A DNA stretch of 64,000 nucleotides, from NCBI GenBank assembly GCA_951813085.1, contig OX638348.1, forward strand, positions 434,001-498,000. Direction: 5' to 3'. Source of the DNA: an uncultured Opitutaceae bacterium. Lineage in GTDB: Bacteria > Verrucomicrobiota > Verrucomicrobiia > Opitutales > Opitutaceae. Under the pieces are notes generated by a model. It was not told the origin of the DNA, made no database searches, and saw nothing but the letters and a program-made list of their open reading frames with translations. Within the stretch, counting starts at the first letter, position 1. Each line of letters opens with the position of its first letter. The position numbers and the translations under genes are program-made. This document shows, one piece after another, positions 1 through 64,000 of this stretch.

Positions 1-69
1 GACGAAGTTGGAATCGATTCTGATTCGATTCGCAACCAATAGTCGATTCTCGGCAAATTAGTTTTTTCG

Positions 70-100
70 GGCCTCTTCTCTTTGAGAAGAGGCCTTTTTT
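70..100 (+). terminator. Rho-independent terminator
   Basis: A perfect 11-bp inverted repeat (70-80 and 84-94) with a 3-base loop is followed by six T (95-100). The T run follows the stem on the plus strand, so it should end a transcript coming from a gene left of the window. It lies just beyond the stop of the minus-strand YjbQ gene. Confidence 0.85.
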
Positions 101-114
101 CGGATTGGGGGATG

Positions 115-534
115 TTACTCTCCGATTATGGTGATAGCGATTGAACGCGTGTGCGGCTGGTCTCTGTGCTCCCATAGAAAGAGCCCTTGCCAGGTTCCCA
201 AGGCGAGCGCGCCATTCGAGAATGGAATGTTCTCTGAACTCCGAGTAAGAGCCATTTTTATATGGCTAGGCATGTCGTCGGGTCCCTCGTAGGTGTGGGT
301 GAAATTGGGATCGTCTTCGGGAACGAGCCGGCGGAGATAGTCCTCGAGATCGCGCCGCGCGGAGGGATCCGCGTTTTCCATAAGGACCAAGCTGCAGCTC
401 GTATGCTTGCAAAATACGGTAACTTGACCCCTGACGAGACCGGACTGATTGAGGGCGTCGCGAACTTGGTCGGTTATGTCGTAGGTGCGTTGCCCCTGCG
501 TCCTCAGCTGCGTTTCGGACTGCGCGATTTTCAT
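115..534 (-). CDS. YjbQ/UPF0047 family protein
   Basis: A 139-residue protein of the single-domain YjbQ (UPF0047) family, the usual length. Family signatures are clear: HTSCSLVLMENADP at residues 44-57, EGPDDMPSHIK at 83-93 and GTWQGLFLWEHR at 113-124; the conserved histidines are those thought to line the active or metal site. Some family members have weak thiamine-phosphate synthase activity in vitro, but the cellular role is not settled. It is the last gene of a minus-strand operon and starts 2 bases after the stop of the HtrA-like gene, so it is probably co-transcribed with the sigma factor at 2193-2822. No signal peptide, so cytoplasmic. Confidence 0.9.
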   Translation of the reverse strand: MKIAQSETQLRTQGQRTYDITDQVRDALNQSGLVRGQVTVFCKHTSCSLVLMENADPSARRDLEDYLRRLVPEDDPNFTHTYEGPDDMPSHIKMALTRSSENIPFSNGALALGTWQGLFLWEHRDQPHTRSIAITIIGE

Positions 535-536
535 AG

Positions 537-1595
537 CTATCGACTGGTATTGCGGGCGCCCGCGCCGCTCGATTCAGGAGCATGGTCTTCTTGAGGCTCG
601 AGCAAAATAGCGAAGTCCAGCTCCTTGTCGTCCCGTTTCACCTTGAACAGGAGAAAGGCGCCTGGGTCCTCGAAGAAGATGCTATCTCGGAGGTCGTTCA
701 GGTTCTCGATCGCGTTTCCGTTCAGGCTGACGATCTGGTCCGATGGAAGCAGACCCCCTTTCTCCGCTGGACTTCCTGGAACGATGCTCTTGACTACGAC
801 GCGCTTGGAAAGGTTGTAGCTATCGGCTTTCTCCTCGAACTCGATTGGAAGCACGCTGTAGCGCACTTTCTGATTCGTTTCCAATTGGTTGACGATTCGA
901 GCCAAGGCTCTTGCGGGAATGATATAGGAAGATTCTACCTCGGGGAGCGTAGCCATCACGATGCCCATGAGTTCATTGTCGGCATCGAATGCCGGGGATC
1001 CTCCCTCGGCAGGTCCGATTGAAATGCTGAGCCGCGTGTATGTGAGCGGGAATACCACTTCGGCAAAATGGCTCTCGAAGCCAGTTACGAGACCGAACTT
1101 CGGTGTGGGGTTGAAATCGAGCGGACTCGTGATCGCGAATGCGAGGGCGCCAATTTCTTGACGCTCCTTTGCGGCGTCCAACGGAATATAGTCGAATGAA
1201 TCCGGCAGATTGATGACTTGCAGGAGAGCTACATTGGTACGCGCATCCGAACCGACGACATCTGCGAGGTAGGAGATGCCTTTTTGCTCAATCCAAACTC
1301 GAGTCGTCTCGTTTGGGGGCAGGTGGCTGGTGAGAACCTGACCATTTTCGCTGATGAAGAATCCCGAGAATACGCGCAGAACGACTTTAGGTTCGCCATC
1401 TGCTACGGGTTCCTCCGTGGCGACCTTTACTCGGACTATCGATTCATAGTGTTCCTTGTATACCGTTTGAATGGCGCTTTGCAGCGAAGTTACGGAAGCT
1501 TCCGACGTAACGACGGCTAAAGTTGCTAGCAGCGTTGCTGCAATCAGAACGCACGCACGCGCCGATTTAGCGCGGTTGGTGAACCAGTTCCCCAT
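537..1595 (-). CDS. HtrA/DegP-like PDZ protein, probable pseudoprotease
   Basis: A 352-residue exported or membrane-anchored protein: hydrophobic signal or anchor at residues 13-33, a trypsin-fold HtrA-like domain at about 50-235 and one PDZ domain at about 245-335 (GLLPSDQIVSLNG). The fold landmarks are present but the triad is not. The His region reads GQVLTSHLPP, with H91 one position off the usual TNxHV. The Asp position of the 'tDlAvl' motif is N121 (RTNVALLQV). The Ser position of GNSGGP is Gly198 (PAEGGSPAF). It therefore probably binds peptides without cleaving them. It follows the putative anti-sigma gene by 3 bases and may take part in sensing envelope stress for that sigma factor. 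That role is inferred from context. Confidence 0.85.
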   Translation of the reverse strand: MGNWFTNRAKSARACVLIAATLLATLAVVTSEASVTSLQSAIQTVYKEHYESIVRVKVATEEPVADGEPKVVLRVFSGFFISENGQVLTSHLPPNETTRVWIEQKGISYLADVVGSDARTNVALLQVINLPDSFDYIPLDAAKERQEIGALAFAITSPLDFNPTPKFGLVTGFESHFAEVVFPLTYTRLSISIGPAEGGSPAFDADNELMGIVMATLPEVESSYIIPARALARIVNQLETNQKVRYSVLPIEFEEKADSYNLSKRVVVKSIVPGSPAEKGGLLPSDQIVSLNGNAIENLNDLRDSIFFEDPGAFLLFKVKRDDKELDFAILLEPQEDHAPESSGAGARNTSR

Positions 1596-1598
1596 CGG

Positions 1599-2174
1599 CT
1601 AAAAATCAATTCCAGTACGGATGACTTTAGCTCCGAGGCTTGTATCGGAGACGCCCGATCCAGCGGTAAACTGCTTTGGTTCCGCTATAATTTGATAGCT
1701 AACGGGAACGGCGCCTTTGGTAAGCGCATTCACTTCGTAGTAAGGAGCTGCGTCGAATTTTGGGATCTCAAGATCGGTCACCTCATTTGAAACGGGTTGG
1801 CGATCAACTATGAAAATTGGAGTTTCCGCAAAATGCGGCTCTTCCGTGGCTTCCATTTCGGAAACGGGGCCAGAAGCGACGCTATCCGCTGGATTCATCG
1901 AGAAGAACTCTGTTTTCGAGATCGTGAAGATTCCCAATGCGAAAATGCTTAGGGTCGCCGTTGCTGCCGCAGACTTTCGCGCGATGAGCAGCGCCAGCTT
2001 GCCTGTTCGCTCGTACCAGGATTGCGTTCTTACCAGAGCGGATAGTTGCTTGCTCCGAAGCTCCTCGTCGAATTTCCCCCAGAACGCATCGTCAGGACGT
2101 TCCTGACGCTTCATACGCAGGAGCTGACTGAGCTGCACGTCGTTTTCTGGAGAAATTTTTCGTTTCGAGAACAT
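1599..2174 (-). CDS. Putative membrane-anchored anti-sigma factor
   Basis: A 191-residue protein with a charged cytoplasmic N-terminal segment (residues 1-62, including RPDDAFWGKFDEELR), one transmembrane helix at about 66-86, and an extracytoplasmic C-terminal part of about 105 residues without a domain I recognise. I see no zinc-binding HxxxCxxC motif, so it is not a classic ZAS anti-sigma factor. The call rests on topology and position: it starts 18 bases after the ECF sigma gene and is followed 3 bases later by an HtrA-like gene, the usual order of sigma / anti-sigma / periplasmic regulator. The C-terminal half could be what the HtrA-like protein contacts. Confidence 0.6.
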   Translation of the reverse strand: MFSKRKISPENDVQLSQLLRMKRQERPDDAFWGKFDEELRSKQLSALVRTQSWYERTGKLALLIARKSAAATATLSIFALGIFTISKTEFFSMNPADSVASGPVSEMEATEEPHFAETPIFIVDRQPVSNEVTDLEIPKFDAAPYYEVNALTKGAVPVSYQIIAEPKQFTAGSGVSDTSLGAKVIRTGIDF

Positions 2175-2192
2175 CTTGCTGGGGCCTATTTC

Positions 2193-2822
2193 TTACTTGA
2201 GGTACTCTTTCAGCTCACCTTGCAGGAATTGCTTCGCGTAGTGGAGGCGCGACCGGACCGTCCCGATCGACGTCCCAATGATCTCGGCGATTTCCTTGTG
2301 GCTCAGTCCATCGATCTCGAAAAGGGTAATGACGGTACGGTGCTTTACGGACAGCTTTTGGAAGGCGTCATTGAGCGTCTCCTGGAGCTCTGTCATCAGG
2401 GCTGCCTTGTCCGAATCCGAGTCCGTCGTCATATTCTCGATGAAGCCCGACGAATGGTCTTCCTCCACCATCTTCTCAAAGCTGAAGAAGCGTCTCAGCT
2501 TATTCTTACGCAAATGGGTGAGCGACGTATTGAGAGCGATTCGGTATAGCCAGGTAAAGAAACTGGATTTTCCTTTGAATCGCTTGATGGATTGAAAGGC
2601 TTTGATGAATGTCTCTTGAGCGAGGTCGGAGGCGTCTTCGCGATTCGAGGTGAGATTGTAAATCACCGAGTATACGCGTTCCCTATACTTGAGAATGAGA
2701 GCGTCGAATGCATCGACATCGCCAGCCTGGACCTTCTGCACGATGGCAAGGTCCTCGTCCGCCTCGAGCCGCCTTTCTGGCGACGAGACTAGCGATTTTG
2801 TAATGGCCTTAGCAATGCTCAT
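2193..2822 (-). CDS. RNA polymerase ECF sigma factor (sigma-70 family, RpoE-like)
   Basis: A 209-residue sigma factor with only regions 2 and 4, the ECF layout. Region 2 spans about residues 38-105, with the core-binding helix DASDLAQETFIKAF at 63-76 and FFTWLYRIALN at 88-98. Region 4 spans about 150-205, with a helix-turn-helix in LSHKEIAEIIGTSIGTVRSR (173-192). The length and region-4 wording match RpoE/SigW-type factors. It is the first gene of the minus-strand operon, so it probably drives its own operon. The bases between 2823 and 2918 hold no gene; I could not identify an unambiguous ECF promoter there. Confidence 0.95.
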   Translation of the reverse strand: MSIAKAITKSLVSSPERRLEADEDLAIVQKVQAGDVDAFDALILKYRERVYSVIYNLTSNREDASDLAQETFIKAFQSIKRFKGKSSFFTWLYRIALNTSLTHLRKNKLRRFFSFEKMVEEDHSSGFIENMTTDSDSDKAALMTELQETLNDAFQKLSVKHRTVITLFEIDGLSHKEIAEIIGTSIGTVRSRLHYAKQFLQGELKEYLK

Positions 2823-2918
2823 GGGAACGCGATATCGAAAACCTTATACGCAATGTTCTAAATGTCTAGATTCCATCCACTTAAATTAGCGTAAATAGGG
2901 AGTTCTATTATTGTTCAC

Positions 2919-3956
2919 TCAGGGGTCTGACCGATCAGACTGGAGCGCTTCGACCTGGTTCCACAAGAGCTGGCTGATCGTATAGAGCAACTCCGCGTCC
3001 GATTGGTCCAAAAAGGGCTCTATTGCCCGACGGGCCTTCCGAATTTCGCTGAGTATCGCCTCCCGGACCTCCTCGATGATCCCGAGAGCGGCTAATTTCG
3101 ACAGCCAGAGGTCAATTTCTGCCGTTTGTTCTCCTGCGAGCGTCGCCCTCAGCAGCCCTGCCTCCGAGGCTGGGAGTCGATCGCGGAGCAGAATTAAGGG
3201 CAAGGTTGCCTTGCCAGTAGCGATATCCGTCCCGAGCGTTTTGCCGATCTTCTCCTCGGAGCCGATAAGATCCGTGAGATCGTCGTAGATTTGATAGGCG
3301 ACTCCTAAATGGCGTCCAAATTCTCCAGCCGCAGCGACGTAGCGCGTATCTCGGTTCGCCAGTCGAGCGCCGAGATAGCAGGCAACCTGGAACAGTTCAG
3401 CGGTCTTGAGATCGATAACCCGGTAGTAGGTCGCTAGGTCGATATTAGGATCTCCACGCTGCATGGTTTGCAGAATCTCTCCGGTGCAAACGTTACGCAT
3501 CGCGATCGCGACCTTCTCGCTTACTTCCGAGGTGGGAAACTGCGTTGCGAGGTATACGGCATGAGAAAACAAGGCGTCGCCAAGGAGGACAGCGGTCGCG
3601 TTGCCACGAGTCTTGGCCACGGTGGGGCGATTGCGGCGAATGTCGGCTTCGTCCATGATATCGTCATGCACCAGGGTGGCGAGATGGATCGTCTCAACCA
3701 CGGCGGCCAACTTTACAAGCTTCGGATCGACCGCATCTTTGCCCTGCCACCCGCTAAAAAATATCAGAGAAGGGCGGATGCGCTTACCGCCTGTATCGAT
3801 GCAATCGGCGACGTAGTCTCGAATCTCTTCCTCGAAGCTATCTACCTGGCTGACGAGAAAAGCGCCCAGCTCCCTGAGATGCGGCTTCAGCAGCTGGAAC
3901 AGGCCTGATAGCAGCTTGGGGCTGCCTTGACCGGTGGTCTGTGATGCGTGACTCAT
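2919..3956 (-). CDS. Polyprenyl diphosphate synthase (trans, IspB-like)
   Basis: A 345-residue trans-isoprenyl diphosphate synthase that chain-elongates allylic diphosphates with isopentenyl diphosphate, supplying side chains for quinones. Family landmarks are present: GGKRIRP at 56-62, the first aspartate-rich motif DDIMDEADIRR at 98-108 and the second, DDLTD, at 225-229, followed by the KTLGTDIATGK segment. Small, non-bulky residues upstream of the first aspartate motif suggest a long-chain product, as in octaprenyl synthase IspB, but chain length cannot be read securely. It lies on the minus strand downstream of the KpsF/GutQ gene, with a 190-base gap. Confidence 0.9.
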   Translation of the reverse strand: MSHASQTTGQGSPKLLSGLFQLLKPHLRELGAFLVSQVDSFEEEIRDYVADCIDTGGKRIRPSLIFFSGWQGKDAVDPKLVKLAAVVETIHLATLVHDDIMDEADIRRNRPTVAKTRGNATAVLLGDALFSHAVYLATQFPTSEVSEKVAIAMRNVCTGEILQTMQRGDPNIDLATYYRVIDLKTAELFQVACYLGARLANRDTRYVAAAGEFGRHLGVAYQIYDDLTDLIGSEEKIGKTLGTDIATGKATLPLILLRDRLPASEAGLLRATLAGEQTAEIDLWLSKLAALGIIEEVREAILSEIRKARRAIEPFLDQSDAELLYTISQLLWNQVEALQSDRSDP

Positions 3957-4084
3957 GGATCGGAGTGAGTTTGCGGTTCGATGGATAGCGGCTCTATTTC
4001 GTAAGGGACGACCTGGAGGAAACCATGACTGCGTTTTCTGAAATTCCGAAACAAAAATACTGGAAAGTGACTACTCAATCCTGT

Positions 4085-4119
4085 CTATCGCTCAGCTGAA
4101 GAACGAGTTAGAGCGATAG
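4085..4119. other. Inverted repeat in the 3957-4146 gap
   Basis: A perfect 9-bp inverted repeat (4085-4093 and 4111-4119) with a 17-base loop lies 27 bases beyond the KpsF/GutQ stop and upstream of the polyprenyl synthase gene. There is no T run on either strand, so it is not a standard terminator. It could be an RNA hairpin that protects or separates the two genes. Confidence 0.3.
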
Positions 4120-4146
4120 CGGCGAGAAATTGGAGAACGCTTGCCG

Positions 4147-5127
4147 CTAGACCATTTTCACCTTGGTTAAATCCTGTCCATCGATCACTCCGATAGGACG
4201 GTTCTCTGAGTCCACGACCACGAGATCATCAATCTTCATGGATTCGAAGATTTTCAATGCCTCAATAGCCAGCGATCCGGATTTGATCGTAATGGGATCG
4301 CGTGTCATAAAGTTGGATACAGGCTTATCCAGAAAATCCGAATCGGTGAGGACGAGCCGCCGAATGTCTCCATCCGTAAATATGCCGCTCAGGATTCCAG
4401 ATGCATCCGTCAAGGCGATGCAACCGCTGTTTGGACGGGTCATTCGCTCCAAGCTATCGCGGCAGCTCGCGGTCTCTGGCAGCTCTGCAAACTGCCCTTT
4501 TGGACGCATGATTGCGTCGACGCTCGCGGCAAGGGATTTGCCGAGGCTTCCGCTTGGATGAAATTGGACGAAGTCTTCGCGGCTGAAGGCGCGCCACTCG
4601 AGAACCACCATGGCCAGCGCGTCTCCTATCGCCATCGAAGCGGTCGAGCTTGCCGTGGGCGCGAGATCGAGGGGACAGGCTTCCTTTTCAACGGAATAGA
4701 CCAGAGCGTGGTCGCATAGTTTCGAGAGGGTGGAGTCAGGGCGAGAAGTGACGGCGATGGTTTGCGCGTCAAAGCGCTTCAAAAGAGGGACCAGGCGGAG
4801 AATCTCCTCCGTTTCACCGCTGTTGCTGAATGCCAAAAGAGCGTCCCCTTTGCGGCAAAGTCCCATATCGCCGTGCAAGGCATTGACGGGATCCAGAAAT
4901 GTGGAAGGCGCGCCGATGCTATTGAAGGTGCCCACCAGCTTGCGTCCGATGTGGGCGCTTTTCCCGATTCCTGAGAAAATCAGCTTCTGCCCTTCATTGA
5001 GCGTATCGATGACGGTAGAGGCGACCTGGGCGAAGCGGGAGTCGAGCTGGTTGCTCGTTTTGGCGAGGGCCTCCGCTTCGATGTCGATGCAGCACCGTCC
5101 TTTTGCAATTATATCGTCGGTATCCAT
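4147..5127 (-). CDS. KpsF/GutQ family D-arabinose 5-phosphate isomerase
   Basis: A 326-residue enzyme with an N-terminal SIS sugar-isomerase domain (about residues 35-190; GKSAHIGRKL and LDPVNALHGDMG are typical) and two C-terminal CBS domains (about 205-325). This is the full-length KdsD/KpsF/GutQ architecture. It interconverts ribulose 5-phosphate and arabinose 5-phosphate, the first step toward Kdo for lipopolysaccharide, and so supports a Gram-negative envelope. No other Kdo gene is present nearby. It is transcribed away from the divergent LysM lipoprotein gene at 5215. Confidence 0.92.
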   Translation of the reverse strand: MDTDDIIAKGRCCIDIEAEALAKTSNQLDSRFAQVASTVIDTLNEGQKLIFSGIGKSAHIGRKLVGTFNSIGAPSTFLDPVNALHGDMGLCRKGDALLAFSNSGETEEILRLVPLLKRFDAQTIAVTSRPDSTLSKLCDHALVYSVEKEACPLDLAPTASSTASMAIGDALAMVVLEWRAFSREDFVQFHPSGSLGKSLAASVDAIMRPKGQFAELPETASCRDSLERMTRPNSGCIALTDASGILSGIFTDGDIRRLVLTDSDFLDKPVSNFMTRDPITIKSGSLAIEALKIFESMKIDDLVVVDSENRPIGVIDGQDLTKVKMV

Positions 5128-5214
5128 TGATTAGGAAGAGAGAGTGCCTTTGAATGATTTCAGACTTGGAAATTCGGGAAGAGATGGTCTCATAGTGTAC
5201 GCGCTTTTTCGACA

Positions 5215-5976
5215 ATGATGAGAAGACCCTACGCATCAAAACTTATTTTCGCGCTCGTTGCCACTGCAGTTCTCATTGGTTGCTCGGAGCGGGTGGCGCT
5301 CGATGTCTTGAGCGAGACCGAAGATCCCGTATATCGACGCGCGAAGGACTTGCTGGCTCGCAATCTGGAAACTGAGGCCCTTTCGAATTTTTCGAAGCTC
5401 ATAACGATGCGCGATGGCAATGCTCCTGAATCTCATCTGGAGGCAGGCTTGATCTACCTAAACCATCGAAACGATCCCATTTCGGCGATTTATCATTTCA
5501 AGCGCTTTCAAGCTATAAAAGGGAGAGATCCGGAGTCGGCGGAAAGGGATGCGAGCATCGCGCGGGTCGAAGATTTGGTGAAGACCGCGAAGAAGGAGTG
5601 GATCACAACCACCGATGCTCAAGAATATCGTCTCAAGCTTTTGGGTACAATTGAGCAGCTGAGGTCTGAAAACGAAACCTTGAAGAATCAGCTTAGAGAG
5701 TACCGTAGGCAAGAGCGGGGAGCGTTTTTGGAGAATCCTACATCCGACGATACGATCCTTGAACCGGTAGCTCGAGCTGAGCCGCGGCGCGACCAGTCCA
5801 ATCCACCCCCGGCCCAGCGTCGGGTCTACGTCGTCAAGGAGCGCGATAGCTTGTATAAGATAAGCCGGGAAATGTATGGGAACCCGAATCGCTGGCGGGA
5901 AATCCTAGAGGCGAATCGCAATGTCTTGCCCAGTGAGTCGGATCTTCAGCCAGGCATGTCTCTTATAATACCTTAG
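5215..5976 (+). CDS. LysM-domain lipoprotein
   Basis: A 253-residue lipoprotein. The signal peptide ends in the lipobox LIGC, with the lipidated Cys at residue 23. A helical region follows, with TPR-like character at about 40-115 and a coiled coil at about 140-168 (TIEQLRSENETLKNQLREYR). After a Pro-rich linker comes a C-terminal LysM peptidoglycan-binding domain (about 207-253; the YVVKERDSLYKIS and NRWREILEANR segments). It probably sits in the outer membrane or periplasm and touches the cell wall. It is a single gene, divergent from the isomerase and convergent with the GreA/GreB-like gene; a weak hairpin without a T run lies at 5978-5995. Confidence 0.85.
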   Translation: MMRRPYASKLIFALVATAVLIGCSERVALDVLSETEDPVYRRAKDLLARNLETEALSNFSKLITMRDGNAPESHLEAGLIYLNHRNDPISAIYHFKRFQAIKGRDPESAERDASIARVEDLVKTAKKEWITTTDAQEYRLKLLGTIEQLRSENETLKNQLREYRRQERGAFLENPTSDDTILEPVARAEPRRDQSNPPPAQRRVYVVKERDSLYKISREMYGNPNRWREILEANRNVLPSESDLQPGMSLIIP

Positions 5977-5997
5977 GCGCTCAGCCTGATGAGCGAC

Positions 5998-6465
5998 CTA
6001 GGAGACGCTGATGACGGTTTTGCCTCCGCCAGATTGAATGCGATCTCCAACCCGCTTGCCGATCAGCTCGCTGCCAATGGGCGACTTCGAAGTGATTACG
6101 GTAATTGGGGATGAGTCGTCGTCTTGCACTACGGTTCCCCCGATCCCAGGAACGAGAAAGTAACGTTCGCGGCCTTGGGATGAAAGGAGAGTGACGAGAG
6201 CTCCGAGGGCGATGAGGCTTCCGGAAGGGAAATCGGGAGGGGTGAAATTCTGAAGCGCTGCCAAGCTTTCCTTGAGTTCGATAGCGTGCCGCGCCTGCCC
6301 GGTTGCCAGGTAGGAAGTCTCGAGCCCGCGCGTGTCGTACTTGCCTTCTGCCCGAGCTTCGTCGTGGGTCGCTGATTCGGCCGATTCAAGAGCAGCCCCG
6401 GTGGCTTTCTCGAGATCCTCCTCGATCGATTTAATCAGTTCTTCGATCGTACGTTTCTTATCCAT
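5998..6465 (-). CDS. GreA/GreB-like transcription elongation factor family protein
   Basis: A 155-residue protein from the ATG at 6465 (MDKKRTIEELIKS). Residues 1-75 are predicted helical, as in the Gre coiled coil that reaches into the RNA polymerase secondary channel. Residues 80-155 match the Gre/Rnk C-terminal FKBP-like domain, ending with SPIGSELIGKRVGDRI. The frame is open further upstream (to 6606), but that stretch has shadow-like composition and lies in the end of the next gene. A GreA has about 158 residues; here the N-terminal acidic tip is not obvious, so anti-pausing activity is uncertain. Cytoplasmic. Confidence 0.8.
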   Translation of the reverse strand: MDKKRTIEELIKSIEEDLEKATGAALESAESATHDEARAEGKYDTRGLETSYLATGQARHAIELKESLAALQNFTPPDFPSGSLIALGALVTLLSSQGRERYFLVPGIGGTVVQDDDSSPITVITSKSPIGSELIGKRVGDRIQSGGGKTVISVS

Positions 6466-6515
6466 GGCGACTCTGAATCCAGCCTGATACGCAGAGCTGC
6501 GTATTGCTGCGCTCC

Positions 6516-8063
6516 CTAAGCCCGCTCGACCCAAACGACCCAGTCGCCTGGTTCTGGCGTAAGCAGCGTTGTCGAGTTCTTGGTGATCTCGGCTTCCCCC
6601 TTCCACTCTCCGGTGTTAGGGTTGTACCATTTCGCCGTTCCGCTTGAGAACGGCAGCTCGAGCGTGACAGTCGTGAACGTCTCGCTGGCATCCGATATCT
6701 GGTCGGAATGCATGCCGTCGTAGCCATCTGGGCTGTGGGCGGCAAAAGTCTCGGGGTTCGCGACGTAGGCGATGCACTTGCTGCTGTCCTCGGACAGCAT
6801 CGATTTTACCAGCAAGGGATTGTTGCCTGAAAGGGCGTCGTTGGGAGACCAATTCTCTAGAATCGCCTCCGTATCGGAAAAGAATTTCTTGATAGGCAGC
6901 AGATCGTGGGCGCCGAATTTCAGTCTTCCCGAATTGCAGGCATCGTAGTAGCCCTCGATCCTTCTCTTATTGCGATCATAGGCTTCGGAGGAGATCAAGC
7001 CCGTATAGCTGGGCAAGGCTCCTGAGAGCAATGCGCTCCAGAACAAGCGCCTAAAGTAATACCGAGCGAAACGAGGAGCGTATTGATGCTCGCCGCGATC
7101 CTCGGAAAGAGCGACGGGCTTTTGAGCGGAGGCTCGAGCAGCTGATAGCGCTTCGCCCGTTACTTGGCCAAGCGATGAAATCGATTGAAAGGAAACCCAT
7201 TTCCTGTCGCCGAATGCGAGCGGGTCGAAGCGCTTGCCCGTGAAGGTAACCAGCGAATTCCAAGGATCATTCTCGGTGAGGGATTCCCCAATCATTGAGA
7301 GGGCGCCGTTCGTTTCCGGGTCGGACTCGCTATAGCCGCTAGCAATGGGCCAGTGAACGTTTGGCAAGGGTCCGAATCGCTCGATGGCGTAGCGGAATGC
7401 CGAATGCGTTCCAAGTTCTCCCTCCCCAAACCGCTGCAATTCCTCGGGATCGGGCCCAAATAGAATGATCTCGAACTGTATTTCGGGATGGCGCTGCAGT
7501 CCATAGGCGAGTCGCTCGTCTATTTTGTCCCAGACGCTCAAATCGAGGCGCTTGCGGTCGGTCTGAAAGAGGCTCGCAGGGGATTGGCAAAGCCAGGTTC
7601 GAATGCGATTGAAACCTGCTTGAGCCGCTTGATCGATATAGGCCTTCCATCGACTTTCTTCTAACGAGAGAAACCGATAAGCATTGTCGCCAAAGTTTAG
7701 ATACCATCGACCAATATCGTATTGCAGCTGGCGTGGATCGCTCGAAGATATCCTCAACTTTCCGGGCAACGGAGAATTCACTACCGAAAATGATCCCGTT
7801 TCAATGCAGCGTCCCTCGAGGTTCTTGGCCTCCCAGGACCAGAGTCCTTCCTCGTTCACGTAGCATCGAGTCTTCATTTGGCCATCGCCTGTAGAAAAGC
7901 CTCGTGAAGATTTTATGGCCCCACTTGGCAGTGTGTAGGCGACCAGCAGTGGCAGTTCTGGTCCGTCCACGCTTGCGGATGGAAACGCGATCTCATGGCA
8001 GCCGCGACGCTGAGCGACGCTGCCGTGGCTAATTACTGGATCTCGTTCGGCGGATTCCTGCAT
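6516..8063 (-). CDS. Glycoside hydrolase-like protein (DUF5060/DUF4038 type with collagen-binding-like C-terminus)
   Basis: A 515-residue protein with three apparent parts. An N-terminal beta domain resembles DUF5060 (about residues 15-120). A TIM-barrel region resembles DUF4038/apiosidase-like hydrolases (about 125-410), with AGFNRIRTWL at its start and a possible acidic catalytic residue in ALSEDRGEHQY. The C-terminal domain of about 85 residues resembles the 'putative collagen-binding domain' that follows such hydrolases (WYNPNTGEWKGE and PGDWVVWVE). Relatives act on plant or algal polysaccharides. I see no signal peptide at the chosen start, which is odd for such an enzyme. The substrate is unknown. 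Confidence 0.75.
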   Translation of the reverse strand: MQESAERDPVISHGSVAQRRGCHEIAFPSASVDGPELPLLVAYTLPSGAIKSSRGFSTGDGQMKTRCYVNEEGLWSWEAKNLEGRCIETGSFSVVNSPLPGKLRISSSDPRQLQYDIGRWYLNFGDNAYRFLSLEESRWKAYIDQAAQAGFNRIRTWLCQSPASLFQTDRKRLDLSVWDKIDERLAYGLQRHPEIQFEIILFGPDPEELQRFGEGELGTHSAFRYAIERFGPLPNVHWPIASGYSESDPETNGALSMIGESLTENDPWNSLVTFTGKRFDPLAFGDRKWVSFQSISSLGQVTGEALSAARASAQKPVALSEDRGEHQYAPRFARYYFRRLFWSALLSGALPSYTGLISSEAYDRNKRRIEGYYDACNSGRLKFGAHDLLPIKKFFSDTEAILENWSPNDALSGNNPLLVKSMLSEDSSKCIAYVANPETFAAHSPDGYDGMHSDQISDASETFTTVTLELPFSSGTAKWYNPNTGEWKGEAEITKNSTTLLTPEPGDWVVWVERA

Positions 8064-8093
8064 GAAGACGTTTTTATTGCGAACTAGCCTTAA

Positions 8094-8543
8094 TCATGGA
8101 ATTCGCTCTTCGTCAAATTCGATCATGTCCGCGAAACTAATTAGATCGCTGCGCTCCTCAATCCCCATCTTTTTCTTCGCTGTCTCAAGAGCGTCCCTTC
8201 CCATTTCGCTCATGCCTTTCTGCACGAGTTCCCGATTCCATTTTTCCACTCTGAGATCTTCTGGAAATATTTGAGCGATACGCTCGTCGATCTCGTCATC
8301 GGTCTTGCTCGACCTTACGATTTCTTCGACGGCGTCGGGATCAATTCCAAGATGCAGGCAAAGAAAGCGATCGAAACCTTTCTTGTAGTTCCTCTGGTAG
8401 GATTTGCCTAGTTCACCCTTTACGTGGCGCTTGGCTTTCGCGATAAACCGCGGAAGGTGTAGCAATCCGCATGCATGAGGGATGTAGGGAGACGGGAGGT
8501 CGTAGTGTATCTCCCCCGTGTCAGGTCTTCCGTTGCGAGCCAT
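8094..8543 (-). CDS. DUF5069 domain protein
   Basis: A protein of about 149 residues of the DUF5069 family, common in Verrucomicrobiota and Planctomycetes and of unknown function. The family wording is visible in YDLPSPYIPHACGLLHLPRF and FLCLHLGIDPDAVEEIV. I chose the ATG at 8543. The same frame is open to a GTG at 8606 that overlaps the preceding stop codon (GTGA), but an AAGGAG sequence directly abuts that GTG, leaving no spacing for a ribosome. Either start leaves the domain whole. It belongs to a minus-strand run with the scramblase-like gene. No signal peptide or membrane segment. Confidence 0.8.
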   Translation of the reverse strand: MARNGRPDTGEIHYDLPSPYIPHACGLLHLPRFIAKAKRHVKGELGKSYQRNYKKGFDRFLCLHLGIDPDAVEEIVRSSKTDDEIDERIAQIFPEDLRVEKWNRELVQKGMSEMGRDALETAKKKMGIEERSDLISFADMIEFDEERIP

Positions 8544-8602
8544 AGCGCCTGGATGTAGAGAAGATTGATTGCATTTCAACACTATAGTGGCCTTTGCAAA
8601 AC

Positions 8603-9187
8603 TCACTCCTTCAGAACCATATCAATGCACATGACGGCTGCCATGATTAATGCCCGTAGAGGACTGTCTTCTTCGATGCTCGGGTCGATAGACAATATGT
8701 AGTTGTCCGCGCTAGTGAAAAGCTCTTTCCCGATTCCACTCCATTTCTTGGATACATTCGCGAATTCTACGCCTTGATATCCGAACGAAAAATTCCAGCC
8801 CGTCCATTTTCCTTTCAGGGAGCAAAGCGGTTCGTCGTTTGGACTGAGAACATCGAACTTGCCTCCGATAGAAAAGAACTTCTGCTTGAATCGGCCTAGG
8901 AGATTTCCTTCCGAATCCTGGACGTCGACGCTCGATAGAAATAGGGATACTCCTCGTTTGATGTGGATCAAAGTGGCCCCGTTCGGTTCGCGAATCTCGA
9001 TATGAAATGGAGTATACCGCTTATAGTCGGTAAATCGGAGCATCTTAGTGAACGCACCCAATTTCTCTTCACGACATTCCAGCAGAAGCGTGCCGGCGCT
9101 TGGATCGAAGATATCGAAATTGTTGGCTGACTTGAACATGCCGACGTGTTCCTTGACCAAATAGGTGTTGTGTGAAAGCGGATTCAT
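8603..9187 (-). CDS. LURP-one-related / phospholipid scramblase-like protein
   Basis: A 194-residue protein whose sequence fits the Tubby-like LURP-one/scramblase fold: repeated beta strands with YLVKEHVGMFKSANNFDIFD at the start, a central 'dseGnllGrf' segment and a hydrophobic C-terminal helix (LRALIMAAVMCIDMVL). The single buried helix at the C-terminus is typical of Tubby-fold proteins. In bacteria their function is unknown; membrane or phosphoinositide binding is only inferred from eukaryotic relatives. It lies between the DUF5069 gene and the PLP enzyme gene on the same strand. Confidence 0.75.
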   Translation of the reverse strand: MNPLSHNTYLVKEHVGMFKSANNFDIFDPSAGTLLLECREEKLGAFTKMLRFTDYKRYTPFHIEIREPNGATLIHIKRGVSLFLSSVDVQDSEGNLLGRFKQKFFSIGGKFDVLSPNDEPLCSLKGKWTGWNFSFGYQGVEFANVSKKWSGIGKELFTSADNYILSIDPSIEEDSPLRALIMAAVMCIDMVLKE

Positions 9188-9234
9188 TTTGGTAGCTTAA
9201 CGAGGTGTCGCTAGGGATAGCAATGAATTTGAGC

Positions 9235-10737
9235 TCACGATTCTAGGGCTCGGTTGAGCGCTTCGATAATATCTTCAGCAGGTTCCGCTCCGATGCTGAA
9301 TCGAATTAGCTCTGGATTCAGTCCGATCGAATTCAGGTAAGCTCGACCTGTATCCGTGGATACAAGATCGAAATGAGCAAGGTACATGAAGGGGCAAGCT
9401 AAAGAATGAATCATTCCAAAGCTGGGACCTTTGGAAACGGAAAATCGATCGTAGAATTGCTCGATGTCGTCTTTGAGAGTGAATGAGATCATTCCCCCAA
9501 CAGATAATGGGCTGCGAGCGATTTTCTCGAAATTTTCCCGAGACTTCGACTCTAGCGCCCAGTGGACGTTCTCAATTTTTGGGTGCTCTTCTAGATACTC
9601 GACAATTCTTATCGTACTGGCGTTGATTTGCTCAATGAGTGGCAGGTAGCCATCGATCTGAGAGGCGAGTCGGTCGATGACGCGCTGGTAGGGCGGAATG
9701 GCATGTTCCTTGATTTCGGCCAATATTAGGTTTCGATCGGGACAATGGGGCGTTACCGCGATCGCGCCCATAATGACGTCTCCTTGGTTCGCGGCATACT
9801 TAGTCAGGCTGTTGACTAAGATGTCTGCGTGGCGAGAAACATCCACGTTAGCGGGAGACGCGATTGTAGGATCAAGAACGAGATAGAGACCGTATTCCGT
9901 AGCCAAACTACGTATACGGTCGAGATCCATGGTTTGGATCAACGGATTGGTGGGCGTTTCCGTAATGATACCTGCAAACGATTCGGGCCTTTCACTCAGA
10001 AGAGACTCAAGCTGCTCAACGTCGAACACGTCGAAGACATCTACGTTCGATTCTCTTTGGATGGAAAGCTTGTCCAGGATGTGCATCGTATCTGCATAGA
10101 GCCAGCCGAGCTTTATCCAGGAGTTACGACCCTTGGGCCTTTGTACTGCATTCACTGCTTGAAACGCTGCGTAGATAGCGTTCATGCCGGAATTCGACAG
10201 GGCGATGTCGTTGGGGTCCGCTACGTTGAGCAAGGGTTGGAGAACGCCGATAAACTTGGCTTCCGAGTCTCCTTCGAAGGTTTCCTCAGGAAATTGCGCC
10301 TTGCGAATCTGGTTGGACACGAGATAGTCTTCCGCTTGTCGGGAGCAAAGATAGCCTCCCACATGCTGCAAGAATAGCTTGGACTGCTGATTCAGCTGTT
10401 CATCATCAGGTATTCTCAAGCCGGATACATTTTGATGCCTAAGGTATTTTGATTCCTTGCAATCTAGATGGACTGCTAGCTGTTGGGCGATTTCCTCCGA
10501 TGCTGTTAGCCATATTGAATCGTTGGGGCAGTCGAAAAGCGATTGCCAGAAGCGTTCGATCTCTCTGATGCACTCATGCTTCACAAATCGAGGATAGCCC
10601 GTGTTCATCAGGGCAAGAATCGCAGGCTCGCGCTTTTCGTAGCCGATGACGTCCGCCATGGTAGGCAGGCTCACGGATACGGCGTGCAAGCTGGAAGGAA
10701 TGCGAGTACCCAATGGAATCTGCTCGGTGGGAATCAT
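9235..10737 (-). CDS. Cys/Met metabolism PLP-dependent enzyme (cystathionine gamma-synthase-like)
   Basis: A 500-residue fold-type I PLP enzyme of the Cys/Met metabolism family. The PLP-binding lysine is in the segment NSLTKYAANQGD, a conserved aspartate is in YLVLDPTIASP, and TETPTNPL is the usual substrate-side loop. Bacterial MetB/MetC enzymes have about 380-400 residues; this one has an additional N-terminal region of about 130-150 residues, resembling the longer fungal cystathionine gamma-synthases. A role in transsulfuration or methionine synthesis is likely but the exact reaction is not certain. It is the first gene of its minus-strand run and divergent from exonuclease III. Confidence 0.85.
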   Translation of the reverse strand: MIPTEQIPLGTRIPSSLHAVSVSLPTMADVIGYEKREPAILALMNTGYPRFVKHECIREIERFWQSLFDCPNDSIWLTASEEIAQQLAVHLDCKESKYLRHQNVSGLRIPDDEQLNQQSKLFLQHVGGYLCSRQAEDYLVSNQIRKAQFPEETFEGDSEAKFIGVLQPLLNVADPNDIALSNSGMNAIYAAFQAVNAVQRPKGRNSWIKLGWLYADTMHILDKLSIQRESNVDVFDVFDVEQLESLLSERPESFAGIITETPTNPLIQTMDLDRIRSLATEYGLYLVLDPTIASPANVDVSRHADILVNSLTKYAANQGDVIMGAIAVTPHCPDRNLILAEIKEHAIPPYQRVIDRLASQIDGYLPLIEQINASTIRIVEYLEEHPKIENVHWALESKSRENFEKIARSPLSVGGMISFTLKDDIEQFYDRFSVSKGPSFGMIHSLACPFMYLAHFDLVSTDTGRAYLNSIGLNPELIRFSIGAEPAEDIIEALNRALES

Positions 10738-10862
10738 GAGTTTGGCAGGGACTTTAGGAGGGGATTCTAGCTTGTCGAGAGCTCAATCTGTCATTCGCCT
10801 TTGAGCCGCTAAACGCTACTATTCGGTTGCGGGTGGGCGTTTTCGGCCTATTCACCTAGCGA

Positions 10863-11618
10863 ATGAAGTTTATTTCGTGGAACGTGAATGGCATCCGAGC
10901 CGCCATGAAAAAGGGAGCGATGTCTTTCTTTCAATCGAGCCAAGCCGACTTCGTCTGCCTGCAGGAGACAAAAGCGACTTGCGAGATTGTCGAGTCGATG
11001 GATTGGGACGCAGGGCTGCGGGTATTCGCCAATGAGGCGGAGAAGAAAGGATACTCGGGTACGGCTATAGTGACTCCGCATGAGCCGCTGTCGGTCGCTT
11101 ACGGGCTTGGAATAGAGGAGCACGACAGGGAAGGGCGCGTAGTGACTCTGGAATACGATGCGTTCTATTTAACTAACGTGTACACGCCAAACTCTCAAAA
11201 CGAGCTCAAGCGATTGCCCTATCGACAGGAATGGAATGCGGCGTTTCTCGAAAAGATGCTTGAGCTGGAAACGCGGAAGCCGGTGATTTTCTGCGGAGAC
11301 TTGAATGTCGCCCATACGGAAGACGATCTGGCAAACCCTAAGACAAACCGAAAGAACGCGGGATTCTCGGACGAGGAACGGTCGGACTTCGACGTGATCG
11401 TGGATGCGGGATTCGTGGATACCTTTCGCGAGTTCACGCAAGGAAACGGGCACTATTCCTGGTGGAGTTTCCGAGCGAATTCACGTGCCCGGAACGTAGG
11501 TTGGCGGATCGACTACTTCCTTATATCGCAGGCCCTGAGAAGCCGCCTCGCCACAGCGGAAATATTGCCAGACGTACATGGGTCAGACCATTGCCCCGTC
11601 ACCATGGAGCTGAGCTGA
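10863..11618 (+). CDS. xth: Exodeoxyribonuclease III
   Basis: A 251-residue AP endonuclease/3'-5' exonuclease of the exonuclease III family, of normal length. All motifs are visible: SWNVNGIRA at residues 5-13, the metal ligand Glu in LQETKA, the NVYTPNSQ tyrosine loop, GDLNVAH with the catalytic Asp and Asn, and the terminal GSDHCPV with the catalytic His. It repairs abasic sites in base-excision repair. It is a single plus-strand gene, convergent with the YkvA-like gene 25 bases downstream. Confidence 0.95.
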   Translation: MKFISWNVNGIRAAMKKGAMSFFQSSQADFVCLQETKATCEIVESMDWDAGLRVFANEAEKKGYSGTAIVTPHEPLSVAYGLGIEEHDREGRVVTLEYDAFYLTNVYTPNSQNELKRLPYRQEWNAAFLEKMLELETRKPVIFCGDLNVAHTEDDLANPKTNRKNAGFSDEERSDFDVIVDAGFVDTFREFTQGNGHYSWWSFRANSRARNVGWRIDYFLISQALRSRLATAEILPDVHGSDHCPVTMELS

Positions 11619-11643
11619 CGGTGCGACGCGTGCGGATCGCCTC

Positions 11644-12003
11644 TTAGTCGTCGCCGAACCACTGGGCGATTTTTTGCTTCGCAGCGTCGCGGTGCTCGGG
11701 CTTGATGTGGGCGGCAACTGTCGCCAAGGCGAGTGCGATTGCTCCCAGATCGTCCGAAAAGCCGAGAATAGGCGTGATGTCAGGGATGGCATCGAGCGGT
11801 AGGATAAAATACCCGAGCGCAGAAAATATGATCGCCTTGGCCTTCTTTGGCGTATCCGGGTCCGATGCCGCGTAGAAAAGGATAAGCGCCTTCTCGATTA
11901 CGTCCTTGCCAGCGGATTTGGCGAACTTGGAGATCTTGTCCCAAAGATCGGATTCGCTGTAGTTGTCGGAATAGTCGTTTTGCAAGGGGACAGGCTTGTT
12001 CAT
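11644..12003 (-). CDS. YkvA family (DUF1232) protein
   Basis: A 119-residue protein with the DUF1232 core at about residues 45-95: a hydrophobic helix followed by YFILPLDAIPDITPILGFSD. The motif 'P.D.iPD..P..G..DD' is the family signature. Members are small, probably membrane-associated proteins with no established function. It is a single minus-strand gene, convergent with exonuclease III and divergent from the EamA transporter. Confidence 0.85.
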   Translation of the reverse strand: MNKPVPLQNDYSDNYSESDLWDKISKFAKSAGKDVIEKALILFYAASDPDTPKKAKAIIFSALGYFILPLDAIPDITPILGFSDDLGAIALALATVAAHIKPEHRDAAKQKIAQWFGDD

Positions 12004-12139
12004 GGTGAATGAGGCGCTCTAACATCTAGTCGCGCAAACACGCGTGGCTGTCAAATGCGAGCGTGTCCAATCGGAATGGTTTTTGGAGATGTCGTTTGCG
12101 CTGCCTGGGAGGACGCGCTTACCTGCCTGCTCGATCGAA

Positions 12140-13033
12140 ATGTACGCGAAATACAAGTACCAGATTTGGCTGCAAATCGCCGTGATCATTTACGGATTCA
12201 CGGGCGTGCTAGGCAAGTTGATATCCCTCGATGCCTACCGCTTGGTTTGGCATCGATTGGTGATCGCCTTGATCGCTCTCGGAATATACTTGGTCTGGAA
12301 GCGGCATAGCCTGGCTTTGGATAGTAGCCGGATACGGAAACTCTTGGGAGTTGGGGTAATACTGGGGATTCACTGGATCACTTTTTTCGAGGCGATCAAG
12401 CGGTCGAATGTATCCGTCAGCCTCGTTTGCTTTTCAAGCGCCGCGCTCTTCACCTCGCTTATCGAACCCTTCTATTACAAGCGGCGCATCGCTTGGAGAG
12501 AACCGATACTCGCTCTGTGCGTGGTTTTCGGGCTCTACTTCGTTTTCCGATCCGAGTTCGCATTCGTGACGGGTATGCTGCTGAGCATCGTATCCGCTGC
12601 TCTGGCGGGTTGGTTTACGGTTCTCAATGGATTGCTCGTGCGTGATATGGATACTCGAACGATCACTTTCTACGAGCTGCTGGGCGCATTCCTGACTTTG
12701 AGCGTTTGCCTGCTCATATTGGATGGATTTTCGCTGGAGCATATGGGAATGCCTCTGAGCGACTTGGGTTGGCTGCTTATTCTGGGCATCGTATGCACTG
12801 CCTTTTCCTTCATGCTGGGGGTGCAGCTCGTTCGGAAGATCACCCCGTATACCTTCGCGATGGCAGTAAATCTGGAACCAATCTATGCGATCGTGCTCGC
12901 TCTGCTGATATGGCCTGAAAGCGAGACGATGTCCGGAGGGTTCTACTTGGGCGCTGGGATCGTCGTTCTAGTAATCTTTCTCAATTCATGGCTGCAGCGA
13001 AATTCATCTCCGCCTAGCGATGCCCGCGTTTGA
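12140..13033 (+). CDS. EamA/DMT-type transporter
   Basis: About 297 residues from the ATG at 12140 (MYAKYKYQIW), with about ten hydrophobic helices in two EamA repeats, the standard drug/metabolite transporter layout. The first helix carries IYGFTGVLGKLI. The frame is open from 12044, but the extra upstream residues are hydrophilic and run toward the divergent YkvA start, so I did not use them. It probably exports a small metabolite; the substrate cannot be read. It sits just upstream of the aminotransferase gene and may be co-transcribed with it. Confidence 0.85.
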   Translation: MYAKYKYQIWLQIAVIIYGFTGVLGKLISLDAYRLVWHRLVIALIALGIYLVWKRHSLALDSSRIRKLLGVGVILGIHWITFFEAIKRSNVSVSLVCFSSAALFTSLIEPFYYKRRIAWREPILALCVVFGLYFVFRSEFAFVTGMLLSIVSAALAGWFTVLNGLLVRDMDTRTITFYELLGAFLTLSVCLLILDGFSLEHMGMPLSDLGWLLILGIVCTAFSFMLGVQLVRKITPYTFAMAVNLEPIYAIVLALLIWPESETMSGGFYLGAGIVVLVIFLNSWLQRNSSPPSDARV

Positions 13034-13066
13034 CAGAGTGCATTGATACGGTTTGATTCTCAACCA

Positions 13067-13993
13067 ATGCCCCGTGGAACGCATGATAGCATCGATGATG
13101 AGCGCAACGATTCAGTATTGATATTCATCAATGGTGAAATGGTGCCGAGGGCTGACGCTAAGATTTCTGTATTCGATAGCGGTTACTTAGTGGGTGATGG
13201 TGTCTGGGAAGGCCTTCGGTATCATAATGGAGTATTTGTTTTCCTTGAGGATCATTTGAGGCGCCTTTTCGAAGGAGCGCGTATGATATTCATGGATATG
13301 GGTGAATCGAACGAGTCCCTAAAGGAAATGCTCCAGCGCGCTGTCGATGCTAATTCGATGGAGGATGGCGTCCATCTCCGATTGATGGTTACCCGCGGAA
13401 ACAAGAAAACACCTTCACAAGATCCGCGGCTTACAGTGACGCCTCCTAACATTGTAATTATTCCTGAATACAAGACTGCGAATCCCGAAGTGAAACGTGC
13501 GGGTGTGAAACTGTATACATCCGCGATCCGTAGGGGTTCGCCCGATTACTTGGATCCGCGGCTGAATTGCCACAGCAAGCTCCACGAGGTTATCGCTCTC
13601 AGCCAAGCCATAGGCGCGGGAGCGGATGAGGCGTTAATGCTGGATACAAATGGATTTGTCTCTACATGCAACGCGACCAATTTCTTCATTGTGCGGAACG
13701 GCGAGGTTTGGACATCGACGGGCAACTATTGCATGAATGGAGTCACGCGTGGGAAAGTGATCTCTATTTGCGAACAGGAAGGGATTGTGGTGCGACAAAA
13801 GGACTTTTCCCTTGTTGATGTCTATAGCGCGGATGAATCATTTGTCACCGGGACATTCGGTGGATTGACGCCTGTTTCGGAGATTGACGGGCAGTCTTTG
13901 GGGTCCGGCTCGCTTCCGGGGCAGATGACGCAATTGCTCAGCGAGCGCTATGAGCGCACGATCGCCGACTACGTGGCAAACGCCCAGCAATGA
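13067..13993 (+). CDS. Class-IV aminotransferase (BCAT / D-amino acid transaminase family)
   Basis: A protein of about 308 residues from the ATG at 13067; the frame also has a TTG at 13043. Fold-type IV PLP enzyme: FINGEMVPRADAKISVFDSG is the typical N-terminal strand pair, the PLP lysine is in LNCHSKLHEV, and DEALMLDTNGFVSTCNATNFF is the family cofactor-binding stretch. It most likely transfers amino groups between branched-chain or related keto acids and glutamate; D-amino acid specificity cannot be excluded. Its stop overlaps the start of the next gene (ATGA), implying translational coupling to the P-loop protein. Confidence 0.88.
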   Translation: MPRGTHDSIDDERNDSVLIFINGEMVPRADAKISVFDSGYLVGDGVWEGLRYHNGVFVFLEDHLRRLFEGARMIFMDMGESNESLKEMLQRAVDANSMEDGVHLRLMVTRGNKKTPSQDPRLTVTPPNIVIIPEYKTANPEVKRAGVKLYTSAIRRGSPDYLDPRLNCHSKLHEVIALSQAIGAGADEALMLDTNGFVSTCNATNFFIVRNGEVWTSTGNYCMNGVTRGKVISICEQEGIVVRQKDFSLVDVYSADESFVTGTFGGLTPVSEIDGQSLGSGSLPGQMTQLLSERYERTIADYVANAQQ

Positions 13994-14724
13994 GCGAAGA
14001 ATACGTAACTCGATTGTCATTGTGGTCGGGCCCTCGAAACGTATCCACGGCTCTAATGTACGCGTTTGCTCAGAGAGAGGACACGCGCGTATTCGACGAG
14101 CCGCTATATGCGCATTATTTGACTCATGAAAGCGATCGCCCTGCCCATCCGGGTGAATCGTCAATAGTTGCGTCGCAAGACACCAATGGTGAATCCGTCG
14201 TTCGAAACGTGCTGCTGGGACCCGCGAGCAAACCTGTCTTGTTCTTTAAGAACATGGCGCACCATTTGGTCGATCTCGATTGGGAATTTTTGGATTCGTT
14301 GACGAACGTAATTCTCACCCGCGAGCCACGCGACATGCTGCATTCGTATTCAAAGACGATCCCGAATTTCACGATTAGAGACACGGGCTATCTCAAATTA
14401 AAACGTATATGTGACTCCATTGTCGCTAGAGGAGGGGAGCCGTTGGTGGTGGATTCGAGGACGTTGTTGCAGTCGCCCGAATCGGTGTTGAATGCGTTAT
14501 GCTCGCGAGTCGGTATTCCTTTCACTTCATCCATGCTTTCTTGGCCAGCGGGTCCTAAAGAAGACGATGGCGTTTGGGCGCCTCATTGGTACCGAAACGT
14601 CCATCTTTCGACAGGTTTTACTCCCTATGCTCCCAAGAAAGAACCTTTTCCTGAGCGGCTGAAACCGATGCTCGAGGAATGCCAGGGGCTCTATGATTCG
14701 TTGCTGCCGTGGGCGCTTCGCTAA
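13990..14724 (+). CDS. P-loop sulfotransferase-like protein coupled to the aminotransferase
   Basis: A 244-residue protein with a sulfotransferase-like nucleotide fold. LSLWSGPRNVSTALMYAF at residues 9-26 corresponds to the 5'-phosphosulfate loop, and ILTREPRDMLHSY to the 3'-phosphate-binding strand and helix. The substrate is unknown. It overlaps the aminotransferase gene by 4 bases. Some plant aminotransferase-like proteins carry a similar P-loop domain fused to a class-IV aminotransferase domain (recalled, not checked), which would support a joint function. Cytoplasmic, no signal peptide. Confidence 0.7.
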   Translation: MSEEYVTRLSLWSGPRNVSTALMYAFAQREDTRVFDEPLYAHYLTHESDRPAHPGESSIVASQDTNGESVVRNVLLGPASKPVLFFKNMAHHLVDLDWEFLDSLTNVILTREPRDMLHSYSKTIPNFTIRDTGYLKLKRICDSIVARGGEPLVVDSRTLLQSPESVLNALCSRVGIPFTSSMLSWPAGPKEDDGVWAPHWYRNVHLSTGFTPYAPKKEPFPERLKPMLEECQGLYDSLLPWALR

Positions 14725-14737
14725 CGCGAATGGCTGC

Positions 14738-14771
14738 AAAAAACCCGCCTCGTCAATGCGATGCGGGTTTT
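14738..14771 (-). terminator. Rho-independent terminator between convergent genes
   Basis: A 9-bp inverted repeat (14740-14748 and 14763-14771) with a 14-base loop. On the minus strand the stem is followed by six T, ending the DUF6370 gene; on the plus strand it ends in TTTT and may also stop the sulfotransferase-like transcript. Confidence 0.75.
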
Positions 14772-14794
14772 GAAATTATACGCTGAAAACGCGT

Positions 14795-15112
14795 TCAGCT
14801 TTCTTTTTCCTTCACGGCGGCTGGGACGATCATGAGTTTGCCGTCCTCTTTCTTGACGACTCCAGTCACCAGCAGGTTCTCGGTCTTGCCTTGGCAAAAA
14901 TACTTTCCGTGAGACATGTTCTCCGTGAAGAGATAGGTCATCACTTTCCCGTCCTTGCCTTTCACCTGCAGCGCGTTCGTGCATGACTTCGTTTCGCCTA
15001 GCGAGCATTTAGCGCATAGGCCGGTACCTTCCAAGGTGACCGCTTTATCTTCTTTTGCGAATAGGGGTAGAGCGAATGCGATGCTCGCCGCTATGATCAG
15101 TAACTTTTTCAT
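14795..15112 (-). CDS. DUF6370-like periplasmic protein with paired cysteines
   Basis: A 105-residue exported protein from the ATG at 15112, which has AAGGAG seven bases upstream; a TTG two codons earlier lacks that spacing. Signal peptide at residues 1-19 (cleavage near LFAKE). The mature part has GLCAKCSLGETKSC, a CxxC followed by a third Cys, and a further Cys in KYFCQGK. The arrangement suggests metal or disulfide chemistry and resembles small Verrucomicrobiota/Planctomycetes DUF6370 proteins. Function unknown. Single gene. Confidence 0.7.
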   Translation of the reverse strand: MKKLLIIAASIAFALPLFAKEDKAVTLEGTGLCAKCSLGETKSCTNALQVKGKDGKVMTYLFTENMSHGKYFCQGKTENLLVTGVVKKEDGKLMIVPAAVKEKES

Positions 15113-15331
15113 AAACAAGCTCCTTGCGTTGTGACGTCCGATGAATTTCAGACGTAAAATAAGAGTATTAGGGAGTGGTCAGCATGATGCAAGATCGTAA
15201 TTGGGAGACTCTCGGTCGCCATCGCATTATTGGTGTAGTGGCTTGAAATTGGGTTGCTCAACCGAACCCTCCGTTTTTTAAAACCTCTAACGCTAGCTGC
15301 GCATACTGAAATCCCAAACTGACGTTGCATA

Positions 15332-16450
15332 ATGAATATTTCCCATCCCTCCGCCTCGAGACGCTCGTTTGTCAAACGCCTTTCCTCCGGTGTTGCCGCG
15401 TTTTCAGTCGCCGCGAACTTTCCCGCTCTTGCGATCGGAGCCGAGAACGGATCCCGAAAAAAGCTTGGGATCGCATTGGTGGGCCTAGGCAATTATTCGA
15501 CCAAGCAGCTTGCTCCTGCATTGGTGGACGCGCAGGACAGCTACCTTGCGGGTATCGTGACGGGAACGAAGTCCAAGGAAGCGGAGTGGAGCCAAAAGTA
15601 CGGCATTAAGCGTACGAATATATACAACTACGAGAACTTCGACTCTATCGCGTCTAACAAGGACATCGACATCGTCTATATTGTGCTGCCGAATTCAATG
15701 CATGCGGAATACACCATTCGGGCGGCCAATGCGGGGAAGCACGTGATCTGCGAGAAACCCATGGCGCTCAATGTCGAGGAAGCTCAAGCGATGATTGAGG
15801 CGTGCAAGGCGAACAACGTGCTGCTTTCCATTGGCTATCGGCTGCATTTCGATCCCAACACGAGGGAAATCATGAAAGTAGCTAAGGAGAAGCCGTATGG
15901 AAATGTCCACTACATTCAATCCGAGGCTTCGTTTATCATGGGCAACAACTTGAAAGCCTGGCGATTGAATAGAGAACTGGCTGGAGGCGGCGCAGTGATG
16001 GATATGGGGATTTATTGCATCCAAGCAGCGCGCTATGCTACCGGGGAAGAACCGATCGCCATTCGCGCTCAGGAGTACAAGACCGATTGGGAAAAATTCA
16101 AGGACGTCGACGAAACGGTGACCTGGCAAATGGAGTTTCCAAGCGGTGCGTACTCGAACTCAACGACCTCATACAATATTCGATCGAATCGTCTCTACAT
16201 CAGCTACAGAAACGGGTCCGCGCAGCTCGAACCTGCAACCAAGTACAACGGGATAAAGGGATCCATCCAGGATCGCTTGCTCGAGCCGCAGCCAATCAAT
16301 CAGCAAACCCGCCAAATGGACGGCTTCGCCCGCAGCATCATGGAAGGCGTTCCCTCGATCGTTCCAGGAGAAGAAGGCTTACGCGACATGAAGGTGATCG
16401 AAGCGCTGTATCGTTCGCTCAAAAACGGCGGCAATCGTGTGCTTATCTAG
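15332..16450 (+). CDS. Tat-exported Gfo/Idh/MocA family oxidoreductase
   Basis: A 372-residue NAD(P)-dependent oxidoreductase. The N-terminus has a twin-arginine signal (SRRSFVKRL followed by a hydrophobic stretch, cleavage near residue 35), so it is exported folded with its cofactor, as glucose-fructose oxidoreductase is. The Rossmann fold starts at LGIALVGLGNYS, and the family catalytic segment CEKPMALNVEEA is present at about residue 144. Length and C-terminal beta sheet are normal. Substrate unknown, likely a sugar or polyol. Single gene; 277 bases without a gene follow. Confidence 0.88.
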   Translation: MNISHPSASRRSFVKRLSSGVAAFSVAANFPALAIGAENGSRKKLGIALVGLGNYSTKQLAPALVDAQDSYLAGIVTGTKSKEAEWSQKYGIKRTNIYNYENFDSIASNKDIDIVYIVLPNSMHAEYTIRAANAGKHVICEKPMALNVEEAQAMIEACKANNVLLSIGYRLHFDPNTREIMKVAKEKPYGNVHYIQSEASFIMGNNLKAWRLNRELAGGGAVMDMGIYCIQAARYATGEEPIAIRAQEYKTDWEKFKDVDETVTWQMEFPSGAYSNSTTSYNIRSNRLYISYRNGSAQLEPATKYNGIKGSIQDRLLEPQPINQQTRQMDGFARSIMEGVPSIVPGEEGLRDMKVIEALYRSLKNGGNRVLI

Positions 16451-16727
16451 TGCCATGCAGGGGAAATGGATTAAAATTGCTCACGCGCGCAAAATTTTCC
16501 ATTAGAGCTGCTAATCCCAATCTTGGTAGGATGATTCTACTGCGTCCGGGCGCTGAGGGTTCTTCATAAGGGCGTCTAATTGCGAATTTCGCTGCTAAGT
16601 TCCAAGTGAATAAGGAGCGTTTTTCTTTCGTCTTAGGTCCCTAAAAGCGCTTATATTATTCCCGTGTCGTTTTCGCGCCCCCTATCGTGAGACTATGCAT
16701 TAATTGGCTGAAAGGAGTGTGGATAAC

Positions 16728-19196
16728 ATGAAATCTCAATCTCGAAACCCCTTTAAGCGGACGCGATCCGTTTCGGTATTCATGTTGTCCTTTGGCTTGA
16801 TCGCGAGCGGCAGTCCGCTCTTGTCAAATGCGCAAACGAGGAGCCGATCGGAGTCCACGTCCTCGAATTCATCGGCAAGCTCCGCTTCTAGCTCAAGATC
16901 TGCATCGCTTCCAACGGCACGACAGCGCCCGACTCAGACGAGCGCCCCTCGAGCCCCTTCGCGAAGCGTCTCCAGTAGCCGTTCATCATCAACGTCATCA
17001 AATTCTCGATACACTTCTCCAAGTCGGCGACCCACCGTAAGCCGCTCGGCGCCTGCGCCGTCAATTCCTCGCGTATCGACTCGCAGTTCGTCAAGCAATC
17101 GATCTAGCGCCTCGTCCAACAGCCGGTACTCCTCGTCCAACAGCCGGTACTCCTCGTCGAGCAGCCGTTCCTCGGCAAGCCGCTCTTCAGTCGTTCCTTC
17201 GAGCCCGCGCGGTTCGACCTCGCGTCACCCGACCGTTTCACGAGCTCCGCAGCGTAGCCAATCCACGCCGAGCGCAATCGCGCCCCGACGCTCTCCCCAA
17301 CAGTCGAGCTCTGCGCCGACCCGTTCTATTTCTACCCCTTCCTCCTCGCGAAACAATTCTACCGCTTCTCGACCGAGCGTATCGCGAACCCAGCAATCCC
17401 GTTCTTCCAATAGCTCGAGCCGGATTCAAAGTCCATCGCGCTCGCCCTCCATTTCATCCAGATCGAGCCGTAGCTCCTCGCCAAGCGTGTCGCGCTCGCC
17501 TTCGACACCCAGCGTCTCTACTCGGTCCAGTCAGCCACGCGTATCCTCTACGATTGCCCGAAGCCCATCTCGCTCTAGCAGCAGCCGATCATCGATTTCC
17601 GCATCCCCGCCTCGATCAACCGGAATTACCCTAGGACCCGGTCGTAGCTCGAGCCGATCCAGCAGCAATAATGTGGCGAGTCGCTCGTCGCGGAATTCAA
17701 CGCCGACGATTTCCAGTAGCTCATCCGCCTCCAGGAACGAACCGGTGGCCTATTCGAGGAGCCGATCGAATGATGGTTCAGTTTCGCTTTCCTCGTCTCG
17801 CGCTCGCATGGGCCCGCACCGGAGTGATGACCTTAGCGCGGCAGCTACTGTATATAGCCAAGATAGGCAATCGTCGCGGTCAACGTACAGCGGCGCCCGC
17901 AGGGCGGTCTCGTCGAGGACCCAGGCTTCGCGAGGCCGCCAGCGGGACGCCGCCGTAGAACGATTGGCCGGCTCTGAAGGCGTATCGCGCCGTCCAACCA
18001 GTCCGGTCTCTAGGGCCCACTCCAAAGGAGGGCCTGGCAATAAGGTGGCGCGGATCGCTCATTTCGACTTGAATCATAAGCATGTGCATGGCCCGAGCTG
18101 CGGTCATCACTACTACAACAATCGCTGGCATGATTATGCTCGCAATCATCGTCACGGCGCGGGTTGCGGTCACTACTTTCAAGGGGGCCTTTGGGTTTCC
18201 TTCCAAATAGGCCATCGGCATGGTGCAGGGTGTGGTCATTTTTTCGAGCACGGGCGCTGGCTATCGCATTCGGGAATTCACCGCTATGGAAGCGGTTGTG
18301 GTCATCATTTCTATGATGGCTTGTGGCGAAACTACCCGAGAACGCATGTGCATTTCAGCGGCTGTGGCCACTATCGCCATGGGGATGCCTGGTTCGACTT
18401 TCCTCTGAACCATCGCCACTCGTCCACCTGCGGTCACTTGTACGATGGGTTAGGATGGTATACGCACGGCGCTTCAGGGCATATCCATGGAACCGGTTGT
18501 GGTCACCACTACTACAACAGTCGTTGGAATTTGTACCCAAGACGATACTACACAAGAAATCGCAGGGATTGCTTCTATTTCTTTGTGGACCTGGGAGACT
18601 ATCGAACACGAAATTTGCCTACGAGCGTTTATACGAGAACCGTTTATGCCGATGAGGAGCCGGTTGATGTATTCGAGGCCGACGATCCTCTTAGCCGCGC
18701 CTATGCAGCCTTTGGCGAAGGTCGATTCTACGAATCGGTAATCGCTTTCAATGAGGCGATCGAGCTCGATCGGGAGAATGGCATTCTTTACTTAGCCCGG
18801 GCGCAGTCTCAGATAGCGATTCAAGACTACCGGGCCGCCTACGAGGACCTGATCGAGGGAATGGAGCGTATCCCGGAATGGACAGAGGTCGAATTCAGTA
18901 TCGCTGAGCTTTATGGGAATCCCGATTGGTACCAAGAACACTTCGAGTCCTTGAATAATTGGGTTGCTGATTACCCACGCGATTACAAAGCTCATTTCGT
19001 ATTGGGCTACATCCACTATTTTCAAGGGGATTACGCCGCCGCTAAGAGCGAGTTTATATACGCTCTCGCTTGGGATGAAGAGCATGAGCAAGCAAATAGG
19101 CTAATGTCTTCAATCCTTGAATACGAAGCTGAATCGGAAGTGCTCGCTGCTGAGAAGGACGCCCCCGATTCGGTGTCTGGAGATGAAGAACTTTAG
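16728..19196 (+). CDS. Large secreted Ser/Arg-rich protein with His/Cys repeats and TPR domain
   Basis: An 822-residue protein from the ATG at 16728, which has AAAGGAG 10 bases upstream; an earlier TTG (16704) has no ribosome site. A signal peptide with an Arg-rich n-region ends near SNAQ (residue 36). Residues about 37-420 are very rich in Ser, Arg, Pro and Thr, an SR-domain-like disordered segment. Residues 450-608 hold seven copies of a 22-residue unit with consensus HxHGxGCGH...W. Residues about 655-800 look like three or four TPR repeats. I know no characterised protein with this architecture. The His/Cys units could bind metal and the SR part could bind polyanions; both are inferences. 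Confidence 0.85.
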   Translation: MKSQSRNPFKRTRSVSVFMLSFGLIASGSPLLSNAQTRSRSESTSSNSSASSASSSRSASLPTARQRPTQTSAPRAPSRSVSSSRSSSTSSNSRYTSPSRRPTVSRSAPAPSIPRVSTRSSSSNRSSASSNSRYSSSNSRYSSSSSRSSASRSSVVPSSPRGSTSRHPTVSRAPQRSQSTPSAIAPRRSPQQSSSAPTRSISTPSSSRNNSTASRPSVSRTQQSRSSNSSSRIQSPSRSPSISSRSSRSSSPSVSRSPSTPSVSTRSSQPRVSSTIARSPSRSSSSRSSISASPPRSTGITLGPGRSSSRSSSNNVASRSSRNSTPTISSSSSASRNEPVAYSRSRSNDGSVSLSSSRARMGPHRSDDLSAAATVYSQDRQSSRSTYSGARRAVSSRTQASRGRQRDAAVERLAGSEGVSRRPTSPVSRAHSKGGPGNKVARIAHFDLNHKHVHGPSCGHHYYNNRWHDYARNHRHGAGCGHYFQGGLWVSFQIGHRHGAGCGHFFEHGRWLSHSGIHRYGSGCGHHFYDGLWRNYPRTHVHFSGCGHYRHGDAWFDFPLNHRHSSTCGHLYDGLGWYTHGASGHIHGTGCGHHYYNSRWNLYPRRYYTRNRRDCFYFFVDLGDYRTRNLPTSVYTRTVYADEEPVDVFEADDPLSRAYAAFGEGRFYESVIAFNEAIELDRENGILYLARAQSQIAIQDYRAAYEDLIEGMERIPEWTEVEFSIAELYGNPDWYQEHFESLNNWVADYPRDYKAHFVLGYIHYFQGDYAAAKSEFIYALAWDEEHEQANRLMSSILEYEAESEVLAAEKDAPDSVSGDEEL
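17111..17173 (+). repeat. Tandem 21-bp repeat inside the SR-rich region
   Basis: Three head-to-tail 21-bp units: 17111-17131 and 17132-17152 are identical, 17153-17173 is diverged. Each encodes seven residues (SSNSRYS type). The unit length keeps the frame, pointing to slippage or recombination as the source of the low-complexity region. Confidence 0.85.
18075..18551 (+). repeat. Seven protein-level repeats of about 22 residues (HxHGxGCGH...W)
   Basis: Seven successive units each begin with an HxH (or HxY/HxF) pair, then CGH, five or six variable residues, and a Trp. The cores are HVHGPSCGH, HRHGAGCGH, HRHGAGCGH, HRYGSGCGH, HVHFSGCGH, HRHSSTCGH and HIHGTGCGH. At DNA level the units have diverged, so this is an old, selected repeat. 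Cys and the third His are invariant in all seven, which suggests ligand or disulfide roles. Confidence 0.9.
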
Positions 19197-19255
19197 TTGG
19201 CGGCTCGGAGATCCACAGCTACGTGGCTCGTTCTGGGTTGGCTGATGCGAAGATT

Positions 19256-19294
19256 AAAAAATAATGCTGCGATCCCGCTAGAGATCGCAGCATT
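19256..19294 (-). terminator. Rho-independent terminator of the EF-hand gene
   Basis: A perfect 12-bp inverted repeat (19263-19274 and 19283-19294) with an 8-base loop. On the minus strand the stem is followed by A then a T-rich tail (19256-19261), so it ends the EF-hand transcript. The plus side lacks a T run. Confidence 0.8.
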
Positions 19295-19326
19295 GAAAGC
19301 TAAGCTATGGCTATTTTCGAAATCAA

Positions 19327-19734
19327 CTAAGCGTCGCCGCCTCGTTGGCCTCCGCCGCGCTGACCGCCTCCACCACGTTGGCCACCACGACCGCCGCGCC
19401 CTTGTGGCATGGCTGCGAATTCTTCTTTGGAGAGCTCACCGTTCTCGTCTGCATCCGCTTTCTTGAAAGCAGCTCCAAGCTGTTCCTTGATTCTCGCGGC
19501 CATTTGCTCGGGATCGCCTTGCGGTTGCTGTCCGCCGCGCCGACTCATCATTTGGATGCGCGCCTTGACGAGCTCATCGAGCGTAACGCTTCCGCTTTTG
19601 TCGATATCGCTAAGAGCGAAAAAATCAGGGCGCTCGCGACCGCCACCCTGTCCGCGTTCGTTGTTCTGGGCGATTAGAGGGGACGTTCCTGCGATTAGGA
19701 GCGCCGATAGAAAGGTGATGCTACGTTTTTTCAT
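19327..19734 (-). CDS. Exported EF-hand protein with Gly/Arg-rich tail
   Basis: A 135-residue protein from the ATG at 19734 (MKKRSITFLSALLIAG), with a signal peptide ending near LIAQ (residue 23). Two EF-hand calcium-binding loops are visible: DIDKSGSVTLDE and DADENGELSKEE, each with Asp/Glu at the expected ligand positions. The last 20 or so residues are Gly, Arg and Gln repeats. Such small EF-hand proteins are frequent in Verrucomicrobiota and Planctomycetes and are presumed periplasmic calcium-binding proteins of unknown role. The upstream extension of the frame to 19800 is Arg-rich and not used. Confidence 0.85.
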   Translation of the reverse strand: MKKRSITFLSALLIAGTSPLIAQNNERGQGGGRERPDFFALSDIDKSGSVTLDELVKARIQMMSRRGGQQPQGDPEQMAARIKEQLGAAFKKADADENGELSKEEFAAMPQGRGGRGGQRGGGGQRGGGQRGGDA

Positions 19735-19847
19735 ATTCACTGTGGGTTGTCTTTGTGGAAAACGCAGTCGGCGTCTCCGTGTATGGGAGGACAACGCCAC
19801 CTAGGAGGAATCGGTTTCATGTTTTTGCGGATCGCGTGGAGCGAAAA

Positions 19848-21092
19848 CTAGTATCTGGCTCCAAACGGATTCTCGTACCAAATAACGCCGAGCCCGTTGG
19901 GTTTCCCGTCAATTTCATGATGCTCTTCGCAGGTGAGGATATCGAGGTCTCCGTCAGCGTCGATATCGAGGAGGACGATCCGATCGAATTTAATGCCCTC
20001 TGAGCCGCTGATGCCGCGCGCTTCCCATTCGGCGATTGGTTTTCCGGGCAATTGGCGCAACCAGAATACGCCTTGCTTGGGAGGGATCGCTCCCTCGCAG
20101 TTCGCGACGATGTCGGGAAATCCATCGAGATCGAAGTCAGCGATTGCGACCGCTTTCGCATGGCCAGTGTTGGGAGGGTATCGGATTTCCGTTCTTTGCC
20201 ACGAGCGGGCAGAAGTATCGGAACGTTTCCACACGAGGAGGCGATCGCTCTTCGCCGTCGCGACGAAATCTTCCAGCCCGTCTTGATCCAAGTCGTAGAA
20301 ATTCGAGAAAAGCAATTCTTCGTTCCAGCCGCCAATGAGGCGCTTCTGCCAGCCCATCGTTTCCGCTCCGGGATTTTCGAGCCAGTAAGCGCCGCGATTC
20401 CCGCCTCTCCTATCGGTGTAGACTATATCGGAATCGCCGTCATTGTCCATATCCTTGAGGATGATAGACATGATCCAGCCGGCGTCGGATAAGGGATTCC
20501 AATTCCAAGGGTCTTTCCGGGAGCTGGGGTCCGCAGGAATTTCCCAGTAGCCGATTGTCCCATTGGGATTCTTGCTGCCGGCGATGATCGCCTTAATCGT
20601 TTTTTCTTGGAATTCGAGGGTGGCTGGATTGGCGAACATCCACCGCGTCCTTCCAACTGAGCCAGGGAGAGGAAACTGCGTCCACTGGTTTCCATCGAGA
20701 AGCGAGCCGCTTGATGGAGCGATGTGTACGTGAAGGGCCTGCTCACTGCCTTCGCAGCTCGAGACCACATCGAGTCGATCGTCTCCATTGAGATCGACGA
20801 AGGTAGCGTCCTCGGCGGAAGGAGTTTCGCCGATCGTGGCAGCGGGCCATTGCTGCTTGGCATTCTTCGGTCCTGGATGAAGGTAGATTCGGGTGATCCC
20901 TCCCTCTTCCCAGCCGACGGTGAGATCCATAAGTCCATCGCCATTGAGATCGCCTAGCTTTACGCCGTCCGCGCCGCGCGAGGAATCGTCGATCGTGTGG
21001 CGGAGCCAGCTTTCCGATGGGTCTATGGCGAATAGCGCTACTGGGGCGAACAAGAATGCGGTTGTAAAGATTGCGCGCCGGAAGAGGGTCAT
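19848..21092 (-). CDS. Exported FG-GAP/VCBS repeat beta-propeller protein
   Basis: A 414-residue protein from the ATG at 21092; a TTG three codons earlier is possible. Signal peptide at residues 1-23. The mature protein is built of FG-GAP/VCBS-like repeats with calcium-binding D-x-N-x-D-G-x-x-D loops, for example DLNGDGLMD, DLNGDDRLD, DMDNDGDSD, DLDQDGLED, DFDLDGFPD and DIDADGDLD, one per blade, so a propeller of six to seven blades is likely. Function unknown; such proteins are extracellular or periplasmic in this phylum. Single gene, divergent from the DinB gene. Confidence 0.85.
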   Translation of the reverse strand: MTLFRRAIFTTAFLFAPVALFAIDPSESWLRHTIDDSSRGADGVKLGDLNGDGLMDLTVGWEEGGITRIYLHPGPKNAKQQWPAATIGETPSAEDATFVDLNGDDRLDVVSSCEGSEQALHVHIAPSSGSLLDGNQWTQFPLPGSVGRTRWMFANPATLEFQEKTIKAIIAGSKNPNGTIGYWEIPADPSSRKDPWNWNPLSDAGWIMSIILKDMDNDGDSDIVYTDRRGGNRGAYWLENPGAETMGWQKRLIGGWNEELLFSNFYDLDQDGLEDFVATAKSDRLLVWKRSDTSARSWQRTEIRYPPNTGHAKAVAIADFDLDGFPDIVANCEGAIPPKQGVFWLRQLPGKPIAEWEARGISGSEGIKFDRIVLLDIDADGDLDILTCEEHHEIDGKPNGLGVIWYENPFGARY

Positions 21093-21236
21093 TTTGAGCA
21101 ATTGAGGTGAGTTTTCGTTCGTTGATGTAGAAAATCGAGGGTGATGTCGATGTTGCAGCTTCTGTTGACACCGAATAGAGATTGCGGCTCTATAGCCGTT
21201 TCTACCTTCGGAATTAAACCGCCAACAAAAAATATT

Positions 21237-21794
21237 ATGACGTATCGAAACGTAATCCTATCTGCCCTTTTGTCACTGGGCCTAGCCGCCTCTTCTTTTG
21301 CCGCTCACCACGCGAAAGGCGAAGGGGCTGAACCCTCTGTGTTCACTCAGTCCTTTCTGGGTTATTACGGAGGAGAGACTGACAAGCTCGTAGACCTAGC
21401 GAAGGCTTTTTCTGAAGACGGTTTTGATTGGAGGCCGGCCGACGGCATCCGCTCGGTTAGAGAGTCCATCCTGCATGTCGCATCAGCGAATTACTTTATC
21501 GCGTCTCGTTTTCTTGGCGCTGAGATGCCCGAAGGGTTGAATCCGCGTGGATTCGAAGACTTCGTCAAAGGCAAAGCGGCTACGATCAAGACGCTGGAAA
21601 CATCCATCGAATTCGTAAAGAAAGCTGTGGGGAATGTGGACGAAGCATCGCTTTCGGAATCGATTAAGATGTTTGGTCGGGATTCGACCAAGATGGGAGC
21701 CGTAATGGTTCTGGGTGGACATGCGTACGAGCATCTGGGTCAGTTGATCGCCTACGCTCGCTCTTCGGGAGTGGTTCCGCCTTGGAGCCAGTAG
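21237..21794 (+). CDS. Exported DinB-family protein
   Basis: A 185-residue protein from the ATG at 21237. Residues 1-22 form a signal peptide (LGLAASSFAA), unusual because DinB/YfiT four-helix-bundle proteins are normally cytoplasmic. The DinB fold is supported by WRPADGIRSVRESILHVA and the C-terminal HAYEHLGQLIAYAR, which give the family's three metal-binding histidines. Possible thiol-dependent transferase or hydrolase acting in the periplasm, but no substrate can be named. A strong terminator follows. Confidence 0.85.
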   Translation: MTYRNVILSALLSLGLAASSFAAHHAKGEGAEPSVFTQSFLGYYGGETDKLVDLAKAFSEDGFDWRPADGIRSVRESILHVASANYFIASRFLGAEMPEGLNPRGFEDFVKGKAATIKTLETSIEFVKKAVGNVDEASLSESIKMFGRDSTKMGAVMVLGGHAYEHLGQLIAYARSSGVVPPWSQ

Positions 21795-21817
21795 CTCCGT
21801 AATCGAAGGATTTTCCT

Positions 21818-21875
21818 AGAGCGGATTTGCCAGGCGGCCCATTGACGGCGCGCTGGCAGATCCGCTCTTTTTTTT
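21818..21875 (+). terminator. Strong Rho-independent terminator after the DinB gene
   Basis: A long imperfect inverted repeat (AGAGCGGAT plus TTGCCAG on the left, matching CTGGCA plus ATCCGCTCT on the right, through 21868) is followed by eight T (21868-21875). The T run abuts the stop codon of the convergent sulfatase gene. Confidence 0.88.
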
Positions 21876-23299
21876 CAACCCCGTGGTCTACGCCAAGGAG
21901 CGCCTTCGACGTAGTCAGGATTTGGAGACATCATTTGAGCGTCAACCTCTTCCCGCCATCTCTGAAGTACTTGGCGAAGGGAACGAACATCGCGGGATCG
22001 CTTGCTTGCCAAGTCGGTCGACTCAGTTGGATCGGATGCCAAATCGTAAAGCTCATAGCTGTTGTCTTCGAAATAGTGGATCAGCTTGAGGTTTCCTTTG
22101 CGCACCGCGCTGTACGGATTCGCCTTGTGATAGTGCGGGTAGTGCCAAAACAAAGCGTCCCGATCAAGGTCGCCTTCTTGCTTTAGCACGGGAACGAGGC
22201 TGAGCCCATCGCGGTGCTCCTGAGGCTTGAGTGGAATTCCAGCGATATCGAGGAAAGTCGGGTAGAAGTCCGTATGGATAACAAGTTGGCCGGATTCGCT
22301 TCCCGCCTTGGCGACACCCGGCCACTTGATGATAAGCGGCTCTCGTATGCCTCCTTCGTAGGGCGTGGCCTTGCCGTCGCGAAAGGATCCGTTGTTGCCG
22401 CGGCTGTAGACACCGCCGTTGTCCGAAGTGAAGAGCACCACGGTATTCTCATCGATTCCCTGCTTCTCCAGAGCGGCTACCACGCGACCGACGCTTTCAT
22501 CCAAAGATTGGACCATCGCTGCATAGCCTGCGGCTTGCGAGCTTTCGGTCTTGTCACTCGCATTGCTCTCTTTTTTACGGGCGTACTTTTCCTCGAGGTC
22601 TGGCTTCGCGATTATCGGTCCGTGCACAGTGTAGTAAGAGAAGTAGAGGAGGAAGGGATCATCCTTATCGGCTTGCTCGATGAAATCAACCGCGGCATCG
22701 GTCAAGGCATCAGTCAGGTAGTCGCCCTCTTTACCTTCTAGGTTGGGCATTCCGAATGGGAAAAAATACTTCCCGGGGCCTTTAGGCTGCCCCCATTCGC
22801 GTCCACCGATGTTGCTGTCGAATCCGTGCTTGTCTGGATAGTGGTTTTCCCATTCCTCCGGATACGGCACGGGAAGCAGGTGCCACTTGCCGATGAACTG
22901 CGTTCGGTAGCCGGCCTCCTGCAAAGCTTCGGCAAGGGTGATGCGTTCATGCTCCATGTACATTGTCCAATCGGGCACCTTGAGCTTTCCTTTTGGGCTC
23001 TTGTGGCCAGGGATCCAATCCGTGAGATTGGTTCGGGCTGGGTATTGACCGGTTAGGATCGCCGCTCGGCTGGGCGAGCAGACTGCGCAGGCGGCGTAGG
23101 CTTGATTGAACTTCATTCCCTCTGCCGCGAGCTGATCGATGTGGGGCGTTTCATGATACACGCTGTCATAGGCCCCGACGTCCCCCCATCCCATGTCGTC
23201 CACGAGAAATACTACGAAATTGGGCTTGTCAGATTTTGCGGATACAAACGGAGATAAGAGCAGGGCGAGTGCGATGAGTGCGTGTGTGATGCGATTCAT
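21875..23299 (-). CDS. Exported sulfatase (type I, formylglycine-dependent)
   Basis: A 474-residue sulfatase with signal peptide at residues 1-21. The metal-binding DDMGWGDVG follows at about residue 33, and the sulfatase signature CSPSRAAILTG starts at about residue 74; its Cys would be converted to formylglycine. HTDFYPTFLDIAG and a C-terminal alpha/beta domain complete the family layout. The best general match is the arylsulfatase A-like group that removes sulfate esters from algal polysaccharides. The maturase (anaerobic or FGE type) is not in the window. Confidence 0.92.
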   Translation of the reverse strand: MNRITHALIALALLLSPFVSAKSDKPNFVVFLVDDMGWGDVGAYDSVYHETPHIDQLAAEGMKFNQAYAACAVCSPSRAAILTGQYPARTNLTDWIPGHKSPKGKLKVPDWTMYMEHERITLAEALQEAGYRTQFIGKWHLLPVPYPEEWENHYPDKHGFDSNIGGREWGQPKGPGKYFFPFGMPNLEGKEGDYLTDALTDAAVDFIEQADKDDPFLLYFSYYTVHGPIIAKPDLEEKYARKKESNASDKTESSQAAGYAAMVQSLDESVGRVVAALEKQGIDENTVVLFTSDNGGVYSRGNNGSFRDGKATPYEGGIREPLIIKWPGVAKAGSESGQLVIHTDFYPTFLDIAGIPLKPQEHRDGLSLVPVLKQEGDLDRDALFWHYPHYHKANPYSAVRKGNLKLIHYFEDNSYELYDLASDPTESTDLASKRSRDVRSLRQVLQRWREEVDAQMMSPNPDYVEGAPWRRPRG

Positions 23300-23388
23300 A
23301 GGGATAGTTGTGCGCTGTAGGGTTTCCGGTGAAGGTAGAACTCAGACAAGAGTGGTTTCAATAAAAATGCAGTCACATCGAATGTCAC

Positions 23389-23880
23389 TCACTTAGCGGT
23401 CCGGCTTGGGTCGCGGGAATCGAGGCAGGCCTGCGAGATTTTGTGCATGAACTCCAAATACATCAGGCGTTCCGCTTTGCTTAAGCTATTCATGACTTCT
23501 TCTTCAAGTGTGTTCGCGACTGCTTGGGCTTTGAAATAGAGCGCTTCCCCGGCTTCCTGGATGCTGAGTTGCTTGGCCCGTTGGTCGTGGAGGTGAGGCG
23601 AGCGCTTGACCCAGCCATTGGTTTCCATGCGGTTGATGATAGAGGTGATAGTATTGTTATCGCTCGACATGAGTTGGGCCAAATCGGATGGGCGGATGCA
23701 CTCGTCTTTCTTTTCGTGCAACCAGCGCAGCACGGTAAATTGGTCTGGCGTCAGCCCAAGCGGCTTGATGCGAGTACGGAAGCTTTGGTTCAGGCCAAAC
23801 CAAGCGGAACGCAGCAGGAGCGGAAAGCGCTTTTGAGGGGGGCTGGCCTGGTCTTCAGGGGTCTGCGGGGATGGGTTCAT
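23389..23880 (-). CDS. MarR family transcriptional regulator
   Basis: A 163-residue winged-helix repressor. The DNA-binding helices lie in LTPDQFTVLRWLHEKK and IRPSDLAQLMSSDNNTITSI, followed by a wing at SPHLHDQRAKQLSI, all standard MarR features. MarR proteins often respond to phenolic or aromatic ligands. It is divergent from the 17-gene run that starts at 24202 and is the obvious candidate regulator of that run through the 321-base shared region. Confidence 0.92.
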   Translation of the reverse strand: MNPSPQTPEDQASPPQKRFPLLLRSAWFGLNQSFRTRIKPLGLTPDQFTVLRWLHEKKDECIRPSDLAQLMSSDNNTITSIINRMETNGWVKRSPHLHDQRAKQLSIQEAGEALYFKAQAVANTLEEEVMNSLSKAERLMYLEFMHKISQACLDSRDPSRTAK

Positions 23881-24000
23881 CTGGGAGTTTCAATACGCAC
23901 ACATAGTAAAAACAGCAGCGTTTGTCTACCGAGAATTGATTTATTCAGAGGTTTAATATGGGTATCAGGGGCTTCAGCTGCAAACAACGTGATTATCAGA

Positions 24001-24028
24001 TTGACAGTATGATACGTGTTCGTATTAA
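24001..24028 (+). promoter_or_regulatory. Candidate promoter and MarR operator in the 23881-24201 gap
   Basis: The 321-base gap between the divergent MarR and beta-propeller genes holds no convincing gene. It has TTGACA at 24001-24006 and TATTAA at 24023-24028 with a 16-base spacer, a fair sigma-70 promoter reading toward 24202. In the spacer lies a palindrome ATACG-TGTT-CGTAT (24012-24025), well placed for a dimeric repressor to block RNA polymerase. The MarR assignment is by proximity only. The leader to 24202 would be about 165 bases. Confidence 0.5.
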
Positions 24029-24201
24029 TTTCGCTCGCAATCGTTTTTCTTAGTCAATGGGTCTACGTCGCGCCAGAACCTCTCGTCCTAAAATTTATGT
24101 AAGAGTTGCTTGTTTGGCTTCAACTGAGACTGCTATTCTATCCCCCCAGAGGGAAATCTTGAAAGAGATCCAATCGTTTCGTTTTTCAATATCTGATCGC
24201 T

Positions 24202-26487
24202 ATGCATGGAAATAATATAGGCGTTTCGTCTCCATCTACAAATACTCACCCTCGAAGAAACCTGGCATTGCTGCTCGCTACCGCAAGTCTGGCGCTAATG
24301 CCGGTTTTATCGGCGAAGTCGGTCGACGGTTGGCTTTCCTGGCGAGGGCCGCTGCAAACGGGCGTATCGCTGGAGAAAAACTTGCCCGAATCGATCGAGC
24401 CCGATGGTGAGAGCCACCTCTGGAGCTATCCTGTCAAAGGGGGCGGCGCCCCGGTCATCGCGGATGGGCGAGCTTACGTATTCGGCTACTATGAGGAGAA
24501 CGATGGGACGCTCGTGGAAGAAACGCTGCTTTGCTTAGATGCTGATTCGGGAAAGAAGCTTTGGGAATATCGCTCGCGCGACTTTTTGAGCGACAACGTC
24601 TATAATCGCTATGGAATCGGTTCCCCCTGCGTGGATCCTGAAACTGGCAATGTGTACTTTATGCCTACATCCGGCTTAGCCCTCGCGTTCGACCGCGACG
24701 GCAACAAGCTCTGGGAACGCTCCATGCTGGAAGAGTTCTGGCGGCTAACGTTTCCCAATGGCCGCACAGGCGGACCCGTGATTGATGGCGATTTCGTTAT
24801 TTTCAGAGGAATTACCGCCAATTGGGGAACGACGGGTCCTCCGGGCGACCGATTTTACGGATTCGACAAGCATACAGGCGAACTCGCCTGGTACTCGTCT
24901 CCAGATGTTCGGCCCGTCGACAGCTCCAATTCTTCGCCGACATTCGGCGATCTTGAAGGCCGACGCGTTTTCGTAGCAGGGACAGGATCGGGCAGCGTCA
25001 TTTGCTCGAATGCCCGAACGGGAGAACCGGTTTGGCGGGTAGCGATTTCGCAGGGGGGCGTCAATGGCACCGTCCTCTTCTATGGCGACGATAAGATCAT
25101 TGCGATCCATGGTAAGGAGAACCTCGACACAACCGCTAAAGGACGTCTCGTGTGCTACCGCATCCCCACGGAATATCCTAAAGACGGCAAGCAGATCATT
25201 CTGGGGGACGAGCACGAAGTATGGCGGAATGATGAGCATGTCTCGTTCAGCAGCTCGCCTGTTCTGCATGAGGGACGGATCTATAGCACGATCGCGACGG
25301 GCAATCTGCTCTGCGTCGATGCCGATACGGGAGAAACGCTCTGGTCGCTCAAGCTTGCTCCGGACCAGCTCCACGCTTCGCCGCTTTATGCAGACGGCAA
25401 GCTGTATGTGCCCATGGCCGACGGCAAAGCGTACGTCGTTAGGCCGCACGATGACCACGGCGAAATATTGAACGAGGCGGACATGGGCGCGGTGTGCTTA
25501 GCGGCTCCTTCAGCCTACGATGGGAAAGTTTTTGTGCAGACCAAAGAGGCTTTGCACTGCTTTGGCAGCAAAAACGGAAAATTTGTGGGCGTTAAGACCC
25601 CAAAAGAAAAGATCAAGGATAAGAAGATAACTGCGTTGCAGATTGTACCCGCAGAATTTGCTCTTATGCAGGGACAATCGGTGGATTTCAGCGTATGGGG
25701 ATTGAACGAAGTAGGTAAACGTATCAAGAAATTGGATAGTGTTAAATGGGATGTGGGTACTTTTGATGCGAGTATAGATGAGGGAACCTTGACGGTAAAC
25801 GCGAATGCGAAGCATGTAGGCGGTATGGTGAAAGCTACGGTCGGAGGCGTTTCTGGCTCAGTCCGCGGCCGCATCGTCGCCGGGTCATCCTATAGCGAAG
25901 ACTTCGAGAACTTCGAATTGACGCAGAAGAATCATTTAGGGGAATCAGTTTCCTTTCCGCCATCTACGTGGCTAGGCGCTCGCGTCAAGTGGAGCGTGAT
26001 CGAGAGAGAAGGCGAGAAAGTAGTTACCAACGTGCTCGATTCCGTGATCAAGCAGAGAACGATGAACTTCGTTGGCCATCATGACCTTTCGGATTACACG
26101 TTTTCAGCCGATGTACTTACGGATGGCAATCGTCGTATCATTTCTTCGATTGGATTGGTCAATCAACGTTACTTAATCACTCTCGTCGGTAATTGGCGGA
26201 TACTTGAAGTCTCGAGCAATCACGACCGGCTCAAGGAATCCGTTCCCTTTAGCGTTAGACCAAATACCTGGTATCGATTGAAAACGACTGTTCAAGACAA
26301 CGGCGATGGCTCAGGAGTCGTAAAAGCCAAGGCCTGGGTACGAGGCGAGCCCGAACCCGGCGCTTGGACGATCGAAGTGCCAGTTGACAAACTTCACCCA
26401 AAAGGGGCCCCAGCGATTTATGCATTGTCGCCGCAGGCCCAGAAACGCGTCTTTATAGACAATCTAGAAATCACGCCAAACAAGTAA
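24202..26487 (+). CDS. Exported PQQ-type beta-propeller protein with extra C-terminal domains
   Basis: A 761-residue protein. Residues 1-38 form a signal peptide. Residues about 45-465 are a beta-propeller of BamB/PQQ-dehydrogenase type with repeated A-x-D-x-x-T/S-G-x-x-x-W blades (for example LDADSGKKLWE, FDKHTGELAWY, VDADTGETLWS). Residues about 475-560 look like an Ig-like or invasin-type domain (FALMQGQSVDFSVWG), and 565-761 a jelly-roll/concanavalin-like domain ending at IDNLEITP. No clear PQQ active-site Asp/Glu could be assigned, so cofactor binding is unproven. First gene of the long plus-strand run; 6 bases separate it from the next propeller gene. Confidence 0.85.
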   Translation: MHGNNIGVSSPSTNTHPRRNLALLLATASLALMPVLSAKSVDGWLSWRGPLQTGVSLEKNLPESIEPDGESHLWSYPVKGGGAPVIADGRAYVFGYYEENDGTLVEETLLCLDADSGKKLWEYRSRDFLSDNVYNRYGIGSPCVDPETGNVYFMPTSGLALAFDRDGNKLWERSMLEEFWRLTFPNGRTGGPVIDGDFVIFRGITANWGTTGPPGDRFYGFDKHTGELAWYSSPDVRPVDSSNSSPTFGDLEGRRVFVAGTGSGSVICSNARTGEPVWRVAISQGGVNGTVLFYGDDKIIAIHGKENLDTTAKGRLVCYRIPTEYPKDGKQIILGDEHEVWRNDEHVSFSSSPVLHEGRIYSTIATGNLLCVDADTGETLWSLKLAPDQLHASPLYADGKLYVPMADGKAYVVRPHDDHGEILNEADMGAVCLAAPSAYDGKVFVQTKEALHCFGSKNGKFVGVKTPKEKIKDKKITALQIVPAEFALMQGQSVDFSVWGLNEVGKRIKKLDSVKWDVGTFDASIDEGTLTVNANAKHVGGMVKATVGGVSGSVRGRIVAGSSYSEDFENFELTQKNHLGESVSFPPSTWLGARVKWSVIEREGEKVVTNVLDSVIKQRTMNFVGHHDLSDYTFSADVLTDGNRRIISSIGLVNQRYLITLVGNWRILEVSSNHDRLKESVPFSVRPNTWYRLKTTVQDNGDGSGVVKAKAWVRGEPEPGAWTIEVPVDKLHPKGAPAIYALSPQAQKRVFIDNLEITPNK

Positions 26488-26493
26488 GCAAGC

Positions 26494-28035
26494 ATGAGTA
26501 TGTATAGAACCAGTATTGGAGTCGCCGCCATTGCGTTAGGCGCAACGCTTATCGCCCACGAGCACGGAAACGATGGCTCGGAATGGGCTATGTGGGGCGG
26601 CACGCCTAGCCGCAATATGGTGGGCGTAGGAAAGAATCTACCCGTTTACGTCGAGCCTGGAGATCTCATTTACGGAAGCGACGATATCGATTTATCCACT
26701 ACGGAGAATGTGCTTTGGGTGGCCAAGCTCGGCTCCCAGGCCTACGGTAACGTAACCGTCGCTGGCGGTAAGGTGTTTGCCGGAACTAATAACGAATCCC
26801 CACGCGATCCAAAGCAGTTGGGCGACCGCGGGGTCCTTATGGCCTTCGACGAAAAGACTGGAGAATTCGAATGGCAGCTGATCATCCCGAAGCTAGGCGC
26901 AGGTAAGGTCAGTGACTGGGAGTATGTAGGCCTCTGCTCATCTCCAGCGGTAGAAGGCGATTTCGTATATATCGTCACGAATAGGGGACAGGCAGTTTGT
27001 CTTGATATTAATGGCTTAGCGGATGGGAACGACGGTCCCTTTCAGGATGAAGCGATGTACATGTCGGCCAACGGCGAACCTGTTGAATTGACCGATGAGC
27101 ATGCGGATGTGATCTGGTCCTACGACATGCGAGAAGAGCTCGGCGTCTTTCCGCACAATGTATCCAGTTGCTCACCACTTATTATAGATGACCTGCTCTA
27201 CGTGGCGACATCGAATGGAGTGGACTGGTCGCATAACAATATTCCGGCCCCCTTTTCGCCTTCGCTTGTCGCTTTGGACAAAAATACAGGAGAGCTCAAG
27301 GGTGAGGAAGCATCGCAGGTTTCCGAACGCGTTCTGCACGCGAGCTGGAGCTCTCCCGCGTATGGCGTTATCAATGGCACGCCGCGAATCATCTGGGGCG
27401 GTGGCGATGGTATCTGCTACGCCTACGATCCAAAGCCTGTGATTGGCCCGGATGGCTACGAGATTCTCAAGGAGGTCTGGCGATACGATTGCAATCCTCC
27501 CGAATATCGGACCAAGGATGGCAAGCCGATCAAATATGCGACCTACCCAGGTCCTAGCGAGGTGATCAGCACGGTCGTAGTGCATGAGAATATTGCTTAC
27601 GCATTGATTGGACAGGATCCGGAGCATGGCGATGGCGTTGGCATGTTGAGCGCGATCGATGCGGGGACTGGGAAGGCAGTTTGGACCTACAAGGATATTG
27701 GAAGAACGGTTTCGACGCCTAGTATTTACAATGGAATGATATTCGTCGCTGAGTACGATGGCGATATCCATTGCTTGGATATCGATACCGGCAAGGTCAA
27801 CTGGGTGCATGCCACTGATAGCCGGATCTGGGGGTCGACCCTGGTCGCGGATGACAAAGTGTACCTCCCCAACGAAGATGGCCAAGTGGTCGTCTTGAGC
27901 GCAACCAAGGAGAAGAAAGAGTTGGCCGAGATAGAATTCTATACACCCATATACAGTAGCCCGGTTGTGGCCAACGACGTTGTCTACGTGGCGACGCAAA
28001 CGCACTTGTACGCCTTGAAGAAAGGCGGGAAATGA
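26494..28035 (+). CDS. PQQ-type beta-propeller protein
   Basis: A 513-residue protein with a short hydrophobic N-terminus (residues 1-22, ends near LIAHE) that may be a signal peptide. An eight-blade-like propeller fills the rest, with blade motifs FDEKTGEFEWQL, LDKNTGELKGE, IDAGTGKAVWTY and LDIDTGKVNWVH. Residues about 30-60 (WAMWGGTPSRNMVG) and the inserted segments resemble the outer-membrane quinoprotein group common in Planctomycetes and Verrucomicrobiota. Its stop overlaps the next start (ATGA). With 24202-26487 it forms a propeller pair ahead of the symporter genes, perhaps periplasmic redox or binding partners of the transported compound. Confidence 0.85.
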   Translation: MSMYRTSIGVAAIALGATLIAHEHGNDGSEWAMWGGTPSRNMVGVGKNLPVYVEPGDLIYGSDDIDLSTTENVLWVAKLGSQAYGNVTVAGGKVFAGTNNESPRDPKQLGDRGVLMAFDEKTGEFEWQLIIPKLGAGKVSDWEYVGLCSSPAVEGDFVYIVTNRGQAVCLDINGLADGNDGPFQDEAMYMSANGEPVELTDEHADVIWSYDMREELGVFPHNVSSCSPLIIDDLLYVATSNGVDWSHNNIPAPFSPSLVALDKNTGELKGEEASQVSERVLHASWSSPAYGVINGTPRIIWGGGDGICYAYDPKPVIGPDGYEILKEVWRYDCNPPEYRTKDGKPIKYATYPGPSEVISTVVVHENIAYALIGQDPEHGDGVGMLSAIDAGTGKAVWTYKDIGRTVSTPSIYNGMIFVAEYDGDIHCLDIDTGKVNWVHATDSRIWGSTLVADDKVYLPNEDGQVVVLSATKEKKELAEIEFYTPIYSSPVVANDVVYVATQTHLYALKKGGK

Positions 28036-28253
28036 GCAAGGGGGCGGTTATTGCATTTATGCTGGTGCTGTTCGTTCTTCACCAGGATTTCTGGCTGCGT
28101 GACAACGCTAGCCTCGTTCTGGGCATCGTTCCGGCGAGCTTGGCGTATCACATGGCATTTACTGTATTGGCCGCTCTCGGCTGGTTCGTCGTGGTTACCT
28201 TCGCCTGGCCTAAATTTTCTGAAGAAGACGGCGATGAGGAGGGTGACCAATGA
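28032..28253 (+). CDS. DUF3311-like small membrane protein
   Basis: A 73-residue protein with two hydrophobic helices (about residues 4-20 and 33-59) and an acidic tail. LHQDFWLRD and GIVPASLAYH match the DUF3311 family, small subunits routinely encoded directly before a sodium:solute symporter. It overlaps both neighbours by 4 bases (ATGA on each side), so translational coupling and a complex with the symporter are likely. Confidence 0.85.
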   Translation: MSKGAVIAFMLVLFVLHQDFWLRDNASLVLGIVPASLAYHMAFTVLAALGWFVVVTFAWPKFSEEDGDEEGDQ

Positions 28254-29764
28254 CCCAGACTGCAATCGTAGTTGTCTATTTGATACTCTTATTGGGGCTT
28301 GGTTATTTAAGTAGCCGCCTGTTCCGTGGAAATTCGAACGACTATTTCGTAGCCAGCCGCTCGATCGGACCACTGGTATTGTTCATGTCGATTTTTGGCA
28401 CGACCATGACTGCGTTCGCCATGGTAGGCAGTACCGGCGAGGCATATCGAGTAGGGATCGCGACCTATGGCAAGGTAGCGTCTTCTTCTGCTCTCATTCA
28501 TTCCGCGTGTTTTTTCCTTGTAGGCCTGCCGCTATGGGCGCTTGGCAAGCGAAACGGCTTTCATACTCAAATCGAGTTTTTCCGAGCCCGCTTTGAAAGC
28601 AGCAAGATTGGATATCTGCTTTTCCCGATCTTGGTTGGGTTGATCATACCATACTTGCTCGTCGGCTTGCTGGGAGCAGGTACCGTGATGCAAGGCGTTA
28701 CACGTGGCGCCTTTCCCGATTTGTTTCCGAATACGGGTGGAGCGGTTCCTCCTTGGCTGACGATGCTCGTGATTTCGTGCGTCGTGCTATACTACATATT
28801 TGCAGGTGGCGTAAGAAGCGCCGCATGGGCGAATACGTTCCAGACGCTTGTGTTTATGGTGATGGGCTTCATCGCGTTCGTCACGATTTCCTCGAAACTA
28901 GGGGGAATGCAGGCGGCTTCTGCGATGGTGGATCCGGCCAAAGCGGTTCGCGCCGGGAACCTCACGGAGCTTCAATTTCTATCCTACTGCTTCATTCCGT
29001 TGTCAGTGGGCATGTTTCCTCACCTGTTTCAAAACTGTCTGACTGCGAAATCAGCGAACTCATTCAAGCTGACTCTAGTTGCCCATCCGATAGCGATCAT
29101 GCTAACGTGGATACCTTGTATATTGATAGGTCTATGGGCGACAGGCGCTGTGATGCCCGATGGAGTGACTCCCGTAGTTCCTGCGGGATCCAGCCCCAAT
29201 GCCGTGTTAGGCATGATGGTCGGTAAATTGGCAACGCCTATAATCGGTGGATTGGTGACCGCCGGCATCATGGCAGCGATTATGTCTTCGCTCGATTCGC
29301 AGTTCGTTGCGGTTGGAACGATGTTCACGAAGGATATTGTCGTACACTCATTCGGGGCGGACCGATTCTCCGAAAAGCAGAAAGTACTATTGGCCCGCGG
29401 ATTTATCTGCACGATCGTGCTGGTGACCTATCTCTTCACATTGGCCGAACCACGGCAGGTCTTTTCGCTAGGTGTATGGTGCTTTAGCGGATTTGCGGGC
29501 TTATTTCCGCTCGTATTTGCTGCGATCTACTGGAAAAAGGCGACCAAGGCAGGCGCTTATGCGGCCATACTTGGAGGAGCGATTTCCTGGCTCGTACTGT
29601 TTCAAGCATCTGGATACGGCGCGGATGGAAGCTATCTAGTGGCAGGCGTAATGCCGGTAGCGGTGATATTCGCGACTTGCGCGGTTTGCATGCTGGTGGT
29701 TTCGCTTTTTACGCAAGTTCCTTCACAAGCAACATTGGACAAATTCTTCGTTAAGAAATCCTAG
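28250..29764 (+). CDS. Sodium:solute symporter family transporter
   Basis: A 504-residue inner-membrane protein with about 13 hydrophobic segments, the size and topology of the SSS family (PutP/PanF-like). The N-terminal helix is followed by DYFVASRSIGPLVLFMSIFG, and the central IMAAIMSSLDSQFVAVGTMFTKDI is the conserved SSS helix that binds sodium. Substrate unknown: family members take up organic acids, amino acids, sugars or vitamins. Its position between the propeller proteins and the acid-activating enzymes suggests import of the pathway's acid. A 4-base overlap with DUF3311. Confidence 0.92.
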   Translation: MTQTAIVVVYLILLLGLGYLSSRLFRGNSNDYFVASRSIGPLVLFMSIFGTTMTAFAMVGSTGEAYRVGIATYGKVASSSALIHSACFFLVGLPLWALGKRNGFHTQIEFFRARFESSKIGYLLFPILVGLIIPYLLVGLLGAGTVMQGVTRGAFPDLFPNTGGAVPPWLTMLVISCVVLYYIFAGGVRSAAWANTFQTLVFMVMGFIAFVTISSKLGGMQAASAMVDPAKAVRAGNLTELQFLSYCFIPLSVGMFPHLFQNCLTAKSANSFKLTLVAHPIAIMLTWIPCILIGLWATGAVMPDGVTPVVPAGSSPNAVLGMMVGKLATPIIGGLVTAGIMAAIMSSLDSQFVAVGTMFTKDIVVHSFGADRFSEKQKVLLARGFICTIVLVTYLFTLAEPRQVFSLGVWCFSGFAGLFPLVFAAIYWKKATKAGAYAAILGGAISWLVLFQASGYGADGSYLVAGVMPVAVIFATCAVCMLVVSLFTQVPSQATLDKFFVKKS

Positions 29765-29797
29765 TAGCAGAAAGCAGATACGCTCGAGGCTTCTCGA

Positions 29798-30913
29798 GTG
29801 AATTCTGTAGACGACCCCTTTTTCAAAATGACACAGACAATTGAACTGACGAGCGCGGTGGATGCCGCAAAAGAAGCGTTGGACCAGTATACGCGCGAAA
29901 TGGTCCAGTGGCATTTTTCACCCGAAACGGGCTGTCCTTACTGGCTTGATTGGGCAAAGCAATCCGATTGGAATCCGCTGACCGAAATCAATGCGTTCGA
30001 GGACATGATGCGATTCGATAATTTCGATGACGAAGTGCTTCGCGATACCGATCCAGCGAGATTCATACCGGGCGCCTTCAAGGATCGCCCCTACAACGTT
30101 TTCGAAACCGGTGGAACGACGGGGATGCCGAAACAGCGCATTGGCTGGGAAGACTACAAGGTCGATTATTCCGAATTCAGCGACTTCTATTCGGACGACT
30201 TTTTCCCGAAAGGAGCCAATTGGCTGATGGTGGGTCCTACTGGTCCCCGCAGGCTTCGTCTCGCGATTGAGCACCTAGCGAATGAGCGTGGAGGGGCGTG
30301 CTATTTTATCGATCTGGACCCTCGCTGGGTGAAACGCCTCATTCGCGATGGCGAATACGATATGGCTCGCAAGTACAAGGAGCATGTTGTCGAGCAAGCC
30401 ATCACGATCATGAAAGGCCGAAGCATCGGTTGCATGTTCACGACTCCGACGATTCTTGAAGCGATCGCCGAACGCACCTCTATCCCGCAAGCGGGTATCA
30501 AGGGCGTCTTTGTGGGCGGAACAACCATGACCCCGCAATACGTTCGCTTCCTTACCGAGGAGGTGCTCGAGGGGAAAGTAAATTTCGCTCCTACGTATGG
30601 GAATACGCTAATGGGGTTAGCGATTAGCCGTCCATTGTCAGCGGATGACAACTACAGCTTGACTTATTACGCTCCTCAGCCCCGGGCTGTATTGAGAATT
30701 GTGGATCCGAAAGATTCAACGAAAGGGGTGGACTACGATACTTATGGCCGAGTCGAGCTTACGACTATGACCAAGGAGTTCTTCATGCCGCGTTTCCTCG
30801 AGAGAGATGAAGCGATAAGGCGCCAGCCGTGCGATCTATTCCCTTGGGATGGCGTAGGAGATGTGCGGCCTTTCGAGTCCACGAAGAAAAAGGTCATTGA
30901 AGGGGTTTACTAG
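29798..30913 (+). CDS. Adenylate-forming enzyme (LuxE/PaaK-like acyl- or aryl-acid activating)
   Basis: A 371-residue ANL-superfamily protein. The P-loop-like A3 motif is FETGGTTGMPKQ at about residues 104-115, VFVGGTTMTPQY is at about 235-246 and YGRVELTTMTKEFFMPRF lies near the end. It lacks the usual mobile C-terminal domain of about 100 residues and in length matches LuxE acyl-protein synthetases (about 370) more than PaaK (about 430). Start uncertain: GTG at 29798 with a weak GAGG upstream, or ATG at 29828. It likely activates a carboxylic acid as acyl-AMP and hands it to the reductase encoded 40 bases downstream. Confidence 0.72.
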   Translation: MNSVDDPFFKMTQTIELTSAVDAAKEALDQYTREMVQWHFSPETGCPYWLDWAKQSDWNPLTEINAFEDMMRFDNFDDEVLRDTDPARFIPGAFKDRPYNVFETGGTTGMPKQRIGWEDYKVDYSEFSDFYSDDFFPKGANWLMVGPTGPRRLRLAIEHLANERGGACYFIDLDPRWVKRLIRDGEYDMARKYKEHVVEQAITIMKGRSIGCMFTTPTILEAIAERTSIPQAGIKGVFVGGTTMTPQYVRFLTEEVLEGKVNFAPTYGNTLMGLAISRPLSADDNYSLTYYAPQPRAVLRIVDPKDSTKGVDYDTYGRVELTTMTKEFFMPRFLERDEAIRRQPCDLFPWDGVGDVRPFESTKKKVIEGVY

Positions 30914-30953
30914 GAAGCTCAGCCCTGGTTTGATTCAATCTATATAATTCACT

Positions 30954-32405
30954 ATGAAAGAGAACGTTTCACATTTGCCGGTCTTGCGATTCGGAGAAGC
31001 GTATAAGAGCTTGGATACAAATGATCTGGGGTCAGTACTGAGGTCAGGGGCTCGATTGGAAGTGAGCGTCGCCAATGCGGGCATTATTCGGCGCGACAAA
31101 CTATCGATCGAACGAGGAAGGGCCGCGATCGCAGCGATCCCTGCAGACACTCTCCTGGGCTATGCTGAGAAAGCCGCAGACCTGTATTTAGATGGTGAGT
31201 TGCCGTTCGGAATGGATGGGGAGACTCAATCCGTAGCGGACTACGTCACGGCTTTGTCAGAATTGACGGGACTGCCGCATTCCTTATGCCGCTCGAATAT
31301 GTTCAAGGTCGCTGCGGCGCTGAAGAACATACGCGCTGTGCTTGCGGGATTGACGCGCGGACTCCCGGCGAAGCTCTTCGACGATGGATTCGCGCGACTG
31401 GGCGATATCGACATGAATTTTTATCCCACCGCGGATAGCCTTGGAGTAACGTTGCCGAGCAATTCGCCCGGAGTGAATTCGCTCTGGCTGCCGGTGCTGG
31501 TGATGAAAACACCGGTCTTCCTGAAGCCCGGTCGAGAAGACCCGTTGACTCCCTACCGAATTATTCAAGCGATGATCCAAGCTGGATTCCCGAAAGAAGC
31601 ATTCGGCTTTTATCCAACTACGCATGATGGAGGAGACGCGATTTTGCTTTCTTGCGGTCGAGGCATTGTTTTCGGCAGCGATGCTACTGTGAAGAAATAC
31701 GCTAAGTACGACAATATCCAGGTGCATGGTTCGGGACGCAGCAAAGTATTGGTGGGAGCCGATCTAGCGGCAGATTGGGAAAAGCATTTGGACATCATGG
31801 TAGAATCGGTATCCGCTAATGGCGGTCGGAGCTGCATCAATGCGTCATCCGTGATGGTCCCCTCGCATTTCGAAGAGATCTCGAACGCGATGGCGAAGAA
31901 GCTCGCTGCGATCGAGCCGCGAGCTCGGGACGACGAGGATGCGCTGCTCTGCGGCTTCGCCAATGCGGATTTCGCGAAAGCGATGGATGAGGCGATCGAC
32001 GAGGAATTGAAAACACCCGGAGCAGTGGACCTGACGGCGAAGTACCGCGATGGCTCGCGACTCGTTGAAATTCATGGTCAAACGTTTCTGCGTCCGACCC
32101 TGATCGCGTGTTCCGATCCCTCTCATCCGCTCGCCAATACGGAGTACATGTTCCCGTTCGTGAGCGTTGTCGAGCGTCCGCAATCGGAGATGCTCGATGC
32201 GATTGGCTCGACTTTGGTCGTATCGGCGGTCACTGAGGACGAATCTTGGATGCGGGAGCTTATGGGAAGTCCCGACATCGATCGACTGAATTTGGGATCC
32301 GTCCCAACTAACTGGGTACAATGGGAGCAGCCGCATGAAGGGAATCTTTTCGAATTTCTCTATCGTCGTCGGGCTATTCAATCAAAGGCCCTGCAAATTG
32401 CATAG
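30954..32405 (+). CDS. Aldehyde dehydrogenase-fold reductase (LuxC-like acyl reductase candidate)
   Basis: A 483-residue protein of the aldehyde dehydrogenase fold. The catalytic Cys is in NGGRSCINASS (about residue 285), and the NAD-binding lysine in VFLKPGREDPLTP. GGDAILLSCGRGIVFGSDAT is reminiscent of LuxC acyl-CoA/acyl-protein reductases. Coupling with the adenylating enzyme upstream and an alcohol dehydrogenase directly downstream points to reduction of an activated acid to an aldehyde; the reverse, oxidation, is equally possible from sequence alone. No signal peptide. Confidence 0.75.
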   Translation: MKENVSHLPVLRFGEAYKSLDTNDLGSVLRSGARLEVSVANAGIIRRDKLSIERGRAAIAAIPADTLLGYAEKAADLYLDGELPFGMDGETQSVADYVTALSELTGLPHSLCRSNMFKVAAALKNIRAVLAGLTRGLPAKLFDDGFARLGDIDMNFYPTADSLGVTLPSNSPGVNSLWLPVLVMKTPVFLKPGREDPLTPYRIIQAMIQAGFPKEAFGFYPTTHDGGDAILLSCGRGIVFGSDATVKKYAKYDNIQVHGSGRSKVLVGADLAADWEKHLDIMVESVSANGGRSCINASSVMVPSHFEEISNAMAKKLAAIEPRARDDEDALLCGFANADFAKAMDEAIDEELKTPGAVDLTAKYRDGSRLVEIHGQTFLRPTLIACSDPSHPLANTEYMFPFVSVVERPQSEMLDAIGSTLVVSAVTEDESWMRELMGSPDIDRLNLGSVPTNWVQWEQPHEGNLFEFLYRRRAIQSKALQIA

Positions 32406-32407
32406 AC

Positions 32408-33562
32408 GTGGACTTTACGACCAGACCGAGTCCGAGGATCGCTTACGGTCCGGGAAAGCTTGAGAAGCTGCCTGATTTCGTGGAGGAGATTGGCGGGGAA
32501 CGACCATTGATCGTTACCGATGCTGGCATTCGCGCGGCAGGTCATGTCGAGCGCGCATTAAAATATCTCAAGGACGCGGGGATCGAGGCTTCGGTCTTCG
32601 ATCGGGTAAGCGAAAATCCGACCAATGCCTGCATCGTTGCCTGTCGTGAGTTTGCGGAGCGGGCGAAGGTGGATTCCTTTATCGGGCTTGGCGGCGGCAG
32701 CAGTATGGATACTGCTAAGGGTTGCAACTTTCTCCTTACAAACGGCGGGGAGATGAAAGATTATCATGGATACGGGAAAGCGGCGAAGCTTTTGCTCCCC
32801 TTTATCGCAATCCCAACAACGTCGGGAACGGGAAGCGAATGCCAATCATACGCTCTCATAAGCGACGATGAGACGCACGTTAAGATGGCCTGCGGCGATT
32901 CCAAAGCCTTGGCGAATGTCGCATTGCTGGATCCAGAACTTACCCTGTCACAGCCTCGGAACGTGGCAGTGCTGACGGGATTGGACGCTCTGGCTCATGC
33001 CTTGGAAACGGCGGTCTGCCTACCTCGTAACCCAATATCCAAAATCCATTCCCTTGAGGCCTTCCGCTTGCTTGCGGGTTCGATCGAGGCTGTGGTTCAA
33101 AATGCTGCCTCGCTCGAGGATCGTAGCAACATGCAGCTGGGGGCTGCATTGGCGGGGCTTGCCATCGAGAACAGTATGCTCGGAGCCGCCCACGCGTGCG
33201 CGAATCCGCTGACGGCTCATTTCGATCTCACCCATGGGCATGCGGTGGCGCTAATGCTGCCCCATGTGATCCGACTCAATAGAAAAAATCCTGAGACGGA
33301 TGAAATCTACAAGAAGTATGAAGCGTATATTCCGTTGGATGGTTCCAAGTCCGTGAAAATGGCGAATTGGATTGAGCAGTTGATAGGTAGATCGGAATTG
33401 TCAGGTCTTGGAGCTTTGGATCTGGGGCAGAAGGAACTGGGAACGTTATCGGAAGCGGCAACGCAGCAATGGACAGGTCGGTTCAATCCGCGACCGCTCA
33501 ACAAGGAGGACTTCGAATCGCTTTATCGGGCGGCGTTGTCACCCATTCCGGAGATTGCTTGA
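32408..33562 (+). CDS. Iron-containing alcohol dehydrogenase
   Basis: A 384-residue group III (iron-type) alcohol dehydrogenase, GTG start at 32408, 2 bases after the preceding stop. GGGSSMDTAKG at about residues 96-106 binds NAD(P). Metal ligands are in GAAHACANPL and LTHGHAVALMLP, the usual Hx3H...HG pattern, and TTSGTGSECQ is the conserved loop. It interconverts an aldehyde and an alcohol. In this gene order it could reduce the aldehyde from the 30954-32405 enzyme, or feed aldehydes to it. Normal family length. Confidence 0.9.
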   Translation: MDFTTRPSPRIAYGPGKLEKLPDFVEEIGGERPLIVTDAGIRAAGHVERALKYLKDAGIEASVFDRVSENPTNACIVACREFAERAKVDSFIGLGGGSSMDTAKGCNFLLTNGGEMKDYHGYGKAAKLLLPFIAIPTTSGTGSECQSYALISDDETHVKMACGDSKALANVALLDPELTLSQPRNVAVLTGLDALAHALETAVCLPRNPISKIHSLEAFRLLAGSIEAVVQNAASLEDRSNMQLGAALAGLAIENSMLGAAHACANPLTAHFDLTHGHAVALMLPHVIRLNRKNPETDEIYKKYEAYIPLDGSKSVKMANWIEQLIGRSELSGLGALDLGQKELGTLSEAATQQWTGRFNPRPLNKEDFESLYRAALSPIPEIA

Positions 33563-33564
33563 TC

Positions 33565-34776
33565 ATGGCTTCGCTGAAAGAATGCTATAGCAATAGCGCG
33601 GTCGCCGTTTGCGCGGCGGTGTTCGCTACCCTGCTTCTAGCCGCTTGCAGTTCCAGCGATTCTCAAAGTGAAGATTCTGTGGAATCGGCTTCCAGCCTCG
33701 ATACGCAGACGATGAATTGGGCATTGCCGCGAGGCGGTCAGCATTTGAGCGGCTCGATTCCTGACAAGGTGATCACAAGTCCCCGGATCGCATGGAGCTT
33801 CGATGCGGGCGCACCGATATCAGGCGACGCGGGTGTGTATGACAATACCGTATACTTTGGTACGGATGACGGAGTGTTTTTCGCGTTGGATTTCGATAGT
33901 GGCGAAGAAGTATGGCGTTTTACTGGGGAGGACGTGATCGAGTCGGAACCCGCGATCACTGATGATTCGGTATTCATAGGCGCTAGCGATGGACGATTTT
34001 ATGCGCTCGATCGCGCGACCGGCGCCGTGCGCTGGGAGGCGGAGTTTCTGGACAAGGTCGTAGCAGGAGCGAATATAGTGAACGACCCAGTTTCAGGGGA
34101 ACCTCGCGTGCTCGTTGCCGGAAACGATGGTTTGTTGCGATGCATGGATACGCAGGATGGAACGGAGATTTGGTCGTATCAGACGGACAACCTCATCAAT
34201 GGATCACCCGCCATGCTGGACGATAAGCGAATTATTTTCGGTGGATGCGATTCTTTTCTCCACATCGTGGATTTAGAGAATGGCGAATCGATTGAGCAGT
34301 ATGAAACGACTGCCTATATTCCATCAACAGTAGCCGTGTATGAAGGAATTGGTTACAGTGGAAATTATGCCAATGAGGTTTTAGCCTTTGATCCAGGCGA
34401 CTTAGGCCAGCTCTGGGTATATTCGGATCGGCGGTTTCCGTTCTACAGTTCACCGGCGGTGAACGAATCATTCGTATTTATCGGCTCACGCGACAAGCGG
34501 TTGCATGCCATCGACAGGCAGACGGGTGAAGCCGCCTGGACTTTCAGGTCGTCTGGCCGCGTTGATAGCTCGCCCATAGCATTCAGCGATGCGGTAGTCT
34601 TCAGCAGCGCTGATGGCGCGCTCTATGCCGTTGCTCAGGATACCGGCGAGGAACTTTGGAAATTGGAATTGGGAGCCTCGATTATCGCCTCACCCATTTT
34701 TGCGGGGGGCCGGCTCATAATTGGAGACCAAGGGGGAACGCTTTTCTCATTGGAATCCGGAAGTAGTGAATCATAA
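33565..34776 (+). CDS. PQQ-type beta-propeller lipoprotein (BamB-like)
   Basis: A 403-residue lipoprotein; start ATG at 33565, 2 bases after the dehydrogenase stop. The signal peptide has a lipobox LAAC with the lipidated Cys at residue 26. The remainder is a beta-propeller of about seven blades with motifs such as LDFDSGEEVWRF, LDRATGAVRWEA, MDTQDGTEIWSY, IDRQTGEAAWTF and VAQDTGEELWKL, the BamB/PQQ repeat. It is compact (no large insertions), as in BamB; a scaffold role in the outer membrane is as likely as an enzymatic one. It is the third propeller of the run and sits inside the enzyme block. Confidence 0.88.
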   Translation: MASLKECYSNSAVAVCAAVFATLLLAACSSSDSQSEDSVESASSLDTQTMNWALPRGGQHLSGSIPDKVITSPRIAWSFDAGAPISGDAGVYDNTVYFGTDDGVFFALDFDSGEEVWRFTGEDVIESEPAITDDSVFIGASDGRFYALDRATGAVRWEAEFLDKVVAGANIVNDPVSGEPRVLVAGNDGLLRCMDTQDGTEIWSYQTDNLINGSPAMLDDKRIIFGGCDSFLHIVDLENGESIEQYETTAYIPSTVAVYEGIGYSGNYANEVLAFDPGDLGQLWVYSDRRFPFYSSPAVNESFVFIGSRDKRLHAIDRQTGEAAWTFRSSGRVDSSPIAFSDAVVFSSADGALYAVAQDTGEELWKLELGASIIASPIFAGGRLIIGDQGGTLFSLESGSSES

Positions 34777-34789
34777 GTTGCCATTTAGC

Positions 34790-36121
34790 ATGAGTACTAG
34801 CGCAGAAACCGCCGAGCCGAAGAAAAAGCCTACTGAAGCAGGCAATTACTTCATATCCAACTATCCTCCGTTTTCATTCTGGTCTCCGGAGAATAACAAG
34901 GAAGTGGACGAAGCATTTCTAAAGCTGCACGACGACGGCGCTTCCTTGGGGGTTTACCATCACATACCGTTTTGTCGCAAGCGTTGCCACTTTTGCTATT
35001 TCCGCGTCTACACGGACAAGAACGCTTCCGAGATCAAAGCCTATTTGGATTCGACGATTCAGGAGCTGGAGCATTTCGCGAAACAGCCACGCATCGCGGG
35101 TCGCAAACCGAAGTTCGTCTACTTTGGTGGAGGGACACCGTCGTATCTTTCCGGTGCGCAGCTTACGGAATTGACGGACCAAATGAAAGAGATTCTTCCT
35201 TGGGACGAAGCGGAAGAGGTCGCATTCGAGGGCGAACCGGGAACGCTTAATCCAAGGAAGGTCAAAGCGATCAAGGATATCGGAGTCACGCGGCTGAGTC
35301 TAGGTATCGAGAATTTCGACGACCGCATCTTGGAAATAAACGGGCGCGCCCATAAGGCTCCCGAGGTATACAAGGCGTATGAAGCGGCGCAGAGCGAAGG
35401 ATTCGACCAGATCAATATCGACTTGATCGCTGGGATGCTCGACGAGACCGAGGAAAATTGGCAGCGCAATATCGAGGAGACGCTCAAGCTTCGCCCCGAT
35501 AGCGTGACGATTTACCAGATGGAGATCCCGTACAATACGACCATCTATAAGGAGATGAAGGAAAGCGGGACGCTGATCGCTCCTGTTGCCGACTGGCAAG
35601 TGAAGCGCCGTTGGGTGAAGGAAGCTTTCGAAGCGCTCGAAAGCGCAGGCTACACTATCAGCAGTGGCTATACGGCTTTGCTCAATCCAGAAAAAACAAA
35701 ATTTGTATACCGTGATGAGCTTTGGACGGGAGCGGACTTGCTGGGGCTCGGTGTTGCCTCGATCTCGCACATTGCCGGAGTCCACTATCAGAACGTGAAC
35801 GAGATTTCTCAATACACGGATGCAATAGATAAAGGTGAGCTACCCGTTCATCGTGCTTTGAAAACGAGTAGCGATGAGAGAATGATCCGCGAGTTTCTGC
35901 TGCAGATGAAGCTGGGTCTCGTTTCTATCGAATACTTTAGGCAGAAATTTGGCGTGGACCTTCTGTCACGTTATGAGGCGGAACTTAAGGAACTCTCGGA
36001 GGAGGGATTTCTTGAATACGATAGCGAGCGCATAAGCCTGCATCGTCGCGGCCTATTGTGCGTAGACAACTTGCTCTTCAAATTTTTCCTCCCTGAGCAT
36101 GTCACCTCTCGTATTGTATAA
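34790..36121 (+). CDS. HemN/HemW-like radical SAM enzyme
   Basis: A 443-residue radical SAM protein from the ATG at 34790; the frame opens earlier within the preceding gene. The Fe-S/SAM motif is CRKRCHFC (Cx3Cx2C) at about residues 62-69 after YHHIPF, followed by the glycine motif FGGGTPSYLS and EGEPGTLN, all as in the coproporphyrinogen III oxidase-like (HemN/HemW) family. Only one such gene is here and no heme pathway genes are near, so a role in the cluster's own chemistry (radical decarboxylation, methylation or heme transfer) is more likely than housekeeping. It overlaps the next gene by 23 bases. Confidence 0.82.
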   Translation: MSTSAETAEPKKKPTEAGNYFISNYPPFSFWSPENNKEVDEAFLKLHDDGASLGVYHHIPFCRKRCHFCYFRVYTDKNASEIKAYLDSTIQELEHFAKQPRIAGRKPKFVYFGGGTPSYLSGAQLTELTDQMKEILPWDEAEEVAFEGEPGTLNPRKVKAIKDIGVTRLSLGIENFDDRILEINGRAHKAPEVYKAYEAAQSEGFDQINIDLIAGMLDETEENWQRNIEETLKLRPDSVTIYQMEIPYNTTIYKEMKESGTLIAPVADWQVKRRWVKEAFEALESAGYTISSGYTALLNPEKTKFVYRDELWTGADLLGLGVASISHIAGVHYQNVNEISQYTDAIDKGELPVHRALKTSSDERMIREFLLQMKLGLVSIEYFRQKFGVDLLSRYEAELKELSEEGFLEYDSERISLHRRGLLCVDNLLFKFFLPEHVTSRIV

Positions 36122-36695
36122 CGAAATACGTGATCCATCAGTGAAGCGAATCCCTGATTCTCTCGATCGCGTTCTCGGCGAAAGCGGCATAGCGGTCGCT
36201 ACGTTCGAATGGCTGCCGGGCGATGAAGTCCCGCAGCCCTATCGAGACCTGCTAGTCCACAAGAATGACATGACATCTACGCTGGAGTCGTTTCATGGTT
36301 CGAAGATTGGACTGAATACGTTGCGAGCGAGTTCGGACGATGCTGCCTATACGCGGGAAGTCGTTCTCTTTTCAAAAACCTCCGGCAAGCCTGTCGAGTA
36401 CGGGGCGATAGACATCCAAATCGGAGTTTACGAGGAGGAGGAGCGAGCATTGATTCTTGAAGGCGTCGAGCCACTTGGAAGCATCTTGAACCGGATGCGT
36501 CCTGGTTACACGAGCGATCCATTCGGCTATTTTTCGCTGAAGGCCTCAGATGTTTGCAGCGCCCATTTCAATTGCCCCGCAGCGCCCTCGCTTTTCGGCC
36601 GATTCAACGAGTTGGTAAGCGATGAGGGGGAGCGTCTTGCCACGATTATTGAGATATTGCCGCCAGAAGAACCGGACGGATCTGCTCGAAAATAG
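36099..36695 (+). CDS. Chorismate lyase-like (UbiC-superfamily) protein
   Basis: A 198-residue protein. LLVHKNDMTSTLESFHGSKI at about residues 50-69 and the REVVLFSKTSGKPVEYGAIDI segment resemble the UbiC/DUF98 chorismate-lyase-like fold, where an Arg and a Glu bind chorismate or pyruvate; the sequence is divergent, so activity is unproven. If active it would make 4-hydroxybenzoate (or 3-hydroxybenzoate) from chorismate and give the cluster its aromatic acid. Its first 23 bases lie inside the radical SAM gene, implying tight coupling. Two cysteines (HFNCPAAP and VCSAHF) stand near the C-terminus. No signal peptide. Confidence 0.6.
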   Translation: MSPLVLYNEIRDPSVKRIPDSLDRVLGESGIAVATFEWLPGDEVPQPYRDLLVHKNDMTSTLESFHGSKIGLNTLRASSDDAAYTREVVLFSKTSGKPVEYGAIDIQIGVYEEEERALILEGVEPLGSILNRMRPGYTSDPFGYFSLKASDVCSAHFNCPAAPSLFGRFNELVSDEGERLATIIEILPPEEPDGSARK

Positions 36696-36821
36696 GAAAT
36701 GGACAAAAATTGGAACGGAATGGATGCGCGCTAGATGCCTAGGGCCCTTGCTCGATTCCTTGTTGAGACGATTATTAGGAGTATTGATTTTTTAGAATAA
36801 GCTACCGAGAGAGATTGAGAG

Positions 36822-38093
36822 ATGGTTACTTTGAAAACAAATGATTGGGATGCGATTGTGATCGGCGGCGGCCCCGCTGGGTCGACAGCTGGCGCCTTGC
36901 TGGCGGAGAAGGGACGGAGAACACTGATTATAGAAAAATCCAAGTTTCCACGTTATCACGTGGGCGAGTCGCTCATGCCGTTTTGCTACTTCACCTTCGA
37001 TCGATTGGGGATTGTAGACCAGCTCAATGAGCGCGCATACACGCGGAAGCATAGCGTTCAGTTCGTGACGCGCGACAGCCAAATGTCGGCGCCTTTCTAC
37101 TTCTTTCAGCACTTGGATCATCCTGCGGCCACGACCTGGCAAGTGAAACGATCCGAATTCGATGAGCTTATGCTGAACAATGCTCGAGACAAGGGCGCCG
37201 AGGTGCTGGAAGAAACTCAAGTCGTCGACTTCATTTATGAGGACGAGCGCGTTGTCGGAGTCATTGCGGAAGGAGAGGATGGCGAGCGATCCGAGTTCCG
37301 CGCTTCTATCACGGTGGATGCAACCGGAAGAGATAGCCTGTATCAAACGAAGCGCCGCTGGCGCAAGCGCGACCCGAAGCTCAACAAGATTGCGATCTGG
37401 ACCCTTTACAAAGGGGCGAAGCGTGATCCCGGATTGGACGAAGGGGCGACTACGGTTGCCTATCTGGAGGACCGCGGCTGGTTTTGGAATATACCCATGC
37501 GGGACGATATCGTCAGCTCGGGCATCGTGGCCGAACGCGACTATCTTTATCGGGACACTAGAGACCTGAAAGAGATCTTTGAACGAGAGATCGAGAACAA
37601 TGTTTGGGTCAAGGAACACCTTTCTTGCGGCGAGCAATTCGGCGAGTACTGGGTTACCGGAGAGTATTCCTACCGATCCGAGCACTGCGCGAGCGATGGA
37701 ATCGTCCTGATTGGCGATGCATTTGCGTTTCTCGATCCCGTCTTCTCCTCTGGTGTTTTCCTAGCCTTGAAAAGCGGCGAAATGGCCGCGGACGCCATCG
37801 ATGAGGCGTTGGCGGCTGGCGACACGTCCGCTTCACGATTCAATGATTATGGCGAGCAGCTCTGCGGCGCGATCGAAACCATGCGCAATCTGGTGTATGC
37901 ATTCTACGACAACGAGTTCAGCTTTGGTAAGCTCATCCGGGCTCACCCCGATCTGCGCGGCAAGTTGACGGATTGCCTAATTGGCGACTTGGTGGACAAG
38001 GACTATACCGATCTGATGTCGGCGATCTCCGAAATTACTACGCTACCCGAGCCATTGGCGCATGGTCGGGTCGCCCAGCCTTCCAAGATCTAG
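36822..38093 (+). CDS. Flavin-dependent halogenase-family / FAD oxidoreductase
   Basis: A 423-residue FAD protein. The dinucleotide motif is GGGPAGSTAGALLAEKG at about residues 13-29, the GESLMPFC loop is typical of halogenase-like flavoproteins, GWFWNIPM carries the WxWxIP motif of flavin-dependent halogenases, and VLIGDAFAFLDPVFSSGV is the second FAD motif. Members lacking activity as halogenases are known, so chlorination or bromination, oxygenation or dehydrogenation are all possible. An aromatic substrate would fit the adjacent chorismate-lyase-like gene. A GAGAGATTGAGAG ribosome site lies upstream. No halide or dedicated flavin reductase gene is nearby. Confidence 0.82.
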   Translation: MVTLKTNDWDAIVIGGGPAGSTAGALLAEKGRRTLIIEKSKFPRYHVGESLMPFCYFTFDRLGIVDQLNERAYTRKHSVQFVTRDSQMSAPFYFFQHLDHPAATTWQVKRSEFDELMLNNARDKGAEVLEETQVVDFIYEDERVVGVIAEGEDGERSEFRASITVDATGRDSLYQTKRRWRKRDPKLNKIAIWTLYKGAKRDPGLDEGATTVAYLEDRGWFWNIPMRDDIVSSGIVAERDYLYRDTRDLKEIFEREIENNVWVKEHLSCGEQFGEYWVTGEYSYRSEHCASDGIVLIGDAFAFLDPVFSSGVFLALKSGEMAADAIDEALAAGDTSASRFNDYGEQLCGAIETMRNLVYAFYDNEFSFGKLIRAHPDLRGKLTDCLIGDLVDKDYTDLMSAISEITTLPEPLAHGRVAQPSKI

Positions 38094-38178
38094 TCTCCCG
38101 AGCTGATGCAAAAGCAATCGAACGCGACTCGCCTGGGCGAAGTATGCTTTCTTGGGGACCTTTTTCACTGGTTTTTAG

Positions 38179-38231
38179 CCTGAAATCGAACATGGTTGGG
38201 GTTTCCTTCAGACTTGATTTCAGGTCTTTTT
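38179..38231 (+). terminator. Candidate terminator inside the long run
   Basis: A 9-bp inverted repeat (38179-38187 and 38216-38224) with a 28-base loop is followed by TCTTTTTC. It sits between the halogenase-like and glycosyltransferase genes, which are 154 bases apart, the widest gap in the run, so the run may be two transcription units or be attenuated here. Confidence 0.6.
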
Positions 38232-38247
38232 CAAGTCGCAGCTCAGC

Positions 38248-39546
38248 ATGAAACTAACGTTCTTAACCCCAGGTACCGGAAGCTACTACTGCGGGGCGTG
38301 CATGCGCGACAATGCCTTGGCCAATGCGCTGATCGAAGCGGGCCATGAAGCGGATCTCCTTCCCATATATTTGCCGTTGATGCTTGACGAAGAATCCGAT
38401 GGGCTAGGAACCGATTCTCCGGTTTTCTTCGGTGGAATAAACATTTTCCTTCAGCAGAAATTTTCTTTGTTCCGGCACTCGCCTGAGTGGTTCGACCGTT
38501 TGCTGAACAAGCCTGGCCTGCTCCGGTCGGCCGCGAAACGCAGCCATATGACCTCTGCCCGCGACCATGGCGCCATGTGCTACGAAATGCTTCGGCTCGA
38601 TGGGGAAATATTCAAGAAGGAGCTTGGGAAATTGTATTCATGGATTAATGACCAAGGACGCCCCGACATACTATGCCTCTCGACTGCGTTGCAATCTGGC
38701 TTCGCTCGCGAGATCAAGAAGCAATGGGACATTCCAGTAGTTTGCTACTTTCAGGGCGAGGATTCCTTTTTGGATTCACTGCCGGATGAGTATAGGGATC
38801 GCTGCTGGGAGCTGATGGCGAATCGGTGTCGCGATGCCGATCTGCTTATCGCTCCAAGCAAGTTCTATGCGCGATTGATGGAGAAACGCTTGGGCCTGGA
38901 TGAGGGCGCAATCGACGTGCAGTACAATGGGATCAATCTGGACGGATTTATTGAGCGCGCCGATCCTGCCACCCCCGCGATTGGATACTTAGCGCGAATG
39001 TGCGCCGTTAAGGGCCTGCCTCTTCTGGTTGACGCCTTTATCCAGTTACGGACAGCGCTTGGCGACGCCAACACCCAGCTCAAGATCGCGGGAGCGATGA
39101 CCGAAGGAGACATCCCTCTAGTGGATTCGCTCAAAGAGAAAATTGAGACTGCCGGTTTGAATGATTCCGTGGAGTGGCGACCGAATATTTCTCGTGAGGA
39201 GAAGCAGTCCTTCCTGAGCGAATTGTCGCTATTTACCGTACCCGTCCAGTACGATGAAGCGTTTGGACTCTATATCCTGGAAGCGATGGCTGCTTCGGTC
39301 GCAGTTGCGCAACCCAATCGATCCGCATTTCCAGAGTTAATAGAATCCACAGGAGGGGGCGTATGCGTGGATATAGAAGGCCCTGATTCGCTTGCCCTCG
39401 CGTGGAAAGACTTGTTAGTGGATTCGGGAAGGGTAATGACGCTGGGAGAACAAGGTAGACTTGGCGTAGAGAGCCAATATAGTAAGGATAAAATGAGAGA
39501 TTCCTTTATCTCTGTCATGGAATCATTGCTACAAGCGAAAACCTGA
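38248..39546 (+). CDS. GT4-like glycosyltransferase
   Basis: A 432-residue glycosyltransferase with a GT-B fold. The N-terminal domain starts MKLTFLTPGTGSYYCGACMRDNALANAL; the nucleotide-sugar-binding C-terminal region has IGYLARMCAVKGLPLLVDAF and VQYDEAFGLYILEAMAAS, the E-x7-E signature of family GT4. Usually retaining, using UDP or GDP sugars. A possible role is to glycosylate the product of the surrounding enzymes. It begins a second block after the candidate terminator, and the thioesterase gene follows 2 bases later. Confidence 0.88.
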   Translation: MKLTFLTPGTGSYYCGACMRDNALANALIEAGHEADLLPIYLPLMLDEESDGLGTDSPVFFGGINIFLQQKFSLFRHSPEWFDRLLNKPGLLRSAAKRSHMTSARDHGAMCYEMLRLDGEIFKKELGKLYSWINDQGRPDILCLSTALQSGFAREIKKQWDIPVVCYFQGEDSFLDSLPDEYRDRCWELMANRCRDADLLIAPSKFYARLMEKRLGLDEGAIDVQYNGINLDGFIERADPATPAIGYLARMCAVKGLPLLVDAFIQLRTALGDANTQLKIAGAMTEGDIPLVDSLKEKIETAGLNDSVEWRPNISREEKQSFLSELSLFTVPVQYDEAFGLYILEAMAASVAVAQPNRSAFPELIESTGGGVCVDIEGPDSLALAWKDLLVDSGRVMTLGEQGRLGVESQYSKDKMRDSFISVMESLLQAKT

Positions 39547-39548
39547 AT

Positions 39549-40013
39549 ATGAGTCGACTGGAACCGCAGCCTTATTGCTTCGAAAACAGGCGAACGATCG
39601 AGTTCGCAGAAACCGATATGGCTGGGATCGTCCATTTTTCCAATTTCTATCGATACATGGAAGTGACGGAGCATGCGTTCTTTCGTTCGTTTGGAAAAAG
39701 CGTCCATGAAATTATCGATGGGGAATCGGTAGGTTGGCCTCGTGTGCAGGCGTCGTGCGATTTCTTCAAGCCAATCCGATTCGAAGAGACGCTAATTATT
39801 CGGCTGACTATCCAGGAAATTCGCCGCCGATCGGTGCGTTACCTGTACTATTTTTTCAAAGAAACCGACGAGGGGGAAGAATTGGTCGCATCCGGACGAA
39901 TTGTTTCCGCCTGCGTGAATATCAATCGCAACACAGGAGAAATCGCTTCCATAGAGATTCCATCCATGCTGAGCGAGAAGCTCAAAGCGGCGCAAGACTC
40001 GCAAACCCTTTAA
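39549..40013 (+). CDS. Hotdog-fold acyl-CoA thioesterase (4-hydroxybenzoyl-CoA thioesterase/YbgC-like)
   Basis: A 154-residue hotdog-fold protein. The motif AETDMAGIVHFSNFYRYMEV at residues about 18-37 holds the catalytic Asp and the YbgC/4-hydroxybenzoyl-CoA thioesterase signature. It would hydrolyse an acyl- or aryl-CoA (or acyl carrier) ester. Together with the PaaK-like ligase at 40564 it could tune the CoA pool of the cluster's acid, and an aryl-acyl substrate would fit a 4-hydroxybenzoate theme. Cytoplasmic, normal length. Confidence 0.88.
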   Translation: MSRLEPQPYCFENRRTIEFAETDMAGIVHFSNFYRYMEVTEHAFFRSFGKSVHEIIDGESVGWPRVQASCDFFKPIRFEETLIIRLTIQEIRRRSVRYLYYFFKETDEGEELVASGRIVSACVNINRNTGEIASIEIPSMLSEKLKAAQDSQTL

Positions 40014-40053
40014 AGTAAACCTCAATACGAACCTATCAACTGATCTTCGAACT

Positions 40054-40557
40054 ATGAATTGGCTAGCCTACGCATTAATGACCGCCCTGTTTTTTGGGCT
40101 ATATGGAATTTTTCTACACTCGGGACAGATCGCGATGAAGGACCCTGCGATGGGACGCTATAAAGCGTTCTTGTTCGTTGGCATCGCCTACCTTGTAGTT
40201 GCGATTATCGTACCCCTAATCATGCTGAAGTATCAAGGGACTGCTCTCGCATTTCCAATGAAAGGCATTTCTCTGTCCTTCATCGCTGGAGTCCTTGGGG
40301 CATTGGGCGCATTTTGCATACTGCTTGCATTCGGGGCAAAAGGGACGCCCGCAGCGGTGATGTCTATCGTTTTCGCGGGAGCCCCGGTTGTTAACGCAAT
40401 CGTCTCGATGAGCTTGCATCCTCCTAAGGGAGGTGTATCCGCCATTCCATGGCAATTTTTCCTAGGCATCCTGCTGGCTGCTCTTGGGGGTTGCCTAGTA
40501 ACGATGTACAAGCCCGCTCCGGCACCTCCTGCAGCAGTGGCTGACAAAGGTGTCTAG
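40054..40557 (+). CDS. Single-domain EamA-like membrane protein
   Basis: A 167-residue membrane protein with five hydrophobic helices, half the ten-helix DMT/EamA unit; LGALGAFCILLAFGAKGTPAAVMSIV carries the EamA character. Half-size relatives (EmrE-like SMR or single EamA domains) act as dimers. It may export the pathway product. A Pro/Ala-rich tail ends the protein. Six bases upstream of the PaaK-like gene. Confidence 0.75.
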   Translation: MNWLAYALMTALFFGLYGIFLHSGQIAMKDPAMGRYKAFLFVGIAYLVVAIIVPLIMLKYQGTALAFPMKGISLSFIAGVLGALGAFCILLAFGAKGTPAAVMSIVFAGAPVVNAIVSMSLHPPKGGVSAIPWQFFLGILLAALGGCLVTMYKPAPAPPAAVADKGV

Positions 40558-40563
40558 ATCCTG

Positions 40564-41817
40564 ATGGGATTGCCCGATCGTCAGCTTGAATCGCTCAATT
40601 CGCTTGTAGCGACCATTTCCAAGGGAAATGCATTTTACCAGGCGAAGCTCTCTGCCTGTGGCGGAGCAAACGGTTTTGAGAGCCTAGAGGCTTATTCGGA
40701 TCGCATGCCGTTTACGACCAAGGCGGAGCTGGCGAACGATCAAGTTGAGAATGGACCCTATGGAACGAATCTTTCGTATCCTTTGGAGGCCTATACCCGA
40801 ATTCATCAAACGAGCGGAACCACGGGTCGTCCAATGGCGTGGCTCGATACTCAGGACGGATGGGATTGGGTCACCGATAATTGGAAAGACTGCTGGGAAG
40901 CTTGCGGCGCAAGAGCAGGGGACTGTTCCCTCTTTCCATTCTCATTCGGTCCGTTCCTTGGATTTTGGGCAGCGTTTGAAGCTGGATTGAAAATGGGGAT
41001 CCGGTGCATTCCCTGCGGCGGTCAAAGCAGCCTCGCGCGCTTGAAGATGATCGATCGGTACGAGCCGAATTGGATGTGCTGTACGCCTACCTATGCATTG
41101 CATTTGATCGGCGTCGCCAAGAAGGAAAACGTTGATTTATCCAATTGCTCGGTACAGAACATCATTGTGGGCGGTGAATCCGGTGGGAGTGTTCCTGAGG
41201 TGCGAGAACGTATCGAATCAGGCCTCGGCGCTCGAGTGTTCGACCATCACGGCATGACTGAAATGGGACCTGTTACTTATTCCGATAAGAATGATCCTGA
41301 TTTGCTGCGTATTTTGCATGAGTCCTACTATACCGAGGTATTGGATCCCGTTACCCAAAGTCCGGTTGCGCTCGGCGAAGTAGGCGAGCTTGTCCTTACG
41401 ACGTTAGGGCGGGCGGGGAGTCCTTTGTTGCGTTATCGCACGGGTGACCTGGTCAGGCCGGTGGCGGTTGAGAATGAAGATCCTCGGGCATTCGCTCTCA
41501 AGGGCGGGATCATTGGACGGGCCGACGATATGGTTGTGGTGAGAGGCGTTAATCTCTATCCAAGCGCCGTGGATGCAGCGGTTCGTTCGTTTGAGGGTAT
41601 AGGGGAGTATCAAGTTTCGATAGATGGCGCTGGGTCCATGGTCCAAGTTTCTATTACGATTGAGAACACCTCCTCCTTTGATGATGGAGAGCTGAAGATT
41701 TCTGTGGAAAAGAGAATGCGGGAGGTATTCGGACTGCGCATACCGATTGCAGTACTGTCAGAAGGAAGCCTTCCTCAATTTGAGATGAAGGCGAGGCGAT
41801 GGAAGATTACAAAGTAA
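40564..41817 (+). CDS. PaaK-like phenylacetate-CoA ligase-family enzyme
   Basis: A 417-residue ANL-superfamily ligase. Motifs: HQTSGTTGRPMAW (ATP/AMP P-loop) at about residues 86-98, DHHGMTEMGPV (A5) at 233-243 and YRTGDLV (A7) at 294-300, then a C-terminal domain of about 110 residues including VVVRGVNLYPSAVD. This layout is the PaaK type, which makes aryl-CoA thioesters from aryl acids, ATP and CoA. It is distinct from the shorter enzyme at 29798, so the cluster has two acid-activating enzymes, perhaps for two substrates or steps. Confidence 0.88.
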   Translation: MGLPDRQLESLNSLVATISKGNAFYQAKLSACGGANGFESLEAYSDRMPFTTKAELANDQVENGPYGTNLSYPLEAYTRIHQTSGTTGRPMAWLDTQDGWDWVTDNWKDCWEACGARAGDCSLFPFSFGPFLGFWAAFEAGLKMGIRCIPCGGQSSLARLKMIDRYEPNWMCCTPTYALHLIGVAKKENVDLSNCSVQNIIVGGESGGSVPEVRERIESGLGARVFDHHGMTEMGPVTYSDKNDPDLLRILHESYYTEVLDPVTQSPVALGEVGELVLTTLGRAGSPLLRYRTGDLVRPVAVENEDPRAFALKGGIIGRADDMVVVRGVNLYPSAVDAAVRSFEGIGEYQVSIDGAGSMVQVSITIENTSSFDDGELKISVEKRMREVFGLRIPIAVLSEGSLPQFEMKARRWKITK

Positions 41818-41827
41818 GGAATGTGCA

Positions 41828-42505
41828 ATGATCGAAATAAGAAATCTCGTTAAGAAATACCCTGGACCGACTGAAGAGGTTACCGCGCTTAACGGGCTAG
41901 ATCTTTCAGTAGGAAAGGGCGAATCCGTGGCGATAGTGGGTCCGTCTGGCTGCGGGAAAACAACGCTTCTCAATATTCTAGGCACTCTCGACTCACCGAC
42001 AAGCGGGTCGATTTCCATTGACGGCGCAGACTTGGGAGAGATGGAAACGGATGCCCGAGCCCGATTTCGCAATCGCTCCCTTGGATTTGTTTTCCAGCAG
42101 CATTTTTTGCTGCCTCAGTGCACGGTTCGGGAAAACGTGATCATGCCGCGCCTGGCTGGAGGATGGGAGGAGAGCGAAGACGCGACCCGCGATCGAGCGG
42201 ATTCCTTGCTTGATGGACTGGGCCTTGGCCACAGAAGCGAGCATCGGCCGTATCAGCTTTCTGGGGGTGAACGCCTGAGAGTCGCCATTGCCCGATCGCT
42301 AATCAATCGACCGTCCTTGGTTTTGGCCGACGAACCCACCGGTTCCCTAGACCCGTCCTTGGGCGAGCAGGTCGCTGATCTATTTGCGCAGCTGAATAGC
42401 CAGCATGGCGTGACGCTGATTACCGTTACACACAATGCGGCGCTCGCGGAACGGATGGGGGTTGCCTATCGTTTGGTCGAGGGAAAGTTGGAGCGCGCAT
42501 CCTAA
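41828..42505 (+). CDS. ABC transporter ATP-binding protein (MacB/LolD-like)
   Basis: A 225-residue ATPase with Walker A GPSGCGKTT at about residues 38-46, the signature LSGGERLRVAIARS, and Walker B LVLADEPTG. It has the short length and 'NLVKKYPGPTEEVTALNGLDLS' style of the LolD/MacB group, which drive FtsX-type permeases. A ribosome site AAGGA lies ten bases ahead of the start. It pairs with the permease that starts at 42516, 10 bases downstream. Confidence 0.93.
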   Translation: MIEIRNLVKKYPGPTEEVTALNGLDLSVGKGESVAIVGPSGCGKTTLLNILGTLDSPTSGSISIDGADLGEMETDARARFRNRSLGFVFQQHFLLPQCTVRENVIMPRLAGGWEESEDATRDRADSLLDGLGLGHRSEHRPYQLSGGERLRVAIARSLINRPSLVLADEPTGSLDPSLGEQVADLFAQLNSQHGVTLITVTHNAALAERMGVAYRLVEGKLERAS

Positions 42506-42515
42506 TCGCCATCGT

Positions 42516-45500
42516 ATGCAGCTGAAGTTTCTATTGCAAAGTTTGTGGCACTATCGGAATGCCCGATTGGGCGTCCTTGCGGGGACGATAGTGGGCGCAA
42601 CGGTATTGTTAGGCGCATTGCTCGCAGGCGATTCGGTAAACAGCGCTCTGAAGCGTCTTGCCAGCCTTCGTGTAGGTCAAGCGGAGTATGTGTTTACCGC
42701 TGGGGATCGCTTTGTCAGTGAGGCGCTCTCAGATGAAATAGAAGCCAACTTGGAACTGGAGGCTGCCCCCGTCCTAATGTTGAGAGGAAGCGCTGGCCGT
42801 ACTGGAGTGGATGGGATTGCTCCACAGATCCAGGCAATTGGGGTGGATGCCCGATTCTGGGAGTTCGCTCCAGCGAGCGATGTAGACGTTCCCCTAGATA
42901 AACGAAGTTCCGTCGCGGTGAATCAACGCTTGGCGGAACGATTGCAGCTCAGCGAAGGGGATGCCTTCATATTGCGAATCGAGAAGCCGGGTTTGCTTTC
43001 TCGCGACGCTCCGTTGTCCGGCAGCAAGGATAATATGATCGGTATCCGCGTTACGGTGACGAAGATTGTGAGTGATGACGAGTTCGGTCGATTCGGGCTT
43101 CAAGCGAGCCAGCTTTCCCCGTTTACGCTCTTTGCATCGTTATCTTGGCTTCAGGAACAGATCGACTATGCAGGTCGCGTAAATTTGGTGCTGCTAAGGC
43201 CCCGCGAACGGGGGAATGGTCCTATAGATTCGGACGCGATCCTATCGGAGATCGCCCCGCTCATGTCACTTGCCGACTATGGACTTTCAGTTATAGACGT
43301 ACCGCTAGCGGAGTCATCGGAGATACGAAGCGAACGCGTATTCCTGGACGAAGCCATGGTGGCTGCGATCGAGTCGCGGATCCCGGAATCAAGCCCTCAC
43401 GTAACCTACTTGGCAAATACTCTGGCTACTAGAGATCGCGATACGCCGTATTCGATGGTGACCGCTGTTGGGGCCTCAGCGGCTTCTATTTTAGAGGGAT
43501 CTCTGGAATCCGGCGAAGCGGCTATTTCTCAATGGCTGGCGGACGATCTGGAGGCAGAAGTCGGTGATCCACTCGATATCGGTTACTACGTGGTGGACAG
43601 TGACAGCCACCTGATTGAAGAGACGCGCTCATTTAGAATAGGGTCGATTTTTCCGCTGGAAGGATTGGCCGCCGATGCTCTATGGATGCCAGATTTTCCA
43701 GGTGTCGCGGGCGCGGAGGATTCCAGCGATTGGGATGCGGGAATGCCCTTGGACCTGGATCGAATTCGCGATAAGGATGAAGATTACTGGGATGACTACA
43801 ATGGGGCTCCGAAAGCGTTTATCGCTCTGTCTGATGGAGTGGATCAATGGGCAAATCGATGGGGCGCTTTTACGGCATTACGAATCCACCACAGCATTCA
43901 TAGCAAATCCGAGGTCGAACGCCTGGCACGGTCAGCGCTGGACCCGCGGATGATAGGAGCGCAGACGATTTCTTTTCGAGAGTCAGCATTGAATTCGGCG
44001 AGCTCGCCCGTGGATATAGGTGGGCTTTTCATTAGTATGAGCTTTTTCTTGATCGTAGCGGCGCTTTCCTTGATCGGGATGCTCTTCAGTTTTTCCATGC
44101 AGCAAGTGAACCGGGAAAATGCCTTGCTTTCGTCCTTGGGCATTAGCGAAAGGCGGATCTATCGTTGGCGATTGCTGGACGCGTTGGTCGTCGTGTCGCT
44201 TGGGTCGTTGCTAGCCTTGCCATTGGCCTATGGATACACTTTCGGGATCCTGCGATTCTTGGAAACGATTTGGAGCGGGGATTCTGTGGGGACACTGTTC
44301 GGCCTATCGGTTAGCATTCCAACGATTGCTGGGGGTGTCATTGCCAATGTGGTTCTCGCATTGGGCACGATATGGTTCGTCTTGCGAAAGCAAAGCAAAA
44401 CTCAAGCAAGCTTTAGATTGCAGCAAGGATCGGTAGAGGATGTAGATGTATCCGAAAAACGGGGATTGTGGTCAATTCGAATCGGGAGCGCAGGACTGGC
44501 GGGTGGAATCTGCGCGCTCGGATTGGCATTGATGGGAAAGCTTCCTGTGCAAGTCGGCTACTTTTTAGTTGGATTCCTCTGGTTGATTGGAGGGTTGGGG
44601 ATTTGCTCGTTTCGATTTAGGCAAATTCGCTCGATCGTCGGAAGCGTATTAAGTCCGAAAACGGTTGGCTGCCTGAATAATGGACGGCGCCCGTTGCGGA
44701 GCCTTACTGTAGTAGGCACCCTAGCTTGCGGAGTGTTCCTAGTCGTGTCGGTAGCTGCCTTCCGCAAAGAGAAAGATACTAGCGCCGATGATCCAAAAAA
44801 TGGATTTGGGGGCTATACTTACTGGGCGGAAACATCGATTCCGTTGAGCGATCCCGATGACTACGCAGGTGAGAGCAATCTTTTTGATATCGAAAATTCA
44901 GGAGCTATCCTTCCGATTCGATCGGGACTGGGAGACGACGCGAGCTGCTTTAATCTGAACCAGACGGCAAACCCGCGCCTGTTGGCACTTTCCAGTGAAA
45001 AGCTGGCGGAGCGCGACGCTTTTACGTTCCACTCGATCAAGGACGGCTTGAGCAAGAACGAGGGGTGGCGATTGCTTTCGAGCGCGGATGATCCAGATGT
45101 GGTCCCTGCCTTCGTTGACAGCGCTACCTTGCAATGGGCATTAAAACGGTCCTTGGGTGACCGCTTGAGCTATATTGATGGAAATGGGCGTCCTTTCGAG
45201 ATCGAGCTTGTGGGAGCGATTAGCGACACGTTGTTTCAAGGGAGTTTGCTCATAGACGAGGAAGCGTTTCTGGAGAAATTTCCTCAGCACGAAGGTTATG
45301 AGATCTTTCTTCTTGATGATTGGAGCGACCGTATCGAGGAGAAGCGAGCGCGTATAGAGTCCCTTCTGGGTCCGTGGGGCGGACAGGTCGAGGTCGCGTC
45401 AGAACGGTTGCAGTCTTTTCACGAAGTCGAAAATACCTATATTGCTATATTCCACGTACTCGGTGGATTAGGAGTGATTCTTGGATCTGCAGGACTGGGT

Positions 45501-45818
45501 GTAGTGGTCGCTCGGAATTTATCGGAAAGGCGTCATGAGTTCGCCTTGCTGGATGCCATGGGAATTTCTGCAGGTGTCCGTAAGAAGATAGTAGTATCTG
45601 AGCTGAAGTCGTTGATTGGTTGGGGGATGGGTATCGGTCTTGTCGCAGCGATCGTATCCATAATACCGTCACTGAAACATTTAGGAGTGGCAGCGCCGTT
45701 TCTAAACCTTGCTGTTCTTTTGATCGCGATCGTTGCGAATGCCGTCTTTTGGTCGTATATCGCCTATCGGCGCAACGTTTCTGCCATCACTGACCTGCAG
45801 CGTGACTTTGATTCGTAG
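42516..45818 (+). CDS. Large FtsX/MacB-type ABC transporter permease
   Basis: A 1100-residue permease from the ATG at 42516; the frame opens at 42435 inside the ATPase gene. One N-terminal transmembrane helix (about residues 15-33) is followed by a long extracytoplasmic domain (about 35-505), then membrane helices near 515-590, 600-650 and 680-735, a second large periplasmic part, and a final membrane block at about 985-1085 (FtsX domain with ILGSAGLGVVVARN). The two FtsX domains in one chain resemble the large permeases of the ABC-2/MacB family. With its ATPase it could export a lipidated or glycosylated compound or move lipoproteins; the substrate is unknown. Confidence 0.88.
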   Translation: MQLKFLLQSLWHYRNARLGVLAGTIVGATVLLGALLAGDSVNSALKRLASLRVGQAEYVFTAGDRFVSEALSDEIEANLELEAAPVLMLRGSAGRTGVDGIAPQIQAIGVDARFWEFAPASDVDVPLDKRSSVAVNQRLAERLQLSEGDAFILRIEKPGLLSRDAPLSGSKDNMIGIRVTVTKIVSDDEFGRFGLQASQLSPFTLFASLSWLQEQIDYAGRVNLVLLRPRERGNGPIDSDAILSEIAPLMSLADYGLSVIDVPLAESSEIRSERVFLDEAMVAAIESRIPESSPHVTYLANTLATRDRDTPYSMVTAVGASAASILEGSLESGEAAISQWLADDLEAEVGDPLDIGYYVVDSDSHLIEETRSFRIGSIFPLEGLAADALWMPDFPGVAGAEDSSDWDAGMPLDLDRIRDKDEDYWDDYNGAPKAFIALSDGVDQWANRWGAFTALRIHHSIHSKSEVERLARSALDPRMIGAQTISFRESALNSASSPVDIGGLFISMSFFLIVAALSLIGMLFSFSMQQVNRENALLSSLGISERRIYRWRLLDALVVVSLGSLLALPLAYGYTFGILRFLETIWSGDSVGTLFGLSVSIPTIAGGVIANVVLALGTIWFVLRKQSKTQASFRLQQGSVEDVDVSEKRGLWSIRIGSAGLAGGICALGLALMGKLPVQVGYFLVGFLWLIGGLGICSFRFRQIRSIVGSVLSPKTVGCLNNGRRPLRSLTVVGTLACGVFLVVSVAAFRKEKDTSADDPKNGFGGYTYWAETSIPLSDPDDYAGESNLFDIENSGAILPIRSGLGDDASCFNLNQTANPRLLALSSEKLAERDAFTFHSIKDGLSKNEGWRLLSSADDPDVVPAFVDSATLQWALKRSLGDRLSYIDGNGRPFEIELVGAISDTLFQGSLLIDEEAFLEKFPQHEGYEIFLLDDWSDRIEEKRARIESLLGPWGGQVEVASERLQSFHEVENTYIAIFHVLGGLGVILGSAGLGVVVARNLSERRHEFALLDAMGISAGVRKKIVVSELKSLIGWGMGIGLVAAIVSIIPSLKHLGVAAPFLNLAVLLIAIVANAVFWSYIAYRRNVSAITDLQRDFDS

Positions 45819-45843
45819 GATTTGTCCTACGCGATTCGGTCAG

Positions 45844-47064
45844 CTAGCTTTTGGATACATCGAGGCAGACTACTGTGCCTAAGTTATTTCTTATATAAAG
45901 CCGGCCATCAGCGTAGGCTGGCGGTGCCCAGCTCGTACCAAGGAGGGCGTGTTTCCGTCCGAGCTCCTGGAATCGATCGCCTTGATCCGTGCCCAGAATT
46001 ACGTGACCTGAGTCTGTGAATACAATGAGGTTTCCGCCGACTGCAATGACGTTGCCGAGATCACCGGGCATCTCTTGCTTCCATCGCACTTCGCCTGAGT
46101 CGAAATCTAGAGCTACCATATCCCTCGGATCGCCGTCGCCGCCAAAGTGGGCGATCACATTGTCGCCAGCCAAGATACTTGTCTGGACTTTCAATATCCA
46201 CTCGCGATCGCGATGCAGCAACTTAGGTTCTCCTTGAGTGACATCAATCACCGCGTAACCGGAACCGTAGCCGGAACCGATGAAAATCTTTCCGTTCCGA
46301 TAGTGCGGATTGGAGGCATTGGCTCCGTAGCTGGTCCTCCAGGAATACCGATAAACCGGATCGCCCGGATTCGCTAGGTCGTAGCCTACGAGCGCTTTCT
46401 TGTGAAATACGGCGGCATAGTCCTTCCCGTTCGCATTGTATATAACGGGTGTGGCGTATCCCGGCTCTTCATCGCCGGCTGCCCAAACGAATGCGCCGGT
46501 CATTTTGTTGAGGGCGCCGAGGGCGCCTTTTTTCGCCCCCGGGTCAATGAGAAGCAAATCTCCGTATACCACGGGAGACGCGGCCCAGCCCCAAGACTGC
46601 TTCCGTCCATCGAAGTCCTTTTCCCAATGGATCTCGCCCGATTCCAAATCGAAGCAAATCAGTTTCCCTGACTTGCTCACGGTGTAAACGCGGTCCTCAT
46701 CGATCGTAGGTGTCGAAGAGGTGCCTCCAGAATAATATTTTGCCTGCGTGGGTTCGTCATAGCTGCTTTTCCATATGACTGCTCCGCTCGCGGCATCGAA
46801 GCACCATACCGTGTCGACATCGTTCCGATTTCCCAGCGTGAGGGCTTTCCCGTCGGTGATGGCAAAGGACGAGCAGCCGAGACCGACGTTCCCCGTCCAA
46901 AGGGAATTTGGCGGGTCGCTTTTCCAGTCCGTATTCAATCGAGTGTCTTGGGATATCGATCCGTTTCCATTGGGTCCTAAAAAGCGAGGCCAGTCTTCGG
47001 ATTGGGCGATACCAGCGGTGAATAGAAGCGCTGCAGAAGCGGCGTAGGTTAAGGATAATTTCAT
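45844..47064 (-). CDS. Exported PQQ-type beta-propeller protein
   Basis: A 406-residue protein with signal peptide at residues 1-22 (GIAQS). DWPRFLGPNGNG directly after the cleavage site is the standard opening of Planctomycetes/Verrucomicrobiota PQQ-like proteins, followed by propeller blades with motifs FDAASGAVIWKS, FDLESGEIHWEK and LDFDSGEVRWKQ. It is similar in layout to 53171-54562. The two converge on the plus-strand run and TonB gene; it begins a minus-strand set of propeller genes (45844, 47125, 48661). Confidence 0.88.
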   Translation of the reverse strand: MKLSLTYAASAALLFTAGIAQSEDWPRFLGPNGNGSISQDTRLNTDWKSDPPNSLWTGNVGLGCSSFAITDGKALTLGNRNDVDTVWCFDAASGAVIWKSSYDEPTQAKYYSGGTSSTPTIDEDRVYTVSKSGKLICFDLESGEIHWEKDFDGRKQSWGWAASPVVYGDLLLIDPGAKKGALGALNKMTGAFVWAAGDEEPGYATPVIYNANGKDYAAVFHKKALVGYDLANPGDPVYRYSWRTSYGANASNPHYRNGKIFIGSGYGSGYAVIDVTQGEPKLLHRDREWILKVQTSILAGDNVIAHFGGDGDPRDMVALDFDSGEVRWKQEMPGDLGNVIAVGGNLIVFTDSGHVILGTDQGDRFQELGRKHALLGTSWAPPAYADGRLYIRNNLGTVVCLDVSKS

Positions 47065-47124
47065 GAATCGAGTGACTTGAAAGGATTCAGTATGCAGGAA
47101 TCAGAAAATGTTCCGCCGCCGCCG

Positions 47125-48582
47125 TTATAGGCTGTCGACAGCTTGCAGGCTTTCGTAGGTCCGCAGATAGGCGATGGTATCAGAAAAAATTGGAGTGCTC
47201 CGGTAGGGGCCTACGTTGTGACGAGCGATTTGCTGGTAATTCCGCCCAGGCTTGAAAATAACGATATTTCCATCATCGATTCCCAAATAGATCTTATCGC
47301 CCGCCAATACCATGCTTGGGTAGGCCGTCCCTTTCGCTCCTTTGACTTCATGCGTATATATTGTCTTTCCCGTATTCGTATCCAAGGCAGTGATATGGCT
47401 CTCTCGAGACACGATATACATAATGCCATCATGAACGAGAGGCGAAGCGTAGTAGCGATCCTTGTCGACTTGCGTATGCCAGACTAGAGATAGGCCTTGT
47501 TCCAGCAACGTATCCAAACTCTTAGGGACTCGGTAGGCGTAAGCATCGCCATTTTGGTTTTCAACGCCACTGACTGCGTAAAGCGTGTCGTCTACCAAGG
47601 TAGGCGTATTGAATATCGACCAGCCACGAGTGGGGTGGACGTAGACAAGTCCTTCGTGGAGCATTTTCCCGTCGTTGACTCGAATCACTTCGCCTCGGGG
47701 CGTGAACAAGAATGCCTCGTCTTCTACGCGGAATGGGGTAGGCGTGCCGAATACTATTTCGGAAGGGGTTTTCCAAAGAACGTCGCCATCGCTTGGGTCC
47801 AACGCTATGTAGTTGGAAAAGCGTACAATGAGCTTTCCGTCCACGATCTGAGGCATTGTTGCACCTCCCCAGCGATGATCAGGATGCTCGAGGAACTTTG
47901 ACCAGATGCGATTGCCCTCGAGATCGTAGGCGACCACGACCCCGAGTCCAAATACCGCGTAAATGTGGGTTCCATCGAAGTAGGGCGTATAGGAGCTGTA
48001 ACCATTGGTGTTGTGGGCAGGTGGCGTGACGAACTTCTCAAATTCCGGATGGGAGCGGAGCGCCTCTGTCTCGGTTTCGTTCGCGCTCAAGGCCTCTCTT
48101 TTTACCCGTAGGCTCTCTTGAGTCGTCTTATTGTCAGGCTGGTTGTTGAGGGTACGCTCGAGTCGTCGGATATCGTTGCGCAGGCGCTGGTATTCGCGCC
48201 CGACCTCCGCGATGCGAGCATTGTGCGCTTTCAGAGCATCTCGTTTCTCGTCGCTGATATTGTTGAGTTCCAGCAGATCGTTGGAGCGCTTCCAAAGGAT
48301 GTCGCCCGATTTGCTGTCTGCGCAGATTAGATAGGCTGGTTCTGCGGTGAAAATGATCCGATCGTTTACCAGTATGGGAGACCCGTTGCTCTTGGATTCC
48401 AAGGGAATCTCGAAGCGCATCTTCTCCTCCCAATCGACGGGCGAATGAGTGGCGTCATAGATGCCGTTGTGATGCGTCCGCCATGAAGGGACGTTTGCGA
48501 AAAGGGATTGGCTAACGGTGATTGCGGTAGCGATAAGTAGCGCGGTGGCGCATCGATTTAGGGCAGGTTGAAGCAATCTCAT
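47125..48582 (-). CDS. Exported PQQ-type beta-propeller protein with inserted coiled coil
   Basis: A 485-residue protein from the ATG at 48582; a GTG ten codons earlier is less likely because it would precede a longer, less typical signal. Signal peptide residues 1-29. Beta-propeller blades include ADSKSGDILWKR and LDTNTGKTIYTH. Between the first and later blades, residues about 90-165 form a highly charged helix with heptad character (RNDIRRLERTLN and ESLRVKREALSANE), probably a coiled coil standing off the propeller. This insertion is rare in my experience of the family and may mediate oligomers or partner binding. Function unknown. Confidence 0.85.
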   Translation of the reverse strand: MRLLQPALNRCATALLIATAITVSQSLFANVPSWRTHHNGIYDATHSPVDWEEKMRFEIPLESKSNGSPILVNDRIIFTAEPAYLICADSKSGDILWKRSNDLLELNNISDEKRDALKAHNARIAEVGREYQRLRNDIRRLERTLNNQPDNKTTQESLRVKREALSANETETEALRSHPEFEKFVTPPAHNTNGYSSYTPYFDGTHIYAVFGLGVVVAYDLEGNRIWSKFLEHPDHRWGGATMPQIVDGKLIVRFSNYIALDPSDGDVLWKTPSEIVFGTPTPFRVEDEAFLFTPRGEVIRVNDGKMLHEGLVYVHPTRGWSIFNTPTLVDDTLYAVSGVENQNGDAYAYRVPKSLDTLLEQGLSLVWHTQVDKDRYYASPLVHDGIMYIVSRESHITALDTNTGKTIYTHEVKGAKGTAYPSMVLAGDKIYLGIDDGNIVIFKPGRNYQQIARHNVGPYRSTPIFSDTIAYLRTYESLQAVDSL

Positions 48583-48660
48583 ATTCCAAGTAGTTATGTG
48601 TTTTAGGTTCACGAGTCACTGTTAAATGGTCTATCGACTGTAAAATTCGGGCAACTCGCC

Positions 48661-50826
48661 TCACGGTAGGGCGAAGCAATAGTAGCTGTCTCCGGGGCGG
48701 GTTTGCAGTTTGCTGCCTCCTCCTCCTGCGATAACGATGTATTGCCGCCCATTGATTTCGAAGGTGGCTGGGGTGGCGTAGCCGGCGGCGTCCAGTTGAT
48801 ATTGCCAAAGCAGTTCCCCGGTGGTCTTGTCAAAAGCGCGAAAGCGCTCGTCCTTAGTGGCGCCGATGAAGACAAGTCCTCCACCAGTGATCATCGGTCC
48901 GCCGATGTTGAACGTGCCGGTGTCGCTGTATCCTTGAGATTCCAGTTCGGGATAGGTGCCGAGCGGGATGGACCAAGCGAATTCGCCAGTATTCATATCG
49001 ATAGCGTGCAGCTGGCCCCAGGGCCGCTTGTTTATGGGATAGCCAAAGGGATCATGAAGATCCTTGTGCCCAGCATGAACATAGGGTGTGTCGTTCCTCC
49101 ACGTAAGCGCGATCTCCGACGTCCGAATCGTTTCGTCATCGCGGTCCCGATAGAGGAAGGCGAGTATACTCTCCTTTTCCTTCTCATGAAAGGTTGCGAA
49201 AGAAGGCATCGATCCTTTGCCCTCGTCGATAATTCGATAGGCGTCCTCTCTGCTAAGGTGATCTTTCACGGAACGAAGGGCGGGAAGTTCCATGCCGGGT
49301 ACTTTTCCTGTATCATCCAATCCATGACAATTGGAGCAAACGCCTTGGTATATGTCTTCTCCTAGTTTCCAAAGAGGCCGTTCTCCCGGGTCCTCTGCCT
49401 TTTTCATAGCAGTCCATTCCGCCTCATTGCTGACGTTGACGTAAAGCAAGCCTGTTTCGGGATCGAATCCAGGACCGGGCCATTCGGACCCTCCATTGAA
49501 TTGCGGGATGACGACCATTTTTTCAAATCCGGCTGGCTTGTAGAGCTCGCCCCAATCATATTGCCGTAGAATTTCCAATGCGCCTTGGCGGAATTCGGGC
49601 GATAGATTTGTAACGTCGTCCAAGGTAAATTGCGTCAGGCCGTAGGGAGCGGGTTTTATCGGAAATGGTTGGGTGGGGGAGGTCTCTTCTCCTGGAATGA
49701 TAGATTGTGGAACAGGACGTTCCTCGATGCCGAAAATGGGTTCACCCGTATCGCGATCTAGGACGAAAAGGAGCGCCATCTTGCTTATTTGAGCAACCGC
49801 ATCGATTCGCTTACCATCTTTTTCCAAGGTAATTAGGACTGGTGGAGCGGGAAGGTCGTAGTCCCAAATGTCGTGATGCGTTGTCTGGAAATGCCAAATA
49901 CGTTCCCCGGTTGCGGCATCGAGAGCGAGTACGCAATTGGCGAAGAGATTGTCGCCAACACGATCACCACCGAAGCCATCGTAGCTAGGTGCTCCCGTGC
50001 CCATGAATACGATACCACGCTCCGTATCGAGAGTGAGGCCTGCCCAGGCATTGGCGCCACCATTGCGCTTGTAGGATTGGGGAGACCAAGTTTCGTAGCC
50101 AAACTCTCCCGGATGTGGGATTGTATGGAAAATCCACGTGCGTTCGCCCGTTCGAACGTCGAAGCCCCGGATGTGACCTGGGGCAGCTTGCGATGGGCCT
50201 TCTCCTACGGCTCCTGCCAAGATCAAGGTATCCTGGTAGACGACTCCGGGCGCGCGAGGCGAATAGTAGCGCAGGATGCCGTCTGTATCCAACTCTTCCC
50301 GCATATCGATCCGTCCTCCGACACCGAAAGTGTCGATGGGCGCGCCGGTGTTCGCATCAAGCGCGTAGTAGTAGTTGCTTGCTCCGGCGAAGATTCGTTT
50401 ATCGTCGCCATCTTCCCAGTACAAAAGGCCCCTCGAATAGCCGAGATAGTCGTTTCCGTTGTGCGGGTCGAAGCGCCAGAGCTCCTTGCCGCTGAGGGCA
50501 TTGACGGCGACGACTTTTTGACCGGGAGTCGTAAGGTAGAGGATCCCGTCAATCACGATCGGATTGCACTGAATCGTGGACTTGAGGGTGTCTTTCCGGT
50601 CGTCGACGCGATAGCGCCAGACGAGCTCGAGCTGGTCGATATTGGATCGGTTGATTTGGTCGAGCGCTGAGTATTTCGTCCCTTTCAGGTCTCCGTTGTA
50701 TACGCGCCAGTCCGTGTGGCTGTTGCGCGGATCGGCCGCATGAACCGGGCTTATGCATTGCAGCAGAGTCGAAACGGCAATCAGTCGCGATAGACGCTGG
50801 AATTGAGAATATCGAGGGAGGGGCAT
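48661..50826 (-). CDS. Quinohemoprotein: PQQ-dependent dehydrogenase with cytochrome c insert
   Basis: A 721-residue exported protein with signal peptide at residues 1-30. Propeller motifs LELVWRYRVDD and HHDIWDYDLPAPPVLI match membrane/soluble PQQ glucose dehydrogenase-like enzymes. A cytochrome c domain is inserted at about residues 480-560, with heme motif CSNCH and a probable axial Met in GSMPSFATF. The last blades (GELLWQYQL and GRQYIVIAGGGGSK) follow it. Oxidises an alcohol, aldose or polyol and passes electrons to the c heme. No pqqABCDE genes are in the window, so PQQ must come from elsewhere in the genome or outside. Divergent from the TonB receptor at 51024. Confidence 0.9.
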   Translation of the reverse strand: MPLPRYSQFQRLSRLIAVSTLLQCISPVHAADPRNSHTDWRVYNGDLKGTKYSALDQINRSNIDQLELVWRYRVDDRKDTLKSTIQCNPIVIDGILYLTTPGQKVVAVNALSGKELWRFDPHNGNDYLGYSRGLLYWEDGDDKRIFAGASNYYYALDANTGAPIDTFGVGGRIDMREELDTDGILRYYSPRAPGVVYQDTLILAGAVGEGPSQAAPGHIRGFDVRTGERTWIFHTIPHPGEFGYETWSPQSYKRNGGANAWAGLTLDTERGIVFMGTGAPSYDGFGGDRVGDNLFANCVLALDAATGERIWHFQTTHHDIWDYDLPAPPVLITLEKDGKRIDAVAQISKMALLFVLDRDTGEPIFGIEERPVPQSIIPGEETSPTQPFPIKPAPYGLTQFTLDDVTNLSPEFRQGALEILRQYDWGELYKPAGFEKMVVIPQFNGGSEWPGPGFDPETGLLYVNVSNEAEWTAMKKAEDPGERPLWKLGEDIYQGVCSNCHGLDDTGKVPGMELPALRSVKDHLSREDAYRIIDEGKGSMPSFATFHEKEKESILAFLYRDRDDETIRTSEIALTWRNDTPYVHAGHKDLHDPFGYPINKRPWGQLHAIDMNTGEFAWSIPLGTYPELESQGYSDTGTFNIGGPMITGGGLVFIGATKDERFRAFDKTTGELLWQYQLDAAGYATPATFEINGRQYIVIAGGGGSKLQTRPGDSYYCFALP

Positions 50827-51023
50827 TCCAAATGGGAAGCTACCTTCGTCTGAACGGAGCTCTGGCTCAAGGCGAAATGCTGAGTTTCAGAGGCGCATCG
50901 GGGTGTGGGCCGCTATCCAATCATTAGGGATCCTAATTAAAAAGAAACCGGAACCTGTCCATTTTCGTTGTTGCTCGAGAAAATTTCGTTCTTTTAGGAC
51001 GCGAACTATAAACACCCTCATCC

Positions 51024-53072
51024 ATGATAAAGCAAATCAGCTCTCTTTCCGCCGCCGCTATCGCATTGAGCGGGATAAATGTAATCGAGGCGCAGGAATC
51101 CAATATCTACGAGCTTTCTCCTATTAGAGTGATTGCCGGCGACACTCTTCTTGACCAAGGAGGTCCTATGAGCGGATTTACCACAGGAGCGGTGGACTTG
51201 TACCAGATGCAATCGGTCCAAGAAACCTCAGCTCTGGTCCCTAACCTATTCGTTGCGTCGAGCGAAACGCGTGGCTATGGGGATACGATCGTTCTCCGGG
51301 GAATGGGCAATACGCTTTTCTTCAGTCCCGCAGGCGTATCCCAGTATATCGACGACGTCCCATCAGGGGATGTGTTCACTTACTCGTCGGAATTGCTTTC
51401 TGGAAATGCGCTGACCATCCATCGTGGAAGCATGGGATCTTTTTTTGGAAGGAATGGTCCTGCAGGCGTAATTGAAATCCAGAGCGCCAAGCCGGGAGAG
51501 CAGCAGCGCATCGAGATTTCTGCCGAAGTGGGATCGTTCGACAAGCGGGCATTTAGAGCAAATGTTTCCGGACCGATTTCCGACTCAGGCGTTTCACATA
51601 GCCTTACGGTTTTCCACAACGAGCGCGATGGCTATCTCTTCAATACGTCGCTGGGCCGCGCAACCGATTCGCGCGAGGCCCAAGGGGCCCAGTACAGCCT
51701 ATTCTTTTCGCCAGGGAACCAGTGGAATGCGCGTTTGAAGCTGGTCACCGAGAGCATCGATGACGGGAGTCAACGTCTCTCATCTCTTTTCAGCCCGGAT
51801 CCGTTCATGGTTGGGTCCAACTTGGAGGGCGAGACTCAGATTGATCGAAATCAGATCTCCTTTCATGCGGATCGAGAATTCGGTTGGGGTGTATTCAAGT
51901 CGATTACTGCTTTGCAGGACTGGGACTTGAATCCTTCCACGGTCGACTTGGACCTGAGCCCGGATCCGATTTCCACATCGCTGATCATGCAAGACCAGCG
52001 CTTGCTCACCCAGGAATTTCGGTTCGAGTCGAATGACGACGGCTCCCCGTTTGCTTGGCGGGCTGGCCTGTTCTACCAGGAGAAGGAGACGAGTGGAGAC
52101 ACAACGCGCGTTTTTCCCGCTCCGCCTTTCTTCCCGGTATTCACCGAAGACACGGTGTTCGCTATCGACGAAAAAGAGATTGCGGCATACGGGCATTTGT
52201 CATTCGAAGCGACTGACGCGCTCATTTTAGATGTTGGCGCTCGTATTCAAGAGACGGATTCAACGATCGATCGTGAAAAGACCTCTCCTGTTGGAGTGGC
52301 CCCGATCGATGCTTCGGTCTCGGACTCCTATTTTTCAGCGGATGGCGGCTTCGAGGCGATTCTAAGTGAACACGTATCCTTCGTTGGTCGCATCGCCATG
52401 GGCTTCAAGCCAAGCGGCTTCAGCGCGTTTACCGATCTTCCCAATCTTGCGGGATTTCGCGATGAAACCTCGCTCTCTAACGAAATTGGATTTTCGTTCA
52501 GCGCGGCTGACGATACATTCAAGGCACGAGTTACGGCTTTCGATATTTCCATCGACGATTACCAGCTGGAACGTTCGGTGCCTAATGCGACGGACTATAT
52601 CGTCATAAATGCGGACGAGGTTTCATCCACGGGAATCGAGACCGAAATCGTTTGGCAGCCTGTGCCGAGCTTCGTGCTGGAAGGCAGCTTTGGAACAAAT
52701 GACGTGACATTCGACAGTCACACGGATCCATTCTCATCCGCGAGTCTGGCGGGCCGTGAAGTACCCTTCACACCGGAATATACGATGCGTGGCTCGGCTC
52801 GATACAGCTTCGACAATGGCATCTTCCTGCAGGGAACTTTTCGCGGAATTGGCGAGACCTTCTTCGATGAGCCCAATACGGCGACATTCCGGCAGGGAAG
52901 CCATGAAGTGTATGATGCTCAGATTGGTTTCCGAGCCGAACACTACACGATTGTGGTGTATGGCGAGAACCTAGGAGACGAGCAGTACTACACCTTCATC
53001 AATCCCCAGATATTCGCGGCGACCCCGGGCGACCCTGAGTCATTCGGAGTACGGCTCGATCTAAGGTTCTAG
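51024..53072 (+). CDS. TonB-dependent outer-membrane receptor
   Basis: A 682-residue receptor with signal peptide at residues 1-23. An N-terminal TonB box-like segment ELSPIRVIAG is followed by the plug (about 50-165; VLRGMGNTLFF and RNGPAGVIEIQSAKPG are plug motifs), then a 22-strand-type beta-barrel ending in VRLDLRF with the terminal Phe used for outer-membrane assembly. No SusD-type partner is next to it. It is divergent from the PQQ dehydrogenase gene with 197 bases between, so uptake of PQQ or of the dehydrogenase's substrate is an attractive, untested idea. Confidence 0.9.
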   Translation: MIKQISSLSAAAIALSGINVIEAQESNIYELSPIRVIAGDTLLDQGGPMSGFTTGAVDLYQMQSVQETSALVPNLFVASSETRGYGDTIVLRGMGNTLFFSPAGVSQYIDDVPSGDVFTYSSELLSGNALTIHRGSMGSFFGRNGPAGVIEIQSAKPGEQQRIEISAEVGSFDKRAFRANVSGPISDSGVSHSLTVFHNERDGYLFNTSLGRATDSREAQGAQYSLFFSPGNQWNARLKLVTESIDDGSQRLSSLFSPDPFMVGSNLEGETQIDRNQISFHADREFGWGVFKSITALQDWDLNPSTVDLDLSPDPISTSLIMQDQRLLTQEFRFESNDDGSPFAWRAGLFYQEKETSGDTTRVFPAPPFFPVFTEDTVFAIDEKEIAAYGHLSFEATDALILDVGARIQETDSTIDREKTSPVGVAPIDASVSDSYFSADGGFEAILSEHVSFVGRIAMGFKPSGFSAFTDLPNLAGFRDETSLSNEIGFSFSAADDTFKARVTAFDISIDDYQLERSVPNATDYIVINADEVSSTGIETEIVWQPVPSFVLEGSFGTNDVTFDSHTDPFSSASLAGREVPFTPEYTMRGSARYSFDNGIFLQGTFRGIGETFFDEPNTATFRQGSHEVYDAQIGFRAEHYTIVVYGENLGDEQYYTFINPQIFAATPGDPESFGVRLDLRF

Positions 53073-53095
53073 CGGAAATCCAGCTATCTAGGTGG

Positions 53096-53125
53096 AATGC
53101 GTTGTTCGCAACGCGTTATTTCTTT
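53096..53125 (+). terminator. Rho-independent terminator after the TonB gene
   Basis: A 9-bp stem (53096-53104 and 53109-53117, one G-T pair) closed by a TTCG tetraloop and followed by a T-rich tail ATTTCTTT. It lies between the convergent receptor and beta-propeller genes. Confidence 0.75.
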
Positions 53126-53170
53126 GGCGTGTGATGCGCGTGCCGGGACGGCCCAGCTCAGCGCCTGTCG

Positions 53171-54562
53171 TTACGACTTGCTCAGGCAGTATAGGTGATT
53201 GCCCGTGCGGATGAACAGCTGGTCGCCCGCGGCAGCGGGGGACGAGAGCGTATAGCTGTCGTCGAGGCTGTTATTTCCAAGGAGCTTGAAGTTCGACCCC
53301 GCTTGAACCACGGCGACTTCTGCAGTCTCGCTGACGAGGTAGAGCTTCCCGTCGGCCAGGATAGGAGACGAGCTGACGCGTCCGATGCCGGTTTCTTCAG
53401 GACCCCATAGGTTCTTGCCGGACTGGGCCTCGAAGCATGAGATTTGGCCGAAGTCATTCAACACGTAGAAGTAGGTGCCGTCGGAGATGGGAGTGGGGAC
53501 GTCGGGTCCTGCTCGGTCCTCCATCTTCCAAGCGAGGTGAGTGTCAGTTACGTCGCCTTTGCCATCTGCCTTGATCGCTAGCAAGGGCGTCTTTCGAGAA
53601 GGTGCGTAGACGATACCGTTCGCAGCGACTGGAGAGGCGATGATTCGATAGTTGCGGGAATTTTCAGGATTCAGGCCGCCTGAGCGCCAGATTTCGCTGC
53701 CGGTGTCCGGATCGTGGCTAGTTACGTAAGCGCCGCCGGAAACGACGATCTGCGTATTCCCGTTTACCTCCACTGGAATTGGAGTGGTGTAGGCATCTTT
53801 CGATTCCCATGGCGCATCGGAATGCCGATCCACTTTCCAGATCTCTTCCCCCGTTTCGCCGTCCAAAGCTACCACGTATCCGGGATCATCTGTATTCTGC
53901 CCGCGAACGACGCCGATTATTAAATTTCCTTTGTACAAGAGCGGCGATGACGCGAATCCCCAGTTGAGGCCGAACGCTCCATAGGAATCTTTGAGACTCA
54001 CTTTCCAGAGCGCCTTGCCATCGACTGTGTAAGCGCGGACGATTCCATTGCCGGTGGTTGCCCAAACATGCTTTCCATCGCTTACCGGCGATGGGGAGCT
54101 GTTGTTTTGCTTTCGCTTGAGTTCATTCCCGGAATCTACTTGAGACCTCCAGAGTTCTGAGCCGTCTTTGCGAGAGAGGCATATCATGAGCAGCTCTTCG
54201 CCTCCTGGACCATTCACCCCGGACAATTGAGGGCCACGTCTTCCGCCTCCTCGATTTCCTGGGCCGCGATTTCCGGGACCGCGACTGGGGGCGGGCTCTG
54301 CCGCGACGGTTTCCGCTTTCGCTGGCTGCTTCGATGGTGACATGACGAATACGCGATCGCCTACTACGATTGGCGTGGAACCGCTCCACGCCGGAAGGGA
54401 AATTTTCCAAGCGACGTTGCTTTCATCGCTCCAATTAACGGGCAGGTTTTTGGCGTCGGAGATCCCGGTTCCGTCGGGGCCTCTCCATTGAGGCCAATCG
54501 CTGGCTATGAGAGGGGCGGATAGCAGCAGAGCTGCTGACAGTAGTTTCATTGGGGTGCGCAT
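53171..54562 (-). CDS. Exported PQQ-type beta-propeller protein with Gly/Arg/Pro insert
   Basis: A 463-residue protein with signal peptide at residues 1-20. SDWPQWRGPDGTG opens the mature protein, as in 45844-47064. Residues about 85-112 are a Gly/Arg/Pro-rich insertion between the first blades, and the remainder has propeller motifs such as LDGETGEEIWKV and FEAQSGKNLWGP. Start is the ATG at 54562 or the ATG four codons later. Function unknown; it is followed on the same strand, 31 bases away in the other direction, by the TIM-barrel gene, with which it may share a transcript. Confidence 0.85.
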   Translation of the reverse strand: MRTPMKLLSAALLLSAPLIASDWPQWRGPDGTGISDAKNLPVNWSDESNVAWKISLPAWSGSTPIVVGDRVFVMSPSKQPAKAETVAAEPAPSRGPGNRGPGNRGGGRRGPQLSGVNGPGGEELLMICLSRKDGSELWRSQVDSGNELKRKQNNSSPSPVSDGKHVWATTGNGIVRAYTVDGKALWKVSLKDSYGAFGLNWGFASSPLLYKGNLIIGVVRGQNTDDPGYVVALDGETGEEIWKVDRHSDAPWESKDAYTTPIPVEVNGNTQIVVSGGAYVTSHDPDTGSEIWRSGGLNPENSRNYRIIASPVAANGIVYAPSRKTPLLAIKADGKGDVTDTHLAWKMEDRAGPDVPTPISDGTYFYVLNDFGQISCFEAQSGKNLWGPEETGIGRVSSSPILADGKLYLVSETAEVAVVQAGSNFKLLGNNSLDDSYTLSSPAAAGDQLFIRTGNHLYCLSKS

Positions 54563-54593
54563 GGTGTGAGTGTTTTGAGATTGTGGAAGCCAG

Positions 54594-55610
54594 CTATTGC
54601 GGCATCCGGTTGCGATTGACGAGGTTGTTAAGGCGGCGCGTCACTGTTTCGAGGCCATCGCATACGGTCTCCGAATAGCTTCGTCCGTCCGTTGTGTCGA
54701 TTCCGTGCCTGGGATCCGCTTCTCGCAGACCCGCTAGAGCGTCATCGGCGTGATGAAAGAGCTCGACCAGCACGATCTCGAGCTTGCCGGTTTCGGCGCA
54801 GGCGGTCAGGAGATTGCCGATCCAGCCATCATCGGTGGAAAGGCAACCGCGCGTGGTTTTTGCGGAGGCGTGGAACATGCTGAATCCATCTGCTTCGCCC
54901 ATTTCCTTTATAATAGCGGCATTCTCTTCCATGGTGAGGGTGGAATCGCCGCAATGGGCTGCGTCGACCAGTACCTTGAAGAACGGCTGACCGATCTCCT
55001 CATTGGCTGCTTTCACGAATGTCCAGGCTTTGCCGACATCGGTGAACGTTTGAAATTCTGTGCCACGGAGGAACTCCATGTGCCAAGCCTTGATGCTGCT
55101 ATTGAGGACGTCTGCTTCGCGGCAAACGCGAGTGTGCAACTTAACGAGCTGCGCGACTGCCGCGTCGAAGGCCTCGCCGGTTTTCGGCTCGGCTCCAGGC
55201 TTCATCCATTCCTCGAAGGAGGTGGAGGCGACGTGTTCAACGCCATGCTTCTTGGCTACCTCGATTCCGGCGAGCAGACTTGGAGCAACTGCGTCTTCAT
55301 CCGCTGGGTTCATGGGGTCCCCGCCCCCTGCCATCATGATGAGTTGTGGCGTCAGGCCGAGGCTCTTCATATCGGAGACCATTTCATTGAGGTCTCCTTC
55401 GTCCGTTCCCGGAAAGATAGAGATTTGGGCGCAATTTGGGGTGACGGGCGAGAGCTGATTGATTCGTTCAAGCTCGGAAGTAACGATCATCCTTCCATCG
55501 TCTCCTCGAGGCATCTTCCCGTTTTCATCGGGGACAAGCCCTCCGACGAATTTGATATGGGTGGGAACGATTCCTAGTTGAATATTAGGCTTGAGGGAAA
55601 TGGCATCCAT
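54594..55610 (-). CDS. Sugar-phosphate isomerase/epimerase-like TIM barrel
   Basis: A 338-residue protein of xylose isomerase-like TIM-barrel character. Metal-site candidates are in LVDAAHCGDSTLTMEE, MFHASAKTTRGC and VLVELFHHADDAL, giving the Glu/Asp/His pattern of divalent-metal sugar isomerases. The N-terminus has no signal peptide, so it is cytoplasmic. Substrate unknown. It starts a two-gene minus-strand set with 53171-54562, upstream of that gene. Confidence 0.75.
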   Translation of the reverse strand: MDAISLKPNIQLGIVPTHIKFVGGLVPDENGKMPRGDDGRMIVTSELERINQLSPVTPNCAQISIFPGTDEGDLNEMVSDMKSLGLTPQLIMMAGGGDPMNPADEDAVAPSLLAGIEVAKKHGVEHVASTSFEEWMKPGAEPKTGEAFDAAVAQLVKLHTRVCREADVLNSSIKAWHMEFLRGTEFQTFTDVGKAWTFVKAANEEIGQPFFKVLVDAAHCGDSTLTMEENAAIIKEMGEADGFSMFHASAKTTRGCLSTDDGWIGNLLTACAETGKLEIVLVELFHHADDALAGLREADPRHGIDTTDGRSYSETVCDGLETVTRRLNNLVNRNRMPQ

Positions 55611-55631
55611 ACAGTTATGCGTAGTTCGAGA

Positions 55632-55825
55632 TTACAGAGTATTGGGGAAAACGTATCCTAGTTGGACATTGATTGGGAAGCCTATTTGGTCCCGATAGCG
55701 GGTGCCAACCCAGAATTGTTTCTTTAGAACGCGAGATTGTAACGGTTTCGCCCATTTCACGTTGGCAATCCCGGTGTAGAATGGGGGATCTGGATCCGGT
55801 TTTTGCGTCGGAAGAATGAATGGCT
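55632..55825 (-). other. Gap with an open, protein-like frame lacking a start
   Basis: The 215-base gap after the SulP stop has no gene with a start codon. On the minus strand, one frame (different from SulP) stays open for about 65 codons after the SulP stop to TAA at 55632-55634 and reads like a beta-strand-rich C-terminus (FYTGIANVKWAK, FWVGTRYRDQIGFPINVQLG). It could be the decayed end of a lost gene or chance. Confidence 0.25.
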
Positions 55826-57691
55826 CTAGCGCCTGTCCTTTGCGTATATCGAAACGTTCGCGTCGCGATCGCCGATGATTTCCTTGGCCCGCTTCAGCGC
55901 CTTGGCCATGCTGAGCGTCGGATTCGACTCCTCGTCCTCAAACAAATTGATCGGGTTGATGACGCCGACGAGACCCGAGTTCGCTAGAATCTTCATCGTG
56001 TCAGCTCTAACTTCGCTGACAAGCAAGATGCGATCCCGCTCGTTCATGTACTTGATCAATTCCTCTAGCGCCATGCAGCTAGTGGCATCCAAATTATGAG
56101 CATTGCGTAGTTTCATTATAACCACCTTTAGATTCTCCGCATCGCTCACGCGTCTCATTTGATCGCGAAATAGTTCCGCGGCCCCGAAGAAAAGCTCACC
56201 CTCTACGTGGACAATGGAGACCTCGAGATTGTCGTGGGCCGTTTTGGGCTCGAGCTTCTTTTTCACTTTTCCGTCTGCGTCGAATGTGTATTCCACGATC
56301 TCCGGGTTGGCCACTTTTTTGATAAAAAGGGCGATCGAGCACACGGCCCCGATATAGATAGCGAAATCTAGGGCGAATATGAGACCGGTTAAGAAGGTGA
56401 CATAGAATGTGATGCTATCGGAGCGCGTCGTTTTCGTCACCATGCGAAGCTGGTGCTTGTTGAGTAGGGATATGCCGATGATAACGACCACGACCGCGAG
56501 CGACGCGCTGGGAATGTATCCGATGAGGGGGCCCAGAAGGATCGCTCCGACCAGGATGATCAGGCCCGAGTACAGGCTGCAGAGCGGGGTTTGGGAACCG
56601 CTATTGGCGCTCAGCTGAGAGCGAGTGAGGGAGCCTGATGCGGCCATGCCGGATAGCAGCCCGCAGGCAAGGTTGGCCATGCCGGAGCTCAGCATTTCCT
56701 GGTTGGCGTCGAGTCGGGCCCCGTCTCGGGCGGCGAGCGACTTTCCGATCGAGTTCCCTTCTAGGACGCATAGGAGAGCGATCGCCATCGCAGGAGTGAG
56801 CAGCATATTGATGGCGTCGAAGCTAAAGCTTGGAAGGGACGGTCCCCATTGCGAGAGGTTCAGGCTTGGCATCAGCTTAACCTGGAGGGACGGATCGATC
56901 TTCTGGGCCACGAACGCTACCAGCGACGATAAGGCGAGCGTGATCGCGACGTTCGGTAGGTTTTTGGATACGCGCTTGACGGTGAGAAATATGAATACGG
57001 TTACTAGGCTCAACCCCAGCGAAGGGAGATGCGTATCGCTGACTTGCCTGGCGGTGGCGCTCGCGATATCGAAGAAGGTGGTTGCCGATTGAGTTCCGGA
57101 AAATTCGAACCCAAGCATTTTCTTTACTTGGTTCGCGATAATCAAGGCGGCGGCAGCGGTGATGTAGCCCGTGATTACTGAACGCGATATGTACTGAATT
57201 AGTGTGGCCACGCCCAGATAGGCGCCGACTGCGAGGAAGAAGCCCACCATAACAAGAAGGAGGGAAACATATTCGAGTACCTGTTCATCGGCAATTCCGA
57301 TTGCGGCGAATGCGCTCATCACCATTACCGAAGTAGCGTTGGTCGGGCCGAGTACGATGAATTTGGATCCGGCGAAATACATCCCGACAATGGAAGCGAT
57401 GGCGGAACCGACTAATCCGTATGATAGGGGCAGCCCGGCGATGACCGCGTAGGCCATTCCTTGGGGGAAGGCGAGGAGGGCAACGTTGACTGCGGCGCGG
57501 GCATCGCCCGAGAATTTCGAGCTGCTGTAGTTGGCAACCGTATGGCGCAGCGGAAAGAGGTCGAGCGATCGGGTGAACGCGCGACGTTTGGCGTGAGACG
57601 GTTGCGAGGAGGCGGCTGCCATTTTCGTGGCTACGATCTGGCGAGAGATCGGATAAATCGAGCATATTGTCTCCGGATTGAAGGCTCCCAT
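55826..57691 (-). CDS. SulP family anion transporter with STAS domain
   Basis: About 621 residues from the ATG at 57691; a further in-frame ATG lies at 57622, and the longer frame to 57820 would run into the divergent IspH start at 57774. About 12-14 transmembrane helices: AVNVALLAFPQGMAYAVIAGLPLSYGL is the conserved first SulP segment. The C-terminal STAS domain (about 490-610) contains NAHNLDATSCMALEELI. SulP proteins carry sulfate, bicarbonate or other anions; no carbonic anhydrase gene is adjacent, so the substrate is open. Confidence 0.9.
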   Translation of the reverse strand: MGAFNPETICSIYPISRQIVATKMAAASSQPSHAKRRAFTRSLDLFPLRHTVANYSSSKFSGDARAAVNVALLAFPQGMAYAVIAGLPLSYGLVGSAIASIVGMYFAGSKFIVLGPTNATSVMVMSAFAAIGIADEQVLEYVSLLLVMVGFFLAVGAYLGVATLIQYISRSVITGYITAAAALIIANQVKKMLGFEFSGTQSATTFFDIASATARQVSDTHLPSLGLSLVTVFIFLTVKRVSKNLPNVAITLALSSLVAFVAQKIDPSLQVKLMPSLNLSQWGPSLPSFSFDAINMLLTPAMAIALLCVLEGNSIGKSLAARDGARLDANQEMLSSGMANLACGLLSGMAASGSLTRSQLSANSGSQTPLCSLYSGLIILVGAILLGPLIGYIPSASLAVVVVIIGISLLNKHQLRMVTKTTRSDSITFYVTFLTGLIFALDFAIYIGAVCSIALFIKKVANPEIVEYTFDADGKVKKKLEPKTAHDNLEVSIVHVEGELFFGAAELFRDQMRRVSDAENLKVVIMKLRNAHNLDATSCMALEELIKYMNERDRILLVSEVRADTMKILANSGLVGVINPINLFEDEESNPTLSMAKALKRAKEIIGDRDANVSIYAKDRR

Positions 57692-57773
57692 TTGCTGAGC
57701 CTGGACATTCACCTCATTCTTGAACGAGAATTCCGATTGAAAGCGGCAATTCGGTCGTAATGATAAGGATTGC

Positions 57774-59510
57774 ATGGTTTCCGAAAGCGAATCGCATTCC
57801 TTCGACCCGTCCTCATCCAAGCATCGGCTTTACGTTTTCCTTGAAAACAACAAGACGCTGCTAAAAGCGGATGGGAACGGTTCATTTCGATTGGGCATTG
57901 AATCGGAAAGCCAACGGATTCGCCTTGTCGAGGAGGGAGCTGAGCCAGTTTGGATCGCCGAAAGCTCGTTTGGCGATGTCTACTTTGCGAATCTCGATGG
58001 AATCGATGCGCCGCCTTTCCTGGTGGGCGATGGCTATCGGGCGATCGCTCTTGGAGCGCTGTACGATTCGCTTGAAAACGGAGATTCTTCTGAGGATCCA
58101 ATCGTTCAGGACATTCCTATACTGAAGGCGCATACGATCCGAATTCCCTATCTGAAGTTCAAGGAAACCGACTACATCTACCGGTTTCGTACGGAGCGGC
58201 AACGCAATCGCAGCATCTATCACGTGGACGATTCCTCAACTGCGCTTTACCACAGCACGCTCTGCGATGCGATCAAGGCGCTCAAGCGAACCAAGGAACG
58301 TACCGCTTCCCATCCAGCGACGCTTGATTTCGGAGCAGTGGAGTACCTGGTGCCGAGTCATTTCGGATTCTGCCTGGGTGTGCAAAACGCGATTGAGCGG
58401 GCTTATGAAACCATTGCCTCCAATCCAGGACGGCGGGTGTTCATGTTGAGTGAATTGATTCACAACCCTTTCGTGAACGAGGATTTGAAGCGAAGAGGCT
58501 TGCTTTACTTGCAAAGCGACAAGGGCGTACCGACGCGGGACACCGCCACCGGCTTTCCTTTTTGGGATTCGCTGTCCGATGAAGATATAGTCATTATTCC
58601 TGCCTTTGGCGCGCGAGACGAAGACAAGGTCCGGCTCATCGAAAAGGGGCTTCCCTTAAATGCCTACGATGCCACCTGCATGCTGGTTGAGAAAGTATGG
58701 AAAGCCGCTAAGCGCTATGGGCAGCGAGGGTTTACGGTGGTTATTCATGGGAAAGCGGAGCATGAGGAGACGAAGGCCACGTTTTCCAATAGCTCGAAAT
58801 ATGCCCCGTCTGTAATTGTTAGGGATATGAAGGAGGCGGCGATGCTGGCTTCAGTAATTGCCGAGGAGCGAGAATCGGAGAAGGAGCATCTGTTCGAGCC
58901 ATTCAAGGATCGCTGTAGCGATGGGTTCGATGTGCAACGCGATCTAGAAAAGCTCGCCTTGGTCAATCAGACGACCTTGCTGAGGAACGAAACGCTGAAG
59001 ATAATCGAATGCCTCGAAACGGCGCTGGAGGCGCGCTATGGTGTGGCCCACATCGAGGAGCATATGGAGATGAGCAGCAAGGGCGACACACTTTGCTATG
59101 CAACTCAGGTCAATCAAGATGCGTTGGCCCAGGCGATCGACGAGGGCGCCGATATTGCGATTGTCGTGGGCGGGAAAAATAGCTCTAACACGTTTCAGCT
59201 ATTCCGCATTTGCGAGCAAGCCTTCGGTGAGCGAGCCTTCTATATCCAGTCGGAATCGAGTATCCTGTCGAAGGATCGGATCGAGCATTTCATATTCCCT
59301 TACGATCTCAAGGACTCGAAGCAGGGAAGGATTGTCGAACGCCCGTTCTTGCCAAATTCAGATGGGCCTATCCGAGTTCTGATTACGGGTGGGGCCTCCT
59401 GCCCGGATGGTCTGCTTCAGCAGATTATCGCGAAGGTGAATGGGTACTTCGAATCCGAAAGCGTCCGTCGTATCGAAGAAGTGATTACTGATATTGAAGC
59501 CATGGTGTAG
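57774..59510 (+). CDS. ispH: IspH (4-hydroxy-3-methylbut-2-enyl diphosphate reductase), plant/cyanobacterial type, extended
   Basis: A 578-residue protein from the ATG at 57774 with an AAGGA site four bases upstream. The IspH core is residues about 188-575. Fe-S ligands: C200 (GFCLGVQNAI), C302 (DATCMLVEKV) and C441 (DTLCYATQ). H230 (ELIHNP), H330 (GKAEHEET) and VVGGKNSSNT are conserved. PAFGARDED and the NQTTLL segment match the plant/cyanobacterial type rather than the E. coli type. The first 187 residues are an N-terminal extension of unknown function that bacterial IspH lack. It makes IPP/DMAPP for the polyprenyl synthase at 2919 and other isoprenoids. Confidence 0.9.
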   Translation: MVSESESHSFDPSSSKHRLYVFLENNKTLLKADGNGSFRLGIESESQRIRLVEEGAEPVWIAESSFGDVYFANLDGIDAPPFLVGDGYRAIALGALYDSLENGDSSEDPIVQDIPILKAHTIRIPYLKFKETDYIYRFRTERQRNRSIYHVDDSSTALYHSTLCDAIKALKRTKERTASHPATLDFGAVEYLVPSHFGFCLGVQNAIERAYETIASNPGRRVFMLSELIHNPFVNEDLKRRGLLYLQSDKGVPTRDTATGFPFWDSLSDEDIVIIPAFGARDEDKVRLIEKGLPLNAYDATCMLVEKVWKAAKRYGQRGFTVVIHGKAEHEETKATFSNSSKYAPSVIVRDMKEAAMLASVIAEERESEKEHLFEPFKDRCSDGFDVQRDLEKLALVNQTTLLRNETLKIIECLETALEARYGVAHIEEHMEMSSKGDTLCYATQVNQDALAQAIDEGADIAIVVGGKNSSNTFQLFRICEQAFGERAFYIQSESSILSKDRIEHFIFPYDLKDSKQGRIVERPFLPNSDGPIRVLITGGASCPDGLLQQIIAKVNGYFESESVRRIEEVITDIEAMV

Positions 59511-59566
59511 ATCGAAACGAGAATTTTCGGTTGCCAATTGGAATTGAATTCGTTTCGAAAACGAGA

Positions 59567-60094
59567 ATGCCGATATTCGAATTCTACTGTAAGGAAAACA
59601 ACACGGTTTACTCGTTCTTGGCGAAGTCGCTCGCTTATCAAAACGCAATACCGCGTTGCCCGGATAATCCGGACTATGCACTGGAAAAACGCATTTCAGG
59701 ATTCGCCTTCGTAGGGAACGCGAAAGATCCGGCGAGCGATGAGGGCCTTGATGGGATGGATGACGCGAAGATGGAAAGCCTAATGGCGGAACTGGAACGA
59801 GACATGTCTGGCTTTGACGAAGACAATCCGGACCCGAAGCAAATGGCCCATTTGATGCGGAAGATGTCGTCGCTGACGGGCGAGAAGCTGACGGGTGAAA
59901 TGGAAGAAATGGTGCGCCGCCTAGAAGCGGGAGAAGACCCGGAATCGTTGGAGGAAGCGTTTGGCGATTCTCTGGACGATATGGGCGACGACTTAGGAGA
60001 GGAGGAGGGAAGCCGCCTCAAAAAGCTGCGCCGTACTCTTTTGGGGCCGAAGAAAGATCCGCAGCTATACGATATGGCGAAGTACTGCGACTAG
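59567..60094 (+). CDS. FmdB-like small protein with acidic C-terminus
   Basis: A 175-residue protein from the ATG at 59567 (MPIFEFYCKENN). The start resembles FmdB/YHR-type zinc-ribbon proteins (MPIYEYxC), but the second half of the zinc-ribbon is degenerate: C8 and an RCPDN Cys remain while partners of a CxxC pair are missing. Residues about 55-150 are strongly acidic and helical, ending with a basic RLKKLRRTLLGPKK. Function unknown. It follows ispH by 56 bases and is convergent with the AI-2E permease gene. Confidence 0.7.
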   Translation: MPIFEFYCKENNTVYSFLAKSLAYQNAIPRCPDNPDYALEKRISGFAFVGNAKDPASDEGLDGMDDAKMESLMAELERDMSGFDEDNPDPKQMAHLMRKMSSLTGEKLTGEMEEMVRRLEAGEDPESLEEAFGDSLDDMGDDLGEEEGSRLKKLRRTLLGPKKDPQLYDMAKYCD

Positions 60095-60112
60095 CGGTCT
60101 CCGCGACTTCGA

Positions 60113-61174
60113 CTATCCCGTCCCCTTTATTTTCCCATTGCCGGATAGCAGCACTGCGATGGGTCGCGTTTGGGGGAAGTGCGAGCAGATGATCATGGCG
60201 ATTACCGTGATGGGAACGCAAAGGAACATTCCGGGCACTCCCCAGAGCGATCCCCAGAGGCTGAGAGAAAGGAGAATCACGAGTGGGCTCAAATTGAGCG
60301 AGTTGCCCATCAGCTTGGGCTCTAGCAAATTGCCTACGAGCCCTTGAGCTGCGACGATGCCTCCAATCGCAATGCCGATCATTGTCGGATCCTCGAATTG
60401 GATGAGCGCTAGAATCGATGGAAATGCAGTCGCGAGTATGGAACCGACGGTGGGTATGAAATTGAAGAAGAAAATCAGCATCGCCCAGAAGGCCGCAAAA
60501 TCTAAGCCGACGAGCGCCATGACCCCATAGCTGCAAAGTCCTGTGGTAAGGCTGGTGAACGTCTTTATCCCGATGTACTTGCGCGTGTCCTCGTCGATCT
60601 GCTTGATGATCTTGAACACTTCGTTTTCCTTGATGTTCCCGCGGGCCATTCCTCGTATCTTGGGACCGAAGCTACGTTGCTCCAAAAATAGGAACATGAC
60701 GTAGATGCTGATGAGGCCCGCATTTCCCGCCAGGCTCCCAAGGGCGCCCGCGACGCTCTTGATGAGGGCGCTAATATCGAACTGACCGACGAATTCCTTG
60801 AGGGGAGGGGGCTCGTCGAACGGGAGCCATTGATAAATCTTGTCGATCAAGGGCTCGATTTTCTCCTGGTAATCGGGAGCGACTCGAACGACCTCGCTCA
60901 CGTTCTTGGTGATGAAGTTGAAGAATACTCCCAGGATAGCGACGATGACGATTACCGATGCGATATAGCGGAAGGATGCCGGAAGGGAGCGGCCCCTGAT
61001 CTTCAGCTTCATGATGGCGAACGAGAGCACGTTGATCAGGTACCAGATGAAAACGGCGAGGATTAGTGGAATGATCAGCTTCTGCCCGATGTAGAGGACG
61101 AAAAATACGGTGATCGTAATTCCGAGCCAGAGAAAGGAACGGAGGAGAGGAGAGGTGGGAGCCTGAGGGTTCAT
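60113..61174 (-). CDS. AI-2E (PerM/YhhQ-type) family transporter
   Basis: About 353 residues from the ATG at 61174 (MNPQAPTSPLLRS); the frame opens further at 61240, but that part is unlike a family N-terminus. Seven to eight membrane helices with a long loop at about 75-150; FFFNFIPTVGSILATAFPSILALI is the conserved AI-2E segment. Some family members export autoinducer-2 and others are Na+/H+ antiporters, so substrate cannot be assigned. Single gene; 377 bases without a gene follow. Confidence 0.9.
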   Translation of the reverse strand: MNPQAPTSPLLRSFLWLGITITVFFVLYIGQKLIIPLILAVFIWYLINVLSFAIMKLKIRGRSLPASFRYIASVIVIVAILGVFFNFITKNVSEVVRVAPDYQEKIEPLIDKIYQWLPFDEPPPLKEFVGQFDISALIKSVAGALGSLAGNAGLISIYVMFLFLEQRSFGPKIRGMARGNIKENEVFKIIKQIDEDTRKYIGIKTFTSLTTGLCSYGVMALVGLDFAAFWAMLIFFFNFIPTVGSILATAFPSILALIQFEDPTMIGIAIGGIVAAQGLVGNLLEPKLMGNSLNLSPLVILLSLSLWGSLWGVPGMFLCVPITVIAMIICSHFPQTRPIAVLLSGNGKIKGTG

Positions 61175-61430
61175 GGGAGGAGAAAGTCCTTGGCACTGTG
61201 TAGCAGGCCTCTCGGAAAATCCAGTTCGAATCGTGGCCAATGGCCGTTAATCTCTCATTGAGCTCAACCTTAACTGCATGGAATTCAATGGGTTTAAGAA
61301 TCCGCAGAATTCGGAACCAAATGAAGCAGAAAATGGTCTCATTCAAAAGCCGGTGTACTTCGTTCGTATGAATGGGTGAAATATTTTTTTCTGGAGTGGA
61401 TTTGAGGAACCCAGAAAACTAGAGGAGGGC

Positions 61431-61460
61431 CCGGGCGGATGGGGATTCGCCCGGATTTTT
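61431..61460 (+). terminator. Terminator-like hairpin in the 61175-61551 gap
   Basis: In the 377-base gap between the divergent AI-2E and hisC genes a 7-bp GC-rich inverted repeat (61431-61437 and 61448-61454) with a 10-base loop is followed by A and five T (61456-61460). It points along the plus strand, 91 bases before the hisC start, so it may end a short leader or a small RNA. The same 10-mer GAGGGCCCGG occurs at 61425-61434 and 61486-61495; its GGGCCC core can pair between the two copies. I see nothing else in the gap. Confidence 0.55.
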
Positions 61461-61551
61461 CGTGCTCAACGCAGAGCGACTATCTGAGGGCCCGGCGCTT
61501 AACTAGGCTTGCGGCGATTGCGGAATTCAGTTTGGTCAGTGGGGTTTCAGA

Positions 61552-62661
61552 ATGACGTTATCCTATTCAGATTTAGTTAAGCCGGAATTGCTCTCTCAGC
61601 CGGTCTATCAACCCGGCAAGCCAATCGACGAAGTCGCGCGAGAATTGGGTTTGGACCCAGCCTCCGTCCTCAAGCTTGCCTCCAATGAAAATCCGCTGGG
61701 GGCCTCGCCTAAGGCGATTGCCGCTGGCAAGGACGCGTTGAATGAAGTCGAATTGTATCCAGACGGTGGATGCTATCGACTTAAAGAAAAGCTGGCCTCT
61801 TCCCTTGAGGTGGATCCGGAACAGATTGTCATTGGGAATGGTTCAAACGAAATTCTCGAATTGATTGGCCACGCATTCATTGGAAATGGCGACGAGGTGG
61901 TAATGGGTGAAGGCGCATTCATCGTATACAAGTTGGTATCATTGCTTTTCGGAGGAATTCCCGTCGAGGTGCCGACGCGCAACTATCGTCACGATTTAGG
62001 AGGCATGGTCGATGTGGTAAACTCGAAAACGCGGGTCGTTTTTCTAGCAAGTCCCGATAACCCGAGTGGGTCCGCTAATACGAATGAAGAGATTCTAGAA
62101 TTGATTGATGCTTTGCCTGACCATGTTTTGCTTGTCCTGGATGGGGCGTATTCAGAATACTTGGATGATCCGATAGACTTGCGTTCGGCGATCGCGAAGG
62201 GGAAACGTGTATTTTGCACGCGTACGTTTTCAAAAATCTATGGGCTGGCGGGATTGCGTATCGGCTATGGCTATGGGAACGCAGATTTGATAGAGCTCCT
62301 GAATCGTACTCGCGCCCCATTCAACGTGAATGCGATTGCTCAGGCTGCTGCCCTAGCTGCTCTCGACGACAAGTCATTTGTCGAGAAAAGCCGCGAGATG
62401 AACGCGACTGGACTGCGACAGCTGGAAACCGGAATGAGTGCATTGAATATTGAATACATTGAGAGTTCCGCGAACTTCGTATCCGCCAAAGTCGGAAATG
62501 GAAACCAGGCCTTTGAAGCGATGCAGAAAGATGGAGTCATCGTTCGCCCTCTGGCGCCTTATGGGATGAGCGATTGGATTCGAGTGACGGTAGGCTTGGA
62601 AGACCAGAATCGCCGTGCCTTGGAATCTCTCACTTCGTTCTTGAGTACTCAGGGCGGGTAG
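61552..62661 (+). CDS. hisC: Histidinol-phosphate aminotransferase
   Basis: A 369-residue fold-type I PLP aminotransferase. LASNENPLGASPKAIAA is the N-terminal substrate motif, YPDGGCYRLKEKLA follows, the PLP aspartate and tyrosine are in LVLDGAYSEYLDD, the PLP lysine is in TRTFSKIYGLAGLRIGYG, and IVRPLAPYGMSDWIRVTVG near the end holds the phosphate-binding Arg. HisC makes histidinol phosphate in histidine synthesis; no other his gene is in the window. Length is typical. A second role in phenylalanine/tyrosine transamination is known for some homologues. Confidence 0.92.
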   Translation: MTLSYSDLVKPELLSQPVYQPGKPIDEVARELGLDPASVLKLASNENPLGASPKAIAAGKDALNEVELYPDGGCYRLKEKLASSLEVDPEQIVIGNGSNEILELIGHAFIGNGDEVVMGEGAFIVYKLVSLLFGGIPVEVPTRNYRHDLGGMVDVVNSKTRVVFLASPDNPSGSANTNEEILELIDALPDHVLLVLDGAYSEYLDDPIDLRSAIAKGKRVFCTRTFSKIYGLAGLRIGYGYGNADLIELLNRTRAPFNVNAIAQAAALAALDDKSFVEKSREMNATGLRQLETGMSALNIEYIESSANFVSAKVGNGNQAFEAMQKDGVIVRPLAPYGMSDWIRVTVGLEDQNRRALESLTSFLSTQGG

Positions 62662-62699
62662 CGGCATTGTAGAGTCTTGCATCGTTTTTCGATACGCTA

Positions 62700-63476
62700 G
62701 TGAACTTCTCTTCGAACGAATTGATTCTATTCGGGATAGCCGTTTTCGCTTTTCTCGTTTTGAACGCTGTATTTGTCGCGACGGAGTTCAGCTTGTTGAA
62801 ACTCCGCTTTACCCGCTTCGGTACGGGGGAAATGGATGAAGCTAAGGAGTCGAAGCCAGTGGCCGACTTGCTCGATGACATGAGCGGTAGCTTGAAGATC
62901 CTTCGCTTGGGGGTCACCTTGAGCACGATTGCGATCGGATTTCTGTTTGCTCCGCTCACTTTGGCCGGACTTCGGAGTTTGGATTGGTTTGGCGAGTATC
63001 AGATTCGCGCAGCGATGACGCTGGGTTTCGTGATCGCGGTAAGCGTTCATTTCATTTTCGGTGAGTTGATTCCCCGCGCTATGGCCATGCAGAACCCCGT
63101 TCGAGCTCTGCATGTCACGGTCCCGCTGGTGCGGTTGTTTCGTTTTCTGGCTCAGCCCTTTTCAATCGCTTACAATAGAGCCTCCCGATTCGTCCTGAAA
63201 GCGCTTCGACTCAATCCCGATTCAGACTTGAATCTTATAAGCGTCGATTCGCAGATACGCTCACTGGTCAGCAATGGCGAGGAGTTGCCCGAGGTAACGC
63301 AGAGCATATTGAGCAATGCGATGGATTTGAGGAAGCGGGTCGCTCATGACATCATGATTCCGAGGAATCAGCTCAAGTTTTTCGATGTGGAGGACACGAT
63401 GGACGAAAACCTGAAGGTGGCTCGCGATACGGGCCATACGCGCTTTCCGGTTTGCGAACGCGACTTGGATCAGTGA
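62700..63476 (+). CDS. CNNM/CorC (HlyC/TlyC) family membrane protein, N-terminal part before in-frame TGA
   Basis: GTG start at 62700. The 258 residues have an N-terminal DUF21/CNNM membrane domain (about residues 6-180, four helices starting LILFGIAVFAFLVLNAVFVATEFSLLK) and the beginning of a CBS pair (DIMIPRNQLKFFDVEDTMDENLKVARDTGHTRFP). A TGA stop follows CERDLDQ at 63474-63476, but the same frame goes on for more than 170 further codons, so this is likely the front half of one gene. Family members are thought to move Mg or Co ions. Confidence 0.8.
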   Translation: MNFSSNELILFGIAVFAFLVLNAVFVATEFSLLKLRFTRFGTGEMDEAKESKPVADLLDDMSGSLKILRLGVTLSTIAIGFLFAPLTLAGLRSLDWFGEYQIRAAMTLGFVIAVSVHFIFGELIPRAMAMQNPVRALHVTVPLVRLFRFLAQPFSIAYNRASRFVLKALRLNPDSDLNLISVDSQIRSLVSNGEELPEVTQSILSNAMDLRKRVAHDIMIPRNQLKFFDVEDTMDENLKVARDTGHTRFPVCERDLDQ

Positions 63477-64000
63477 GTAGGGATCGTGCACATCAAGGAT
63501 GTTTTTCGCATTGATAAGCCCACGGGAGAGATCGACTTGAACGAACTGAAACGACCGATCGCGCGATTTTCAGTGGATGAGCCGCTCGAAGCGGTGCTGC
63601 AGGGATTCTTGAAGCAAAAGCAGCATTTCGCCTTGTTGATTGACGAGTTCGGGGGCGCCGTTGGGGCGGTCACTCTAGAGGATGTGGTTGAGGAGCTCGT
63701 AGGCGAGATTCAGGACGAATTCGACCGAGATCGGGAAATGATCTCCAAACTGGGAGACAACGCATTCCTTGTCGACGGACTAACGCCGTTGCACGATGTC
63801 TCCGAGGAGATTGGAATTGAACTGGAGTCCGAGGAAGTTTCCACATTTGGCGGCTATATCACCTTGAGAATGGGCCGAATGCCGCGTCTCAATGAGGTGT
63901 TCACTATCGATCGCCTCGAAATAACGGCTGGCAACGTCGACGAGCGGCGCGTGATCGCGGCAACCGTTCAAGTGCTGGAAGAAGGCGACACCGAAGAAGA
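63477..64000 (+). pseudogene. Downstream remainder of the CNNM/CorC gene, past an in-frame TGA
   Basis: In the same reading frame as 62700-63473, directly after TGA: VGIVHIKDVFRI finishes the first CBS domain, LIDEFGGAVGAVTLEDVVEELVG is the second CBS domain typical of CorC/HlyC proteins, and the CorC/HlyC C-terminal transporter-associated domain starts near GDNAFLVDGLTPLHDV. There is no other stop or shift through 64000, where the window ends; so the lesion is one codon. A GTG at 63489 could be an internal start. Explanations: nonsense mutation, sequence error or TGA readthrough. Confidence 0.75.

Follow-up and report, generated by a model that had tools for sequence, protein, structure and literature searches.

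A family of probably exported Cys/His-repeat proteins in Pelagicoccus-like Opitutales and its putative ECF sigma factor regulon

The window analysed here, a 64,000-nucleotide stretch from an uncultured marine Opitutaceae bacterium, carries a coding sequence for a protein of 822 residues, preceded by a candidate ECF-type promoter (Table 1). The open reading frame is a genuine gene: its orthologues are 49–73% identical to the encoded protein and dN/dS stays at or below 0.22 in the repeat units and the TPR core, wherever dS is measurable. The host genome (one contig, 4.85 Mb) holds a single copy. Read by eye, the N-terminus (K/R n-region, hydrophobic stretch, a site between SNA and Q) fits a signal peptide, and the orthologues likewise begin with hydrophobic segments. 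Behind it follow a basic low-complexity arm, a series of Cys/His units, a linker and an acidic helical tail. The strict motif H.[HY]...CGH.{6}W matches the protein exactly seven times (residues 452, 474, 496, 518, 540, 562 and 585), whereas shuffles of the 162-residue unit segment gave 0.0004 matches on average and never more than one. A first-pass annotation of this DNA had described seven repeats of 22 residues; the seven repeats are borne out, and the length holds for six of them, the sixth (penultimate) unit having 23.

Table 1 Features of the 822-aa protein gene and its upstream region (window coordinates).
Feature	Position	Strand	Details
Palindrome TTAGAGCTGCTAA	16502..16514	.	By eye; similar in related genus genomes
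Candidate ECF-type promoter	16607..16633	+	-35 TGAATA 16607-16612, 16-base spacer, -10 CGTCT 16629-16633; 121 bases 5' of ATG
Palindrome AAGCGCTT	16645..16652	.	Directly after -10; by eye, in several genus members
Coding sequence, 822 aa incl. stop codon	16728..19196	+	ORF from ATG 16728; orthologues
Probable signal peptide	16728..16832	+	Residues 1-35, cleavage between SNA and Q; read by eye
Basic Ser/Arg/Pro-rich low-complexity arm	16833..18056	+	Residues 36-443, net charge about +57
Unit 1 HVHGPSCGHHYYNNRWHDYARN	18081..18146	+	
Unit 2 HRHGAGCGHYFQGGLWVSFQIG	18147..18212	+	
Unit 3 HRHGAGCGHFFEHGRWLSHSGI	18213..18278	+	
Unit 4 HRYGSGCGHHFYDGLWRNYPRT	18279..18344	+	Tyr replaces second His
Unit 5 HVHFSGCGHYRHGDAWFDFPLN	18345..18410	+	
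Unit 6 HRHSSTCGHLYDGLGWYTHGASG	18411..18479	+	23 residues
Unit 7 HIHGTGCGHHYYNSRWNLYPRR	18480..18545	+	
Conserved linker, units to TPRs	18546..18686	+	YYTRxRxxxFYFFVDLGxYxxRN
Acidic TPR-type helical domain	18687..19157	+	Net charge about -28

Residues 38–380 of the arm consist of 41% Ser and 15% Arg and contain neither Cys nor Lys, a composition that suggests disorder. A short tandem DNA repeat (window 17110-17167; period 21, 2.8 copies) codes for part of this Ser-rich region. Over 13 orthologues, the arm spans 292–437 residues with 14–18% Arg and a net charge of +33 to +59; charge and length are kept, whereas sequence and Ser content vary (10–38% Ser overall, 10–23% among Pelagicoccus-clade orthologues). 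The earlier description of the arm as Ser/Arg-rich is therefore accurate for the protein in this window but does not extend to the family, in which Arg and charge are what persists. With the TPR part carrying a net charge of -14 to -34 across orthologues, the conserved property is the polarity between a positive arm and a negative tail rather than Ser-Arg repeats.

For the tail, profile scores are low (Pfam TPR_2 at 4.6e-5, below the family cut-off; the TPR-type NCBIfam profiles MamA and PrsT also below cut-off, none near it). Its AlphaFold model reaches a pLDDT above 90 over much of its length, and Foldseek paired this model with solved TPR structures, among them those of MamA and of consensus TPRs. 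By model and structure search alike, the tail thus consists of tandem 34-residue helical hairpins of the TPR type, in agreement with the first-pass annotation. It has helical hairpin repeats in common, by profile and fold, with known TPR proteins (Pfam TPR_2 and TPR_8; MamA and PrsT; consensus TPR structures), but here, besides the scores below Pfam cut-offs, the TPRs share one chain with a basic arm and with Cys/His units. The linker between units and TPRs is among the best-conserved stretches of the alignment and is retained even in orthologues that have lost nearly all units.

To characterize the units, we compared 69 of them from ten species. C7, H9 and W16 are present in all 69; H1 and H3 occur in 68 and 67 units, respectively. 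With the motif columns set aside, identity is 0.44–0.61 between units of equal position in different species and 0.09–0.38 between units of different positions; the units therefore became individual before the Pelagicoccus split and are not undergoing re-copying. In four related pairs, dN of the units amounted to 0.03, 0.08, 0.11 and 0.20, close to the 0.06, 0.05, 0.08 and 0.26 of the TPR core, and the arm evolved faster. These comparisons show units of ancient origin, each conserved in its own right and subject to purifying selection.

No known family was found to cover the unit. Pfam profiles gave no relevant match to 20 unit triplets up to an E-value of 1, PDB sequences gave none to the units, and NCBIfam and PHROGs held nothing relevant for them. 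Among plasmid records, the units were without a match and the tail gave TPR-level matches only, and our literature search found nothing on the 822-aa protein. The profile search that had been proposed for the repeat in the earlier reading thus returned no Pfam, NCBIfam or PDB family, and the architecture of this exported protein, which that reading had called unfamiliar, is indeed not covered by the family libraries searched.

Two AlphaFold predictions show, at low confidence, a regular β-hairpin for each unit (CGHxxx, turn, xWxx), with a pLDDT of 26–56, a range that a register-matched alignment left unchanged; a longer four-unit alignment (A5) slipped into the natural register and was left out of the modelling. 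The unit is probably a small β-hairpin stabilized by metal. We infer one metal ion per hairpin, with HxH and CxH as two pairs of alternating residues around a three-residue turn, and the near-invariant Cys and His fit the small metal site per unit that the first-pass annotation had suggested, as far as sequence can indicate. MORN and choline-binding repeats are aromatic-rich hairpins of about 20–23 residues with a Gly-turn. The units resemble both in length and in their predicted Gly-turn, aromatic-rich hairpin; these repeats, however, are without the invariant Cys and His of the units, and no profile of any such Pfam family matched. It is possible, albeit doubtful, that H-x-H-x3-C-G-H-x6-W represents a new stand-alone metal-binding β-hairpin repeat of envelope proteins in Verrucomicrobiota, holding one metal per 22 residues and placed under a dedicated ECF sigma factor, which would make the protein a metal- or redox-dependent envelope clamp.

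By its distribution, the 822-aa protein defines a family of Pelagicoccus-like Opitutales (Verrucomicrobiota). Of 57 relatives examined, seven genomes from its own genus have strong matches, as do two further genera. Named carriers are Pelagicoccus spp., Verrucomicrobiae bacterium DG1235 and Opitutaceae/Opitutales MAGs. The TPR core was strongly matched in three genera only (373 genomes of the order), and in 384 genomes of the class the exact DNA pattern for HxHxxxCGHx6W gave tandem matches in this family alone, all remaining matches being single and at the level of a reversed control. A two-unit profile run against 388 genomes of the phylum retrieved the family itself and one other protein, a lipoprotein of G362 (L033:1327-1626). 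Like the 822-aa protein, it is exported and comes from the same phylum, and it carries two tandem H-x-H-x3-C-G-H-x6-W units; it differs in its size (about 100 aa), its lipoprotein-type signal, the lack of arm and TPRs, and its taxonomic family. We regard it as an independent use of the unit.

Arm, linker and TPRs are retained in three orthologues (L024, L025 and L027) that have lost nearly all units together with their Cys. On the tree, this loss takes two changes by parsimony, and a single change is possible. Where present, the units are thus strongly constrained, but they are dispensable for the retention of the rest of the protein. This bears directly on the proposal, made in the first-pass annotation, of a metal store. 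In such a reading, the protein would be a periplasmic store or scavenger whose seven units each bind at least one Zn, Cu or Ni ion, with arm and TPRs only anchoring it. This function would account for the presence in each unit of four potential ligands that hardly vary over the 69 units, and for the His/Cys-rich composition that a putatively co-regulated glycine-zipper protein (see below) shows in several species. Since units can be lost while arm and TPRs stay, we consider it less likely as the main function; moreover, we recognised none of the neighbouring genes as encoding a metal transporter, chaperone or metal-responsive regulator, and the promoter suggests control by an RpoE-like factor. 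Overall, a metal store is unlikely as the core function.

The disulfides between units that the same annotation had offered as an alternative fit poorly, given that most chains have an odd number (seven) of unit Cys, and an intrachain disulfide ladder as the main reading was rejected on account of this odd number together with the invariant His. One Cys per unit and an odd total per chain would instead suit interchain links, as in a cross-linked surface or matrix protein whose unit Cys form intermolecular disulfides and whose arm binds acidic exopolysaccharide, giving a protective layer under stress. The export-type N-terminus would agree with such a layer, as would the conserved opposite charges of arm (+33 to +59) and TPRs (-14 to -34). 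Disulfides, however, have no need of the invariant H1, H3 and H9 that accompany each Cys, which makes a disulfide-linked layer less likely, and we recognised no signal for sorting or for anchoring at the surface. We rate this explanation as improbable, on a par with the metal store.

Building upon the orthologue set, we inspected the upstream regions, which by eye have little in common between distant orthologues except for TGAATA-N15/16-CGTCT. In the 64-kb window, the TGAATA/CGTCT element has a single match (0.06 expected). TGAATA-N15/16-CGTC lies within 250 bases upstream of 26 of 28 genes, as against 0.009 expected in shuffles for all 28 together: 13/13 genes of the 822-aa family, 8/8 genes of a small exported glycine-zipper protein (all genomes in which that protein was found) and 5/7 ECF sigma genes. 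Most orthologues belong to one genus, so these sites are not independent counts, and those of the Pelagicoccus clade weigh most. The whole host genome contains 11 matches to the pattern, compared with 6 for a reversed control; because the pattern is that rare, the element is not the main promoter of the organism, and a housekeeping-promoter reading was rejected on these counts. ECF sigma promoters are usually bipartite, with a -10 CGTC, a spacer of 16 ± 1 and autoregulation, and their -35 usually carries an 'AAC' signature (PMC3426412), which TGAATA lacks. The two palindromes that flank the element (Table 1) may be operators of a second regulator.

The element also precedes an ECF sigma gene in DG1235, its orthologue in the host (L107; G000:C1:172448-173020, minus strand, outside the window), where it lies 111 bases ahead of the matched start, and orthologous copies in other relatives. 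This sigma gene scores best with TIGR02939 RpoE (142 bits, below the equivalog cut-off) and is RpoE/SigW-like. No anti-sigma gene adjoins it; the next gene encodes a protein of the exported type, about 150 aa long and without a family match, which also follows the sigma gene in G002, G010, G029 and DG1235 and is a possible sensor or target. A weak resemblance to anti-sigma factors was found in the gene that follows the glycine-zipper gene. Further candidate targets preceded by the element include, in the host, a glycine-zipper lipoprotein and a weakly BamD-like lipoprotein and, in relatives, a lipoprotein that is BamE-like by eye (L147) and additional glycine-zipper and sigma gene copies. In G006 and G007, it stands before related exported helical proteins with the look of cytochrome b562 (L137 and L141). 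Some intergenic matches lie before other kinds of genes, and part of this list is due to chance. With its putatively autoregulated ECF-type promoter, its -10 CGTC and several predicted targets that are exported proteins or lipoproteins, the predicted system resembles RpoE/SigW ECF regulons, from which it differs in the unusual -35 TGAATA, the lack of an adjoining anti-sigma gene and the lineage-specific targets.

In G006 (same genus, 97% completeness), only about 67 codons of the 822-aa gene remain, interrupted by two stops and preceded by a promoter element that is still intact. The sigma gene of this genome contains three stops, and no glycine-zipper gene was detected; the cytochrome b562-like target may persist there despite the decayed sigma gene. 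All other genomes with the 822-aa gene also have the sigma gene. In G007 (fragmented) and G018, the sigma gene is present, the 822-aa gene was not detected, and the glycine-zipper gene lies behind the element in both. The joint decay in G006 and the pattern in G007 and G018 fit a regulon in which the 822-aa protein would be one target among several. Comparing Cys losses by eye, we saw no link between those in the units and those in the glycine-zipper protein.

We also considered that the element might be a transcription-factor site or the promoter of a different sigma factor, with no tie to the RpoE-like one. DNA data alone cannot name the protein that reads an element, the -35 half is without the usual AAC, and among 12 paralogous ECF genes one, of a different group, carries the element too when a looser spacer is allowed. 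However, two conserved halves set 15–16 bases apart by a variable spacer, with CGTC at -10, correspond to the usual ECF layout; the sigma gene itself lies behind the element, and in G006 it was lost along with its targets. Another reader of the element therefore seems quite unlikely. The window itself holds a second ECF sigma gene (2202-2759, minus strand), 33% identical to the sigma factor of the putative regulon and without TGAATA/CGTC, of which relatives have orthologous copies.

The gene neighbourhood is shared within the genus only and is different in Pelagicoccus. On the minus strand at 14798-15106, a small exported protein with a CxxC and further Cys, weakly DUF6370-like (E 6e-5, just below cut-off), is encoded by a gene kept beside the locus in several genus members. 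Downstream (19327-21101, minus strand) lie genes for an EF-hand exported protein and an FG-GAP repeat protein, which are kept in the genus and absent beside the Pelagicoccus copies.

Taken together, we favour the reading, at a probability of roughly 0.45, that the 822-aa protein is exported and serves as an envelope scaffold within a stress regulon run by an autoregulated, RpoE-like ECF sigma factor, and that its units are small metal-held hairpins. Perturbation of the envelope would cause an anti-sigma factor to free the sigma factor, RNA polymerase would start at TGAATA/CGTCT, and the protein would be exported to the periplasm or the cell surface. There, the disordered arm could hold polyanions of the envelope or matrix (a test of this segment for polyanion binding had already been suggested in the first-pass annotation), and the acidic TPR domain could dock partner proteins or the basic arms of adjacent molecules. 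The Cys/His units, lying between arm and tail, would be β-hairpins, each probably with one metal ion (HxH on one strand, CxH on the next), serving as a rigid spacer or a metal-dependent clamp. The steps that sequence comparison supports are the shared promoter element, the joint loss, the export-type targets, the ancient and constrained units and the charge polarity. The ECF-type promoter and its regulon, which did not figure in the first-pass annotation, are the best current clue to function.

As kinds of system, ECF regulons and TPR scaffolds are already known; the Cys/His unit and the overall combination are absent from the libraries searched. A repeat found in neither Pfam nor PDB would, if each unit binds metal, amount to a metal-hairpin module that repeats and is very small, and a ready-made comparison is at hand in relatives that have the units and others that have lost them. 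In Verrucomicrobiota, whose envelope biology is little explored, a lineage-specific protein thereby gains a testable regulatory context, consisting of a predicted ECF sigma factor, a promoter and further targets.

Follow-up and report, generated by a model that had tools for sequence, protein, structure and literature searches.

A TonB-dependent receptor family of Verrucomicrobiota associated with PQQ-repeat propeller genes, and its pairing with a quinohaemoprotein dehydrogenase in an uncultured Opitutaceae bacterium

The locus lies in a window of 64,000 nucleotides (positions 434,001 to 498,000 of contig OX638348.1, assembly GCA_951813085.1) from an uncultured Opitutaceae bacterium. A quinohaemoprotein dehydrogenase transcribed divergently from a TonB-dependent receptor had been proposed here from the letters and reading frames, and both frames were confirmed as real genes on either side of the intergenic gap (Table 1). 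The propeller gene PQQ2b is located 48 bases downstream of the dehydrogenase, and the two are probably one operon. PQQ2c also adjoins the receptor in genomes G078 and G048, and the 338-aa protein (cluster C9) follows PQQ2c in seven of 50 related loci as well as here.

Table 1. Features of the receptor-dehydrogenase locus, in window positions.
Feature	Positions	Strand	Evidence or remark
PQQ-repeat propeller protein PQQ2a	45844..47064	-	PF13360 98.7 bits; next after PQQ2b, same direction
PQQ-repeat propeller protein PQQ2b	47125..48612	-	PF13360 75.4 bits
Quinohaemoprotein dehydrogenase with signal peptide; Gcd-like PQQ propeller carrying an inserted cytochrome c domain	48661..50826	-	721 aa; PF01011 634 bits, PF13442 43.3 bits
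Divergent intergenic region, 197 bases	50827..51023		sequence read
Conserved element TGTCCATTTTCGTTG, probable operator or promoter element	50956..50970	+	54-68 bases ahead of receptor start; 10-locus upstream alignment
TonB-dependent receptor of the verrucomicrobial family that adjoins PQQ-repeat propeller genes	51024..53072	+	682 aa; PF00593 114 bits, Plug PF07715 28.8 bits
PQQ-repeat propeller protein PQQ2c	53171..54562	-	PF13360 100.1 bits; convergent with receptor
338-aa protein of no known family	54594..55610	-	after PQQ2c; no match in Pfam or NCBIfam

The dehydrogenase has a CxxCH haem c motif at residue 497 in addition to the PF13442 domain, and so carries its haem in the same chain, as a quinohaemoprotein does. 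It is 31% identical over aligned columns to the membrane glucose dehydrogenase Gcd of E. coli, of which R201, W404, D466, D468, K493 and N607 are kept and H262 and H775 are not. The enzyme is therefore Gcd-like in having a PQQ propeller domain with equivalents of Asp466, Lys493, Trp404 and Asn607; the Asp and Lys shared by both enzymes we take to be catalytic, and the Asn to be on the metal side. Unlike Gcd, it has a signal peptide, no N-terminal membrane domain and a cytochrome c inside the propeller, and it scores 431 bits against a cut-off of 832.65 with TIGR03074, the model of the membrane-bound form. A PQQ propeller and one cytochrome c in a single chain are also found in the type II quinohaemoprotein alcohol dehydrogenases (1kv9, 1kb0 and 1yiq), but there the cytochrome is C-terminal, whereas in the window's enzyme the main part of the propeller precedes it and the last blades follow it. 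Four other copies of the dehydrogenase are present in the same genome, none with an adjoining receptor.

As the sequence-only reading had remarked, no pqq genes were found in the window, and a search of the whole genome with the PqqB, PqqC and PqqE models brought up no full-length pqq gene. PqqC (TIGR02111) gave no match, and the best matches for PqqB (41.1 bits against a cut-off of 245) and PqqE (63.7 against 381) lie outside the window and were set aside. PqqC was likewise matched in none of 100 genomes of the family; the first PqqC search was run without a control, and the phylum search, in which the same model exceeded its cut-off in six of 387 genomes, provides the positive control. A full-length dehydrogenase is present in 33 of the 100 family genomes, and for the PQQ-type dehydrogenases of this family the lack of PQQ synthesis is thus the usual state. 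As its genome encodes several such enzymes and no detectable PQQ synthesis, the organism should depend on PQQ from outside.

The shared gap had been read as a hint of joint regulation. It is weak evidence for this, since the conserved element belongs to the receptor and is also found ahead of it in relatives that have no dehydrogenase. This sign of joint regulation was rejected as weak, the other dehydrogenase copies also being without a receptor. TGTCCATTTTCGTTG probably serves the receptor gene as an operator or promoter element. Its 14-base core occurs exactly at only four sites in five genomes, three of them at the receptor locus; the single other exact site in the window's genome falls inside a 731-aa frame which by eye reads like a DsbD-type protein, which leaves no indication of a wider regulon. 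The gap yielded no hit in promoter and terminator scans, nor did the region in an Rfam scan.

Across the verrucomicrobial family to which the receptor belongs, 46 of 50 loci have a PQQ-repeat propeller or quinohaemoprotein gene no more than 1 kb away from the receptor. The cultured relatives Luteolibacter marinus and Haloferula rosea are among the bacteria with this module. Three of the four loci with no such gene stop at a contig edge, and only at one, L169, are the flanks visible with no propeller gene beside the receptor. Such a neighbour was seen at none of nine loci of the next-related (sister) receptors and at one of the 12 other receptor loci of the window's genome, in which a given receptor would have such a neighbour by chance in about 5.6% of cases at most. 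A binomial value was left out of account, the loci being related to one another. A receptor with propellers and no dehydrogenase is the common state; here the dehydrogenase sits between them, and close relatives lack it. Mapping the dehydrogenase on the receptor tree requires two changes, one for the window and G078 and one for L171-L175 and L181, and it has thus been recruited to this neighbourhood separately at least twice. Among 26 dehydrogenase loci, three are beside this receptor family and four beside unrelated receptors, as expected for substrate-specific uptake.

Many of the related operons continue with genes for an AMP-binding-like protein, an aldehyde dehydrogenase, an iron-containing alcohol dehydrogenase or a sodium:solute symporter. 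Such continuing genes would encode enzymes for handling an alcohol, aldehyde or acid. No cytoplasmic catabolic genes are linked in the clade of the window. The Pfam-scanned neighbours, which are part of the total, include no carbohydrate-active family other than one sulfatase beside the G012 dehydrogenase. The locus resembles the carbohydrate utilisation (CUT) loci that Verrucomicrobia build around TonB-dependent receptors in combining a receptor and exported enzymes, but CUT loci, as presented in PMC5615132, carry sugar-polymer hydrolases, none of which is among the recurrent genes scanned at the receptor loci.

The commonest partners of the receptor are BamB-like propellers with no haem motif of any kind, for which a catalytic role is putative. 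The AlphaFold model of PQQ2b (mean pLDDT 83.7) has a helical hairpin insert and BamB as its top Foldseek matches, and no PQQ dehydrogenase is among the 50 matches listed. No lipobox was noted by eye on the proteins of the window, so that anchoring of a SusD- or BamB-like kind is not evident.

Our preferred reading, offered tentatively and at somewhat less than an even chance, is that the receptor is the fixed member of a Verrucomicrobiota module for uptake and periplasmic oxidation, made up of one TonB-dependent receptor and at least one exported PQQ-repeat propeller. A scarce organic compound (an alcohol, aldehyde or sugar derivative) would most likely cross the outer membrane through the receptor and then be bound or oxidised by the periplasmic propeller proteins. 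The Gcd-like dehydrogenase, which carries a cytochrome c itself, may have been added in the window's genome as the oxidising partner, passing electrons to the respiratory chain, and the cargo of the receptor would be the substrate of the enzyme. The sequence-only reading had suggested either PQQ or the oxidised sugar or alcohol as the imported compound, and of the two it is the latter that agrees somewhat better with the genes in the wider neighbourhood. Counting for a substrate module are the neighbour counts, the alcohol and aldehyde genes of the operons, the two recruitments and the retained active-site residues; counting against it are the haem-free, BamB-like nature of the commonest partners, the lack of linked catabolic genes in the window clade and locus L169. 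The same data would also fit import of PQQ. We found no paper on a receptor-propeller module in the literature searched, which consisted of open-licence papers.

Import of PQQ through a binding site unlike that of PqqU, supplying the adjoining dehydrogenase, the enzyme's paralogues and perhaps also the PQQ-repeat proteins, is possible but rather unlikely; on this account it is because the organism makes no PQQ that the receptor would feed the enzyme. The absence of PqqC from a family in which a third of the genomes encode the dehydrogenase agrees with it, as does the gain of the dehydrogenase twice by the same receptor family. The enzyme is carried by ten of 11 genomes with the receptor family and by 23 of 89 without (Fisher p 4.5e-5 by genome, 0.043 by genus), but this also means that 23 of 33 dehydrogenase-bearing genomes lack the receptor; furthermore, genome G031 (87% complete) has the receptor and PQQ-repeat genes with no full-length dehydrogenase match, and the four other dehydrogenase copies of the window's genome have no receptor nearby. 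In E. coli PqqU (YncD), PQQ is bound by arginines R304, R365 and R536, and the signature sites are Y/F/W99, R304 and R365, according to PMC12124388. PqqU and the window receptor are both TonB-dependent receptors with an aromatic residue at position 99 (Phe100 here), the E. coli gene likewise has a PQQ-like propeller gene (yncE) as its divergent neighbour, and both hosts have PQQ enzymes and no PQQ synthesis. However, the window receptor is only 18% identical to PqqU, with Leu309 at the R304 position, Gly358 at R365 (where the alignment may be off by a few residues) and D at R536; the three arginines are missing in 20 of 20 aligned members of the family and its sister clade. It scores 20.8 bits with the PqqU model NF041535 against a cut-off of 1200, and PqqU orthology was rejected on this score and the signature sites. 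In the phylum there are two other PqqU-like receptors in which every signature site and the R536 position are intact; they too fall below the cut-off (417 and 370 bits). An arginine, Arg362, invariant in 11 of 11 family members, lies four residues past the R365 position in the 18% identity alignment and could favour PQQ as the cargo, as could the aromatic residue at position 99, the yncE parallel and the lack of a canonical PqqU in the window's genome (seven of the 12 other receptor loci were scanned singly and five by the phylum-wide model search). The structure model of the receptor is middling (mean pLDDT 60.5) with an unreliable plug, and many receptors match it at similar scores, with PqqU third among solved structures; it does not therefore decide the ligand.

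FyuA and FptA are the nearest solved relatives, and the siderophore receptor family TIGR01783 is the best NCBIfam model (107.3 bits), which would suit a metal chelate as cargo, whether an iron siderophore or a chelate that brings lanthanide or calcium to the metal site of the enzyme. We consider this quite unlikely, as the score is below the cut-off of 223.5 and no siderophore synthesis genes were seen among the recurrent neighbours. The alternative envisaged with the original suggestion, pqqA-E in the genome together with a siderophore-type receptor, is accordingly not what was found. Positions 466 and 468 of the enzyme are both occupied by Asp, but this is also true of E. coli Gcd, and the pair therefore does not single out lanthanide enzymes. 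The xoxF3 gene clusters of Verrucomicrobia, according to PMC10875860, include a TonB transporter, which also speaks for a chelate, and YncE, and resemble this locus in having a PQQ dehydrogenase near a receptor and a propeller protein; the enzyme there is of the methanol dehydrogenase type, and the likeness is one of gene content. In a further reading, which is improbable, the PQQ-repeat propellers would serve this receptor specifically, in a structural or binding role like that of BamB or SusD, and the dehydrogenase would be a bystander that happened to enter the promoter gap. The fold of PQQ2b and the common dehydrogenase-free arrangement agree with it, but the two separate recruitments and the lack of a noted lipobox do not.

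With the PqqU model, three of 387 phylum genomes were matched at E 1e-30 and none above the cut-off; as the family has PQQ-type dehydrogenases with no PQQ synthesis and is mostly without PqqU, its route of PQQ supply becomes a direct question. A second type of PQQ uptake receptor in Verrucomicrobiota, with a binding site unlike that of PqqU and with exported PQQ-repeat propellers that bind or use PQQ, is unlikely on present evidence, but if true would explain the PQQ supply of non-producers with several quinoproteins and would assign a function to a large family of uncharacterised propellers. What a receptor carries is in general hard to guess from sequence. In genomes of Opitutales and of Verrucomicrobiales type, gene order ties this receptor family to a single protein fold, and thereby names the proteins to be tested with the receptor.

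The data show that the receptor belongs to a conserved receptor-propeller module, of which the dehydrogenase is an added partner. A close set of 11 receptors (identity of at least 36%) was drawn from 100 family genomes, and a PQQ-repeat or dehydrogenase gene directly adjoins the receptor in all 11; no such gene lies beside any of nine sister receptors (28 to 31% identity in the PqqU alignment). A public genome collection was scanned with the 11-sequence alignment, giving 50 loci, some from the same genomes, and 46 have such a gene within 1 kb of the receptor. For three of the four misses (L168, L189 and L191) the contig edge falls within or just past the receptor gene, and at L169 no such gene was found in the 3.8 kb downstream. 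The genome under study is one contig of 4.85 Mb, of which the window spans 434001-498000; of its 12 further receptor loci, one shows a gene of this kind less than 1 kb away, at 809 bases. The named related loci are Verrucomicrobiota in every case and Opitutales for most.

Three layouts recur. The window's clade has PQQ2b and PQQ2a pointing away from the receptor on one side and PQQ2c facing it on the other. At most other loci the next genes after the receptor encode propellers of about 760 aa and then about 540 aa, and the series frequently continues as at locus L186. In six loci a quinohaemoprotein dehydrogenase follows the receptor instead of propellers. On the receptor tree the dehydrogenase label requires two changes, one for the window and related genome G078 (supports 97/91) and one for the six loci; the dehydrogenase is missing from the locus of G048, a genome of the same genus with a 78% identical receptor.

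Positions of the genes and loci discussed
Feature	Position	Strand	Description
Dehydrogenase	48661-50826	-	Upstream of two PQQ-repeat propeller genes, same strand
Receptor	51024-53072	+	Points towards PQQ2c
PQQ2c	53171-54562	-	Third PQQ-repeat gene, convergent with receptor
338-aa protein	54594-55610		No Pfam or NCBIfam match
L186	8674-20015		Receptor, two propellers, AMP-binding-like protein, aldehyde dehydrogenase, iron-containing alcohol dehydrogenase, propeller; same order in similar loci
L104	7503-16040		Tandem array of six PQQ2b-like propeller genes, divergent from receptor; BlaI/M56-peptidase pair on the receptor's other side
L105	8792-17774		As L104
L011	6082-8235 (G000:C1:668108-670183)		Fifth dehydrogenase copy of the genome, the window's included
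L121 (E. coli K-12)	5964-9369		pqqU and yncE

Because the minus-strand gaps are only 48 and 60 bases, the dehydrogenase and the two PQQ-repeat genes that follow it are probably one transcript. An apparent signal peptide was read by eye in the dehydrogenase, propeller proteins and receptor. The 338-aa protein gene also adjoins PQQ2c in seven of the 50 related loci. The whole genome holds 49 PQQ_2 domain matches.

Alignment of ten upstream regions gave the element TGTCCATTTTCGTTG upstream of the receptor, with at most one mismatch in five (window, G078, L148, L149 and L151), two in L152 and, by eye, three in L147, L150 and L157 and six in G048. Its 14-base core has four exact sites across five whole genomes: three at the receptor loci of the window's genome, G078 and G012, and one inside a coding frame. 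The G012 site coincides with the beginning of a BlaI-type repressor gene that adjoins the receptor. The element also occurs at loci lacking the dehydrogenase, which favours regulation of the receptor over regulation of both genes and makes the shared gap weak evidence for the joint regulation hinted at in the sequence-only reading.

The dehydrogenase, with a PF01011 match of 634 bits, is probably an active PQQ enzyme. It was aligned with E. coli Gcd, the membrane glucose dehydrogenase: R201, W404, D466, D468, K493 and N607 are common to both and H262 and H775 of Gcd are not kept; we take the roles of these residues to be those in the Gcd literature. A cytochrome c domain is inserted past residue 480. 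Four further copies (39 to 48% identity) occur in the genome, none adjoining a receptor gene, and one of the four, broken by two in-frame TAG codons, is probably a decayed gene.

No PqqC match was found in this genome or in any of the 100 family genomes, in searches run without a positive control; the model exceeded its cut-off in 6 of 387 genomes of the phylum, all from one other family, and therefore works here. Since PqqB and PqqE searches of the genome also gave weak matches only, the premise that the organism needs outside PQQ is sound, provided that the enzyme is used.

Import of PQQ by a binding mode other than that of PqqU, the E. coli importer, agrees with this auxotrophy and with the joint occurrence of the two genes: the dehydrogenase is present in 10 of 11 genomes with the receptor versus 23 of 89 lacking it, or more weakly by genus (4/5 versus 13/44, p 0.043), values which overstate the case because related genomes are not independent; we consider this import rather unlikely. 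The published PqqU signature (PMC12124388) combines R304 and R365 with an aromatic side chain at position 99. The E. coli K-12 PqqU record, whose 11 named residues all agree with the published numbering, was aligned with 20 receptors from the family of the window's receptor and its sister clade, three PqqU-like phylum matches and receptor G054C37. All 20 carry Phe at position 99 and lack Arg at 304, 365 and 536, although at 18% identity between the window's receptor and PqqU aligned positions may be a few residues out; Arg362, four residues past the R365 position, is invariant in all 11 close family members. Two of the phylum matches have F, R, R and R at 99/304/365/536; in G254, the remaining and weaker match, these residues are Y, L, I and G. 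With these arginines missing and a PqqU model score of 20.8 bits, the receptor is, by sequence, not a PqqU orthologue, and kinship with PqqU is not supported. E. coli K-12 likewise carries a PQQ-like propeller gene, yncE, in divergent orientation to pqqU.

We tentatively favour uptake of an oxidisable substrate by the receptor, given the enzymes for alcohols and aldehydes in related operons and the pairing of dehydrogenases with unrelated receptors as well (L094, L136, L138 and L140).
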